From the NCBI GenBank assembly GCA_903813345.2, contig CAIIXF020000010.1, positions 6,997,169-7,061,168 of the forward strand: a stretch of DNA of 64,000 bases, written 5' to 3'. Origin of the DNA: Owenia fusiformis (lineage: Eukaryota > Annelida > Polychaeta > Sabellida > Oweniidae). Numbering within the stretch: the stretch's first letter is position 1; the number at the start of each line of letters is the position of its first letter. The notes under the pieces are model-generated. The model saw only the letters and a list, made by a program, of their open reading frames with translations, was not told where the DNA came from and did not search any database. The position numbers and the translations under genes were made by a program. Below, one piece after another: positions 1 through 64,000 of this stretch.

Positions 1-3000
1 ATATTTTTCATGAATTTCAATTATTTCATACATGTATGTATCTATCTGCATATAAATTCTCAAGGTAGGATTTCTACATATAAGCAATTTTCCGTTTCAG
101 CCAGTTATTCTGTTTAAACAATGAAGTGCTAAAGGAAATCTGATCAACAAGTATCTTCATAAATGTTCCAATATTTATACAAGGTATAATAAATTACAAG
201 ATGGCACTTCCAGTATAACTTTGTGTCCATGCTGTCAAATTGCACAATTTATCATCCACCCCTGCACTTTTGTGTTTTATTGCTTTCTTTAAACTTTCTG
301 ATCTCAATTCGTAACCTTTTTATGTTGGATCCAAAACATTATATGGTTAAGTATATGTTCTAATCTTTCAACTTCCAGCTCCAATTTGTACTTTGGCATT
401 TCCCTTCCGATTAACCTTATCCCAGAATTCATAACAAAATGCTTGTGAGGGGTACAATCTCATTGGTTTAAAAGGTCATGTGATATAAACAAAAGGATTA
501 TGGGATAAAGAGAGTACTGCCATTGTGGTTAAAATAAGGAATGAATTTATTGATAAGAATCACAGCTGATGTTACAAATTGAAGATGATACCAAACAGAA
601 AAAGAAACACTACGCTTTAATGCAATTATCTAGAAAAATACATCAAGATGTGTCTAGAAAGAGAATGTAAATAGCTGTACAACCAATTATAAGTCTGAAA
701 GAATCTTATCAAATTGATTGTAGTGAACAACTGTGCTACTACTTACAGCTTATCCAGTCTAATTACCCACACATAAAATCATCCTAATCTTAATAAGAAC
801 ATGTCTATGATGACAACTGGCATATTTGAAAATATCAAACTCTTCATAATAAACACACAAAAACCTATCATTTGTAAAAAACAGGTTTGACTTATCATCA
901 TGAAAAGATGATATCATCTATATCAGTTATATGTCGTATGTAAGTGTTACTCAAAATACCAAAAACATATTTTGTGATTATCCAACATCAGATCATGAAT
1001 ATTCAAGAGAAAACTTCAAAATTCTATAATTGTATTACACATTCAGGACTAGGCAGATTGGGACTGAATGGGATTTAATTATAGACTAGTAGCTTTTAGT
1101 AACTCTTTACATTGAGACGGGTGGTAATATCAAAAGATATAGTTCTTTATTCTTTCAGATCTGTTTAATTCTTGGTATCATCGTGATGATCTCCGGTCAC
1201 TGTAACAATTCTTGTATCAGATCAATCCAAGGATTTATGCATCATAATGAATATATAATCAATAAAAACCTTTCAGCAGGGTTTAATCATAACATTACTT
1301 TCAATGACTGCGTCTTATCTGATTTTTATAGGAATTAACACAAAAAAGCTTTCAACTTCAACATAAAATGATAATAACAAAATGTTTAGCATTATATAAT
1401 AAAACTATAATAGCAATGGATTTTTATGCTTCTTGATGCAATTGATGTCTTTCATAGAATGAATGATTCAGTTGATCTGACTATCAAAAGCTGAATTAAT
1501 TTGTAATTTAGCAATATTTGACTACCTGGTACTATTTAATATAACATTTTCGAGCAACTTTTCCATGTGGTTGTTCATTAATATTTTTCTAGCGGAAACT
1601 TGTGAATGTTCAAGAATCAAGTTTTAATCAATATTTACAAATATAGTCATACACTATTTGCAAATACAAGCAGTTAAATAGTGTATGTATCAGAAAACTC
1701 AATATGGAGTGGTGATGCTGAAAACCATAATTTAGTAAAAATGCTTAATGTGTGGTCACGTTTAGTCATGATGACATTTCCATATTTAGTATAAAACAAA
1801 GGGGTTTCATTTATTCCGCATCTAAGTTAACACTGTTAACACTGCACAGTACACCATACTAATTTGATGTTGTGTCTATTGATACACCAGTGGTAATTAT
1901 GTGGTTTCCTTTCATCTAGATTTGCAAGCATATCAGACCACCAAGCAGACAACATAACAGATGTAGTTTTTTACCTCATCAGGACATTCTACTCAAGATC
2001 AAAAATAAGCTTTTTTACATTAATGCAATCATTTTTTGAACTCTCATTTTCTCAAACTCCCTAATTTTCTTAATTCTCTCATTTTTCTCAAACTCTCTCA
2101 TTTTCACAAATCGTTATCAATGTTCTCCTTTTTATTCATGGTTAAAAGGGCTTTATTTTATTTTCTCACAGCGTTCAGGCCCATTGTGTTTTTCTTATTG
2201 ATCATTATACTAAACAGTGTTTCACATTGTAAATATAAATGATGGAAATCTTATAACATTAAGCCCCATATTGAAAAATGGACTTCATGCGTTTTAAAAT
2301 TGCACTCTACTGTACTCTACTGGACTCTACCTTTGACGCTATTAGTGAAACACTTTTTACCACTGAAAACAGCATATCTATATAAAGTACATGCACCTGC
2401 TCTTGTACATGTACATGTATATCCATATCATCAGGCATGAATAAAGTATATAAATCATATATCTATATAGAATATCACATTCCAAGAATAACAAATTATC
2501 TAGATGAATAATGGCTCAATTCACTTTGATCAAAATTGGAAAGTGGCTGATAAAATATAATAAATAAATGATTTACAACTATTATCTCGACTTTGGATAT
2601 GCATTAGGAGCCATCAGAGATGTAATTGACTTCATCAACTCTCAATTGCACTTTTTATCACTTTGTTTACCATTATTGACTTTCTGTATTTTTATATAAT
2701 TAATGGATTGCCCATATACAACGACAAAAATGCAATATGGAATAATAAAGGAGCATTTCTGTACTTACATTGCCTCTGGTAGTTATATAATTGATGAATA
2801 AACAACTATGCACATCATTTTTCAATATCTCTGGTACCAAGAATCATCAACTTGAAAGATCAACTCCCAAAACATCAGATTCTGAGTACTACTATATAGT
2901 ACAAGTATTGACAGTTTTTCAATCAATTAATGTGCAATGTTTAAATAGTCAATTTGAAAAGTTTTCAATTTTGACCACAAATTCAGTTCTATAGGAATAT

Positions 3001-4500
3001 CAAGTTTTTTAAGAAACCTGATATCAGAGCACCTCTTGTTTGCATGTCCTGAGAGTCAACTGCCTGGTATGAGGTCTTCCTAGAAGTTAACCTAACCTAG
3101 GTTGAAACTAGACAAATCTAAAAAATGATTGTAAATTTTTTTCTATAAACACAAATTGGTACCACAGTATGCAAAATTCAAAATCAATATAATTGCATTT
3201 TTAAAAAATACACCCCCACCCCCCCCAAAAAAAATGAAATAAATCTACAACAAATCAATTATAAAAATCTCAGAACACTTACATTGATTTCATCACCTTC
3301 TCAGAAGAAAACTCAAAACTCTCATGTAAGAAACTCATTCTCATGGAACACCAACAACCTCAGGGTGAAGATAACTTAAGACATGTATAGGACAGGTGGG
3401 AGAGCGGATGACTTCATCTTGTGGTTTTCCACATTCTTCATCAAATAATGCATTTTAAATCTATCAGTAAGGATGGTGTCTGCAGTTGGGGAAAAACAAC
3501 ATTAATTTTGTACTAGGGGAAAAGGATGAATGGCAATTTAATTAGTGAAGAATGTTGATTAAAATACAATGGATGGCCAAACCAGCAATTTCAATTTTTG
3601 TAATATTTGTGGAATAATGAAATGAACTTCACTTTCATACCTTTCCAGATTGAACATTACCTGTCTGTTATAGGTAGTTTTATGTGCAATAAACGCATAG
3701 CCTCTTGTAATTTAGAATCAAGTTTCAACCATGATACTTTTTTGAAAATAACATGTCAGAGAAGCATCAAATTACAGGAAGCCACACATTTATTAGCCAA
3801 ACCGCAAGCAATCCAAGATATATGAGGGTTATTGTATCTAAAATAAAAATGTATTTTCCATGCAATATTGCACTGTTGTTCTTTGATCGCTTATTTTGTG
3901 GGTTTGATAGACTTTCATTTCACTACTGTGGACAATACAAATGCTTTATTAACTAACTGGCCAATATAATATAACAAATCACCTCAGATTACACTTTGGC
4001 CATATATCTATACCTAAAACCAGCACATCTAAAGATATAACATTTTTCTCTATCAATTCCTAAAGGTGCTATATCAATATTTCATACAATAACTGACCCA
4101 ATCAAAAAATCAATGGACACTTGGAAAAAAGGACTAAAATCTTGAACACACATACTATTTGTTGGTGACATACCTGGGGTTTATTTCTCCAAGCATGAAT
4201 TAGGTTATCTTATTACAAATTCTCCCATAAACCTAAGAAAAATAATTTGATTTGTGAATCTGGAAATTTACAATTTCGGAAAAAAATGACCCCTTTTACT
4301 CTAATAAAGTTAAAAAAACAGTAGAGATTGATCATACCCTTTGCAACAGTAAAAAAACTCCATCTTATACTTTATATAAACGTAACTGATAAATCTCTGC
4401 ACTTGCCAGTCCAATCATAGCCTATCATGTCTCACAGATGAATCTCTACACATCTTTGCATACCTCTATGATGGTTGGCTTTCTTATAAATGCTAAACTG

Positions 4501-4622
4501 GACAAGGCAATAACATGCAAAATCTCACCACCTGCCATCTGTTACAGACACTAAACACCAACTGCCAAACACCATCCACAAAAAAGTTGAAGACTACTAT
4601 ACTTCACTTCTGGTGGTGACAG
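4501..4622 (+). repeat. dispersed family copy 1 ('GGCATTAACATGCAAAAT')
   Basis: First of six copies of a roughly 120-200-bp family. Shared landmarks in order are an AACATGCAAAATSTCACCAC block, CTGCCATNTGTTACAGA, a run of AAACACCA/CCAAACACCATCCA words, AAAAGTTGAAGA and a terminal GGTGGTGACA. No tRNA promoter boxes or poly-A tail are visible. The class is unknown. Confidence 0.75.
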
Positions 4623-6821
4623 AAAAATTGGCTGTCTTAGTGAGAGGGCAGTAAATTAACCAATGATCACAGGGTAGAAATATAAAATGGTATAGATTGA
4701 TGAGAAATGATGTGTTTCAGACTAAATTAAGTCAGATCAAAGACAATTTTACACCATAATGGCATTAAAGCTTAACAGAGGTAATGATAGTGCAAAACTA
4801 CATAGGTGATAAAATCATTCCTAAATTGCTCTACGGTGGATGCACAGCGGTCATAGCTTCAAAAAATTGATGAATAAAATCTGCATTGTACTCCTTATCA
4901 CTTTACTTTATGCTACATATTTCTCTGGATTTTGTGAAGCTACGGCCTGAGTCAGGTTGTCAGGTTTCCGTAGATAAAATGTGACTGAGGCATTAATGAA
5001 ACTATGGCCATGTTTTGAATGCAAAAAAGAGTAAAATGTTGGTATTAGCAAAAAACAAAATAGACATGTATGCAATTGTCTAAATTGTACTAAAATGCCA
5101 GAAATTCAGGCATTTCGTTTACATTTTGAAGAGAATGCCATAAATTAGCCAAAAATGACCAAAGGGAAATCAAGAAATGTCAATAGCTGACTATCTTATC
5201 CATGCACTGTATATCTCCTTCAGCTTAACTCTCCCAACAGACAGATAAATTAAGTTTTGAGTACATTGTTTGATCAATGGTGTTCTTTCCACCAAACATT
5301 TACCAGATTGCTGGGTGTTTTGGCTTTGACATTCTGCTATTCAGATGAATTGTGGGGTTTACCCATCCTTCAAGATTGGTCCTTTTCATTGCTTTCATAG
5401 CACCTCATGCTAAGGTAAGCAATGAATTATTCTTGGGCCGAGGATGGGGTTTATTATAATTCCAGATTTTTGCCATTTATTGTTTTTTTTACTGATACTT
5501 CTTGCTTTTTAAACATTTTGCAGTGGGTTGGATCAAAACTATAAAAAAGAAGATATACTTAAATGCCATATTCACTTGTAGTGAGAGCAGCAAGTCAATA
5601 TATTCGGTTTCCAAGTTAAGTAATTGAATTAACATAGATACAGCTCTGGTAAGGTACTAGATGTCCTAGTCTAATCAAATAAATCTAAGATAGCCTTGCA
5701 CTAAAATCCATCCATATTTTGCAGTATTTTGTAAACTAATAATATACCACATTCACAAATCAATAAACTAATCAAATGATACATGGATACAAAGTGTGGA
5801 AGCAAATAAATATCTATATTCAATCCTAGATGTCCATCCATCTAAATTACTGACTTAAAAGAGTTTCCCGGTGACATGTAGAACCTTTGTGAAAATTGAA
5901 AATATATCTTGGTTCTAAATAGGGATTCTGCTTGGTTTGCATCAGCACCAGAGGAAAAGTGCGCCAGGTCACATACAATCGCTATGGCAACTATTACTTT
6001 GAATGATCAAATGAATGATTTGGCCTCAAAACTAGAGTATATCAATTGTAATGCATATCTAATATTTATTGCGTGAAGATGTCATGAAAATTGGATCAAA
6101 AGGGATGAAACAGATCAATTAGGCTACTTTCTAAAAAAAAATAGTCTGTTATTTTAACTGGGGTGATCAGGTCTTTTGCTTTTGTTCTCCTTCATCAATA
6201 AAGACTGACTATGGAGAGTGATTTTGAGAATAATACCTAAAAGTTATTCTAAAAATAGGCTGCTACTCTTTGTTTCTGTTTCAGATATGCAGATAAAATT
6301 ATAAATCATGAAAAGAAATTATCTAATATTGAAGCTAAATTAAGAATAATTGATACTGTCATGACATAGTTTGTGTTTTCTTTCTTGTCATGGCATTATT
6401 GAACTTCTATGCACCAACAACTCTTTCTGTGCTATAGTCCCAAGGGGATGAAATAAATATGGTTTTCTATAATATCTTAGCATATTATTCAATTGCTATA
6501 TTCCAGACCTAAATTGTATGCTCTCTAAGGGAGATATATCTGTATCTATTCATCACAAAGTTTCTATAACAAATATCGTGACTAATTCTCATACATCTTC
6601 AGTTAGACAAATTGATTTTATCATTTGAAATGCATCCTCTCGTCAAGAAAATATCAGAGATATGATATCAGCTGCTCATACATGTTTATTCTACATAATC
6701 TGTATTAAAACCTTTCATTTTTCTCATTAAAATAATTTATTATAACAAATATTACTATTACCTTGTTTAGAAATCTATATATCGTAAATAAATTGTCATT
6801 AATATACTTTGTAATTTTTAC

Positions 6822-7434
6822 TTAAAGGAATATTCCTTGACAGACCCTTTCTCTCTTGATATGGTAGCTATAATCATATATATAGTTTCCATATTAAGCA
6901 AAACATGGGAAAATGTTTTAATATGGTCAATATTGATCATTTAAAAATTTAGTGCTTATTTCCAGTGAGCTGCCATCTTTTAAGAGTTCTTGCAGGAAGT
7001 GATGTCATCAACTCTCAACTTCTATAACCAGCTTGCCCATAACAGTATAGGAAAGTAGCACAAAATCACTTCTAGGCAAGTGATCATTACTTTCTGTGCA
7101 AAAATATTTTCAGGGCTTGTCAACTTAGAATAAAAGAAGAGATTTTCAGAAGGATTAAATAAGATACAAAGTTGAAAAAGAATATTAAGCTGGTTTTGTA
7201 ATTCTTAATAGCTCCTCACCTAATGCTATATGCAAAGTTGAGAGTCGATGGCATCACTTCCTGTGTGAAATTTTAAAAGATGGCAGCTTACTGGAATTAA
7301 GCATCACATTTCTTAGTGATCAAATTTGACCATATCAAAACATTTTTGCATGTTTTGCTAAACATGGCAAGCATATATATGGTTATAGCTACCATATGAG
7401 GAGAGAGATGGTTTGGCAAGGAATATTCCTTTAA
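6822..7434. mobile_element. 613-bp fold-back element / MITE with TTAA ends
   Basis: The ends read TTAAAGGAATATTCCTTG and, at the other side, CAAGGAATATTCCTTTAA. The two arms (about 6822-7030 and 7225-7434) are inverted copies about 200 bp long: GATATGGTAGCTATAA and its complement near 7385, and GCTGCCATCTTTTAA and its complement near 7270. The spacer is about 190 bp. There is no transposase ORF. TTAA at both boundaries is compatible with piggyBac-type mobilisation, but the terminal sequence differs from the element at 28.9 kb, so the superfamily is uncertain. The terminal AAGGAATATTCCTT is itself a palindrome. Confidence 0.8.
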
Positions 7435-9000
7435 CTCTGTAAAAACATGAGTGTGTAAACTTTTTGTTCTTAAATGTTCCAAGATAAAGTTTCATATAGC
7501 ATTAATAAAGAACATTTTAATTCAAGAAAAGCATACAATACAATCTAAATTTAAAAACTTTTCTTTAAGATTTTGTAAACTGAACCCATCAATTCATCTG
7601 TCAATCAATCATGGGAATTTACAAGAGAGATACATAAATAATACATAAAGAGAAAAGTATAAATTTGTGTATTTTCGTATTGGTAGACAAATACACCCAT
7701 GCATCATAAATCTTGTCATTAGCTAATTTGCGATATCATTGTTAAACTCTTACATCATTATATTGTTTTATCATCTTGTTATCTTGAATATAATGAACAG
7801 TTACTCTAAACAGGTCAAATACTTTATATTTAATAATCATCTTTCCCTTAAGATTGAACTTTCTTCAATTATTTTTATTTCATACCATGACAATTGTGTT
7901 ATGTTATACAATGGCGCATTGAAATGAAAGTAACAAACTGATGTCAAATAAAAGGATGATATCTCAGTATAACAAACCCTTTCAATTCAAAGCTCCACTC
8001 AAGCGTGGTGTTTTTCCATATTCCAATAATATTATTCATAACAATTTCATATCTATGAATTTCTTACTTTTTAACCATGGACACTATCAAGTTTCCAGAC
8101 ACATTCCAAACTTAGACTCATTGACTTTCTTTGGAATACAAAATACTGAAGATAAGCCAGGTTTTCGCTTAGAAAGATCTAATGAGTAAATCTACTGAAA
8201 AGCCATTGTAAGATTGAATCAGCTCATCTGGACCTTAACTTGTTACATGTTGTCCAACTTCCAGGACAGTCAATTTTTGCTCACTAAAAAGGTAATATGA
8301 AGATGATTTTTAAAAATATTTTGTTTTATTTTACTTGACAGGTATGAAAAATGAATGTGTTTTGTAATCGATCATGGATTTTTCAACTTATCTCATCAGT
8401 AACATGAAGATATGAAACACTGAAACACTTTCTCTTGTTATAGAATATATAGAAGAAATATAGTTGAAAGTTCAGAAAAATTGGCTCGTTTTAAAATAGT
8501 TTTCTCTCTCATGATTTCATGTCATGTCAAGTGTTGAAAAGTCCAAGAGCTGAATTTATTTAGGAGAATCCTTCGATTAACTGTCAATAAAACGAAAAGC
8601 AGACATTCCCCTTTTTCGATTCTCATGACTTTGGCCATTTTCTGCTTTTCAGATCTTCAATTAACTTCTAGATTTGATCAGATAACTCTTCTCTTTCAGA
8701 AAATAAAATTAGGACTGTTTTGGTAAGATTGCCTCAAACATTTTCATACTCTATCCTTTCTATATCCTCTGAGATGTTATTTCTCAAGTATCTGTTGTAA
8801 GTCTCTAAACTAGAGCAGTACACTCGGTCAATACATTCCAATTAATTATCCTATAGCTACCATGGCTCATATGTGATAAAGACACTTTTAATCCACTCTG
8901 TAATTCATATGCAATCACTCTCCCTAATCACTTATTAATTAAATATATTGCTCCATGAATCAGCCAGGCATGATATATCACATGCAAGGCTTCAAAGTGT

Positions 9001-9021
9001 CGCCCCTTTCAACTAGGGGCG
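9001..9021. other. short GC hairpin (CGCCCCT...AGGGGCG)
   Basis: CGCCCCT and AGGGGCG are separated by seven bases in an otherwise AT-rich intron, just upstream of the 67-bp tandem array. No known function; possibly part of a decayed element. Confidence 0.4.
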
Positions 9022-9049
9022 GCCATTAGATCTTGATTGAGTGACTTTC

Positions 9050-9418
9050 CTGTAAGGAACACCTGTTTACAAAGAATGTTTTTCAAAGAACCAAACATTT
9101 TTCATTGGTTTACATGTTAACATGCCCTCTCTGTAAGGAACACATGTTTTCAAAGAACCAAATATTTTCCATTGGTTAACATGTTAACAGGCCCTCTCTG
9201 TAAGGAACACTTGTTTTCAAAGAACCAAATATTTTCCATTGGTTTACATGTTAACATGCCCTCTCTGTATGGAACACCTGTTTTCTAAGAACCAAACATT
9301 TTCCATTGGTTTACATGTAAACAGACCCTCTCTGTATGGAACACATGTTTTCAAAGAACCAAATATTTTCCATTGGTTTACATGTTAACATGCCCTCTCT
9401 GTATGGAACACATGTCTA
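9050..9418. repeat. 67-bp tandem repeat, about 5.5 units
   Basis: Units contain CTGTAWGGAACACMTGTTTT, CAAAGAACCAAATATTTTCC, ATTGGTTTACATG and TTAACATGCCCTCT. A near-palindrome, CATGTTAACATG, recurs in most units. Copies differ by a few substitutions; the first unit is the most diverged. Satellite-like, non-coding. Confidence 0.9.
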
Positions 9419-12400
9419 CTGGGAACAATGAACAGTGTTTTAGGGCAAATTTGAAAATTCACCTGTTCACAAGGAACATGTAAAATTGGTAACACTGTAC
9501 ATCCTTTTGTTTTTCAGAGATGTGAAAGTTTATTGGAAATTCATTCTCAAGGAGAGGTTCTTTGCCCACAAGGCATCAGCCTATTGTTCATCACAGAAGG
9601 AAAATCCAGGGACTTCAATCATCAGCAGGCATCAGTATATTTCTCTTAATCATTTTTACCAACTTTTTGGAGGAATTCTGCAAGGAATGTGAGTTACAAT
9701 TGAGCCAACGTATACATTTTCCCCAAAAATACTTTGAAAAATAGAAGAAAGGTTGTCTGAGGACCAAGAGAATCTAATGATGTAGCCCTAATAATGTAAA
9801 ATTGACAGCCTCATCAAGGGATCACAAATCACCTGGGGTATTTCATGAGAATATCAGAATGATTGCTGAACAAGCAGGCGCCTTATTAATGGAACAATGT
9901 GTAAAAAATATAATATCTAATCTTAAAGATAATATAATAAGTCTTATGGCATGATTCTAATGATGGGAAATTGATGGTATTATCAAATAATCACAAATCA
10001 CTCAAGGTGATCTAAGAGCAGAATAATTGCTTAAGAAGCAGGCAGGTGCGGCAATTTGTAACTTATTCATGGAACATTGTAAACTAAATGATTTAATAAA
10101 AAATCAAATTCACAATCAAATTCGCAATCAAAAGGTTATTTGAAGTTTCCCAAATATGTTGATTCATCAAAAAGAGGAATTCTACAATGTGATTGTGATT
10201 AAAAAGAATTGAATTTAAATCATTACTTAATTTAATCTTCTATCTGCTATGATTATTTAAAATCCCTAAATATGTCAAATCATTCAACTATAAATTCTAT
10301 ATGTGACATGATAAAATCGAAGTTATATGCGTCATAACTAAATTATAACCTTTATCTGTGAGGATATAATCAACATATCCGAATTCATTAATCCTTCAAA
10401 GAAAATCCAGTTCTGGTTGGCGTTTCTGCTAGAGGCCCATGGTTACCATAACTTCTAATCTTTCAGCTCCAACAAGTATCAATCTGCATATAAATATAGT
10501 TCCTCCATTAACGTCTCCAAATTATTGAACATTCTATGACTGAAATGTTTTTCATGACCACGTCAATCAATCCTCAAACTAACCGAATTGGAACAGTGTG
10601 CCATATGTCCTAATGTTTCCTATAAACTAGCATCCTGAATTATTTTTCCGATTATATCCATGACAAGAAAATGAGTTCCTACTTCCTAATAATCCATGAC
10701 AAGCATTGAGATTATCTCTACAAAGCTGCTATAATTGCAGCAGTTTTAATCCATGTGTCGATTGTCTCTACGGCTATCCCTTGTTGATCCATGCAGATGC
10801 TTTTATTCTAAACAATCTCAATACATAAAAGAACCAATTACAAAATCCCAAGCAGTTTTATAGGAATGATATTATTGAAATCCATCAATTATTTTGTTTG
10901 TCACATTTGGCAAGCTTGTATTATGACTCCCTTACAATAATAAAAAATAGAGAAAGATTTGAAATAACAGCAAGGATAGCTAATCAATAGATTCATTGCT
11001 CAAAGTCAAAGAGAAAACGATGTTGTGCTTTTTTCATCTTTTAACACATACACACTTAGCTTCCACCCATACTCTTTGAAAGAGGGTGACTGTGAATATT
11101 TTCTTTGAATTCAACCACCACAAAGATTTAGTATAACAGTTGTCTGTTTGGCAGCTCAAAGAGGATGTCACTAAAAGCAAAGGAAGCTATTAAATCCCAC
11201 GATTCTCCCTTCTTTGTTTCCAAGCTTTAACGAATCCTCCAATGGAGAATCATTCCCAGGTGCCCCGTGCTTAATAAGATAAAAAATAGCGCCAGACCGA
11301 GACAGACATCAAAATGATGATTGGACAATGAAAGAACGAGTTTCCTGTTAATGAAAAACTTCCAATGTATCTGTAAGGGCTTCACATCAAGCACACTTTA
11401 ATGGGTAATTGTTGGACAACGCTAATCAATGATGTTATTTTAACAGTGTTTTTCTAACGTTATGACAATATTTGATTTTTATTGTGGCAGGGAGACAGAC
11501 CAATAAATGCCTAATATAATTCTATATGATTTGTAGATGCAATTGATTTTCTGACATCACTGTGTGACAAGTTTGCTTTATGTGTCTTATTGTTAATGGA
11601 CTTAAATACAGAATGACTAATTAAACGTCGATCTGTGGTAATCTTAAAATACTCATCTTTTTGATGAAATGCCAATAATTATATCATTTGGGAAATCTCA
11701 ATATGGTTTTGATGTTTCATTTCTCAAATTGAAATATTTCATAAATCCTCATGATGAGCCCCCCCCCCTAAAAAAAGAATTTCCTTATTTTCAGATACAA
11801 ATCATCTGCTGCCCCCTTTACCCCTCTAAATGGGTCACTTGCATTCCTCACTTTCTCAAAACCAAAGCTGGGATATAGAGTCCAAAGATTAGACAGAGAC
11901 TTGATACAAAACCTAAAACTACACTATATTGATCAATTCATGAATAAAAAAATAATTAGGTAATTCTGAATAGTCATTTTATATTGACTTGGCCTAAGAA
12001 ACATAGCTAATATATTGCAATCAAAACCGTAATGATGCAGTTATTCTAAAGGGAGTCTGCCTAATGTGCTACTTTGCCGAAGTTAGAACAATCAGACAAC
12101 CACGTTCTTTACATGATGAATGAGCTCTAAACACAGATATAAAATGAAACATATAAATTGTCATAAATAGGATGTTATTTTTGCGCAGTGACAGAAACAA
12201 ATGCTATAACGATACTTTTCTATCAATGATACTCAATCAAACTGGTGTTAATGTGCCATAATGAAAAACCTTCAAATCTTCAGCCTCAAATAAACTCCTC
12301 CATTCCTAATCATAATCCTATCAGTTATAATCCATTTTAAGTACCCTGTGATTAATTTAGCAATCTCATCAAAAATCCATTTGTTTTTCGATGATTCCGA

Positions 12401-12740
12401 TTTCAAAGGGTTTGTCTAGTTAAAATATAATAATTTCCTGCAACGTAGAAAGCGGGCAATAAATCCTTCATCTTTAATGATGATTATACTATAAAATAAC
12501 TGCCACTTTTCCTGAATTTTCCTTAGTATCAGAGAAAACCACTCACACAAACATGAAATTCTTCAATCTATTTATGTCACACAATAAAGCTTCTAATGGT
12601 ATTTTCTAAAGTTTTAATTTTGCTGATATGATATATAACTTGATTCCAAAGGGTAGGATGAACAAGAGGCAAAAATGTTTCTAGTACTGTTTAATCTCTC
12701 TTGTTTTTAAATTTTGGGTACATGAAATTCACTTCCTTTA

Positions 12741-13247
12741 TATCCATGATACATTACCAAACAGTTCCTATATCCATGATACATTACCAAACAGTTCCTA
12801 TATCCATGATACATTACCAAACAGTTCCTATATCCATGAAACATTACCAAACAGTTCCTATATCCATGATACATTACCAAACACTTCCTATATCCATGAT
12901 ACATTACCAAACAGTTCCTATATCCATGATACATTACCAAACAGTTCCTATATCCATGATACATTACCAAACACTTCCTATATCCATGATACATTACCAA
13001 ACAGTTCCTATATCCATGATACATTACCAAACACTTCCTATATCCATGATACATTACCAAACACTTCCTATATCCATGATACATTACCAAACAGTTCCTA
13101 TATCCATGATACATTACCAAACACTTCCTATATCCATGATACATTACCAAACACTTCCTATATCCATGATACATTACCAAACACTTCCTATATCCATGAT
13201 ACATTACCAAACAGTTCCTATATCCACGATACATTACCAAACAGTTC
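12741..13247. repeat. 30-bp minisatellite, 17 units
   Basis: Seventeen head-to-tail 30-bp units (TATCCATGATACATTACCAA followed by ACAGTTCCTA). They are nearly identical except for one G/C position (CAGTTCC or CACTTCC), an A in unit 4 and a C in unit 17. Because 30 is a multiple of three and no unit contains a stop in the relevant frames, open frames of 195 aa (+) and 218 aa (-) arise. These are repeat artefacts: there is no start context, no non-repeat coding flank and no splice support. Confidence 0.97.
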
Positions 13248-13934
13248 AGAAGTTCCCTCTTGGGTTCTTGCTTTATATTTGGATGTAACAATGCTTTTAT
13301 ATACTTCCATGGGTTTTTTCTCTTGAAAGCCCATGATACCTCCATCACAATGTTACATTTCATTATAATTAAATTGTTTTTTATTTAGGTATAATCAAAC
13401 TTTTAAATACATCTATGACAAAGTTCCATATTGAACTGCATTTCATATAAATAATTGTTGAATAGATTTACAGAGTGGCCCATGTGTTAGAGACACAGAC
13501 ATGATTATATTTTGAAGATGGTCTAAATAGCTTAAACATAAAGGTATACTCTGTTTTGATACAGCATGTAAACAGAATGATACACAGAATCAGCGATGCG
13601 TTGAGAATGAGCGATGAGAATTAAACACATTTATTGGTAAACAAGAAATCAGGGGGACGACTTCATTAAATATACAGTTTCTTATAAAAATACTATAAAA
13701 CAGATTAATGGCCCCATACATCATCATAAGTAAAACCATGCATGAAAGACAGCTATATTTAGTACAATTTGTAAGCCGAACAGTTTTGCTTACTCGATTT
13801 TAAATTGTAATCTATTCAAAGATGGATTACAATTTAAAGTATTTTGCTGATTAAAGTATCTGAAATCATGACGCAGGCCTGAAATAGCTTTGTTTATTCC
13901 AAAGTGAAGAAGTTATATGAGCAAACGACTCTTC

Positions 13935-14115
13935 AGGCCCGTAGTCAGGGGGATTTGGGATTTCAATCTGAAAATCTTTTCAAAATCATGCAGTTATTTA
14001 CCATTCCGAGGACTTTTCAAGTGATTTTAGACCAAAGATGTCAAACATGAATCCCCCTGGATTTTTTTGAAAAGTGAACCCCCTTGGCAAAATCTGGCTA
14101 ATGTGCCCTCTATTG
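13935..14115. repeat. possible dispersed element remnant ('GGCCCGTAGTCAGGGGG')
   Basis: The patch begins GGCCCGTAGTCAGGGGGATT and contains two related CCCCCTGGATTTT / CCCCCTTGGCAAAATCTGG lines. It resembles high-copy 'GGCCCGTAGCCAGGGGG' repeats that I recall from marine invertebrate genomes. No termini or target duplication were resolved; low confidence. Confidence 0.35.
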
Positions 14116-14315
14116 AAAGCCCAAGGTACAACTGGATCAACCAAGTGCAAATTCTGAAACCAAGTTTTGATTCTAACTGCCACCTATTATCAATATGAAG
14201 AAACTATAACACATTTATGAAGAGTAATATCTGAAAGAGAAGTGAAGGTCAAACAAAATCAAGTATTATTTCCTTTGGCAATAATAAATGTGAATAATGA
14301 GGCAACATTTATAGT

Positions 14316-14777
14316 TAGGGGTGAGACGAGTCGAAAAAATCCGATTCGAGTCGAATCCGATTCGAGTCAGAAAATGACGATTCGAGTTTCGAATCCGTTT
14401 CGAGTCAGATAAAGTGCGAACAACATCGCTTTTGACCGTTCGTATTTTTAATGCGTCAATGGTGGAAAGCCGGAAATATAAACAAACACAATTCGTCGTA
14501 AGTTTATTCTGATTTTATTACATATATTCTTTCATTTATGTGTACATACAATATAATAATTTAATACAAGCATATCCAAGTCATTGAAACTTATATATTC
14601 AACGCAATATCGAGTAGAAACATGCATATTGACAGTATTTTTCTGAATTTTTTTATTTTTTCGAATTTTTTTCTCAACTCGAAAATGATTCGATTCATCA
14701 ACTTCGACTCGATTCGACTCGACTCGAAGCCCCAAACCCGCGAGTCCTCGACTCATCGGGTTGTCGTCTCACCCCTA
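14316..14777. mobile_element. hAT-type MITE, 462 bp, with 8-bp TSD
   Basis: Both ends are TAGGGGTGAGACGA (14-bp perfect inverted repeat), flanked by identical 8-bp duplications TTTATAGT (14308-14315 and 14778-14785). Subterminal regions are filled with GATTCGAGTCGA-like words in opposite orientation at the two ends, so single strands could fold extensively. There is no transposase; a 74-aa minus-strand frame inside is a by-product of the repeats. The 8-bp TSD and TIR type place it in the hAT superfamily. The intact TSD and perfect TIRs suggest fairly recent insertion in the intron. Confidence 0.93.
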
Positions 14778-15320
14778 TTTATAGTATAACATGACAAAAT
14801 ATCACCATCTCAGTAAGCATTTAGGTCTGAGTTTTGTAACAAATATATATATGCTTTATGTTACAGACCACCGATTGCACTGACTGCAAATGCTGAAAGA
14901 AAATGCCACAGCCAGTCACAAAAATGGTGGATTTAACAATATGACACTACTAGTTTTTTTTCGTGGTGACATAAGACTATAGGACTCAAGCTAGAGAAAA
15001 ATATAAAACATATCGAAATAAATAAAAAATATATGTGAAATTGTAATACATATAATCATTGAAAATCTGAAACAAATATGTTATCAACAATTCACAAAAG
15101 TATGAAAGCAAATAATCAACAAGTCAAGAAATCATTCAAATATTCTTTAACATGTAAAATAATTATGAGAAAAATTCTTGATAAATAATGTAAAACTGGC
15201 TATATATAGACACTCGGGTGTCAAGTCTGATTATGTAATTGGGATGACAAATGTTTAACAAATTACTGCTTAATAAATGAAAATGACAAAAACAATTCTT
15301 GATTCTTATACTTCACTTAC

Positions 15321-15485
15321 CTCATCAGACTCAAATACATGGCAGACAATCTTGGCTTGTTTTTTACGTCGTAAAGAATCGTCACTCGGACTATTCAACA
15401 TGCGCCTCTTTGCCATTATAACCACAATGTCCCCGATATCAGCGATGTAAGAGATAGACCGCAACGAATGGTCCATCATGATTTC
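15321..15485 (-). CDS. APBA1: APBA PTB-domain exon 6 (core PTB; last exon in window)
   Basis: Internal exon of 165 nt (55 codons, phase 0 at both ends). It begins [20 protein letters not shown] and continues VVIMAKRRM, then a Ser/Asp/Lys loop, then [26 protein letters not shown] and CHVFES-(D/E) are diagnostic of the Mint/X11 PTB domain. The variable loop between KRRM and AKIVCHVF is several residues shorter than in vertebrate Mint1. The acceptor is GTTTCCAG|GAAATC and the donor GATGAG|GTAAGT. The expected next residues (AQ-IAQSIGQAF in relatives) are not found in the remaining 15.3 kb, so the next exon lies outside the window. Confidence 0.97.
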
Positions 15486-15828
15486 CTGGAAACCAGAACA
15501 TTGAGATATTCAATGATTGACAACCAGGAAAAAATTATATAGTTGAACAGTTGAATTAGCAAGAAATAAAAATGCTTGTTGTTAATGATCAAACTTATAT
15601 ATAGCACAGAATAGCAAGAAAATTCATTGACAAAAGACAATATCAGACAAATGACAATTCTAAAGTGTCACATATTGCCGTTTTTCCTGAACATAGTAAG
15701 TAGTACAGAATCACAAGAAAATTCACATTTCATTGACAAATTGAATGGAATAGTCATAATTAAAGACAGGCAATATCAGACAATGACAATTTCAAAGAGT
15801 GATACATTGCAGTTACTTGAGAACATAC
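15486..15828 (-). other. APBA intron between exons 5 and 6
   Basis: The shortest visible intron (343 bp), GTATGT...TTTCCAG. It contains a direct near-duplicate (AGCAAGAAAATTCATTGACA at about 15612 and ACAAGAAAATTCACATTTCA at about 15712, each followed by ATATCAGACAAATGACAATT-like sequence). No other feature. Confidence 0.9.
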
Positions 15829-15915
15829 CTGTAAGTCTGTATTAAGCACCATTATTTTCTCAGTTGAAACGAACAAGTCTACTTCAGTACTTGGCTGACT
15901 CTCTCCCTCAGGCGC
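15829..15915 (-). CDS. APBA1: APBA PTB-domain exon 5
   Basis: Internal exon of 87 nt (29 codons, phase 0 at both ends), reading APEGESQPSTEVDLFVSTEK then IMVLNTDLQ. The acceptor is GAATACAG|GCGCCT and the donor TTACAG|GTATGT. EGESQP, TEVDLF and S-T-x-x-I-x-V-L are near-invariant in Mint/X11 PTB domains (second and third strands). The match needs no gaps relative to the family forms lacking the Lys-rich insert. It lies 343 bp from exon 6, the only short intron in the visible gene. Confidence 0.97.
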
Positions 15916-16257
15916 CTGTATTCAAACAGAAACATCATCAAATTCTAAGTACAACTTTTGAGATAATTCTTCATATTGAATCTGGGATTTGAAAGTTTTC
16001 TAGTATTTAATGATTTCAAAACATTCACTGATTTCATAAAGTATTAACACTAAAAGTAACAGGAGTGTTGACATTCTTTGTCTCATTTCGGCACCCTGAA
16101 AAATCATCACAGCCCAACATGGGCTCACTCTGTACAGGATACAACATAAAGGTGAATGTTAAGTACTTTATTACATATCTATTGTTATGCTACAGACACA
16201 GATAGTCATGATAGGCTCGATTTTAGCCAACCTGTTGACATTCTAAACTTGTGCCCA

Positions 16258-16535
16258 AGATTTAATTTCAGCATGAATTAAGGAATTAAGGATTAAATTC
16301 TGCATGAAATATAGGGACAATGTTTAATTCCGGCATAAATGAGGGAATTCCTGCAACAATTAAGGAATCAGATTTAAAATCATCCATGAAATAATGATAC
16401 AAGGATGAACTTTGACTCCTATATGAATTAAAGAGTCAAGGTTTTATCTCCTGCATGAAGAAAGACATCAAGACTTTACTCCTGTATAAATTAAGGAGTC
16501 AAGATTTAGTTTCTGCATAAATGAAGGAACTAAGC
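16258..16535. repeat. degenerate tandem array, about 45-50-bp units
   Basis: Five to six diverged units share TTTANTTCNGCATGAATTAA and GGANTNAAGG blocks (for example CAGCATGAATTAAGGAATTA and CCTGTATAAATTAAGGAGTC). Heavily mutated, so an old array. Confidence 0.65.
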
Positions 16536-17882
16536 CAAGCATTAAAATGTTTGTTATAATGATGGTTTCTTACTTTACATACTTTTCATTTTGGGTGAAT
16601 ATATATACTTTATCATATGGTATAATTGTAAACATGTGGAGTTAAGGTAGGTGTAGTAGAATAACATTTGTTAGCCTATTTGTGAAAAAAGTCAGTATAC
16701 TGTACAGTTTTCCTTGCTATAGCAATTGCCACCATACCATTTATGTGCCATACCTCAAGATTTGACACACAAAAAGTGTAATGGGGCATTTAATCCACTG
16801 GATATTACCCAAGCATCATGTAAAAGTTAAAGGAGATTACATCTGATTTTTCATTCTACACCGCCTACCTTAATGACGCTGCATCATTTTTGCTCATGCA
16901 TTGTTGTTCACACTGATACAAATCTAAGATCACAAGAAGCAATACATAAACCAATTTCACTGATCCAAGGGAGCATTCATTAATATATCAATGTATGGGT
17001 CGAAACAGCATCAAAAAGGGAAAGAATGGGAGGAGGTAAATTTGGGAAAAATTAATTGAAAATTTGGTCAACACATATCGGGTGTTAAACTTTATTGAGG
17101 GCTGCTTTCTTTGTTTACCTATAGTTGCCAAAAGTGCTGAATATAGAAACTAAAAACCAAAAATTGATTAGTATTTACTTTGATTTGGAGAGGGGTTGTT
17201 TAAGTACTGTCGAAATTAATATTTCTGTGTAATACAGAAAAAAACAGAGCAAAAGGTAGTCCCTTAGAATCAGTAGAATCAGTTGTATTAGCAAAGAATC
17301 TTGTTATCTTTCTTACAATATATTTTAATAAATAGATACACTATACATATACATACAGTAAATTACAGCCATGGCTCATGTCATAACAGGCAAAATAAAT
17401 TCACAATTTATACTCAAAATAAAAAATAACTGCAATTTGAAAGAAGGAGGGGGAGAGCATCAAAAGGTGCATGTTGAACAGAAATAAATAACATATAGAT
17501 CAATAGATGGCAACTAAGTATATTACAACAATTTCCTACAAATAATTTCATCTTCATGAACATAAAAACATGACAAGACAATGATTTCTTTAAGCGTAAT
17601 TTAGCAATATATTAAAGCATATAATGACATCTACAGTGCATTTAATTGTTTATTTTAATAAATTAATATGTGAATTAACTCAAATGTAAATGAACTAAAT
17701 ATACTCGATGAACTTTGAACAATATACTTGCAACTTATTAACAGTGACATCTATTAAAGCTATGATGAAATATAAGTCTCAACACAGAGAGACATCTATA
17801 CATGTAGCATCAACCGTGAGAGACATCTTTAGGCAGAAATACAAAACAAGTGTCTCAATCAACTAAACTAGTAGACATTTAC

Positions 17883-17918
17883 CTGGAAATTTTTACCAAA
17901 ATGTAATGTGCCCAAGGT
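17883..17918 (-). CDS. candidate 36-nt cassette microexon within the APBA PTB domain
   Basis: A 36-nt minus-strand segment with a very good acceptor (TTATTTCCTGCAG|ACC) and donor (TTCCAG|GTAAAT). It encodes TLGTLHFGKNFQ with no stop, entering and leaving in phase 0, exactly the phase of the RIK|APEG junction between exons 4 and 5. Inclusion would add 12 residues at the position where vertebrate Mint1 and Mint2 carry a short Lys-rich insert that Mint3 lacks (recalled family knowledge). The residues do not resemble that insert, so homology is not claimed. Splice quality, phase, length and position together make a real alternative exon plausible, but a chance match in 3.5 kb of intron cannot be excluded. 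Confidence 0.5.
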
Positions 17919-19402
17919 CTGCAGGAAATAAATGAACAAACAGACAAAATGAGTTTATACTAGAAACAATATCTACAAGCATGGCGAATGGTATGGAGGG
18001 AATATTGAATGGAAGCGTACAAATATCTTCAAATTGATGACCTTACAGTACCTTTATTTTGCTGCTCTGTTTTAATTTGAATTAACAATAAAAATAGTGT
18101 TTTATCATCTGCAGTTAAGGTTTTATCTATATAATTTAAACAGGTTGTAGGTTTAGAGGTATATATTATTTATGAATTCTAATTGTTATCTTAAATTCGA
18201 CAAATGTTTTATGAATGTTAACGATTACCAATGAAATAAACTGAACATTGATCAATAATAAATACAGAAATAAAAATGATTTTAATAGCTAACAACATAG
18301 AGTTCTTATCAGATTATAGAGATGGAACTATAAATAAGATAAAGTAATATTTTCAGAACTAAAGAATACATAAACTAATCAGAAGGCACATCTAGCTAAC
18401 AGAAAATTGTGTTTCAGATGCTTATTGCAACCAACTTTAAACAGATGTTGGCGCCAGTTTCAACATGCACATTTTGTTCTCATAGCCAGCTTGACCAATA
18501 TAAGAGTTATTCAAAAAGTGTTGAAAGTTTTGTTCTAACGTTATCAATATATGGACATTTCGCTGATTAAATTTCGAATCTGAAACTCTTTTAGGTACTA
18601 AAAATGGCCACCAGATGACAGTAGTGTTAGGACTAAATTATACCATAAGAAGTGAAGGCAAAGACCTGAATGTTGACAATTTCAAAGAAATCTTCTTTAG
18701 CATTAGAAAAACATAATAAAAACCATTTTTATTTTATTGCATGATCCATCCCAACCCCTTCATTTATCCATATTATTCTACTGGCCAAGCTGGAAGAAGC
18801 AAGCTCTTTGTTTATATCTCACTTACCGAAGCCTGTTTGTATGAGCCAAGGCAAAAATACAGTGTGTTACAACTTCTCATTTAACCTATTGACCCACATT
18901 TTTGGTGATATCAGAATATACAAAGTCAGGGTTTACACATTTAGAGATAGAGGTCATCATGCATCTAGGGATCTTATAAGAAACTTAAATTTGACAAGAC
19001 TTTTCTACTACACTACATAATACAGTACTTTTTTCAGAAATGCATATAATCACATTATACAGACAGTAAATTATAAAAATACATGTAGAGTAAGAGACTT
19101 TCCCAATCTGTACTCAGAAGCCTGTTATGTTACAGTAATGATAAGTACAAGAGGATTTAAAGATGGCATTAAAGTTTAATCTGCAGTTCCACTTTTCCAC
19201 CCCGTTGTTGCATTATGTTTTATAAAAATGCAGCATTTAATGATCACAGTCTAGGCTTCCCTCAGAGCAATGGCTGATTAATAGATCTTCTGCCATCTAC
19301 CATGCCATGTAACACACAGTGTTTTGACATTTTAATGTAGAGGGATCCCAAACACTCATAACTAAAAGCTTCATACATGTATTAATATTGCATGAATCTC
19401 AC

Positions 19403-19554
19403 CTTGATTCTGCCCACAGCCTCTTGGGCCTGCATCATACGCATCCCTTTAGATGGCGCTGAGTCTGAGATCAGTTGGGTTGAGCCAAGATATTTAGCAC
19501 GGAACAGTACGCCTTCTATCAGCACTGAGGGATCATCAGGATCATTGATTTGAA
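19403..19554 (-). CDS. APBA1: APBA PTB-domain exon 4 (start of PTB)
   Basis: Internal exon of 152 nt: 2 bases plus 50 codons. The peptide reads QINDPDDPSVLIEGVLFRAK, then YLGSTQLISD and QAQEAVGRIK. YLGSTQL, M-R-M-M-Q-A-Q-E-A-V and the terminal RIK are hallmark Mint/X11 PTB residues (first strand and first helix); vertebrate Mints have nearly the same string with VSRIK. The donor is ATCAAG|GTGAGA. The acceptor ACATTTCAG|TTCAAA is unusual: it is the gene-proximal unit of a tandem array in which nearly every unit repeats an ACATTTYAG-like site. The next constitutive coding exon begins APEGESQP, which matches the continuation in family members lacking the short insert. Confidence 0.96.
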
Positions 19555-20240
19555 CTGAAATGTAGGAAAAATACTTGATTTTGAACGAGACTGAAATGTT
19601 GGAAAATATTTGACTTTGGACTGGACGGAGATGTCAGAAAACGTTTGATTTTGGACTGGATTGAAATGTTTGAAAACATCTGACTTTGGACTGGACTAAA
19701 ATGTTGGAAAATATTTGAATTTGGACTAGACTGAAATGTTGGAAAATATTTGACTTTGGACATTAGTAAAATATTGGAAAATATTCAATTATGTGACTTT
19801 GGACTGGACTAAAATGTTGAAAAATATTTGACTTTGGACCGGACTAAAATGTTGGAAAACATTTGACTTTGGACTGGACGGAGATGTCAGAAAACGTTTG
19901 ATGTTTGATGACTTTGGACTGGACTAAAATGTTGGAAAATATTTGACTTTGGACCGGACTAAAATGTTGGAAAACATTTGACTTTGGACATTACTAAAAT
20001 ATTGGAAAATATTCAATTATTTGACTTTGGACTGGACAGAAATGTTGGAAAATATTTAACTTTGAACTGAACAGAAATGTTGGAAAATATTTGACTTTGG
20101 ACAGGACTGAAATATTGAAAAACATTTGACTTTGGCCTGGACAGAAATGTTAGAAAATATTTGTCTTTAGACTTGACAGAAATGTTAGAAAACATTTGAC
20201 TTTGGACTGAACTGAAATGTTGGAAAGTATTGGACTTTAG
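19555..20240. repeat. 35-36-bp tandem array abutting the exon 4 acceptor, about 19 units
   Basis: The plus-strand unit contains CTGAAATGTTGGAAAATATT and TGACTTTGGACTGGA. On the transcribed (minus) strand most units contain TTTTCCAACATTTCAG or TTTTCCAACATTTTAG, a usable-looking 3' splice site. The unit next to exon 4 (ACTGAAATGTAGGAAAAATA on plus) supplies the real acceptor. Units vary: some have CTAAAATGTTGG, one pair has CGGAGATGTCAG, and an AATTCAATTA-type insertion recurs. No coding function is assigned to the short minus-strand frames here. Confidence 0.92.
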
Positions 20241-21351
20241 GAAACACTATTCAGTTGAAATGAAGGCAGTTAGTAATGCAAAGGTAGAAGTCTTATTTTG
20301 AACAATTGAAGAATGAATAATAAGAATTAAGGATTTGAAAAGATAAGTTACAAGAACTTTTGATTCGTGCTGACATATCAGGAATACTTCATCTGGTGTG
20401 TACACTACTATTTTTATTTGTCATTTACATAAACACATTAATCATTGAATAAAAATATCCATCACCGAAGTAGATATAAACTTAATTAAAGACAACAATA
20501 AAAATATTTTTATCACCCAAAAAGACTGAAAGGTTGGAAAGGATACAAATATGAAAATATCTATCTGGAAAGCAATATTTATATGTGCATGTACAACATA
20601 AAAAATGAGAAAATAAATCTTTTTATGAATATCACTCACCAGTAAATTTTCATCCGAAGCAAAAAAGAAAGAAATCCAACATTTGGTTAATACATGTAAT
20701 AAAAAAAACATACCATAATTTTACAATGCATGTAATAGTCATCATATCATGGACTCATATTTAGAGGCATAGTTGATTGCATATTTTCAAGCCTTTTATA
20801 CAAGTATATTAGATCAGTACATATACATTCATTAAACTCATCCTTGAAACATAATAATTACAAAAAATCTTGAAAATAATATGCCTACTTTTCAATGTAT
20901 GAGATAATCCCAAAATCTGCTTCACTATATAATCCAAGATCACATTGATCCACCATGAGATGAAACAAGAATAATATCAGCAGAAAGTCAACTGAATAAG
21001 ACAAACAGCGTTACTCTATGATGTCATAAAACACCTGAATCCAATCTTAACTATTCATCCTCTAAATCCAAATATCCTGTGCTCCGTATAATATTTACAA
21101 TGTGTGCTTCATCACTTTTTATTTTCTCTTCAGTGTATATCATTTAGTCTCTTCTTTGCTGTAGAAATGGGTGATAAAGAACTCAATTATCCAAATAATC
21201 TTTGTTTAGGTAGAACGTGTTATATCGACTCTATAGTAATCTCTTAATGCGACGCTGACCTAACCATTGGGATTAAAATGCTATTAGCAAATAGAAGAAA
21301 ATGCCATGTCTTTCCTGTTTCTATATCTATAGCAAAACCTTCAAAGCACGC

Positions 21352-21910
21352 ACAGTACCCCATGACGACTCAGTAGTACATGTACTGAAACATTCCTTGC
21401 TTCATGAAGAATCCACAGTACATGTACTGGGACATTCCTTGCTTCATGAAGAATCCACAGTACATGTACTGAAACATTCCTTGCTTCATGAAGAATCCAC
21501 AGTACATGTACTGGGACATTCCTTGCTTCATGAAGAATCCACAGTACATGTACTATGACATTCCTTGCTTCATGAAGAATCCAAAGTACATGTACTGAAA
21601 CATTCCTTGCTTAATGAAGAATCCACAGTACATGTACTGAAACATTCCTTGCTTCATGTAGAATCCACAGTTCATGTACTGGGACATTCCTTGCTTCATG
21701 AAGAATCCACAGTACATGTACTGAAACATTCCTTGCTTCATGAAGAATCCACAGTATATGTACTGAAACATTCCTTGCTTAATGAAGAATCCACAGTACA
21801 TGTACTGAAACATTCCTTGCTTCATGAAGAATCCACAGTATATGTACTGAAACATTCCTTGCTTCATGAAGAATCCACAGTTCATGTACTGGGACATTCC
21901 TTGCTTCTAC
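21352..21910. repeat. 42-bp minisatellite, about 13 units
   Basis: The unit is CATTCCTTGCTTCATGAAGA followed by ATCCACAGTACATGTACTGA and AA (or CTGGGA). Units alternate irregularly between ACTGAAACATT and ACTGGGACATT. Each carries the 12-base palindrome AGTACATGTACT and a TTCATGAA palindrome. The period is divisible by three, which explains the 85-117-aa frames on both strands; these are not genes. Confidence 0.95.
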
Positions 21911-22422
21911 AAAGGTAACAGCTACAATATGTCAAAAGGCCAAACACTGATTTGGTTCAGAAGGACAAAAAGACAGTCCGTCAGTGTATAAACAACCATT
22001 GAATACGGAGTCTCATTATATGCCATCCGAGCAGAAAATCACAATATAATCCTGACAGGAGTGAATTTACTATGCTTACATTTCTCTGATTGCCTTCTTA
22101 GCAATGATTGCGAACATCCACTGATTACATCCAAGAAAAAGGCACACATCATAAATCACAAGCTGACAATGAAAATGTCAAAGCAGATCTATGTGGAGAG
22201 ATCATTAAGGGATGGTAGACAATGGTCAACAGTTGTGAAAAAAGAAGTTCATTTCATTATGATTCTTCCACCCCCTTCCTTCCTCAAATAATGAATTTTG
22301 AAATTGTTGATCTGCCTATGATACACTAAAATTTTCGAAAATAAACATTCTTCACTGACAAAATTATCATCATCAACCTTGTCTAGACAAAATTTACCTC
22401 CTTATTCTTCTACAATTGTTGA

Positions 22423-22545
22423 ACAAGGCATTAACATACAAAATGTCACTACCTGCCATTTGTTACAGGTGCTAACCACCAAATGCACACCATCCATAAA
22501 GAGGTTGAAAATTATAACAAAATGTCAACCTCTGGTGATGACATA
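22423..22545 (+). repeat. dispersed family copy 2
   Basis: AACAAGGCATTAACATACAA, TGTCACTACCTGCCATTTGT, ACACCATCCATAAAGAGGTT and CTCTGGTGATGACAT match the other copies, in the same orientation and with the same block order. Confidence 0.8.
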
Positions 22546-25412
22546 AAAATGGATATCATCCATAAGATGATTTGAAGTATAAACTGAAAAAATAACTTTT
22601 CATCGTAAATGAAAAGCACAGCCAAACACATGAACATTGGTTGCCATCATTGTTCTCGACTTGATCTGAAGGCAAATTGTGAATCGAGATGAGCTGTTTT
22701 AGCTAACCTAGAACATGAGCTTTACAATGTCGCATTATACAGCACCGGTTACACTGTTTCAATGAACAGTGTGATTCCAAGCATAAAATATAAATTAAAC
22801 AATGTCCCCCATGTGAAAAACTTCAACTTTATCATGTTTTCAAATGCAAAATAGAGAGGAAAACAGTGAAATGGCAAGAAATAAAAGTCCTAAGATGAGT
22901 AGTTGACACTCTAAGCATTACAGAAAATCTAAAGATTGAAACATTTTATGAAAATCTAAACAAAAACATTACTGAAATCATATGACTACTGGAGCTATTT
23001 CTTCACGGGGCAATGAGAACCACTGAACCAATAAAGTAAAAACCTCCTCTTACTGTAGCTTTGATATCTCCCTTGAGAATCAAATTGATGATGGTTCAAT
23101 TTCTAAATTAACAACAGTGAACTGGGGTGTAATTTTAAAAGGTCAACATATATTTTGTCTATTATTAAATCTGTATTAAGCATCATTGTCATAGGCAAAA
23201 TAGCATTCATCATTGTACAATCAATCACCATACTATTATCATCATTGTCACTTTAATCACCAAACACAATTATGATTTATTATCGCATCATATGTCAAAG
23301 TCAAAATACAGCTCCTCGACAAGGATGAGCTTGGCAGAGCAAATGTATCATTTCTATGGTCAATTTTTACTGTAATTTTCAGCACTTTTACAGTGTCTAA
23401 CAATGTTTTTCAATGAAGATCCAAAAAGGTCAAAGAAGCTTTATCCATAAATAAATGACTGGAAAATCAATTGAGGCATTTCAACCATGACCAAATTTTA
23501 TACTGCTTCTTAAGCGTGACTAAATTATGTAAGATGTCTAATATAATCCTCTTCCTCATTAATACGTTCATGAAGTGTCACTTTGAATTCATGCTTTGAA
23601 TGGTAAATCTCTTAAGGAAATCCTGTTTCGTAATGTGAAAAAACTAATAATACTTAGGTATAATTAACAATTAGAATGAACAGTGATGGAGATGGAATAC
23701 TTAAAAATTATAAACAATATCCAGAAAATTTCTCACTTTTAGAGGGAAATTGAATTGAAAACCTGATGGCTGTATTGATATTAAAAGTATAGGAATCCCA
23801 TTAGTTATTAATAGAATATGATGTGAAAGAATTACAAGGAAATGAAGACATACATATATCTCTCAAAGGAATCTATGCTGAGAGAAACTAATGGAGTAAG
23901 GCATAAAAGTTCTCTTCCTGACGATTATCAAGTGAATGATAATTACTTAAGAGTATTCTGTTTCAAATCCCAAGAACTGATGCAAAATTCATTATTTGCA
24001 TTTTATATTCTATGGAAATACAAAGGTGGTTTCTATTAATCAGCTATTCATCATTGCGACAACTGCGCCCCCTTTGTCTTGATCTTTCACATACGACGGA
24101 TAGATGGGGTCAGGTAAAGCAGAATGTCTATTCATAATTGCTTATCATTTTAGTATACATATATGTGTATGTCATACATGAGTTAATACATTTAGTATAC
24201 ATTGTTTGATATGTCTTTATATCTGTCTGATGCTCGTCTTTATGAAACCCTTTATCCCTATGTGCTCTCTAAACTGAATCATTCTATACCCGATTTGCAA
24301 GCCATTCATACACAACATGTTCTTTAATGAGTATATGCGAAAGGACTCTCATTTTCAATATATTGTTTTGAAACTTTCACAGAATATAGAGAAAATATTG
24401 ATGCAATTAATTATTTCAACTGAAATAATTGCTTTTTCAAAATTGTTTTTGAAAAGATGATGATTTTTAATCAGATTATTTAGTCCAAAGCCAGACACAG
24501 ATTTTTGTGAACAAATTACTCCATTTTTTACTTCTTTGACTACAGAGACATCTAACAATAATCTGTACAATTAGAAATATATCAAGAGTCAGACATGTCA
24601 GATACGTTCTTCTCGTACTTTCTTGCTAGCAGATTATGCAATTAATTTACAATCAATAGTCTGGGAGTCGGTATAATTAATAATTCACAACCAGGGGCAA
24701 AAGAATTCAATAGTTATAATGTTATGAAATGATGGATAATCCAATTAATTTTTGTCAGTTTAGTTTGTATGTAACATTGTACTCTTTTGACAATATTCTT
24801 CATGATAAAATCAGAGCACCTTACTGGAAATACAAATTCTATTTTTTCATTCAAATTATTTCAATTACATTAGCATGCTTTTCAAGGTCCCATCAGAATG
24901 CACCATATTGAGTACAAATATTTTGAAGAATTTTTTTTTATTTGCCCGAAGATAATTCCAATATCTTAAACCATGAGATAATTGATATGGCTGCTGATTT
25001 TATATGTAATAACTCTGCTAACTAATACAATAATATAATTGCATGAGTACAATCAAATATTCCTTTTTATATCTCTAAATGGATTAGAATTTATGTTGCC
25101 AAGGGAATTTCCAAGATGTAACATGCAATTATTAAATAGAGATCACTATATGTAGATGAAAATTAATCCTTGAGGAATAATAGTTCATGGAACGACTGAG
25201 TAACTTAATTTCAATTTTAAAAGTGCTTCATATGTCTTTACACAGTTACATGATGCTTTCTGGCGAATGGTGCCCCGGAATCAGCCTACAGAAGGTCAGA
25301 ACCGCATATGATTATTCAGATTTGATGATTACAGAACAGATATTTCATTTTGAACATTTCTTTTATGAATTTCTTGCTAATACTAGTGCATATTAGTGAA
25401 AACCGAATAATA

Positions 25413-25512
25413 AACAAGGAATTAACATATCACAACCTGTCATTTGTTACAGACACTGACTGCCGAACACCAACCCTGACAGCCAAACACCATCCTTCTG
25501 GTGGTGACATAA
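25413..25512 (+). repeat. dispersed family copy 3 (internally shortened)
   Basis: AACAAGGAATTAACATATCA, CCTGTCATTTGTTACAGACA, CCAAACACCATCC and TCTGGTGGTGACATAAC. The AAAAGTTGAAGA block present in other copies is missing, so this copy has an internal deletion. Confidence 0.75.
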
Positions 25513-25777
25513 CAAGCATAAAAGAGAATCATAAATGAGTCTCATTATAAATGTGACTATATCAGGATGGCCGAGGGATAGCTTCTGGTGATTTCAATTA
25601 TTTTATATGTTGCCTCTGGTAATTTCAATTCTTGAATAGCTGACCCTGGCCTACTAATTTAAATTCTTCTATTTCCCCCCTTGCTAGTTTGCTCCATATA
25701 CACATTTTTCTGAGAAATAAAAACTAAATCTTTTATTTCCGCCACTCCTACAGACCTTGCATCTGCCTTATACATCT

Positions 25778-26345
25778 TCATCTGCTTTTTCTATTTGAAA
25801 TTCTTGTTCTTGGAAAGAGAAATATCTGTCGGGAATTCTTCATCCTGTGTCAATAACTGCTGATGGGTTGTTATTGAAAATTGCCATATCAACATATTTT
25901 ATTTTGACATATCACTCTGGAGTGATCTAAATGCATGAAGCTAATGGGCCCCTATGCTAGGAACGTCCACCTGTGGCATACTAATATATCAACAATAACC
26001 TTTCAATAGTGCTGCTCTTCCATCTAGTCATTTCAATCAATGTATTCATTGCTAAGGTGAATGACTTAAATATCCAGAATTTCTCGCAAAATGGCTTTAA
26101 CTTTGACAAATTATGTTTAATTTACACTAAATAATTAAAATGTGAGTAATTTTTCTTTATTTAGTAATTTATTGTTACCCAACAAGGCAACTTAGGTAGG
26201 AACAACCTTCTTAAACCCCTTTTTAAAATAATTTTTCATCTGCTTTATATGGTTGTTTTTAGATTTGAAATATATGAAATTCTTGTTTTTTGGAAGAAAA
26301 CTATCTGACGTGTTCAGAATTCTTCATCCTGTTTTAATAACTGAA
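25778..26345. repeat. pair of diverged direct repeats (about 90-110 bp)
   Basis: 25778-25865 and 26237-26345 share TTCATCTGCTTT, GAAATTCTTGTT, TTGGAA, CTATCTG and GAATTCTTCATCCTGT in the same order, with the second copy longer by small insertions. They look like an old local duplication. Confidence 0.65.
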
Positions 26346-26667
26346 TTGAAATCACAAGGGGCAACATGGGAAGAGTTGAAATCACTAGGTATATATTTCA
26401 ATGTTTGCTTAATTCTTAAAATATGATGACACAAATTGTATGACAACATAAAACACATTAACACTTTAAATGACTCATTTTCATGATTGCCTCTTCAAAG
26501 GCTGATGATGTCACATTTAATTGATGCTACACCTCGTAGATACACTTAAAGGTGAAATTTTTCAGAAAACACTAAAAACAAATTTCAAATCTCCCATGTA
26601 CAAATAAACCTTATACATGTACATGTTGAGTTTTGTAAATAGACATGACAAAGAATGAAATGCCTTT

Positions 26668-26872
26668 GACAAGGCATCAACATGCAAAATGTCACCACCT
26701 GTCACTTGCTATAGAGACCAAACACTAACCACATATGCCAAACACCAGCCACCGAACATAATCCAGAGTTGGAGACTATAACAATGAAAAAAAAGAAGAA
26801 AACTATCCTTCAAACCTTTGAATCAATCTATAAAAGACCAATCCTTGTTACATGCCACCTATTGGTGATAAG
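26668..26872 (+). repeat. dispersed family copy 4 (longest)
   Basis: GACAAGGCATCAACATGCAA, AATGTCACCACCTGTCACTT, AGACCAAACACTAACC and GCCAAACACCAGCCACC, ending at CATGCCACCTATTGGTGATA. It has extra sequence between the AGTTGGAGA block and the end compared with other copies. Confidence 0.7.
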
Positions 26873-27952
26873 ATGTCATTCTCATAGTTGGTAGAAATAC
26901 AATGAACTAATATTCAAAAATCTCTCACAGAATGGCATCATATATCTAACCATGGGGATTGAATGTCCATGATCTAACCAATGAACTCTAGTTTCTTAGG
27001 TTTATTAAAAGGGGTCAGGACTTGCTAGGTAATTCTATTATGTGAACTCTACTTCTGTAATACAAACAAAGTGACAACTGCAGAACAACAGTAGTGCCAT
27101 CTTTTTTATACAACAAATCCAGGCTCTTCCTTGATTCAATCAATGCTATGGCTAATAGCACAGTCAGTGACATTATTACTTCGTAAGCCTACCCCTGAGG
27201 GACTTCGCACATTTCATTCAAATCAATCAATTTCAGCCGGCAGCCAGCGCCTATCCAAGAGCACAAACTACGACAAATAACTCCCAAAGCTGAATTCACG
27301 TCATTTTTGTAATCACTGCTACGTGTTTGGTTGAAGAAACACTTCCATGGGGATGAAGGGTGATCTAAAGGAATGTTACGGAAAGATTGGAATCAATCAA
27401 TGTTGTGGGCTGATTCACCACACACAGGGATTCATTAAAGCCTCACTTATTACAAAATCAATCTGAGAACCTTGCCATGGCTGGCCAGACCTGGATGTCC
27501 AAAGGGTTTACTTATAAGCTTTAAAAGAGAAATAATGCACAACAACCTTTTAAATGGCTTGTGAACCACTCAGAGGAATGCTTTTACGTTTATAAATGTA
27601 ATTAACCAAAAATAAGATAAGAACTGGGAATTGAAATTAGGGTTTTACACAGCAGAACACACTGGCACTAATTCATTTCTTACACTAGATTTGCAAACTT
27701 TTGTAAGAAAGAGATGTGACGATTATCAGACGTGACAATTACCAGATGGTGACAGGGCAACATACGTGTGCTTAATATCCTTCCACCTTTTTGTGAAAAA
27801 CTACTAAGTCTTTTGAATTATCATAAAATCATGAAATGACCACTTTATTCCAATATCTACTACTTCGTGGTTCATTGAAAAAAAAAATCTCACTATAAGA
27901 TAATCAATGTTGTGTCTCATAATCACCTGGTCAAATATGAATAAAAATTTAC

Positions 27953-27983
27953 CTTCTTTTGCTCTGGTACGGCGCTTCTCAGC
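27953..27983 (-). CDS. APBA1: APBA 31-nt microexon 3 (basic linker)
   Basis: A 31-nt exon encoding AEKRRTRAKE plus the first base of the next codon. The acceptor is GTTTTTTTCAG|GCTGAG, with a strong pyrimidine tract, and the donor is AGAAG|GTAAAT. It enters in phase 0 and leaves in phase 1, completing a Val codon with the TT that opens the PTB exon at 19403-19554. Skipping it would shift the frame, so it must be constitutive in any transcript using the flanking exons. The peptide is highly basic (six K/R in ten) and sits just before the PTB fold, where it could act as a charged hinge; that role is inference. Confidence 0.85.
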
Positions 27984-28882
27984 CTGAAAAAAACAACAAT
28001 ATTTACAATATTAGTTTCACTGAGGTTTTATACATGTAGTTGTGGGAGTTGTCCATCCATGAAACAAAGATCTACAATACAGTAAAGGCTGCTGTGGAAA
28101 GAAATTCCAGATTAAACCATATTCACAAATATCAAGCTCTTGTAATTAACTGTGACCAAAATTCTGTTTTTCTTTAAATATTTGAACTTCATAATAATAA
28201 TGAATTATTTAAAAACACCAGGAAAATAAACATGCATGCAATCTGATTGCAATTTATAAGCTCACATGGCGAACCATATATTATAATCATTTTTTGGAAT
28301 AGAAACTTCGGGTTGGTCTATGAAGCACTGATATTACGTGGGAGATGAACACAAGGGAACTGTCTACCGCTAATCAAATGAGCAAACACACAGGAACCAG
28401 CAAAATGTATTCTGCCATCAAGGTGTATTTAATTAAGAAAATGCCATTACTTCCAACTTATTTCAATTATTTCAGAGCAAAGTGGGAGTCTTCGGTCTCA
28501 TGATACCATGACATTTTGCATACTAATTATTTTGACTTAAGACATGGCTGATGTTCGATTTTGTTGTTCATTTACCCTGATTCTGTTTCAGCTAGCTACA
28601 TTACCCTCTATCTATAGCAGATGATTTTACAGTTTTGAAGTTGATAACATTATAATAATCTCAGATGAGGATTTCATTTTATGAGAACAATGACCCAAGG
28701 GTGAATGGCCAAATGCCAAGTGTGGTTTAATAAGCCAGATTCAGGCATGAAGAAAATGTGCCAAATTCAATGCACAAAGTCAAGGTATGATTTCCTGTTT
28801 ATAAAAAATTAATTTGTGATTTTCTGATCACTATCTTCTGACTCTGAATAGAGAGGAGATCAGAAAATAACCTCTCATTTAA

Positions 28883-30099
28883 CCTTTAGCGTGCTGCCGG
28901 CGGACTCGTCCGCCGAGACTAAAATGTCTCTCACAACTGCCGGCGGACCCATACGCCCGATTTCAAACTTTTAAAAACTTTACTTTTTCGCGCCATTCGT
29001 ATTGTCCAATTGATGATTTGCGATCACTGAATGGATTCTATCTTGTAGTGACGTCACAATTAGGTCACCTAGCTCTAGATGTTTGATTTTGAGAGATTAT
29101 CTTCTATATTTCGTGCTTTATTGATTCATTTTTCATGAAAGCGCTCTATTTGACTAGATCAACATTCATGCTAAGCACATACCAAGTCTAAGATCTTACT
29201 GACATGATTTAGATAGCGGTTAAGCGCCCCCCGATTTTGACAAAAACGGGGGGCGCTAATAGGCATCGATGTTTAGTATGAATTTCACCCAAACTTCGCA
29301 CATATATAGAAATAATCATGATCTAGTCAATGTGGCTTAACTGGTAAATATCCGACTCATGGTTTTCATAAAAGAAACGACAATATTTTTAGCTCAAAAC
29401 TGCCAAGTGTCCGCCATTTCGTGATTCCATCATGTCTAATATCATTTCTATATGACGTCACACCAATAAGACGAAATACATGACAACAGTATCCATAAAC
29501 AAAATTCCTGAATTCTGATCGCAAAAGGTCAATTAGATTGCCCGATTTATTCAGTGCCTAACATGACTTCCTGTTGACCTAGAAATGGCGATATTTCGAA
29601 AAATAATTCTCAATTCAACAATTTAAACAGTGTTTTAGTCGTTTTTAGTGAACGAATCGTACAAAATGGTGGACAAAAACGATCACAACGAAAATGTGGA
29701 GGAAATGGATTACGATTTCGAGCTCTTTAGGCTCTTGGAAGCCGATAACGGTCATCAAAAATAGAAACTAGAATATTTTCTGAATTGAAAAATTGAACAT
29801 TCGATCGCTGCAAATTCAGATTTGGATTCTGACCAGACGAAGAGGCGGAGCGGCGGATTCCGGGGGAGTATTCATGGTATATTTATGCCCAGTCGTGTTA
29901 ATGTACGAAAAAATTCATGAGAACATTTTTTTCATGAGCCAGGCCACTGTATTTTCCCTTTGTGAAAATTTTATCCAGATTCATTCAGTAGTTATTGAGA
30001 TATTAATTATTTAGTCCAGGCATATCATTTTTTGCACTCTTTGAAAAATAAGCCAGTTGCGTGGGATATATTTGCTGAAATAAGGCAGCATGGTAAAGG
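28883..30099. mobile_element. decayed piggyBac-like element, 1217 bp, TTAA target sites
   Basis: TTAA occurs at both boundaries (28879-28882 and 30100-30103). The ends are CCTTTAGCGTGCTGCCGG and, inverted, CCTTTACCATGCTGCCTT, a 16-bp TIR with 14 matches. Much of the interior is markedly GC-richer than the intron around it. A short frame from 29666 encodes a Met-led acidic stretch (MVDKNDHNENVEEMDYDFEL) that ends in a stop after about 32 codons. Its acidic character fits the N-terminus of a piggyBac transposase, but no DDD catalytic region is present. TTAA specificity and terminal CCYTTTA support the superfamily; it is non-autonomous and mutated. Confidence 0.85.
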
Positions 30100-31342
30100 T
30101 TAAAGAGGCTACATGTATGTAGCTTTTCAAAGGGTATTTCTAATATTGTAGGATGAATGTCAGTAAGAAATTAAACAATTAGTCTTGAATCAATCTCTTG
30201 ACAGTGTTCTGTACCTATATCCCCCTCGACCATATCCACCTTCTACACAGGTATTGAAATTATGTGACAGGAGCCAAGGTTTCGCTTACATCAATAGTTC
30301 AATACTTATCTCCAATATCAATTAAGCTAATCGGATTTCATAAAGGTATACAGATAAATATGATGGAATTGATAATCATTACGAATTTGCAAATGAGTTG
30401 GGATTTCTCAAGCGTACAGTTTATGCTATATTAAAAAGTAGCCAGTTAGACTGCTTCAAATAATCAATTTTCAATTAACGATAATGTTTATGTTAAACTG
30501 GAAGTATTACAATGATATTGATAAAGTGCATCCTGGAAACTGAACATACTGTGAATATTTCTTTAAACAAAAGAAATTTTTGACACGAATTGTAAATATA
30601 GAATTAGATGCCATTGATTGTATTGTATCAGTGCTTCATTATGAATGCCAACTGACAGGAATCTTCTATCTAAATAATAATAAAGTTATTATTCTTCAAT
30701 GGCATTCCTACAACATATTGTCATACAGTTACAACTAGATAAAAATAAATGGAATTTGCAAGAGAATAGTAAACTAGCAAGATGAAAAGAGTTTAAATTG
30801 TAGCAAAATACCAGAAAATAAGACACTCTATCTAAATTTTAGAGAGAGAAAATAATGAAATAATGTTCTGGACGGAGTCGTGAGTAATGTATATCATCTT
30901 GGTTGATGGCTTTTCTAATGTATTATTTAATATGACCTTATTTGTAGATCCCATTAAGTCAGAATGTGATGCATCTCCGTAATGCATTTAGAATTCTAAG
31001 AAATGTATGCTAATGTGAAAAGGATTAGGTGAATACAAGGGAAAGTCAGCAAATGGAGTCAATTATAAAGCATGATACAAATCCCCATAAAGGTTTTAAT
31101 ATTACAAAAAATTTAATGACACTTCAACAGTAAAATGTTTACAGAATGTGAAGAAATGGTCTAAATTCAAAATGTTTAATAGAACAAAATGGTTTTGGTA
31201 AGAGGTGTGAAATTAAATCTCACAAGAAATACTTCTCATTGAATAAGGATGAATAAAAAGAAGTTAATACAAATTTTGCAATCAAAATGAAAAATATGTG
31301 TAGATGATGCTTGACCAATCAAATATCAATCTAATTCAAGAC

Positions 31343-31428
31343 CCTCATCCTCCCAACACAGGGGTACAGACAGCATCCACTCTGTTCCTTAGAATGATGG
31401 CTAAATCCCTGTATTTGGAGAATGACAC
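31343..31428 (+). repeat. single-copy relative of the 51-bp repeat array at 41 kb
   Basis: CATCCTCC, ATCCACTCTGTT and CCCTGTATTTGGAGAATG occur here in the same order and spacing type as at 41.07-41.16 kb, but only once. It looks like the unexpanded form of the same dispersed element. Confidence 0.7.
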
Positions 31429-31590
31429 TGATGCAACAGAAAATCATCCTTTGTATAATCTTTCTTACTTTCTGTAAATAAATAAAACACAGGATACTGC
31501 AAGTGCATGTATATAAAATAATAAAAAACAAAAAATAAAGAACATAAAAAATTTGAAAAAACACATTTTTATTCATATATTTATTTTACT

Positions 31591-31736
31591 TAATGCCTTG
31601 GTCACATTTGCTCAGATTTTCACTAAGGCGCCTGGCCGATTGAGTATTTTGTTCAAAATCGAATACAATATTGAACAAAACACTCAATCGGCCAGGCGCC
31701 AGCCGATGGATCGGAGCATATGTGACCAAGGCATTA
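31591..31736. mobile_element. 146-bp near-palindromic MITE
   Basis: The ends TAATGCCTTGGTCACATTTG and CATATGTGACCAAGGCATTA are inverted. A second inverted block, GGCGCCTGGCCGATTGAGTA / CACTCAATCGGCCAGGCGCC, follows, then TTTTGTTCAA / TTGAACAAAA, leaving a loop of about 20 bases. The whole element can fold into one imperfect hairpin with arms of roughly 60 nt. No coding capacity. It lies just downstream of exon 2 in the pre-mRNA. Confidence 0.9.
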
Positions 31737-31779
31737 CTCCCAATCAATGAAGTTGTACTTATTTGAGAGATCTATCTAC

Positions 31780-31889
31780 CTGAGCACTCCTGTTAACTGG
31801 AGGTGTAGACAATTCTGGGATGTCAACCTTGGCCTCTTTGACATAGTTCCTGTCCAGTAGTTGGTCCGTCTCCTCATCTGTGTCATACT
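31780..31889 (-). CDS. APBA1: APBA shared N-terminal exon 2 (acidic to basic linker)
   Basis: Internal exon of 110 nt: 2 bases plus 36 codons, ending in phase 0. The acceptor is TATTTGCAG|AGTATG and the donor GCTCAG|GTAGAT. It begins EYDTDEETDQLL after joining either first exon and ends STPPVNRSAQ. The start is strongly acidic; the rest is Pro/Ser-rich linker before the PTB domain. No domain is recognised, but codon use is ordinary, no stops occur in the used frame, and both junction phases match the neighbouring exons. It is joined upstream to exon 1a or 1b and downstream to the 31-nt microexon. A role as a flexible partner-binding tail is inference. Confidence 0.85.
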
Positions 31890-31962
31890 CTGCAAATACA
31901 TTGAGATCTAACAGTTAGATATTAGTATTTGTGTGTTTTTGAGAGACATGTGCATGTTTTAA

Positions 31963-32490
31963 CAGGGTTCACAACTAAGGTTGAAAACAATTTTCATGAA
32001 TGCCCAATTTTACATAAGCATTCATTTCATTGCCCAACAGGCAACGAGGTTTTTTAAGTCCATTGCCAAAAGCATAAATTGGATGTCATTGGCAATCATG
32101 CAGCTGTGATTTTTTAATCTCTGTTTTGAGATATTTGTCTTTACTGGTACAATTAATTTTAGAGTAGTTTCCTGAAAAAGATGGGATTGTAACATCAACT
32201 TCTTCAATGTGAACACCACAGAAACATCACCTTAGCATAAGTGAAAATACATGAGTGAAACTCAAAAAAGTAGGAGTCAATAAAAGAAATAGAATATTGA
32301 TAAAATCTTTCAAAGCATTCATGAACTGTTTATACTTTATGCATATTTGTATAATTTTCTATTTAGTGTAAGTATCTAACTTTTAACTTTATAATGTATA
32401 ATGACTATTTCAACAATTGTACTTCTCAGCGATCTGAGGGGGGATGGGACAAATTTTCGGGGTTCTAGAAAGTTCCCGGTGAGAACCCTG
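31963..32490. mobile_element. possible hAT-like remnant with CAGGGTTC ends
   Basis: CAGGGTTCACAAC at one side and GGTGAGAACCCTG at the other form an imperfect terminal inverted repeat starting CAGGG, a common hAT-type end. No convincing target duplication was found and there is no coding interior. Speculative. Confidence 0.35.
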
Positions 32491-33052
32491 CTTCTATACA
32501 GATGTAATTTTGTCACACTGATGAATTTCTTCTGCCACTATTGTGAATTATGAGTAATGAGTCACAAATCAAATAAATAATCTCAAATAACTAAAAATAA
32601 AGAGTATAGAAAAATATATATCGTGGCATGTGGGAATGCATGATATTACAGGCAGCAAGTTCTCAGATAACACATTAGTACTGAAGCATCATCTAAGAAG
32701 AATAGAGCAGAAAATCTCTACAATATGCTCAGTGTATTGTACTGGAATAAGTGCCACAATATGTCACGTAGGAGTCTTGAGTAGAAATTAAAATTGTACG
32801 CTCTCCAATCCTGTACTGTCCTTTAGCCAACAAAGAAGTCACAACTTCTGCTTTCAGAATTACGATTCATTTTACATTTCAAAACCATGTGAGAAAACAC
32901 ATATTGTACAGTTCTAAATGTTAAGAAATAAAACGAATCTACAGTACCTCTACTGCCCTCTTTACACTTTTAGCTAATTTGGGAGTTTAAGTCTTGCTTC
33001 ATTTACACTAAGACACCCTATGCACGATCATACCCTAAGTTGTGCCACTTTA

Positions 33053-33067
33053 GAGAGAGAGAGAGAG
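33053..33067. repeat. (GA)n microsatellite
   Basis: A short run of GAGAGAGA, about seven dinucleotides. Confidence 0.85.
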
Positions 33068-33884
33068 GTGCTCGTAACTTCACTTTATTCCACAAAATAT
33101 AATAGCTTTGATGGGATATCCTTTACTTTGATGATTATATTGATTTTTGAATGCTAGAGATTTGTTTGTTTGGCATTATCACAAAGTATACTATACCTGT
33201 GTTTGGAATCGTTCCTCAGTTGAGATAATCTGTTCAGGAATGAAGTAAAATGAAATAATTTCTTTATGGGGAAGGTCAAATGACAACTTCATCATCTTGA
33301 AGAATTTTGATTTTTTGAAAAATTTTAAGCGAAAATCAAATCAACATTTTCAAATTTAATTAGATTAAGGAGATGGGGGTTAAACCATGAAAAATTACCT
33401 TTTTCTACAATTATCAATATTTGGTCAGAGTCAACCACTACATGTTGAATATAATAGCTGCAATCATCTGACAATGTTAGTTGTATTGAATACATGTTGT
33501 ATTTTATTATCCATCATAATTCCATTCTATGGATGGTTGGGTTGGTTAATGTACAGGTATAAACGAGTATTCACCTTATTAACTTAAGATATTGTTTTAC
33601 ATAGTTTTCATAGTGCAATTATATCTGCTCATGTTTTTTAGTATCAGTAGTACACAGTATTACCCTTATGTTTAACCTCTTGGATACCCTGAGTGATAGA
33701 TAGATATGGATCAAAAAACTTATTAAACTCATTAATTTCAAATCCGAATTCCCATGGAAGGCATATGTGCCAAAGCGAAAATACCAAACATTATTACAAT
33801 ATACAGCAAAAAAGAAAATATATAAATAAAATATATAAACGTAGTCACCTGTCATAAGGAAAACAAATCCCAATGAAAAGAAGC

Positions 33885-34048
33885 AATGCCCAATACACCT
33901 TCCCCTACCATTGAAGTACCATTATAATGCCTAATACACCTTCCCCTACCATTGAAGTACCATTATAATGCCTAATACACCTTCCCCTACCATTGAAGTA
34001 CCATTATAATGCCTAATACACCTTCCCCTACCATTGAAGTACCATTAT
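33885..34048. repeat. 41-bp tandem repeat, 4 units
   Basis: Four nearly identical 41-bp units (AATGCCTAATACACCTTCCC then CTACCATTGAAGTACCATTA T). Only the first differs, CCC for CCT. The high identity suggests recent expansion. Confidence 0.97.
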
Positions 34049-34532
34049 CACAATCTGGGTATTATTTAGAGCTATTTCTATTATAGCTATTTTGTGACAT
34101 CATTAAGATGTTATCATCAGTATCAAAACTTCACATTCATTTGTCCTTTGCAGAGGATAGTGATTCATATTAGCTTCTGAACTTCAGGGTGATACCAAAA
34201 ATGCCTTCCGATTTGATACAAGAGACAAGTTTTTCAGTGTAAATATTAGCTAAGTAATTTGAGAAACACTTTGAATGAATGGCACGACTCTTCATAATAG
34301 GTTTATGATCTATATTAAGTTCATCAATGTTTTATTCTTAGAATTAATACCAACAATTTTTCATGAATCAATCGTTATCAGTTAATAACACGACTGTAAT
34401 ATATAGCAGCATCACTGATAGCTGACATACCTAAAGCTACAATGTTCAAAGCATACAATTACACAAATTCAAAATGAGTTCACTTGTATAGACTTTAATG
34501 GTGTCTCCTAGAACGGAGCAAGCAGGTAATAC

Positions 34533-34608
34533 ACCCAGTTGAGAAGAAATAAATCCTCTTGTACCCAGCTGAAAAATATAAATCATCTTACATTCAGTTG
34601 AGAACATT
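34533..34608. repeat. short degenerate tandem repeat
   Basis: About two units sharing CACCCAGTTGAGAAGAAATA / TACCCAGCTGAAAAATATAA and AATC(C/A)TCTT, with a third partial CATTCAGTTGAGAAC. Confidence 0.6.
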
Positions 34609-37600
34609 GATGAAATATGATGTTTTGATCAATTTTTGGAAAAAAATTAACATAGCATGGGAGAATCCTAAAGAGAACACTTCATTCTCAATTTCTCAAT
34701 GGATGTTTGGTCAAATCCTTTCCAATGGACCATATCACTAGTGTGAGGAAAACCTCTCTTCATGAAACATGAAATGACTTTCAAAAATGTCCAACTGACT
34801 TCAGGTTGATCAACCCTTCTTGATGATCACCTGTCCACAAGATACAATATTCGAGGATGTTCCATGTGGTACCAGCTACAATTCTTTCACTAGACAAGTC
34901 ACTCTTAATCAGGGTCTGATAAGATTAGAATTGCCACAAAAAGCATTGTTTTCATTTCATGGGTAGTATCCAAAAGAAAAAATAATGTCCAAAATAAATA
35001 TACAAACTTATACACTGGATGCAAGAATACAAAACTCAGAACATGCATGCGATATCAACCAGAAAATCTTGCATCATTTGTACAGCTCGATCCAAAATAC
35101 TCTTTTCGAAATGGAACATTCTAGCATAAGCATCATGTCTTATAACAGAGTATGTTACATGGTTCTTGGGGTTCTTTCATAAACACTACAGTGATACAGC
35201 ATCGATTCTGACGAGTATGAGGATGAAATATTTCAATAAAGATGCTCTTTGTTGTAGAAAGTATCCGGAGAGATGTCTGGTAATTGGTAATTACGGAGTT
35301 CGAGGATGTAGTGGCAGACATATTTCTAATTGATTGACGATAATGTCAAATCTTTATCAACGTTCCATGCTATGAATAGCATAGAATACCATAAACACCA
35401 TAGTATAGTCTAAAGTACACATACAGTTTCCATAAAAAAAACTTGTATACATGTAGTATAGAAAATAATAGAGAAGTTAAGTTACGGAGAAGTTGAACGT
35501 AAATGTGAAATACTATGACCCCCCAGGGATTGTTGTCTACCTCTCGGCTCATTTGGTTTAAATGGGAACCTTTTTCCAACTATTTTCCTCACACCTTCAT
35601 ACTCAATTAAGCAAATAAAGGCTGTGATGTGAAAATTGTCCATATGTGGGCATTATTTTACACGTACGTTTCACGTGCACATTTTAAAAACAGTGCTAAC
35701 TCAACCTTCCTAACATAGGCTAATATACATAAATCTTCCATAAAATCTTCTATGAAACCCTTTATATAGTAAATACATCTGTGTTTATTTCTTTCCCAAG
35801 TCCTGCCTCTAATGTTTTCAGATAAATTTATAGCTTTACACGGTGCTGCAAGATTCTGCAACTTTTATCTTTCTGAACTATACTGATGGCAAACACTCAC
35901 TGGAAATTGAAATCACTTCAATGTTATTTGCCGCCTCTGAATACGTGACGCATAATAGACAAAGCTTAAGTTATTTCCAAATGATTCATTTTTTATTATC
36001 GCAATATCTCTGCTGTCAATTAAAAGATAACTTAATGGTGCTCATAAGTATAAGCTAAAATAAAAAGGTTGTGAACAATACCAATAACAAACTTCTCATA
36101 TTTGTTCAGGATGAGGAGATTCAAGTGAATATTCCAGTGCACTGATGAATCAAGTAATCTTAATATTTCTGTTATTCAAATGTTACATATAGATAGATAA
36201 ACATAATACTGATATAGATCATCATGCAGTAGTCTCCATCACTGGATTGTAGGGGCAATGTGCTGGGGTTTTCCTATTCCATGGGCTGTTTGATTTTTTT
36301 TATTAAATGGCCTATGTGATGGTTTTTGTCAATTTCAGGTGCTGTATGATGATTTTTTGTCTATTTGGGGTTCAGACTTTGTAGAAATACATAAAAATGC
36401 AAAATTATCAAACTATTCATGCATGATAGGCTTTTTAAATATTTTATTTCTGTGATGTATTTTATGTCATTTTGTTACATCTTTATGTTGCTTAAGATTT
36501 TTTCATAATATTTTGTTTTTCATCTCTTCAAATATTTTTCTCCCCATCTCTCAGAATTAATTAGTCACACGTGAGCAGTTATGGCATTTCAAGTAGTCTT
36601 AGCATTTTAATTGAATAATAATAAAGATATTAATATAATATCTTTCGTCGTAATGACTAGTTAGAATCCTTCTTACGTTCAATGCATACATCTTATTAGT
36701 CTAAGGACAGAATGTTTACAATTATCTTCTTAATGGCCTAAATCCTGCTCATTTAAATAGATCTCACATATCAATATAGAAATATGAAAGGCATTTATCT
36801 TAGTTGTAAAGTAAGTAAATGCATTGTCTTGAAACGTCAGATGATTTATTTTGAAATAAGATTCTGTTTTCATCCATTAAATACTGATAGCAGCTTTGGT
36901 AAAGAGGATTTATGGAAAAATTATTGATTATTTTCAGAATTTTTTACTAAGTCTGTATGTAAATGATCAGATAAATACACAGACGTCGAGCGATTATATT
37001 TCAAATGAATCAAGGTTTTCTAGATTGTTTAACTTGAAAACATATATAAATGTGATTTTGTAATGTCGCATTTGTACTTTTAATCCAAACTGCTTATGTA
37101 CATTAAAACATAAGTAAAAAAAACATGAATCTCGGTGCATTTCTATCAAACCAATTCCCTGTCCTTGGTTAAAATTTGTCTGCTGAGACATTATAAAGTG
37201 CCCTCAGGAACACAGAACCTAGTGCTAGAGTTGACGAAACTCTCTCAAAGAAGAGAAATTAAACAAGAGGAAAGCAATTATAAAGCAATCAATTTCCTTA
37301 ATTTTTTCATTTCCACAACCATTCATTAACTTCATCAGGTAGACTTTAAAAAGGTATATTGACTCAAGAGCAATTAATTATCACACAATGGAAAGCCTTG
37401 ACAAGATGATGGGAGGCACATGGATGGGATAAAATATCAAATAATGATGTTTAGCTGTTATAACATCTCGTATTGCATTCTAATCTATTAGATACATGTA
37501 CATTCAATGACTGGGATTCAATGAACTTCTCATATAGCAAAAGCAACAGGTTTCATTTTGGATTTCATCCTTTTTACACACTTCTGAACATTATGAAATG

Positions 37601-37971
37601 ATATAGTATTTGAGAATATCTGAAATTATGTCATGTAGGGTGGCTATGTATCCTCCATTTCTTTATGTTCAATTGGAGATTTATATACAGGTGAAATTAT
37701 TTAGAATATTTTCATGTAAAAAATCATTGTGTACAGATATAATATTTGTTGTATTGTGAAAAGAATAAGGCTTTCTCAGGTTTAAACTAGTTCTCCTGGA
37801 ATCACAGTTTAACAGTAGTGGTTAATTAATGTAAGAATTTTACTTACAAATAACAGAATCGAAAGCATAAACATTATGTAACCCCAACACAAAACTTATC
37901 ACACTGAAAGTGTTTAGAATCTCAGTAATACTGCTATTTCACATAACACTAGTTATGAATCAAGTCTTGAT

Positions 37972-38027
37972 GCCCCCCCCCCCACTCTCCATCTTATGTA
38001 CTTCATAGCATGGGGGTGAGGGGGGCA
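37972..38027. other. C-run / G-run imperfect hairpin
   Basis: TG followed by 13 C residues, then about 30 bases later GGGGGTGAGGGGGGCA. The two arms could pair. It lies about 120 bp on the 3' side of exon 1a (within its first intron in the transcript). Function unknown. Confidence 0.45.
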
Positions 38028-38142
38028 CAAAAGGTTTGAAGCAAAACTGATTCTACCTTTAAATCTTATTAGAACATTCAAGGGCAACATCTGATGAATA
38101 TAAAACACTAAGAACATAAATACTAATCTACCTAAGACCTAC

Positions 38143-38197
38143 CTATATGACAGTACGGACAGTTATCATAATCATAATCCACCATAGCTGTCGTCAT
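38143..38197 (-). CDS. APBA1: APBA alternative first coding exon 1a (proximal)
   Basis: First coding exon of 55 nt: 18 codons plus one base. It encodes M-T-T-A-M-V-D-Y-D-Y-D-N-C-P-Y-C-H-I and donates at ATAG|GTAGGT. An in-frame TAA lies ten codons upstream with no ATG between, so the first Met is the likely start (A at -3; a second in-frame Met is at codon 5). A weak acceptor-like TTTCAAG directly precedes the ATG region, so a 5' UTR exon further upstream (for example in the GC-richer patch near 49 kb) is possible but unproven. The exon resembles exon 1b in residue pattern, length and donor, which points to exon duplication. Expression of either exon needs transcript data. Confidence 0.8.
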
Positions 38198-38914
38198 CCT
38201 TCTCTTGAAATATGAATCACTTTAATTATAATATATCCACTTAAGACTTCATAAAATGCTACCCCATTTAGATCATAGTATATCCTTAATTTGCTTCACC
38301 ACATACTATAGCTGTACTTTAGCTGATCTAATCATTTTTATAACTGATATAATTTCCTCCGGTCTTTCATTTGATATCTTATCATGTTTATTACCAATAT
38401 GTTTTTCTCTTGTTATCCGTGTGAGATAATCCATACTATTCTGCAATTTATAAACACTGTAAAATGCAATGTTTCAATCTGATGTAAAACGTTCCAAACT
38501 GACGTTATACATGATCATTTTAATTATATTATCCAAGGTTCCCCTATTTAATTATTTTCCATAGTAAGCATATCACCTGCATTCAAAGTCTATGTTATAT
38601 CTAAACTTAATGTATGGTTAACGTGTAAAGTCTGGAAATTCAATAATCTGTAATAATGTCACTTTCAATATGGTACAATGGTTTATTTTAATATCCAAGA
38701 CAATAAATGGTTGCATCCGCTTTAATTGTATTACTATACATAATAGAATGATGAGGTTAATCTGTCATTGGGGATTAATTCTATTTTCGGTAAATATTTT
38801 TAATATCATATTTTTCATTATTTGCAGTAACATTTTAAAATCAATTCAGTTAAATATGTAGTGCTATCTTCAGATTTTACAGTCCTTATCACTAAGAGAA
38901 TCACACACATGCCA

Positions 38915-39235
38915 TTCATGTAAATGGTGACAAGATTTTACTTTCATCCACTATTGACTTCTTATTGTGTGCCATTCATATAGATTCAATAATACACCCA
39001 CTGCAGCGGGCATCTGATCAGTAAGTATCTATTCTGAGGATATGCATTTTTACAGCCTTTGTTTTCTTTCAACAATAATGTAAATGGTGACACGACTTCA
39101 CTTTAATCTAACGCTGACTTCTTAATATGTGTCACCCGAATGATTTCGAAAATATACTCAAAGGGCATCGTATCTATTCTAAGGATATGCATTTTATAGC
39201 TTTGTTATCTTTCTAACAATAGACGGCTAATAATA
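38915..39235. repeat. diverged direct duplication, about 150-bp unit x 2
   Basis: AATGGTGACAAGATTTTACTT, CTATTCTGAGGATATGCATT and CTTTCAACAAT in the first half recur as AATGGTGACACGACTTCACT, CTATTCTAAGGATATGCATT and CTTTCTAACAAT in the second, in the same order. Confidence 0.75.
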
Positions 39236-39635
39236 CCTCTGACCCGGGGTTTCCAATCTTTAAGTTATCTGGATAAACCAATCAATTTCTCACTAATTTG
39301 TTAGGATCTTAGAAGTTTTTATGACCCATTTAGGCTCCTACGAACAACTCGTATATAATTTACTACTTCTGGAAGTGGCTTAATCCTGACTTAAGCAACT
39401 GTTTATGTGGCATCCATCTTTATATTACACATGAGATAATTTTAGTCTTCAACTAATAACATTCACTGGCAATAATCCCTCATCAATATGATACAGTTGA
39501 TTGAATTCAATACTATCTTGCATATTGCTTCATTTATATAGCATTTTTAGTTTCATTTTTTAGAGATGATAGCATTGGTGTAATACAGTGATGTTATTTC
39601 TGTTGTTAAAATTGTTTTTTAGGTTGTATTTTTCA

Positions 39636-40440
39636 TGGTGTTTTTTGTTAGGTGCTGTGTTTCTTTGTTATGTTGTTAGTTCGGTACTCTTTCTTGTTAT
39701 GTTGTTTGTTAGATATTTTGTTTCTGTGTTGTGTTGTTTGTTGGATATTGTGTTTCTTTGTTGTTTTGTTTGTTTGATATCTTGTTTCTTTGCTGTGTTG
39801 TTTGTTGGGTATTGTGTTTCTTTGTTGTGTTGGGTAATGTGTTTCTTTGCTGTGTTGTTTGTTGGGTATTGAGTTTGTGTTGTTTGTTGGGTATTTTGTT
39901 TCTTTGCTGTGTTGTTTGTTGGGTATTGTGTTTCTTTGCTGTGTTGTTTGTTAGGTATTGTGTTTCTTTGTTGTGCTGTTTGTTGGGTATTGTGTTTCTT
40001 TGTTGTGTTGTTTTTTGATGTTGTTTCTTTGTTGTGTTGTTTGTTGGATATTGTGTTTCTTTGTTGTGTTGTTTTTTTGTTGTTGTTTCTTTGTTGTGTT
40101 GTTTGTTGGATATTGTGTTTCTTTGTTGTGCTGTTTGTTGGGTTTGTGTTTCTTTGTTGTGTTGTTTTTTGATGTTGTTTCTTTGTTGTGTTGTTTGTTG
40201 GATATTGAGTTTCTTTGTTGTGTCGTTTGTTCAGTGCTGTATTTCTTTGTTGTATTGTTTGTTCAGTATTTTGTTTCTCTGTTTTGTTGTTTGTTCAGTA
40301 TTTTGTTTCTCTGTTTTGTTGTTTGTTGAGTATTGTGTTTCTTTGTTGTGTTGTTTGTTAGGTATTGTGTTTCTTTGTTGTGCTGTTTGTTGGGTATTGT
40401 GTTTCTTTGTTGTGTTGTTTGTTAGGTGTTATGTTCTTCT
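39636..40440. repeat. 32-bp G/T-rich minisatellite, about 25 units
   Basis: The plus strand is almost purely G and T, with units like TTTGTTGTGTTGTTTGTTGG then GTATTGTGTTTC. Stops are rare in all plus frames, giving overlapping Cys/Val/Leu/Phe-rich frames of 87-155 aa. These are compositional artefacts. Sub-variants (a shorter unit with TTTTTTGATG, a later block with CAGTATTTTGTTTCTCTGTT) show local expansion of sub-blocks. Confidence 0.95.
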
Positions 40441-41066
40441 AATTTTTGTTCATCTTACATTGAACCTTTTGTTTTCTCATAATCACTTCAGTGTAATTTA
40501 ACACAGCCTTACTGCACCCAATGCAGTCACTGAACCATATGCATGTTATTTAACCATTAGGTGACATGTCCCAAAAGCATGTATCTCTCAATCTTAGGAT
40601 GGCAAACATTTCTTGCATGGTACTAAGCAATTAATCAGATCAAACAAATAATTCTATTAAGGCTAACAGATTATCTCTTTCTACTTTTACTTTAGGACAA
40701 TATGCACATTTTTTAATTTTCAGTTTTTCCTATTTGCATTTTATTCACAAAATAATGCCTCTATCTAATCTATAAATACAATGATGGTTCTTGTATACTA
40801 TTGTTATTTATATAGAAAACACTTTAAACAATGATTTATTTTTCATCAATTCAAACAGTTTTTTAAATCTGTAATAGAACAAGTCAATCCAAGCATTTCC
40901 AAAATAGATCTTAGCTTGCTGTGTTTGAACATCTATTAAGAACAATATGCTCTATAAAAACACTTGCATATATTGATTCCCTCATGCAAAATTAAATATC
41001 TCATGCAAAATCATTCTCTTATGAAGTAAATATTCACAACAGTTGGTTTCAAGTGAGATAATGTTT

Positions 41067-41338
41067 ATGCATCCTCCAAACCCAGGGCTCCAGACTTTAT
41101 CCACTCTGTTGGGAAAGTGAACAGAGTGGATGATGTCTCAAGCCCTGTATTTGGAGAATGGATGGGAAAGAACAGAGTGGATGATGTCTCAAGCCCTGTA
41201 TTTGGAAAAGGGATGGAAAAGAACAAAGTGGATGATGTCTCAAGCCCTGTATTTGGAGAATGGATGGGAAAGAACAGAGTGGATGATGTCTCAAGCCCTG
41301 TATTTGGAGAATTGGAAGGAAGGAACAAAGTAGATGTT
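41067..41338. repeat. 51-bp tandem repeat, about 4 units, with hairpin at its edge
   Basis: The units are AACAGAGTGGATGATGTCTC, AAGCCCTGTATTTGGAGAAT and GGATGGGAAAG. ATCCACTCTGTT, about 9 bases before the first unit, is the exact complement of AACAGAGTGGAT, so a 12-bp stem borders the array. 51 is divisible by three, hence the spurious frames on both strands. Related to the single copy at 31343. Confidence 0.93.
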
Positions 41339-42142
41339 TGAAATCAGAGAATTTTTCATTTTTGCCAGCTTTTGACATTTTACTACATTCATACAGTACG
41401 TGATGCTCAACTTAGTGAAATTAGGCGTTGACAGAGACCATTTCTACATATTTTGAGATGTTTTTTTTTGCAAATTGGATGAAAATTGTCCAAATTAGAG
41501 CGATTTCAGTGAAAAACTGTGTGACAGATTTTCTCATCACTCTAGGTTTCAAGGTCATTTCTAAGGTAACATTAAATCTCATCACTATGAGTAGTAAATG
41601 AGTAGAAGAGTAATCAGATATCAGATTTCATATTTTCAAAATATTGACTTTCAGTTCTGTCAGTTAATTATTGACATTTTAGTTCTACATTAGCAATTAC
41701 AAATAATCACAAAATACAATATCATGTTAGCACATTTGACCAATATCCGGGCCAATATCTACCTTATTCATTAGCTGGAATAATATATATTACGAATTCA
41801 ATAGAAATTCAATTATAACTATCGATCATACAAATGAGGCATGAATAATATCAAACATGTCACAATGTCACTGAAAAGTTTCAATAAAAAGTGTAACAAT
41901 TACATATGCAGAATACATGTGCCAATTTGAAGCGCTAAATAGATAAAAAATGGTTGCCAAAATTGGTCCTTGGAACTCATGCAAAATTGTTAAATTAAGG
42001 ATGAAATGATTTCATTGGATCAACTGCATTTATTCTATGTTACCAATCTTCAGCATAAGATAAATTGACACGCTACACAATTTCATATCGGTGAACGAAC
42101 TGATGTAATTTTAAACCCTCAAAAAACCACAAAGTAAAACCA

Positions 42143-42300
42143 AACAAGGCATTAACATGCAAAATGACACCACATGCCATTTGTAACAGATGCAAAATGC
42201 CGACAGCTGAAGGCACTGCTAAACACCTCTTAACCACCAAACACCATCCACAAAAAAGTTGAAGACCATAACAAAATGCCACTACTTGTGATAATCACAT
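42143..42300 (+). repeat. dispersed family copy 5
   Basis: AACAAGGCATTAACATGCAA, AATGACACCACATGCCATTT, CCAAACACCATCCACAAAAA and AGTTGAAGACCATAACAAAA match copies 1, 2 and 6; same orientation. Confidence 0.8.
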
Positions 42301-44553
42301 CATAAACTGATTGGGAAAGTTACTTTCAAGTTTGGATACAATTATTCCAACATTTATTTTCTAATTTTTCAATTCATTATTTAATATTGACTCCAAGAAT
42401 TTCTGAATGAATTTACTGAGCTGCCAGATTCTTTAACTAATTAAAAGATCAAAGCAAATTTGGAGACTTGAAGACAGAGAAACGGCGAACACGCAAGTTT
42501 TCAGATAGGAACGTAGTAGACACTTTGGTACCAGTCTGTAGAATTACTCCATTGGGAAATGGAATCCATGAAAAATTAATGATGCCATTTCTTGCATGTA
42601 TTGAAACAGCATCACTTGTAAGAATTTAACACTCTCGTTTTCCAATATGCTACAATAAAAATGTTGTTAATTGAGAAATTCACAGCTTCAGAGTAAATTG
42701 TATTTGAAAAAACACCCCACCACCTTGAAAAAAATGTGAACCATTTCACTAAGTTTACAGTATTGTATATTTTCACAATTATTACCGTTAGGATATCTAG
42801 CATTTCAAAACTGAACTTTCTCCTTCGAAGAATGCATTATATTATTCACAGCAGCTATGCTTTTGACTGACTGGGCATTCAATTGAGATGCTCCTTTGAT
42901 CACATTTCAAACCATTGAAAAAGACCAGCAATCTAGCATCATCCAAAGGTGCGATAATATGAGACAATATAAACTATAACACTACAAGCTTCTTGAGCCT
43001 TGCACCACATACTTCTACATCAACAAGCTCTATATTCTGATTGGTCCAAATGGATCATGTGACCTGTATATGGTATACCCTATATGGTGTGTATCGAAAA
43101 GGTAGGAATTTGGATTTATGATATTGTGCTCAACACCACATTTCCATACGAAGGTAATGAACTGCTCTCACTAATTCTCCCAACGAGCACTTTATGATAG
43201 AATATATGAGAAAATCAGAATATTTTGGCACTTTAAGCATCCACTGCGACAATTATTCAGATGGTATAAATATGTATTACTCTTGCATGTTCTAAAAAAC
43301 AATAGAAGTGACATAGTAGCGATAGCTTGGGACTACTTATATGCAATTTTTGTAATAATCTTGGCAAGTTGGCAAGTCCTTATTATAACTCAATGTACAT
43401 AGCTTGCATATAACTATTCTTCCAATGAAAAATCCCCAGTTCACCTTGTGTACATGTATATACTTTTACTTTTAAAAATGCATGCAGTATTATATTCTGC
43501 TCTCACACTGGAGATTTCATTAAATCTTTTGAGGACAACCAAAAAACTTAAAACTTAAAAGGTATAGTTTTAACATATGGAAACATTGTGAAAATTCAAC
43601 AAAATAACAGATAATTTTGTTAGAAATAAGCAGAGAAAGCCTGCTTCGAAATGGGAATCACAATATCACTTGCTTCAAGAATAGAATATCCAGTTTTGAA
43701 TATATTGTGTCTAAACAACGCAGATGGAAGAATAACAACATATTTTATGATCCAATCAAGAGATGGCCAGATAAAATGCAGTGAACCATGAAACTTGTGA
43801 AATAATACTGGATATACTGTTATGATTTAATAAAGAAAAGAAATCGATTTATTAAAAAACTTAATTATCTCTCAGGACTTGGAATTGTATTTTTTCTGAT
43901 GACTTCTCTGGTAATATTCTGATAAAATGACAATTTTAAGCATCCTGACACACACCCACATACTTTTTCTTGAACATTCCAACACACGTTGTGTACATTG
44001 TATTACAGAAGCCAGAAAATCCATTAGGATTTTGTCAAGCTTGTAAATAAGCTGCCTTATAAATAAGCTCACTTCTGAGCACTCTTCCCAGTTAATATAC
44101 AGCACTAGGAAAAGAGCTAGACAACCAGGATGAGCTATCTCAGAAAATACAAGGGGCAACAGGCAAAGGCAAAAACAAATAAAACAAACCCCACCGAATC
44201 ATATTACACCACAGAACCTTAAAAAACAACTTTTTATGGGAAACGTTTTTTTTTATCTAACACTAAATACAAAAAAAACAATACTTAGCTTTGTACTCAT
44301 TTAGGGAAAATTTCAGATTTGAAAAAATTAGTGTAAAAGGAACGTGGGGTAGAAAAGGAAAAGTATATATGGACACAATGATCACCTTATCTTAAGTCAC
44401 CTAATTGTTGAATTAATATGATATACATGTATTCTCCTTTTTGTACCACATCCTTATACACTCTTTGTGAATTACCCCCTTGAATGAACATGAGAGCTGG
44501 TATTACAAAATCAAAAAAAAACTAGAAAAACAGCAACTCCACGGAGTAGCAAA

Positions 44554-45831
44554 TCCCACCGAACAAAACATGTTTTGATAAAAAAATTGAGCCAAATACA
44601 TCCACTGGTATTTGAATTATCAAAGATTATGTCTTTATGGTTGCCATTTTGAAATTCAGCAGTCATCTTTAGATTTCTTCTTTAGCAGAGAATGTCCGTC
44701 TAATGGTATCTGGGTTATCAAAGATTACTTTTTTAATGAAAAACGGCAGCCATTTTGAAATTCAGCTATCGCCTTTGAAATTTCTTCTGAAGCAGATCTC
44801 CTTTTTCCCTAAACATCAGCATATAAAATTGGAACCAAATCCATCCACTAGTATTTGATTTATCATTAATTACGTTTTTTTTACGAAAAATGGCGGCCAT
44901 TTTGAAATTCAGTGGTCATCTTGAAAATTTATTTTTGAGCAGATCTTCTTTGTCTCTAGGCATCAGCATATAGAATTTGAACCAAATCCGTCAACTGGTA
45001 TTTGAGTTATCAAAGTTTACGTTCTTTTATGAAAAATGGCGGACATTTTTAGCTACCACCTTGAAAATCTCTTCTCGAGCAGAGCTCCTATGTCCCTAGG
45101 CATCATCATGTAAAATTTGAACCAAATCCATTCAATGGTAATTGAGTTATTAAAGATAATGTTTTTTTATGAAAAATGGCCGCCATTTTGAAATTTAGCT
45201 GCCATCTTGAAAATCCTTTCTCGAGCAGAGCTCCTATGTCCCTAGGCATCAGCATATAAAATTTAAACCAAATCCATTCAATGGTATTTGAGTTATCAAA
45301 GATAATGTTTTTTTACGAAAAATGGCCGCCATTTTGAAATTTAGCTGCCATCTTGAAAATCCTTTCTCGAACAGAGCTCCTATGTCCCTAGGCATCAGCA
45401 TCTAAAATTTGAACCAAATCCATTCAATGGTCTTTGAGTTATCAAAGATTACGTTTTTTTACAAAAAATGGCCGCCATTTTGAAATTTGGTGGCCATCTT
45501 GAAAATGTCTTCTTGAGCAAGGCTCCTTTGTACCAAGGCAACAGCATATAAAATTTGAACCAAATCCATCCACTAATATTTGAGTTATTAAAGATTACAT
45601 TTTTCCGAAAAATGGCCGCCATTTTGAATTAAGTGGCCATATTGAAAATTCCTTCTCGAGCAGAGGTCCTACACTCATAAGGCATAAGCCTATAAAATTT
45701 AAATGAAATCCGTCGACCGGTATTTGAGTTATTGCCCGGACACACGAACGGACGGACGGACGGAAGAATGGATGGACGAACGGACGGACGGACGGCTTCT
45801 CTATATCCCCCTCGAACTTCGTTCGGTGGGA
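44554..45831. mobile_element. composite element with 11-bp TIRs and about 145-bp internal tandem units
   Basis: TCCCACCGAAC (44554-44564) and GTTCGGTGGGA (45821-45831) are perfect inverted ends. Between them are about eight tandem units of 140-146 bp: ATTTGAGTTATCAAAGATTA, CGAAAAATGGCCGCCATTTT, GAAATTTAGCTGCCATCTTG, GAGCAGAGCTCCTATGTCCC, TAGGCATCAGCATATAAAAT and TTGAACCAAATCCATTCAAT. The array ends in a (GGAC)n microsatellite and TATATCCCCCTCGAACTTCG. A shorter diverged copy of the right end is at 58.3 kb. There is no coding capacity; the superfamily is unknown. Confidence 0.82.
45737..45795. repeat. (GGAC)n microsatellite inside the composite element
   Basis: Interrupted GGAC/CGGA repeats with a GGATGGAC variant in the middle. 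It forms the 3' part of the surrounding element. Confidence 0.9.
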
Positions 45832-46269
45832 TAATGAAGTAAATAGTCACCTCGGGCTACAAAGTTAATCTAATTTCTACGGGGTTCAGCAATCCCTGAA
45901 ATAGAAAAGAGCATCCCCATTCTTTAAGTTCCAATCACATGACATTCTTATTCTATTTATTAAATGCCCAGACATAGAAAAAAAGAACTGCGAACTTCGT
46001 GCTTGTTTTATTCCGTCCATGGTACTCTAGTTTTGCAACCAAGGGCATTTCAATTGGGATATTTGTTAGGGGTTAAACCCAATTTTCTCTGTGACAATCA
46101 GTATCAAGAGAAATCCATTAATCCTCTAGGGGTATAATTATGCAATAACTATCAGGCCTCTAGTCTTAGTTAAATGTCACAGACATCATTATTTCATGCT
46201 CTTCTGCAGTATAGAAGTTCTTACCCTGAGTCCATTGCTTAATTCACTATACTCTGAGTAGGACAGATC

Positions 46270-46640
46270 ATTTTATATTAAGGGAGGATGATCTTTGGGG
46301 GAAGACAGGCTCTGATTGGCTCTGGGCTTTCAAATGTTGATTGGTGACTTTGTGAGGAGGCAATATGTTTACATAAGGGGAGGACAATCTTTGAGGGAAG
46401 ACAGGCTCTGATTGGCTCATGGATTCAAATACTGATTAGTGACTTTGTTCATATAAGAGGAGGATGGTCTTTGAGAGAAGACAGGCCCTGATTAGTTCAG
46501 GCATTTCAAATGTTGATTAGTGACTTTGTTTACATAAGAGGAGGAGGATCTTAGAGAGAAGACAAGGTATGATTGGCTAAGGGAGTTCATAGATTGATTG
46601 GTGACTTTGTGAGAGAGCAACAATGTTGCAAAGGGTATAA
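46270..46640. repeat. about 90-bp degenerate tandem array, 4 units
   Basis: Each unit has GGAGGAYNATCTTTGRGRGA, AGACAGGCTCTGATTGGCTC and TGATTGGTGACTTTGT, followed by a TTTACATAAG segment. Unit length varies by indels near GTGAGGAGGCAA. Confidence 0.9.
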
Positions 46641-46643
46641 CAT

Positions 46644-46668
46644 TTAAGTTAAGTTAAGTTAAGTTAAG
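46644..46668. repeat. (TTAAG)n microsatellite
   Basis: About five pentanucleotide repeats of AAGTT directly after the 90-bp array. Confidence 0.9.
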
Positions 46669-47446
46669 AGAATGTCTTCTTAAACATCTCTGATCTCTGA
46701 TGTTATAGAGTGCTTATCACACTTTATTCTAACTTCCTTACAAACAAAAACGTTTTCAGAAATCGGAAAGAGACGAAGCCAGGGACACAAAGACAACAAA
46801 CCATATAAACTAAAATCAACAAAACAGTAGTATGGTGTCAAAAAACTTAATTTCCTATGTTTTCCTGAAAACACGGAATGATAGAAGTATTGATATCATT
46901 TCTTACTAACCAAACTTTCATAAAACACTTCCCAGTGTTGAATCAGTCACAACTCAAGTAGAAAATCTGTGATAAGATCAAAGGGGAAAAAGCATTAGCA
47001 GGAAAATTACTGCCAATTTGTGTAATGCAGATATGATACTGGCAATCGATAAAGAAATATTATTTGGTAAGAAAGTATCAAATCAATATGGCCAAAATAT
47101 TTCTTTCAATAAAGTCCTAAAGTAGAACTACAATTAAGTATACACAAACTATATCCTAGTTTTATTCTATTAAGTTAGTTATGCTACTCATTCTAAGAAA
47201 TAATACAGTATAATTAAAGGGCATGATAAATATTTTACAAAATCGTTCAAAAGAGAAAATGGGAAAATTTTAAGAATCATGCATATGAATCAGCCAAAAT
47301 AGAAAATTATATAAAACAAATTTAAGCAATCAGCTATAAGACACAACATTCAAAGTATCAAGCAAAAATGATGAGAAGAAAATTGCAGAAGATGATGTAA
47401 AGTCAGAACCAGAAATGAAAGCCAGGGAGATGACATTGCAAATGTA

Positions 47447-47555
47447 AATAAAGGTTAAATGAGGGTGCAAGTTAAAGCTAAAGAGGTGTATATGAAAACA
47501 AAGGTTAAATGAGGATGCAAGTTAAAGCTAAAGAAGTGTATATGAAAACAAAGAA
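47447..47555. repeat. tandem duplication, about 55-bp unit x 2
   Basis: AAAGGTTAAATGAGGNTGCA, AGTTAAAGCTAAAGARGTGT and ATATGAAAACAAAG appear twice in a row with two substitutions. Confidence 0.9.
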
Positions 47556-48025
47556 GGCTGCAAATTAAGGTCAAGGAACTCCAAGTAAACCTTATTTTCC
47601 CATCATACAAATTTCATTACTTTTAATAAAGAAAATAATTACGCACAAGATTTTATACACGCAATGATGGAATTGTGAAAAACTGATTCATTACGACTTC
47701 ATATGTAATCAGATTATATTGATTGCTAATGCGCTTGCAGTCTCTGACATTTCTCTTATTTACTATATTTACTCTGTGCTCTCAATATGCTATTATTTCA
47801 TTATAGAGCTATCAATTCTATTCTAACTGAAGAGTCAGTCAGACATAGACCTGTCACTATGGCACTATGGCTATTGACTGCACAACTCAAATGAGTTCGG
47901 TCCCACATATCTCTTTATACACTTGAGAATTTTGTAGTATTGTTGTAATAAAATTATGTGCTTTCTGCAATACTGATTTGTAGGGTTTGTTTCAATCCAC
48001 ATGAATAAATTCAAATTCCACATGA

Positions 48026-48386
48026 TATACATTGAAACTTGTAAAGTGGAACAATTATAGAGGTGGCACTTCTCCACTATAGAGGTGGCACATCTCCACT
48101 ATAGAGGTGGAATATCTCCACTGTAGAGGTGGTACATCTCCACTATAGAGGTGGCATATCTCCACTATAGAGGTCACACATCTCCACTGTAGAGGTGTCA
48201 CATCTCCACTATAGAGGTGGCACATCTCCACTATAGAGGTGGCACATCTCCACTATAAAGGTAGCACGTCCCTATTAGAAGAACACTTTTCAGTATCCCA
48301 AGCCCAATTGACTTATTGTTAAATGAACCTCTATAAGTGGAACACCTCTGAAGTGCAACACTAGTTATAGGTATCAAAGTTTTACC
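48026..48386 (-). mobile_element. 'AGTAAAACC' MITE copy carrying an expanded 22-bp array
   Basis: On the minus strand GTTCCACTTATAGAGGTTCA, ACTGAAAAGTGTTCTTCTAA and, past the array, GTTCCACTTTACAAGTTTCA match in order the small MITE at 50252-50404. That element has only one short CAGAGGTTTCCACTTT segment where this copy has the array at 48056-48271. The ends are eroded (GGTAAAAC on one side, no clear TIR on the other). Confidence 0.7.
48056..48271. repeat. 22-bp minisatellite, about 10 units
   Basis: The plus-strand unit is TATAGAGGTGGCACATCTCC followed by AC. Variants include CACTGTAG, GAATATCTC and GTCACACATC. It sits inside the MITE copy described above. Confidence 0.95.
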
Positions 48387-48409
48387 TTATAATAATCAAA
48401 CAAAACAAT

Positions 48410-48507
48410 CAATCATTGTTTGGATTCACTGTATAATTGTTTGGATTCACTGTATACACTTGTAATTGTTTGGATTCACTGTGAAATTGTTTGGATTCAC
48501 TGTGTAA
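48410..48507. repeat. ATTGTTTGGATTCACTGT repeat, 4 copies
   Basis: Four copies of AATTGTTTGGATTCACTGT with short variable spacers (TAT, TATACACTTGT, GA). Confidence 0.93.
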
Positions 48508-48950
48508 GTGTTGCCTGTTTAATTTTTACAGAGGAATCACTATAAGTTTGTGATTTTAATAGGTACAAAGAAATGCTTTGTGACATCACATTTGTTGCAG
48601 ATTCAGAATGTACAATAAATAGAGAAATCACATTCAATAGACTAGATGCGAATAGAAATAATCTTGATTTATGTCATTAAATATTCAAAATTCAAAAAAA
48701 ATTGTTTATCAACTTTGAAAATTTAATCTTTTTTGAAAATGTGACTTCTAGCTCGGGTTGATTCCTCATAGACCCCATGTTACAAAATCACAAAAAGTGA
48801 AATATCTTTTCTTGTGTTGGACATATAACATTTTCTTTTACTGGACATATTTTAATTTGCATAACTATTAGATACATAAGGGTTATATAAAAATTGAACC
48901 ACTAAAACAGATGTAATTTAAGTTGAAGGGAACTTTCTACTATACCCGCC

Positions 48951-49045
48951 ATGTTATCTGACCCGAACGAGCCACCTGGTGGCGAAACTGGTAACTACCT
49001 ACTCGCATCTGCGTTATTGTAAATCTTCTTGCATGCAAGGGCTGA
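48951..49045. promoter_or_regulatory. GC-richer patch with a CTCF-like palindromic motif
   Basis: In an AT-rich intron this patch contains GCCACCTGGTGGC at 48971-48983. The minus strand reads CCACCAGGTGGCTC, which fits the bilaterian CTCF core consensus at 13 of 14 positions. Downstream on the minus strand comes AACATGGCGGGTATAG. It could be an insulator/enhancer, or a promoter/5' UTR exon feeding exon 1a. No confirmed splice donor or TATA element was seen. Confidence 0.35.
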
Positions 49046-49674
49046 TGTGAACAACCCTCCTCTCTGAATACAATACAGCAACTTTAACAAATAGATTACA
49101 TCATGCATGCCTGCCTCATATTACATAACAACAAAGACAGAAAAATTATATTAACAAAGACATTCAGAGAAAAATTAAGTCATAAAGTCCCAGGGGCACA
49201 TTCAATACAGGCAAAATTATAACGTTTCCAAGGTTATTCTTAAAGTTATCAATCGGAAATTCCACAAATCCAGCTTCATTTAGAGACTTAGGCAGTTATT
49301 GCAAAACCAATAAAGCTGTGCTTTTACTTAATACAGGAGGCTGACAAAATCCCAAGATTATGACTGTCAAACTGTCAAATATCAGACTTCCTGAATGAAT
49401 TTTATGATTAAGTCTTGCGTCAAGCCCCTGATTGCTTCCTCATTCTAATTTTATCACAGAGGAAGGAAACAGAAATTGATAGTGACCCCTAAATTGCCTC
49501 TTAATTAAACACAGGGTAGTAAAATACATTGTATGAGTGACCAGTATGTCAACTCCATGTATGTCAAGTCCCTAGATTGTCCCCTTATTCTCGATAGAAC
49601 AGAGAAAAGAGGGGGGGGGGGTGACCAGAGACTTGATGCATGACTACTTAGTATCACTCTAGTCCTGCATCAAG

Positions 49675-49795
49675 TATGATCCATGCATTATTCACTCCAT
49701 CCAGTAGATCGTGTTTATGTTATTATGGTATGAACCATGTATTACTCGCTACATCCAGTAGATAGTGTATATGTTATCATGGTATGAACCATCAA
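49675..49795. repeat. tandem duplication, about 53-bp x 2
   Basis: CATCCAGTAGATCGTGTTTA, TGTTATTATGGTATGAACCA and TTACTC recur as CATCCAGTAGATAGTGTATA, TGTTATCATGGTATGAACCA. An 11-G run lies just upstream (about 49611). Confidence 0.85.
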
Positions 49796-50251
49796 CAAAT
49801 TAAGTGGGGTCACATTATTAAAACTGATCAACTAGATAAAGAGACAATGACATAAATCATTTAAAAGTGAATTCAAAAAATGGCTATATAAAAAAATGTT
49901 TGTGCAAGAGTGAACATTGAAATCTTTGATCAGTGTTATTTTATCTATCTGTACTATATTGTATTAAACAGGTTGCCAAGTGCTTGATACAACAATAGAC
50001 ATCTATATCAGATTGCATTGTTGAAATGTTACATTATATGCAGTTTCACTATCTTGACATCTATGTATCAGAATTAAAACACTGGAACATTACTATACTG
50101 ATTACTTACTTTTGAAAATATCAAAATACATGAAATTTATCTGTAACATGTCATTACAAAATCTGATCTCATTTGGGAATAATAATTTTGACATTTGTTT
50201 TGCATAACATCTATCATATCATTTCCTCCAATGTTGTCATTTGTACTTGTT

Positions 50252-50404
50252 ACAGTAAAACCTGTGTAGGTAGAACACTTTTGGTACCTCCAGAAAGTGG
50301 AGTGTTCCACTTGCAGAGGTTCATTTATCATTAAGTCGATATTAATAATGGGACTCTGAAAAGTGTTCTTCTTACAGAGGTTTCCACTTTAAAGGTTTTA
50401 CTGT
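50252..50404. mobile_element. 153-bp MITE with 12-bp TIRs (ACAGTAAAACCT)
   Basis: ACAGTAAAACCT (50252-50263) and AGGTTTTACTGT (50393-50404) are perfect inverted repeats. The internal AACACTTTTGGTACC and GAAAAGTGTTCTTCTTACAG also show partial inverted symmetry. TA precedes the left end, but no clear duplicated target remains, so the superfamily (Tc1/mariner-like or other) is undecided. Non-coding. Confidence 0.82.
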
Positions 50405-50887
50405 GATTGATATAAACCAAACGATGGTATATTCAGGGTGACACAAAAAATGACACCTAACCTTACGTTGCATAATGTTACGTTATGTTGCATTTGGCAC
50501 ATTGACATAATGTGAGTAGAGAGCACCTCGTGAAATTTCAGATATGTAGCTCAAGTGGGTCAAATTTGTGGGTGTCATTTTTTGTGAAACCCTGTATGTT
50601 CCATGAATCAAAATGGACGTTAGTCTGAAACAGTTCTCAGGTTTTATGTTTCCTTTGCATCATTTAACTTGATATGTAATGAAAAATATGAGCGACAACA
50701 AAGCAGGATATTAATAAATAGAAATGATTAAATGGGACTACATGAGGATCTACATTATGTAACTCAGTATTACATAATGCATAGTAAACCGATGGGATTG
50801 TATTACATTCCAGTAGATGAAAGCGATTAATATTTCCCATGCCCTCATGTTCTTTTAAAAAGTGTGATGACTTCAAAGGAATACTTG

Positions 50888-51024
50888 GGCATTAACATGC
50901 AAAATGTCACCACCTGCCATTTGTTACAGAGGCCAAACTCCGAACACCAACCACCATCCGTCAAACACCATCCACAAAAAAGTTGGACACGATAACAATT
51001 TGTCACCATGCATTTGTGATGGTA
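50888..51024 (+). repeat. dispersed family copy 6 (near exon 1b)
   Basis: GGGCATTAACATGCAAAATG, TCACCACCTGCCATTTGTTA, CCAACCACCATCC and AAACACCATCCACAAAAAAG, ending in TTTGTGATGGTAAGAT. About 130 bp from the 3' edge of exon 1b. Confidence 0.8.
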
Positions 51025-51154
51025 AGATAAAAATTCTACTAATAAGGGCCCTGGAATCAAATTTGCATAATTGACACATCAAAGTGTCACTGATCTTAAG
51101 AGTGACTCTCTGTTCTTGAGTTGAATGTCGTATAGTATTATTATTAAGACTTAC

Positions 51155-51230
51155 CTATTTGACAGTAAGGACAGCAGTCTGAGTCATATTCAAAGTCCAT
51201 GACAGGTTCCTTCCTCATCACAGAGATCAT
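51155..51230 (-). CDS. APBA1: APBA alternative first coding exon 1b (distal)
   Basis: First coding exon of 76 nt: 25 codons plus one base (phase 1). The peptide starts MISVMRKEPVMDFEYDSD and ends C-C-P-Y-C-Q-I. The start is well supported: a TAG lies in frame two codons upstream (TAG AAA ATG) and an A sits at -3. The donor is ATAG|GTAAGT, an excellent consensus. The last base joins the AG of the exon at 31780-31889 to make a Glu codon. The exon is clearly related to the other first exon at 38143-38197: both encode aromatic/acidic residues, then CPYC-x-I, and their donors share the GTARGTCTTA context. Splicing from here into the proximal first exon would hit a TGA after ten codons, so the two are most simply read as alternatives driven by separate promoters. 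The function of the CPYC segment is unknown. Confidence 0.82.
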
Positions 51231-51239
51231 TTTCTAGCT

Positions 51240-51660
51240 TGATAATCCATTGCAAAATAACAATCACTCGGAGACATCCATTTCTCAAGTTTTGTGAAAT
51301 AGTGTGGTTATTTGTTATTTATTCATCCATTATAAAGTATAATTCCTGATATACATCCATTTCAAGATTCATAGATAATGAGTACAGTTCTCTTTAATTG
51401 TGTTTTTTACCCATCCATTTCATCGAAAGGATAATCTAGAACACTCATCCATTCTATGTTTCGCTAAATAGTGTGTATAGTATATTGTGTTTTCGACTCA
51501 CTAATATCTATTAATAGCAATAATCCCTGATATGCATCCATTCCATATATTCTTAAATTGCGTGTCTATAAGTATTCCCTTACTCTTAATCTTATAGAAC
51601 TATAATCTCTGACGTCATATATCCATTACAACTTCTAAATGTTTAAAAATAGTGTTTTCA
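51240..51660. repeat. about 105-bp degenerate tandem array immediately upstream of exon 1b
   Basis: Roughly four units share CATCCATT(T/C), a TAAATAGTGTG(G/T) word, ATTGTGTTTT and AATCCCTGATATGCATCCAT-like segments. In transcription sense this array covers the region where the exon 1b promoter and 5' UTR should be. No TATA box or CpG-rich segment was identified. Confidence 0.6.
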
Positions 51661-51879
51661 TATACGCAGCTTTCCCATTATTCATTTTAATCCATCACAA
51701 TGCCACAGCCATACTGCATGTTATACAATGATCATAGATATTTAATAGATATTAATGTGGTTTATTGTTTTCAGTTACATCATTAGGGCAGAATACACAG
51801 AATGGCACCCTCCTCCATTCTGATCTATTATATTATGGATTGAACCTCACAGCATATCGTACAAAGTAATCATTACTTA

Positions 51880-52210
51880 GTATTAAGTCTAATGTGATAT
51901 TATACTATAGTTGTTATCATCATTTAGTGGTTTAAGTCTCATGTGATATTATAGTACTGGTTTTAGTCTGTGACATTACAGTGGTAATTTACTGGTTTTA
52001 GTCTTGCGTGATATCATAGTGGTAATTATCATCATTTACTGTTTTTAGTCTTTAGTCAGTGATATTTTAGTAGTATTTATTACCATTTACTGATTTTAGC
52101 CTGTGATATATAGTAATTATCATCATTTACTACTTTAAATCCTATGTGATATCATAGCAGTAATTATCATCATTTACTGGTCTAAGTCTTACATGATATT
52201 ACACATGTAC
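51880..52210. repeat. about 55-65-bp degenerate tandem array
   Basis: Six or so units share GTGATAT(T/C)ATAG, TAATTATCATCATTTACTG and TTTTAGTCT. Unit lengths vary by indels, indicating an old array. Confidence 0.8.
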
Positions 52211-52576
52211 ACAAGAGTAAATGATGATATTATGCTATAATCCAAAATGAATGAAATCCAAGCTGAACATAAATTATTCCCAAAATATAATAAGTCCATC
52301 TGATTCTCAATCATCTGCTAATAGGTTGTTATAACGATCTTCTAAATTGAATGATCCTAAGTTGATTAGATGTATTTCCACTTCATAAATACTTTTGATT
52401 GAGAAAACCTTCATGAACACATACCAAGGTACCAGATTCAATGTCTAGATCGATCATATTTATGATAGGTTGATCATGGGTGTTATCTCTTAAGTCTTCT
52501 CTATCATCTTTTTACAGTTTTAGCATTTCCAAAAATAATTACTAGGTTTCTATAAATATTAACGAAAGTAAAAAAG

Positions 52577-53101
52577 TAGGGGTGGGACGGATAACCGAAA
52601 TACCGAAAAACCGCGGTTCATAGCCTTCGGATCGGTTTTCGGATCACGGCCCTACTTTCGGATCAGCTTTTCGGATCGTTTTCGGATTAATAGTTCATTG
52701 GTCAAGTATCAATAAAACAGTAAAAAACACTGTTTTACAGCAACATTTTTGATATTCCTAGTCCCTACCTTGTCTGTCTTGTCTGTTGCTAGCTCACTCG
52801 TTTACTAGATTCGTTTCGTATCCGCATATTCGTATCCCTCGGTAATCAATCATGTGGTCCCTGGTACTATATTCTTTAGTCATGTATTCTAAATAATATG
52901 TATTGTTCATGAAATACTATAACATAAAATTCCATCTATAAAATATTGTTATAACGTGGCATAATTGAGAGACAAAGCAGCTAATCATGTCAATCAATAC
53001 AAATCCTTAAAATGAATGAACCGAACCGAAAAAACCGAACCGACGGCTGATGATCCGAAAAACCGAACCGAACCGAACCGAAACGAACCGTCCCATCCCT
53101 A
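52577..53101. mobile_element. hAT-type MITE, 525 bp, with 8-bp TSD
   Basis: The ends TAGGGGTGGGACGG and, inverted, TAGGGATGGGACGG (one mismatch) are flanked by perfect 8-bp duplications TAAAAAAG (52569-52576 and 53102-53109). Subterminal regions consist of CCGAAAAACCG / TTCGGATCGG words at one end and runs of CCGAACCGAA at the other, in inverted relation. No transposase. It shares TIR type and design with the MITE at 14316 but uses a different subterminal word. Confidence 0.93.
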
Positions 53102-53796
53102 TAAAAAAGTGCAGAACTAAACCCTTCCATGAACACTTCTCTTAAGTTAACACCTTAAAATACAAATGAACACCTTTTTGGTCTTATATTTTCAGCTATG
53201 TATACCCTTAAACCAAGAGAATAGCAGTAGCAATCTAGTATAGGTCTGCTTTAGAAATACAAACTGTTTGCAACTGGTATAATAATCTCAGGCCCTGTTA
53301 AACTTTTAGCATGTTTAGCTGTGTAGCATTTTGACCATTCTATTTATATTTTTTGTACTTTAATTAATTATTCAGAATGCTTCTTACGCTCAATGCATTT
53401 TCTGAGATTTGTTTAAACAGACAGACTTATACTGACATAACATAAGTCAAATAAAACAACATTTGTTTTATGTAAATTCTTGGGTATTTCCCAGACTTAC
53501 AAAACAAACAGCTTTCAATCTTGAACCATAATTTCTATATTTACCAGCATAATCTAATATCAGTCAAACTTCACTATTTTAAGCAGCTCCTATTGGAATT
53601 ATAAGGTAATAAAAGTCTAATACTCATCCTTTTGTGGCCAGAAAACATCCATGGTTTTGATAGGCATTTTGGTTTAAATTTTTTACTTCAGCATTTTTTG
53701 GAATGCTTGATAATTCTTGATATTACATATGTATAGTACGGTGACTTGATGAGCTTTGTGGTTTGATATTGTTTGTGAGGCATTTTTACCAGGAAT

Positions 53797-53821
53797 TGTT
53801 TGTTTGTTTGTTTGTTTGTTT
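53797..53821. repeat. (TTTG)n microsatellite
   Basis: Six TGTT/TTTG tetranucleotides in a row. Confidence 0.9.
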
Positions 53822-56800
53822 TGAGACACTCCTTCCACAATAGATTATAACAGAACATTTATAAATCACTTTGATTATATAATCAATATGACAAGAGATT
53901 ATCTTGTTTTCCAGCTATATCAGATATTTCAGTCTACCTTTGATTTTTATGTCAATAAAAGCTGACAGTATACCCATTCAGCCAAAAACTTCTATAAAAT
54001 ATGCCATATCAACTGATAGGCTAAATAAGCCTGTCAAAGCAAAAATGTACCTTGATCATGTAAGAATTCTTTTTTAATTTTCTTGACCGTTAATTTTCTT
54101 GACCGTTAAAACATATACAGTAAAACATCATAGACATAATTTGTCTAGAAAAATACTCCTTATTGTATGCTCTCTTGTACTTTACAGATCAACAAATCAA
54201 ATTTACTTCAATTCAGCCACCTTATTAATGTCTAGGTTGTGGCAATGACCATATCCTTGTTGTAATGAAACACATTCAATTTACACTGAAATTTTACTAC
54301 AGTATATTTGACTTTTTGATAATGAGCATTTCTCTCAAATTAAATTGTACATGTAATGGAATATTCTCGTACAGAGGTTTTAGTGTATTTGCATCTTTGA
54401 TAATAAGCATTCCTAAGTTCAGTGACTATATATCATTAATAATATAAATTGTAATGAAGCATATAACAGAGGTTTTATTTTATTTGCATTTATTTTAAAA
54501 GCATTCCTTTTCAAGTTAACTGTATATCACAAATCATACAAAAATACAAATTGTAGTGAAATTACAACTAGTTGCTCGCAGAGTGCCAATTTATCAATAA
54601 GGAAGTGTGGACATGTCCAAACGCATATATATACCCATGTAAAAATGTCAATCTGGTTAGACTGTATATGTATCTAAAAGAATAGTAGAAAATGCAAAGG
54701 ACGTGATGTGTCTGTCTGATTTCCTAATAATATTAATTACTCCATACAAGAAGAGTTAGAAATAGTGTCTGTTTACCTTTCTACTTTCACACTGTTTTCA
54801 ATATTTCATATCATGACAACTACGATATCTCAAACATGGGTAAAACCTAATGAGAGTGCCCAGTAATGACTTACTTAAGGCAATTCCCCTCAATCTATAA
54901 AACGAGAATTTTTTATACACAAAAAGTATTAATGGTCCCATTAGATTTCCATATAAACTCACTCTTATCATATAAAATAATAACAAGTAGTATCAGGTTA
55001 ATCAAAGAAAATCTTCATTTTGTGTTGTACAAGTGAACACATGAACATTTCAGGAGGAATTTCAGGTGAGGGTGTTTTTTAATCAGCCATTAAATGGCCA
55101 CTTTCATTACCCCAGTTAATCCTTTATTCAGTAATCCATCAACTGAAAACCATTTGTTAATTCTACATTCTTCTATAATATAACCACTGATTGTGAATCA
55201 GATGAACCTAATACAACAATGGATGATATTTAAACAAAGCAACGAGTAAACAAACAATTAAGTCAGAACCTATGCTGAATAGATTTAATTAACATAGTCA
55301 AAAATCTGTGATCCACATCATGATATTGGTCTGAAATTGTTTGTTCACGTGTTGTTTTCTTTACTTCCCCAGTATTCGTGTTCATGTTCATTTACATCAT
55401 TAGAATCCTTCAAATATTTTCCTAAATTCCTACGAGTAATCCAAATTCCAAAGATTTTTTAGAAAATCACTAAAATAACAGTAATTAATCCTACATCTTA
55501 TGTTTCCTCTAGGCACCACCTAAAAATTCCTATATCATTTGAAAAGATTCCTATTCACACTGGAGAGTTGAGGATTCTTGCTGAATTAACCAAATATGAA
55601 TTTGCTCTTCTCTAAAAATCTCTCCAGGCTCTACATCGATTTCAGGTAATTAACTTCCCTATATGTATTACAGCGTGTTATTTAACGCTACACTTCAGAC
55701 TCGTCTCAAAAACGACTAAAACTCTTCAATATTTTTGTCGGCTTAATTATCTCATTACTCTGGCTCTACATCAAAGCTTCTAATATTACAGGTGCATTTT
55801 TACGTAGGTTGATGATGTTTATGATCATCAAACAATCTACAATGTAGGAGTTTTACACGGCTAATTCAGTGTTTAAGTGCCCAAATATGATATTAGGTGA
55901 GCGTGACATCCTTGGAAGATGTCTGATGACATATTCTAAAGATCGAGGGAAGGTTTGATCTGGATTTCAGGTATTAGACTTGTCAAATATTAAGCCTTGT
56001 ATCTTTCAATAATATGTCAACTTAAAACTTCTCCTCAGATAAAGGCCTTTTTACTTTCATTCTTAATCTTTTTTGTTTGATCCTTCATAGGTCTTTAGTC
56101 TTTGGATGATAATATTTATGAGCTTGAGGGCATGGTTTCTCATGGCAATGTCAGGGTATATCATGGCATTTTTTCTTTCTCAATCAGTGAATGCATTGAC
56201 TTTTTGATTTTGCTCATTTCAAATCTATTGACATTAGGTATTTTGAAGTATATGTCTTGGTGAACATCATTCTTGTGAGGAATATTTCACAAAATCTAGT
56301 TCATGAATAAATAATCTAGAAATAGAATTTTTTGTCAAATTATTAATGAGTTTGGTTGCATCATAACTACTGTAGCTAATTGAAGCTGAATGACAAGCAA
56401 TTTTGAACATCATAATGATATCTTTGGTACTAACAACTAGAGTAAAAAAATATATGAAATAACTTTGATGATCCACTTCCAAAGAACATGATACTTTCAA
56501 CATAAACTATAAGATGTATATTAATATTTGAGGAAACCTTTATTCTTAGGATCAGTTTAGGTACTATCTCGTTTAACTTTATCGTCAACTTCAGAAGGGT
56601 AAGATTCTTCTGCAATTCTGACTTGTTGAATACATAGTAAATCAATGATAATTAATAATACACCCGATCCAGAATAAAGATCATCTATATACAATTAATC
56701 AATTTATAAAATGACAAGACTATTCATTATATGATATGGCAAGACATAGATTTCTTTCTTTGATTTTATATTAATCCAAATGGTGCTCCTTAAAACTTCT

Positions 56801-58294
56801 AAATCATGCATTTGGCAAATGTATCCTTGTTTCTTTCGTGTACCAGGAGAAAAGACTATCAATCTCACACAAGACACAAATCAGCAAGACTCCCCAGTTT
56901 CCATTTCCCTTTATACATTTGTCACTGGTAATTCACCATTTGCATGACTGTTGGCTTGTTCCCAGCACTTTACAATACTCCTGGGCAATTAGTCTTCTTA
57001 TTGAGGTTCTATACGCTCTTTGTTACTTACTATAACTCATCTGCATTTCCCTATGTGGCCTAATTAATCCTCATCATACAATTATATCCAAACGATACTT
57101 CTTTAAAAAATTTGAATATATTTACATCTAGATTTCATATGGATTTTCTCATAACTCGTAATTGCATTATTTTCCAAAATATATCAAAATGTTTTATGAC
57201 ACTAATTCCAATCCAATCATTGGAATTCTTGGTGTTTATTTGCTGTTTGAAAAAATTCCTAATACTTCAATGGCATTCCATCTTATCCTTCTTCTTGTCT
57301 ATGCGCCTCATTAGATAACGTGTCTATATCAATGCACAGCTAAATGGCTCCATTATCACTAACTGAAAACAACAGCTCTAGCTCATAAAAAACATCAGAG
57401 AAGTGAGTCTTATGGCCTTGATCACAAATGAAAAGTGGATGCTTCAACAAGGCACTTCAAACATGAAGGGTGACCATTGGACTTTTTCTTTTTACACCAA
57501 CCTCATGTCCTAATTAAATAAGTAACAACATCATGCAAGCCATCTGAGGTAGCATGTCAAAAATAAACAACTTTGTGAGACTAATTTTACTCATTTTTAT
57601 GGCCTAATCCTCTACCTCTGTTTGTTTTAAAAATGATTGAGCAAGTTATCTGCTTTATATCCCCTTTCCATAAAGAATTTCCAGGAGAAAAGAAACAATG
57701 ATCATATTTGAAACGTTCCCTTAAAGCAAAGGGGTAATTTGTACATAAGTCAGAGGACAATGTGGTAAGAATTATTCTCCTGAGTGCTACTTTCATACTT
57801 CTAATTGAAATAATTGAAATATATCAGTTCCTGTTTGCCAAATCATTCCCATTGCCACATTTAACACAGACAAAATGAGATACATCTTTATTACAAGACA
57901 CCATGACGTGAGAATGGAGAAATCTGGCTAAAAGCCTTGCAGAAAAATGCATCTAGTGAATGAAATAGGCTATTGTACAGTATAGAACATCTTTATCAAA
58001 GTCAGGAGGCCAGACTGCACAAATTTGAGAGTTGAAGATGTGACTTAAATATATAACTGATCTACATTTTCTTGAATCAAGTGTCCCATACAGAACTGAG
58101 TAGCAAATTCTATTTGAGTATAATAAAGCTATACTTTAGAAAGATCTCAAAATTGATGTAAATTCCCATTTTCCTGACCAGGTCAGACTGAAAAACTCGA
58201 AATATGTGTGACATAGATGGATGTTTTGATTACTATCAACATTTCAAACAATAATATTCTAAAAGTTTTCGCTCAAATATTATTCCCCCCATTT

Positions 58295-58474
58295 TTAAAA
58301 TGTTGGCCATCTTGAAAAAAAATGTTTGCGTAAAACTTTCACCAATATACATTTTTCCATCGATTTTGAAGCAAATCCGTCCACTAGTATTCAAGTTATC
58401 TTCCTGATAGATGGACGAACTGACGGATAGAGGGCTTCATTATATCCCTACTGATATTCGTTCGTTAGGATAAT
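58295..58474 (+). repeat. diverged copy of the composite-element right end
   Basis: TTGGCCATCTTGAAAAAAAA, GAAGCAAATCCGTCCACTAG, TATTCAAGTTATC, GATGGACGAACTGACGGATA and CATTATATCCCTACTGATAT, TCGTTCGTTAGGATAAT follow the order of the last unit and right end of the element at 44.6-45.8 kb. Only one unit is present and the GGAC run has decayed. Confidence 0.8.
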
Positions 58475-59678
58475 TTATCTACTACTGTTCTATTGTATGA
58501 CTAGTAATTTTCAAATACATGTACGCTCTTGTCATATTAGAATTGTAAAAAGACCTTGACTATGATTTCTGGCAAGTTTATGAGCTCAGATTTTATTGTG
58601 GCTATTGGCAAAGAACTCACTGAACAATGAGCAGAATACAACCTTTGATCATATATAATTGTACCAAAAATTAGAGAATCACGATCCTTATATGATTTAT
58701 TTTGTTTTTCAAATGTTGCCCTTGATGCATTCTTATTGAAAAAACATGTCGATTTCAAAAAAATTCTCAAGGCTGTTTACTTATTTTATTAGCACATCAC
58801 AGAAATGAGTTCCAAGTCTGTAATTGAAGATCACCCAAGAGACAGTATTGGGTTATCTAAGTGAATGAATCTAAAGCAATCTTGAATTTCTGATGAGATA
58901 TCCAGGTTAGATTAACATCTATATATCAATATGACTCTACTCTGGGATTGACACAATAAAACAGTAAAAGTCATTATGACACTAATTTAGATGATCTAAA
59001 CGTGTCATAACTTTCTAAGTGCTTCAATTTGCTTCAACGATTTTATATTAGTGTTGTTACGCTTGAATCAATTATTAGCTACATGCTAAGATATGTTGTC
59101 ATAGATTTCATCTGGGAACAGCACATTTTTAATGTTTGATGATGTGTGAATAGGTTCACATTTTATGGTACACCATATTTAAGGTAGTTTCACTGCTCCT
59201 CTTTGAGGCCCACATATGATTGCAAAATAAACCATTCCTTTTCATCACCAAAGATAATTTTGATTATGTAAAAAACATAGTCATATCATCTTTTATGTAT
59301 TTGATGATCGATGAACATGTTCGTGACAGGTGAAACAATGCCAAGTACAATTATTTCTAGACCTTTTGACCTATGATTGTATAAATTTAATATCATCAGC
59401 TATAATCCCTAACTGGAATTTGAATCTGATTGGATTTTGATTTCCCAATAGGCCTTATCCTAAATCATCCTTTGGATGGTTCAGGGCTACAAACTTGATT
59501 TATCTGATATCTCGAAAGAGAAACTATCATAACACAATCTGATATAGGATGTTCTCCATTTTGATGAAAATGGGTCATCATGAATTTTTTAGAGATAGAG
59601 AACATTGAGCAGAATGAGACCTTAAATGAGCAATATTGTTTTGTATTGTAAGTAAGCTCCCAAGCTCTTTTGAGAGAC

Positions 59679-59905
59679 AGATAACATCCAAAAATAAGAC
59701 CTAACAATAAAAACACAGAGTGATAAATATCAGACAAACAAAATGGCTGCCATGTCATTTACCCACCCTGGTGGAAACATTGGACCAAAAGAACAAAAAA
59801 AGGTAGCATCCAAAAGGTGAGACCTGACAATAAAGACACAAAGTGATAGATATCATAATTTAAAAAGCAAAATGGCAGTGATGTAATTTACCCAGCAAAC
59901 AAAAA
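59679..59905. repeat. tandem duplication, about 125-bp x 2
   Basis: TAACATCCAAAAATAAGACC, AATAAAAACACAGAGTGATA and AAAATGGCTGCCATGTCATT are repeated as TAGCATCCAAAAGGTGAGAC, AATAAAGACACAAAGTGATA and AAAATGGCAGTGATGTAATT. A partial third trace (TGGAAACATTGGATCAAAAG) is at about 60043. Confidence 0.8.
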
Positions 59906-60817
59906 CTCAACCAATTGGTACATAAAGTCTTCTCTTGCATCTTTAAAAATTCAAAATTGAATGGATAAGCAACTTTTTGGAATGTAGATGACAAGATTTA
60001 AGTGATGCATGTACGCATGCAATGTAGCTTATGCTCCCCTGATGGAAACATTGGATCAAAAGACAGAAGCAGGGTAAATCAAAATCAGTGATCATAAATA
60101 TCACAGGAATGTGTAAAATGTGCAAATGTGTTAAATAACATCTTTCTAATCTTATAAAACATATCATTTCATTAATAAATCTGAACTTCCAAGATATTTT
60201 CAAACAGTTTTCTCATTGAATGGATCCATTAGTATTTAACTCACATACAACCCACTACTCCAATGGAATAAAATAAGAGACATTTGCGCCTCCAATCAAA
60301 TTATATTCTCCCTCTCCACTTTAGCATGCTTTACTACAATAGTCTCTGTGGATAAACACATTGTAACTCCGTTCACTCCAACCTTGTTAATTCAAAAAAA
60401 GCTTGTACACATAAATATTTGGTTTTATGTCATTATTATGAAGATATAAGAGAACTTATTTTTGGTTCTAATTTCTCGAGGGAGATTGAGCGAACAAATT
60501 TCAATTGATATTATTTTAGTAAATGTTTTAATTTTGCATTGGTTTCTTTTTTATTATTCTGGTCCAAATAACACACTGATGAAATAACATGAACAAAGTT
60601 ATGTTTACCTGTTTATCAACAAGGGGAATAAGGACCACTACATGTATTATCATTGGTACAAAGAACAAACAACACCGAGATCAGTAAATGATAACAACAA
60701 AAACTTATGATTGACTGATGAATTCATGAACAATTCTATAGAAAAAAGCTAAAAGTCTTATCAATCCAAAAGCACATATAATGCTATACTGCATGAAGTT
60801 TCTTCAATGCCCATATC

Positions 60818-61588
60818 AGGCCTCCTAGACTTCCATCAACGCTAACATCAGTTCTGACCACGCGAACTTCATTCCTTGCACTCGAACCAGGATTCTCACA
60901 TCGCGAACGTGAAATCTTATGTTGCGCTCCACAATTCCCTCTTTCCTGGACATATTTCTCCACTCACGAACAGAGATCAGTGCTCGCGAACCATACACCT
61001 GGTCGAAAAAAGACCGTAATTTTATTTGTATTATTACGTGTAACTAGAATTCCAACGAAGTGTTTTATTTCAATTTCGGAAGAAATACTTTCCCAGTTTT
61101 TCATGCATGTTAATGAACATCCACTATTGAAGATAACAGTATCTTCAAGCTCCAGGAAACACAAAATACTGGGACTACCTTGCGATCACGTGCATTGACT
61201 TTTTCAGTGAAAGGGCTTGGTAATAAAATAATAAAAAAAACAAAAAAAAGGCTTTTCATTGGCTGCTGAGAGTTTATGACTTAATTGAAATAGATTATGT
61301 GTACATGTATATGGCTCAATATAAACTGCAAACAGACTCTTGTCGTTGCTTGCAATTGGAATCCCAAATATCCAGATGCACTATGTACAAATTGTTCGTG
61401 AGCTTGAATCTCTGTTTGCGAGTGGAGAAATATGTTTTGGGGCGAGAAAATGGTGGTGTGCAACATAAGATTTCATGTTCGCGACATGAGAATCCTGGTT
61501 CAAGCGCACAAGGAACGTAGTTCGCAAGGTCAGAACTGCTGTTTCCGTTGTTGGAAGTCTAGGAGCCTGCATATCAGAGGTAAATATT
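60818..61588. mobile_element. about 0.77-kb fold-back element with roughly 180-bp inverted arms
   Basis: The left arm (about 60818-60996) and right arm (about 61390-61588) are inverted copies: CTCCTAGACTTCCATCAACG / GTTGTTGGAAGTCTAGGAG, GAACCAGGATTCTCACATCG / GACATGAGAATCCTGGTTC, GTGAAATCTTATGTTGC / GCAACATAAGATTTCATG, CATATTTCTCCACTC / GAGTGGAGAAATATG. The roughly 390-bp centre is non-repetitive. Short frames inside (60-73 aa, overlapping on both strands) are not supported as genes. No target duplication was resolved. Confidence 0.85.
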
Positions 61589-63330
61589 TCAAAGGAAAGA
61601 TCAGACTGCTTAACAAGGCATATTATTGACCATATAAAGCTTCATAATAAAATATTGCACTACAAAGGTTTTAATTATCTTAGAATGAAATGATATGAGA
61701 GCAGTTATTGCAGATGTAACATCTTTATTAGAATGTAGAATATCATATTGCTTATTCCAATGTAATTGCAGTAAGTAACAAAAAGAAGGGGAATTACATT
61801 GTTCATATAATTGTTAGTGAGACTACTGAACATAACTACTTTGAAAAGTATCATTGTATGTTTTAACATTGGTTGGGATGTTAGGGTTTGATTCATTATC
61901 ATTATGCTTTCCAGTGTTCTGTTTCAGTGTGCTTACATACTTACAAAAGTTAAAATAGCTGAAATAGGAAAAGCAATCTCATTGTTACATGTTAACCGGT
62001 CAAGCATTCAGTACACATTTTGTGACCCTGTTTGAGATAATTTGGTGAAATGACCTTCTTGTTTAATTCTCTTATTAAATCACCCATCTAAGCTTATATT
62101 TAAGCTGATGGTCTATTCTTGGAGCAGCTATACAAGTTGGTGTAATTAAATTAGTGCTTTCCACCCTCATTCTTTCTCCTCTTTGATAGCTGCACTCAAT
62201 CTGCTTTGATAAAGTTATGGAGTTATTGAGAAAATTCAATTCAATGGAGACTGATGAAATACCAGAAGGCATTCAATGATTTTCTATTGAAATAATAAGC
62301 AATGTGTTTGTTCATAATATGGGCAATTTCAATAAAGAAGAATCAGTTTCTGAAGCCTATACTTGTGTGAAAATGATGATTGTCATCCCAAGAAACATCC
62401 CTAAAAAATTCTAATCATCTTTCAAGCAGTTTGTCTGGATATGCACTGACAATGAAAGTGATACCCCTTGGCCAATATAAGATAAGCTAAAATCCAAGTA
62501 CAATAATGATGCTGAGATGGTTCATACTGAAGATAATTGACCTGATCTTGGCTGAACCTTGAGGCACAGTCCTGCATATAAATCATGTCAGTTAGGAATC
62601 TTATTACAACTCAAGAGACCTGTTAATCTTAGTTTCACTTCAACAGTTATACTATCTGTCTCAATCACTGTATAATGTGCTCCCTTGATACTTGTTGAAA
62701 GGTCATCCATTATAAGAGCAAAGAAAATCATGTCACGGTAAAGGAATGGACAATTTTAAAGACATTGGTTAGGTATATGCATAGTATTGAAATTTTCAAG
62801 AATGTAATAGTAATTTCTTCTACTTTTTATGCGAACTTGACAAAATGATTCGGTTCTCTTCTTTTCTTCCCCTTACCAACATAGGTCTACAATGCATACA
62901 TCTAAATATATTTTCAGAGTGTTTCTGGTTCTATTTCTCCTACTTTATATGTATGGTTGTCTTTTCAACCTAATCATGGCTTTTAGTGCTAAGGTTAGCT
63001 AACCAGAATTTTAATCTGGTGACATTTACAAAGAGACTTGCATACAGGCATCATGCATCAACAAGTCCGAATGTTCATCCATTCTACCCAAACCCTGATT
63101 TAACTCATTTAACTACACTTAAGCTATATGTTTGACAGCTATCTGGACATTGTTCAATCTCTCCAGAGAAGAAAACTGACCACAGCATTTTAACAAGATT
63201 CTCTCTGTAATGTTATTTTCAAAATATGTTTGTACATTGTCTCGACAAAAACATCAAATTACAATGGCAAGAGATGCAGTTTAAGACCACGGAGCTGTAT
63301 TAGCCCATACCTGCCAACCTAAGACCAAAA

Positions 63331-64000
63331 TTTTGCGGTAGATTTTTTTAAAATTGCTGTATTTTTGCGGTAGATTTTTTCAAAATACGGTAGTTTTTGC
63401 GGTATTTTTCAACAAAATTGCGGTAGTTTTTGCGGTAGATTTATTCAAAATACGGTAGTTTTTGCGGTAGATTTTTGAAAAAGCGGTAGTTTTTGCGGTA
63501 GATTTAAAAAATACGGTAGTTTTTGCGGTAGATTTTAAAAAAATACTGTAGTTTCAGAGGTTTGGGGGAGATTTTTGAAAAAAGTGTAATTTTGCGGTAG
63601 AAATTTGAAAAAAGCGGTAGTTTTGCGGAAGATTTAGAAAAATGCGGTAGTTTTACGGTAGATTTTTAAAAATTCGGTAGTTTTTACGGTAGTTTTTTGA
63701 AAAACCGGTAGTTTTGCGAAAGATTCTGAAAAAATGCGGTAGTTTTACGGTAGATTTTGAAAAATGCGGTAGTTTTTACGGTAGTTTTTTGAAAAACCGG
63801 TAGTTTTGCGTAAAATTTTGAAAAAATGCGGTAGTTTTACGGTAGATTTTGAAAATTGCGGTAGTTTTTACGGTAATTTTTGGAAAAACCGGTACCTTTG
63901 CGGAAGATTTTGAAAAAATGCGGTAGTTTTACGGTAGATTTTGAAAATTGCAGTAGTTTTAACGGTAATATTTTGAAAAACTGATTCTTTTGCGGAAGAT
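63331..64000. repeat. GCGGTAG-type tandem array, runs off the window
   Basis: Units of about 30-35 bp built from TTTGCGGTAGATTTTTGAAA and AATGCGGTAGTTTTTACGG variants. From about 63700 a two-unit higher-order pattern of about 65-75 bp is visible (AAAACCGGTAGTTTTGCG alternating with ATGCGGTAGTTTTACGGTAG). It begins right after CCATACCTGCCAACCTAAGA. The end is outside the window. Confidence 0.92.

Follow-up and report, generated by a model that had tools for sequence, protein, structure and literature searches.

The Mint/X11 gene of Owenia fusiformis, a scaffold gene of nerve cells, raises the question of why two short coding exons that resemble each other should both stand ahead of the same second exon, and what proteins they would give. 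The first-pass annotation of the 64-kb stretch of DNA analysed here (the window) had proposed a choice between two N-termini through duplicated alternative first exons. The features concerned are listed below by position in the window, except for the last, which lies outside it.

38143..38197, minus strand: exon 1a, 55 bases, MTTAMVDYDYDNCPYCHI plus 1 base; putative alternative first coding exon with a phase-1 end
38133..38142, minus strand: donor of exon 1a, GTAGGTCTTA
51155..51230, minus strand: exon 1b, 76 bases, MISVMRKEPVMDFEYDSDCCPYCQI plus 1 base; putative alternative first coding exon with a phase-1 end
51145..51154, minus strand: donor of exon 1b, GTAAGTCTTA
31780..31889, minus strand: exon 2, (E)YDTDEETDQLLDRNYVKEAKVDIPELSTPPVNRSAQ; goes from phase 1 to phase 0 and lacks an ATG in frame
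27953..27983, minus strand: candidate exon 3 (31 bases), AEKRRTRAKE plus 1 base; phase 0 to 1, proposed only from its phase and splice score
19403..19554, minus strand: Mint PTB exon, first part
15829..15915, minus strand: Mint PTB exon, second part
15321..15485, minus strand: Mint PTB exon, third part; matches the PTB of human Mint2 best (3sv1_A, 1.9e-15)
C10:7188705-7191058, outside the window: exon with a CASK-interaction domain; matches Mint1 chains 6kmh_C (E = 7.8e-5) and 6lnm_B (E = 0.002)

Exons 1a and 1b were found exactly where the first-pass annotation had placed them, and translation of each gives the acidic-aromatic stretch followed by CPYC-x-I that it had described. The ATG of exon 1a lies at 38197 with an in-frame stop 8 codons ahead, and that of exon 1b at 51230 with an in-frame stop 1 codon ahead; a stop before each ATG had been annotated. 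The phase-1 ends at GTARGTCTTA donors also held, both donors ranking among the best 1% of all GT sites within 244 kb (99.3rd and 99.8th percentiles for the pair; scores of 4.7 for 1a vs 6.2 for 1b). The tail lengths given earlier, 18 and 25 residues, stand if translation begins at the first ATGs, but they could be 14 and 15 from later ones: exon 1a has a second in-frame ATG at 38185 (MVDYDYDN...) and exon 1b has two, at 51218 and 51200 (MDFEYDSD... at 51200). The ATGs at 38185 and 51200 both lie near the acidic part and are offset by a single codon when the 1.2-kb regions holding the copies are aligned.

None of the nine AGs in the two open stretches (five in 1a, four in 1b) is acceptor-like, as expected for first exons. 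Scored with a generic matrix taken from general knowledge, they fall at the 31st to 69th percentile of AG sites, and the acceptors of exon 2 (TATTTGCAG/AG at 31889) and of the three PTB exons at the 91st to 99.8th. A join of 1a to 1b is moot because such a site is absent from both copies. Conceptual joins that run from either exon through exons 2 and 3 and all three PTB exons keep the reading frame open, which upholds the in-frame joining to exon 2 noted earlier, and both junctions read ...I-E-YDTDEETDQLL. The ETDQLL of exon 2 fits the acidic dileucine pattern, [DE]xxxL[LI]. Candidate exon 3, which links exon 2 with the PTB exons in frame, was the sole phase 0-to-1 reading of four open ones in a non-exhaustive scan whose cut-offs are failed by three of the four acceptors of the gene.

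Judged by its sequence, the host gene is a Mint/X11, in agreement with the first-pass annotation. With Mint/X11/APBA (LIN-10) it has in common the PTB, the PDZ1 exons and the CASK-interaction domain, all on one strand of one locus. All four PDB sequences matched by the PTB exons are Mint2, X11 or Mint1 (1.9e-15 to 1.9e-11), the PTB region matches Pfam PID, and two PDZ1 exons lie 36-37 kb past the low end of the window. A genome-wide search found no second Mint; of nine PTB-family matches in total, seven lie outside the window, and the Mint-specific query missed those seven. Pfam gave no family for exon 2 or the 133-aa exon, the PDB search with an upstream candidate, exon U, gave no match, that with the 1a tail gave seven chains at E 0.58-1.6, none of them meaningful, and Rfam and tRNA searches gave no match. 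The duplicated short CPYC first exons set this gene apart, and no CPYC-type N-terminus for Mint was seen in the literature listings searched.

The two exons look like an old coding duplication, given their 27/30 match and the position of their differences within codons. A query of the last 20 bases of 1a plus 10 donor bases, run over both strands of 244 kb, ranked its matches at 30 (1a itself), 27 (1b), 22 and then 19; from base composition, 4e-8 matches of at least 27/30 would be expected by chance, and the duplication proposed earlier is thus sustained. Genome-wide, a pattern built from both copies with up to two mismatches allowed occurred at three places and its reversed control at one. 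Both exact matches are the two exons, on a single strand of a single gene; the third place, on C12, has one mismatch, lacks the acidic-aromatic part and by eye adjoins a related repeat, and was rejected as a copy. When the 1.2-kb regions holding the copies were aligned locally, the score was 45 (0/500 shuffles reach this, the highest being 44), with a homology core of about 30 bases outside which just the acidic part aligns. The best kept part is CPYC-x-I, and the single length difference is 6 bases. Over 11 aligned codons, five of six differences are at third positions, a result equalled by 0.0096 of random draws, and the score for conservative change is 0.0078; the third-position result comprises six changes, with the unalignable N/SDC stretch left out.

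A transposon origin is unsupported: the 501- and 601-base stretches around the copies each match only themselves genome-wide, in a search that skips very common words, so that no transposon family is visible. No retrocopy carrying the splice was found either, as the exon 1b plus exon 2 peptide (1a lies outside this query) matches just those two exons. No convincing third CPYC exon appeared in the 234-244 kb around the gene; the scores of 82 and 78 in the third-copy scan were self-matches, and the 30-base query was relied on instead. A site at 134678 matches at 22/30 (0.02 expected) and encodes MLVPCQYCNI. It was rejected as a third copy: its aligned GT is at the 44th percentile only, a dispersed repeat covers or adjoins its ATG and first matching bases, the acidic-aromatic stretch is missing, and its join to exon 2 gives a stop. 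Joined to exon U, it would stay open.

The gene very probably has a further, long first coding exon. Approximately 143 kb upstream of 1b lies an exon of 784 codons, open from MSDPEG, which carries the Mint1-like CASK-interaction domain at its end. It ends in phase 2, and its direct join to exon U, to a 399-base exon, to exon 2 or to the first PTB exon gives early stops; joined to exon 3, the following frame is wrong. Among 18 open exon readings in between, four would keep frame with it, at the following positions.

190932-190830 and 190932-190800: linker candidates to exon 3
102434-102391 and 148258-148218: linker candidates to phase-1 exons

A separate scan gave one further frame-keeping candidate, and none of the five is convincing by content. 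With direct joins failing and no linker convincing, we infer that the 784-codon exon shares a transcript with the Mint gene from the CASK domain, the strand and the lack of a second Mint. Two upstream phase-1 candidates, exon U and the 399-base exon, could also splice to exon 2. The choice between two N-termini put forward in the first-pass annotation therefore stands as far as the two in-frame alternatives go, but is probably wider than two, since a CASK-domain first exon is very probable and two phase-1 candidates lie upstream. Transcripts that skip both 1a and 1b are expected, which alters the meaning of these exons and does not remove them.

With a CASK-domain start lying upstream, the best reading of exons 1a and 1b is that they provide internal starts, for short Mint isoforms that lack the CASK-binding front. 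We consider it reasonably probable that they are kept duplicate internal first exons giving short Mints, with a long form coming from the CASK exon. The exons, their frames, the likeness of the copies, the Mint identity and the CASK domain can be read from the DNA itself. An old duplication would have made the two exons, and selection on the coding sequence would have kept both. Transcripts starting at either, presumably from separate promoters, would be spliced to exon 2 and candidate exon 3 and onward to the exons for PTB and PDZ, and ahead of the PTB the products would carry an acidic tail of 65-72 residues with CPYC; the long form would start at the 784-codon exon. The choice of start site would then decide between a CASK-coupled (long) and a cysteine- and tyrosine-tipped (short) form of a Mint able to bind cargo by its PTB and PDZ domains. 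According to PMC11405698, most sampled invertebrates have one Mint gene vs three in vertebrates, and of those three Mint1 alone has the CASK domain. If start-site choice gives CASK-binding and CASK-free Mints, one gene would cover roles that vertebrates split among paralogues.

Several other readings were weighed against this one. One of the copies may work as a first exon and the other be a remnant not yet decayed, which would agree with their difference in length, with the weaker donor of 1a, and with flanks that show no significant likeness in the 1.2-kb alignment, so that no shared promoter is visible. We regard this as unlikely, since both copies retain the frame, the ATG, the upstream stop, CPYC-x-I and a strong donor, and the changes between them are mostly silent or conservative. 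It is distinctly unlikely that the main transcript enters exon 2 by way of exon U and the 399-base exon, with 1a and 1b as minor or spurious starts. That chain is in phase and stop-free through exon 3 to the first PTB exon, and the protein of exon U resembles exon 2 (31/5000 shuffles reach the score), but the likeness was spotted post hoc and is poorly supported in DNA (9/500 shuffles reach the score, the highest being 51 vs 33 observed), a first exon for the chain was not found, and the persistence of two CPYC copies is left unexplained. The presence of upstream phase-1 exons would also agree with 1a and 1b being internal exons of longer transcripts with incidental ATGs, which the in-frame stops just ahead of those ATGs and the lack of any acceptor-like AG make highly improbable. 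An untranslated upstream exon could still be joined before the in-frame stop of 1a or 1b.

Other alternatives concern what the short tail does. Within the preferred reading, we lean towards S-acylation or an intermolecular CxxC contact at the tip, where the acidic tyrosines may also be targets of kinases. It is unlikely that these tyrosines (DYDYD, DFEYD, EYD) are what chiefly matters in the tip, as sites for tyrosine kinases in the manner of the mammalian Mint1 N-terminus, with CPYC secondary: Src is reported to phosphorylate N-terminal tyrosines of Mint1 and so to shift APP routing (PMC4982022), but those sites lie in a different sequence (YEEI and neighbours), and it is CPYC-x-I that is best kept between 1a and 1b. 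Exon 2 might instead be a Munc18-binding acidic helix tuned by the first exons. Its YDTDEETDQLL bears a weak likeness to YEQEEDIDQIV of human Mint1 (66/3000 shuffles reach the score) and is second best of 41 segments scoring at least 24 in six frames of 124 kb; the best Munc18-helix-like segment of the 784-codon exon has a score reached by 7/200 shuffles. Against this, the Ile at Mint1 position 270 is Thr in exon 2, the D269A/I270A change in Mint1 abolishes Munc18 binding (PMC10820826, Table 1), and the C-terminal half has no match, making such a helix in exon 2 very improbable.

For the preferred reading, of a short cysteine-bearing tip set against a longer interaction module, the closest analogy may be the PSD-95/SAP97 alpha and beta forms, which follow the same logic; CASK is reported to bind the L27 module of SAP97 (PMC6365469). 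These proteins are unrelated to Mint, and acylation of the 1a/1b tip is hypothetical. In the conceptual joins the cysteines of 1a and 1b also lie near the N-terminus, but at residues 9-13 or later and in an acidic context, and those of PSD-95/SAP97 at 3 and 5. CPYC is also the active site of glutaredoxin. The Mint tail has these letters in common with it and no such domain, the 1b tail giving no Pfam family up to E = 1 with a query peptide that carried a wrong junction (GVFA). CxxC motifs bind metal between two molecules in the Rad50 zinc hook (PMC5093744), and zinc mediates the receptor-Lck interface in the CD4/CD8-Lck clasp (PMC12198760). Unlike these, the Mint tail has no coiled-coil apex that we could see and no known partner, and metal binding by it is hypothetical. 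Counting the tails only, 1a has two Cys and one His in 65 aa and 1b three Cys and no His in 72 aa, too few ligands beyond the CxxC for a closed site. With one CxxC per tail, a metal site of four ligands would need more than one molecule to complete it. We treat as very doubtful a metal-bridged docking half-site, in which one zinc ion would be shared by two short Mint tails or by a Mint tail and a cysteine-bearing receptor tail, as in the Rad50 hook or the Lck clasp. If it existed, start-site choice would swap CASK-based for zinc-based assembly of the PTB-PDZ scaffold, and 1a (CPYCH) and 1b (CCPYCQ) would differ in affinity. The short duplicated tip is a small testable peptide.

Exons 1a and 1b, the two minus-strand candidate alternative first coding exons of the Mint/X11 gene, were read directly from the sequence together with exon 2, the acceptor exon common to both:

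38143-38197, minus strand, exon 1a, MTTAMVDYDYDNCPYCHI plus one base
51155-51230, minus strand, exon 1b, MISVMRKEPVMDFEYDSDCCPYCQI plus one base
31780-31889, minus strand, exon 2

This reading and the joins to exon 2 bore out the coordinates, motif, phase and tail lengths that the first-pass annotation had assigned to the two CPYC-containing copies. In both, the ATG is preceded by an in-frame stop and the exon ends at a GTARGTCTTA donor. Exon 2 starts at 31889, directly after a TATTTGCAG acceptor, and because its AG completes the split codon, both joins give I-E-Y-D. Each copy also has a later ATG adjoining its acidic stretch; when the copies are aligned these ATGs fall one codon apart, and thus translation may start 14 and 15 residues ahead of exon 2.

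The last 20 exon bases of 1a plus 10 intron bases were used as a query against 244 kb on both strands, giving match scores of 30 (1a itself), 27 (1b), 22 and 19; the number expected to score at least 27 in this target is 4e-8. The 22/30 site (0.02 expected) was rejected as a further copy: its GT is poor, its ATG falls within a dispersed repeat, and the acidic-aromatic part is missing. A degenerate pattern derived from both exons was searched with up to two mismatches across the whole 498 Mb genome, where the window occupies G000:C10:6997169-7061168. It matched three times, at 1a and 1b (no mismatches) and at one site on contig C12 (one mismatch), and the reversed pattern, used as a control, matched once. 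The C12 site was likewise discarded as a copy, lacking an acidic-aromatic stretch ahead of the motif. The 1a and 1b stretches each have themselves as sole genome match, and alignment of both regions revealed no significant likeness beyond exon and donor. Across the 11 codons compared (the unalignable N versus SDC excluded), five of six differences fall at third positions, a result equalled in 0.96% of 200,000 random draws; the conservation score was equalled in 0.78%. We read these results as an old duplication maintained by its coding content, the claim of selection being moderate since the sample is six changes.

The open stretches before the donors contain five (1a) and four (1b) AG dinucleotides. 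None of these exceeds the 69th percentile when AG sites are ranked by a generic acceptor score; exon 2 and the three PTB exons have acceptors between the 91st and 99.8th percentiles. Both donors are within the top 1% of GT sites. Weak AGs with strong donors would fit 1a and 1b being first exons, and an untranslated exon upstream of them would be compatible with the same splice-site scores.

Other exons of the host gene were placed by Mint matches, with a candidate exon 3:

27953-27983, minus strand, candidate exon 3, 31 bases, AEKRRTRAKE, phases suiting an exon 2-to-PTB link
19403-19554, 15829-15915 and 15321-15485, PTB exons, Mint matches
near C10:6978823-6979056, next PTB exon
near C10:6960067-6960749, PDZ1 exons

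Exon 3 is the sole phase 0-to-1 reading of the four open readings between exon 2 and PTB, in a scan whose cut-offs would reject three of the four acceptors. When it is included, the 1a and 1b short proteins are open through three PTB exons. A 187-aa query of the whole genome gave five matches, four in the host gene and one weak on contig C5 (E=0.001), and hence no second Mint was found, a missing match in this assembly not being proof of absence. Most sampled invertebrates have a single Mint according to passages of PMC11405698.

Three candidate exons lie upstream of 1b, beyond the window:

193890-191537 (G000:C10:7188705-7191058), minus strand, 784-codon open exon
106461-106381 (G000:C10:7103549-7103629), minus strand, exon U, phase 1-to-1, VYELEEDDRLLAHQYTRNDGKVYQPGR
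73172-72774 (G000:C10:7069942-7070340), minus strand, 399-base exon, phase 1-to-1, acidic and tyrosine-rich

The 784-codon exon, about 143 kb upstream of 1b on the same strand, runs from MSDPEG to HPEPVWVM plus two bases (phase 2). Its last 63 residues match the Mint1 CASK-interaction domain (PDB 6kmh_C, 7.8e-5; 6lnm_B, 0.002), a domain confined to Mint1 among vertebrate Mints in the account of PMC11405698, as far as its passages go. The exon very probably belongs to the host gene, and we take it as the putative long CASK-binding start. Joined directly to exon U, the 399-base exon, exon 2 or PTB1 it gives early stops, and joined to exon 3 it misframes the downstream sequence. A search for a linking exon kept frame in 4 of 18 open readings, and a motif-led scan added one candidate; none of these five was convincing. 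The chain of exon U, 399-base exon, exon 2, exon 3 and PTB1 is open without a stop. The 399-base exon has no Pfam match and could splice to exon 2. The layout of exon U (VYELEEDDRLLAHQY...) resembles that of exon 2: the two share the TGTATTTGCAG acceptor, and in both the acids are followed by LL and then by Y. The exons resemble each other as protein (score reached by 31/5000 shuffles), but not convincingly at the DNA level (9/500).

Start choice would probably yield either a long Mint able to hold CASK or a short Mint. The short form would keep PTB and PDZ, its front swapped for 65 or 72 residues in which the acidic tip with CPYC is followed by exons 2 and 3. Among worked-out systems known to us, PSD-95/SAP97 comes closest to this choice of a short tip or a long module: its alpha forms have a pair of palmitoylated cysteines, its beta forms an L27 module, that of SAP97 binding CASK (PMC6365469, in part). 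The acidic surroundings of the cysteines speak against acylation of the tip. A redox role for CPYC is opposed by the absence of a glutaredoxin domain (Pfam). Tail 1a has two Cys and one His, and tail 1b has three Cys but lacks His; neither set is large enough for a four-ligand metal site inside one tail, so any metal binding would need sharing, as in the Rad50 hook (PMC5093744, in part). The acidic tyrosines recall the Src sites of the Mint1 N-terminus described in passages of PMC4982022, in a different sequence. Exon 2 bears a weak likeness to the Munc18-binding helix (score reached by 66/3000 shuffles), with Thr in place of the key Ile (PMC10820826, in part). Passages of PMC11405698 call the N-termini of Mint proteins highly divergent. 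A search of published papers returned none in which CPYC occurs together with Mint1, and no CPYC-type alternative first exon was seen for Mint/X11/APBA/lin-10 among the matches listed or in passages of PMC10692275 and PMC7736295.

Further features were noted in and around the gene:

G000:C10 about 6979088-6979234 (window -17934 to -18080), minus strand, partial matches to a PTB exon start
12707-13384, 21344-21931, 39571-40541, 44568-45732 and 48012-48297, tandem arrays in Mint introns

The two partial matches (AQL..QSI.QA; E 0.19 and 5) are weak, adjoin the intact exon and are perhaps degraded copies. At 19560-20250, in the intron ahead of the first PTB exon, lies an array of short repeats; CATTTCAG, which looks like an acceptor, occurs in several of them, and the true PTB1 acceptor may derive from this array or compete with it. 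Directly past exon 2, at about 31625-31710, a long palindrome (GGCGCCTGGCCGATTGAGT...) looks like a small transposon with inverted repeats. A dispersed repeat has copies at 42148-42203 and 50888-50943 that are 88% alike, and its tail has at least six copies in the 244 kb. Related sequence also adjoins the C12 site and the 22/30 site at 134678, which may be chance given the frequency of the repeat. Some of the tandem arrays give long open frames on both strands that are not gene-like in appearance.
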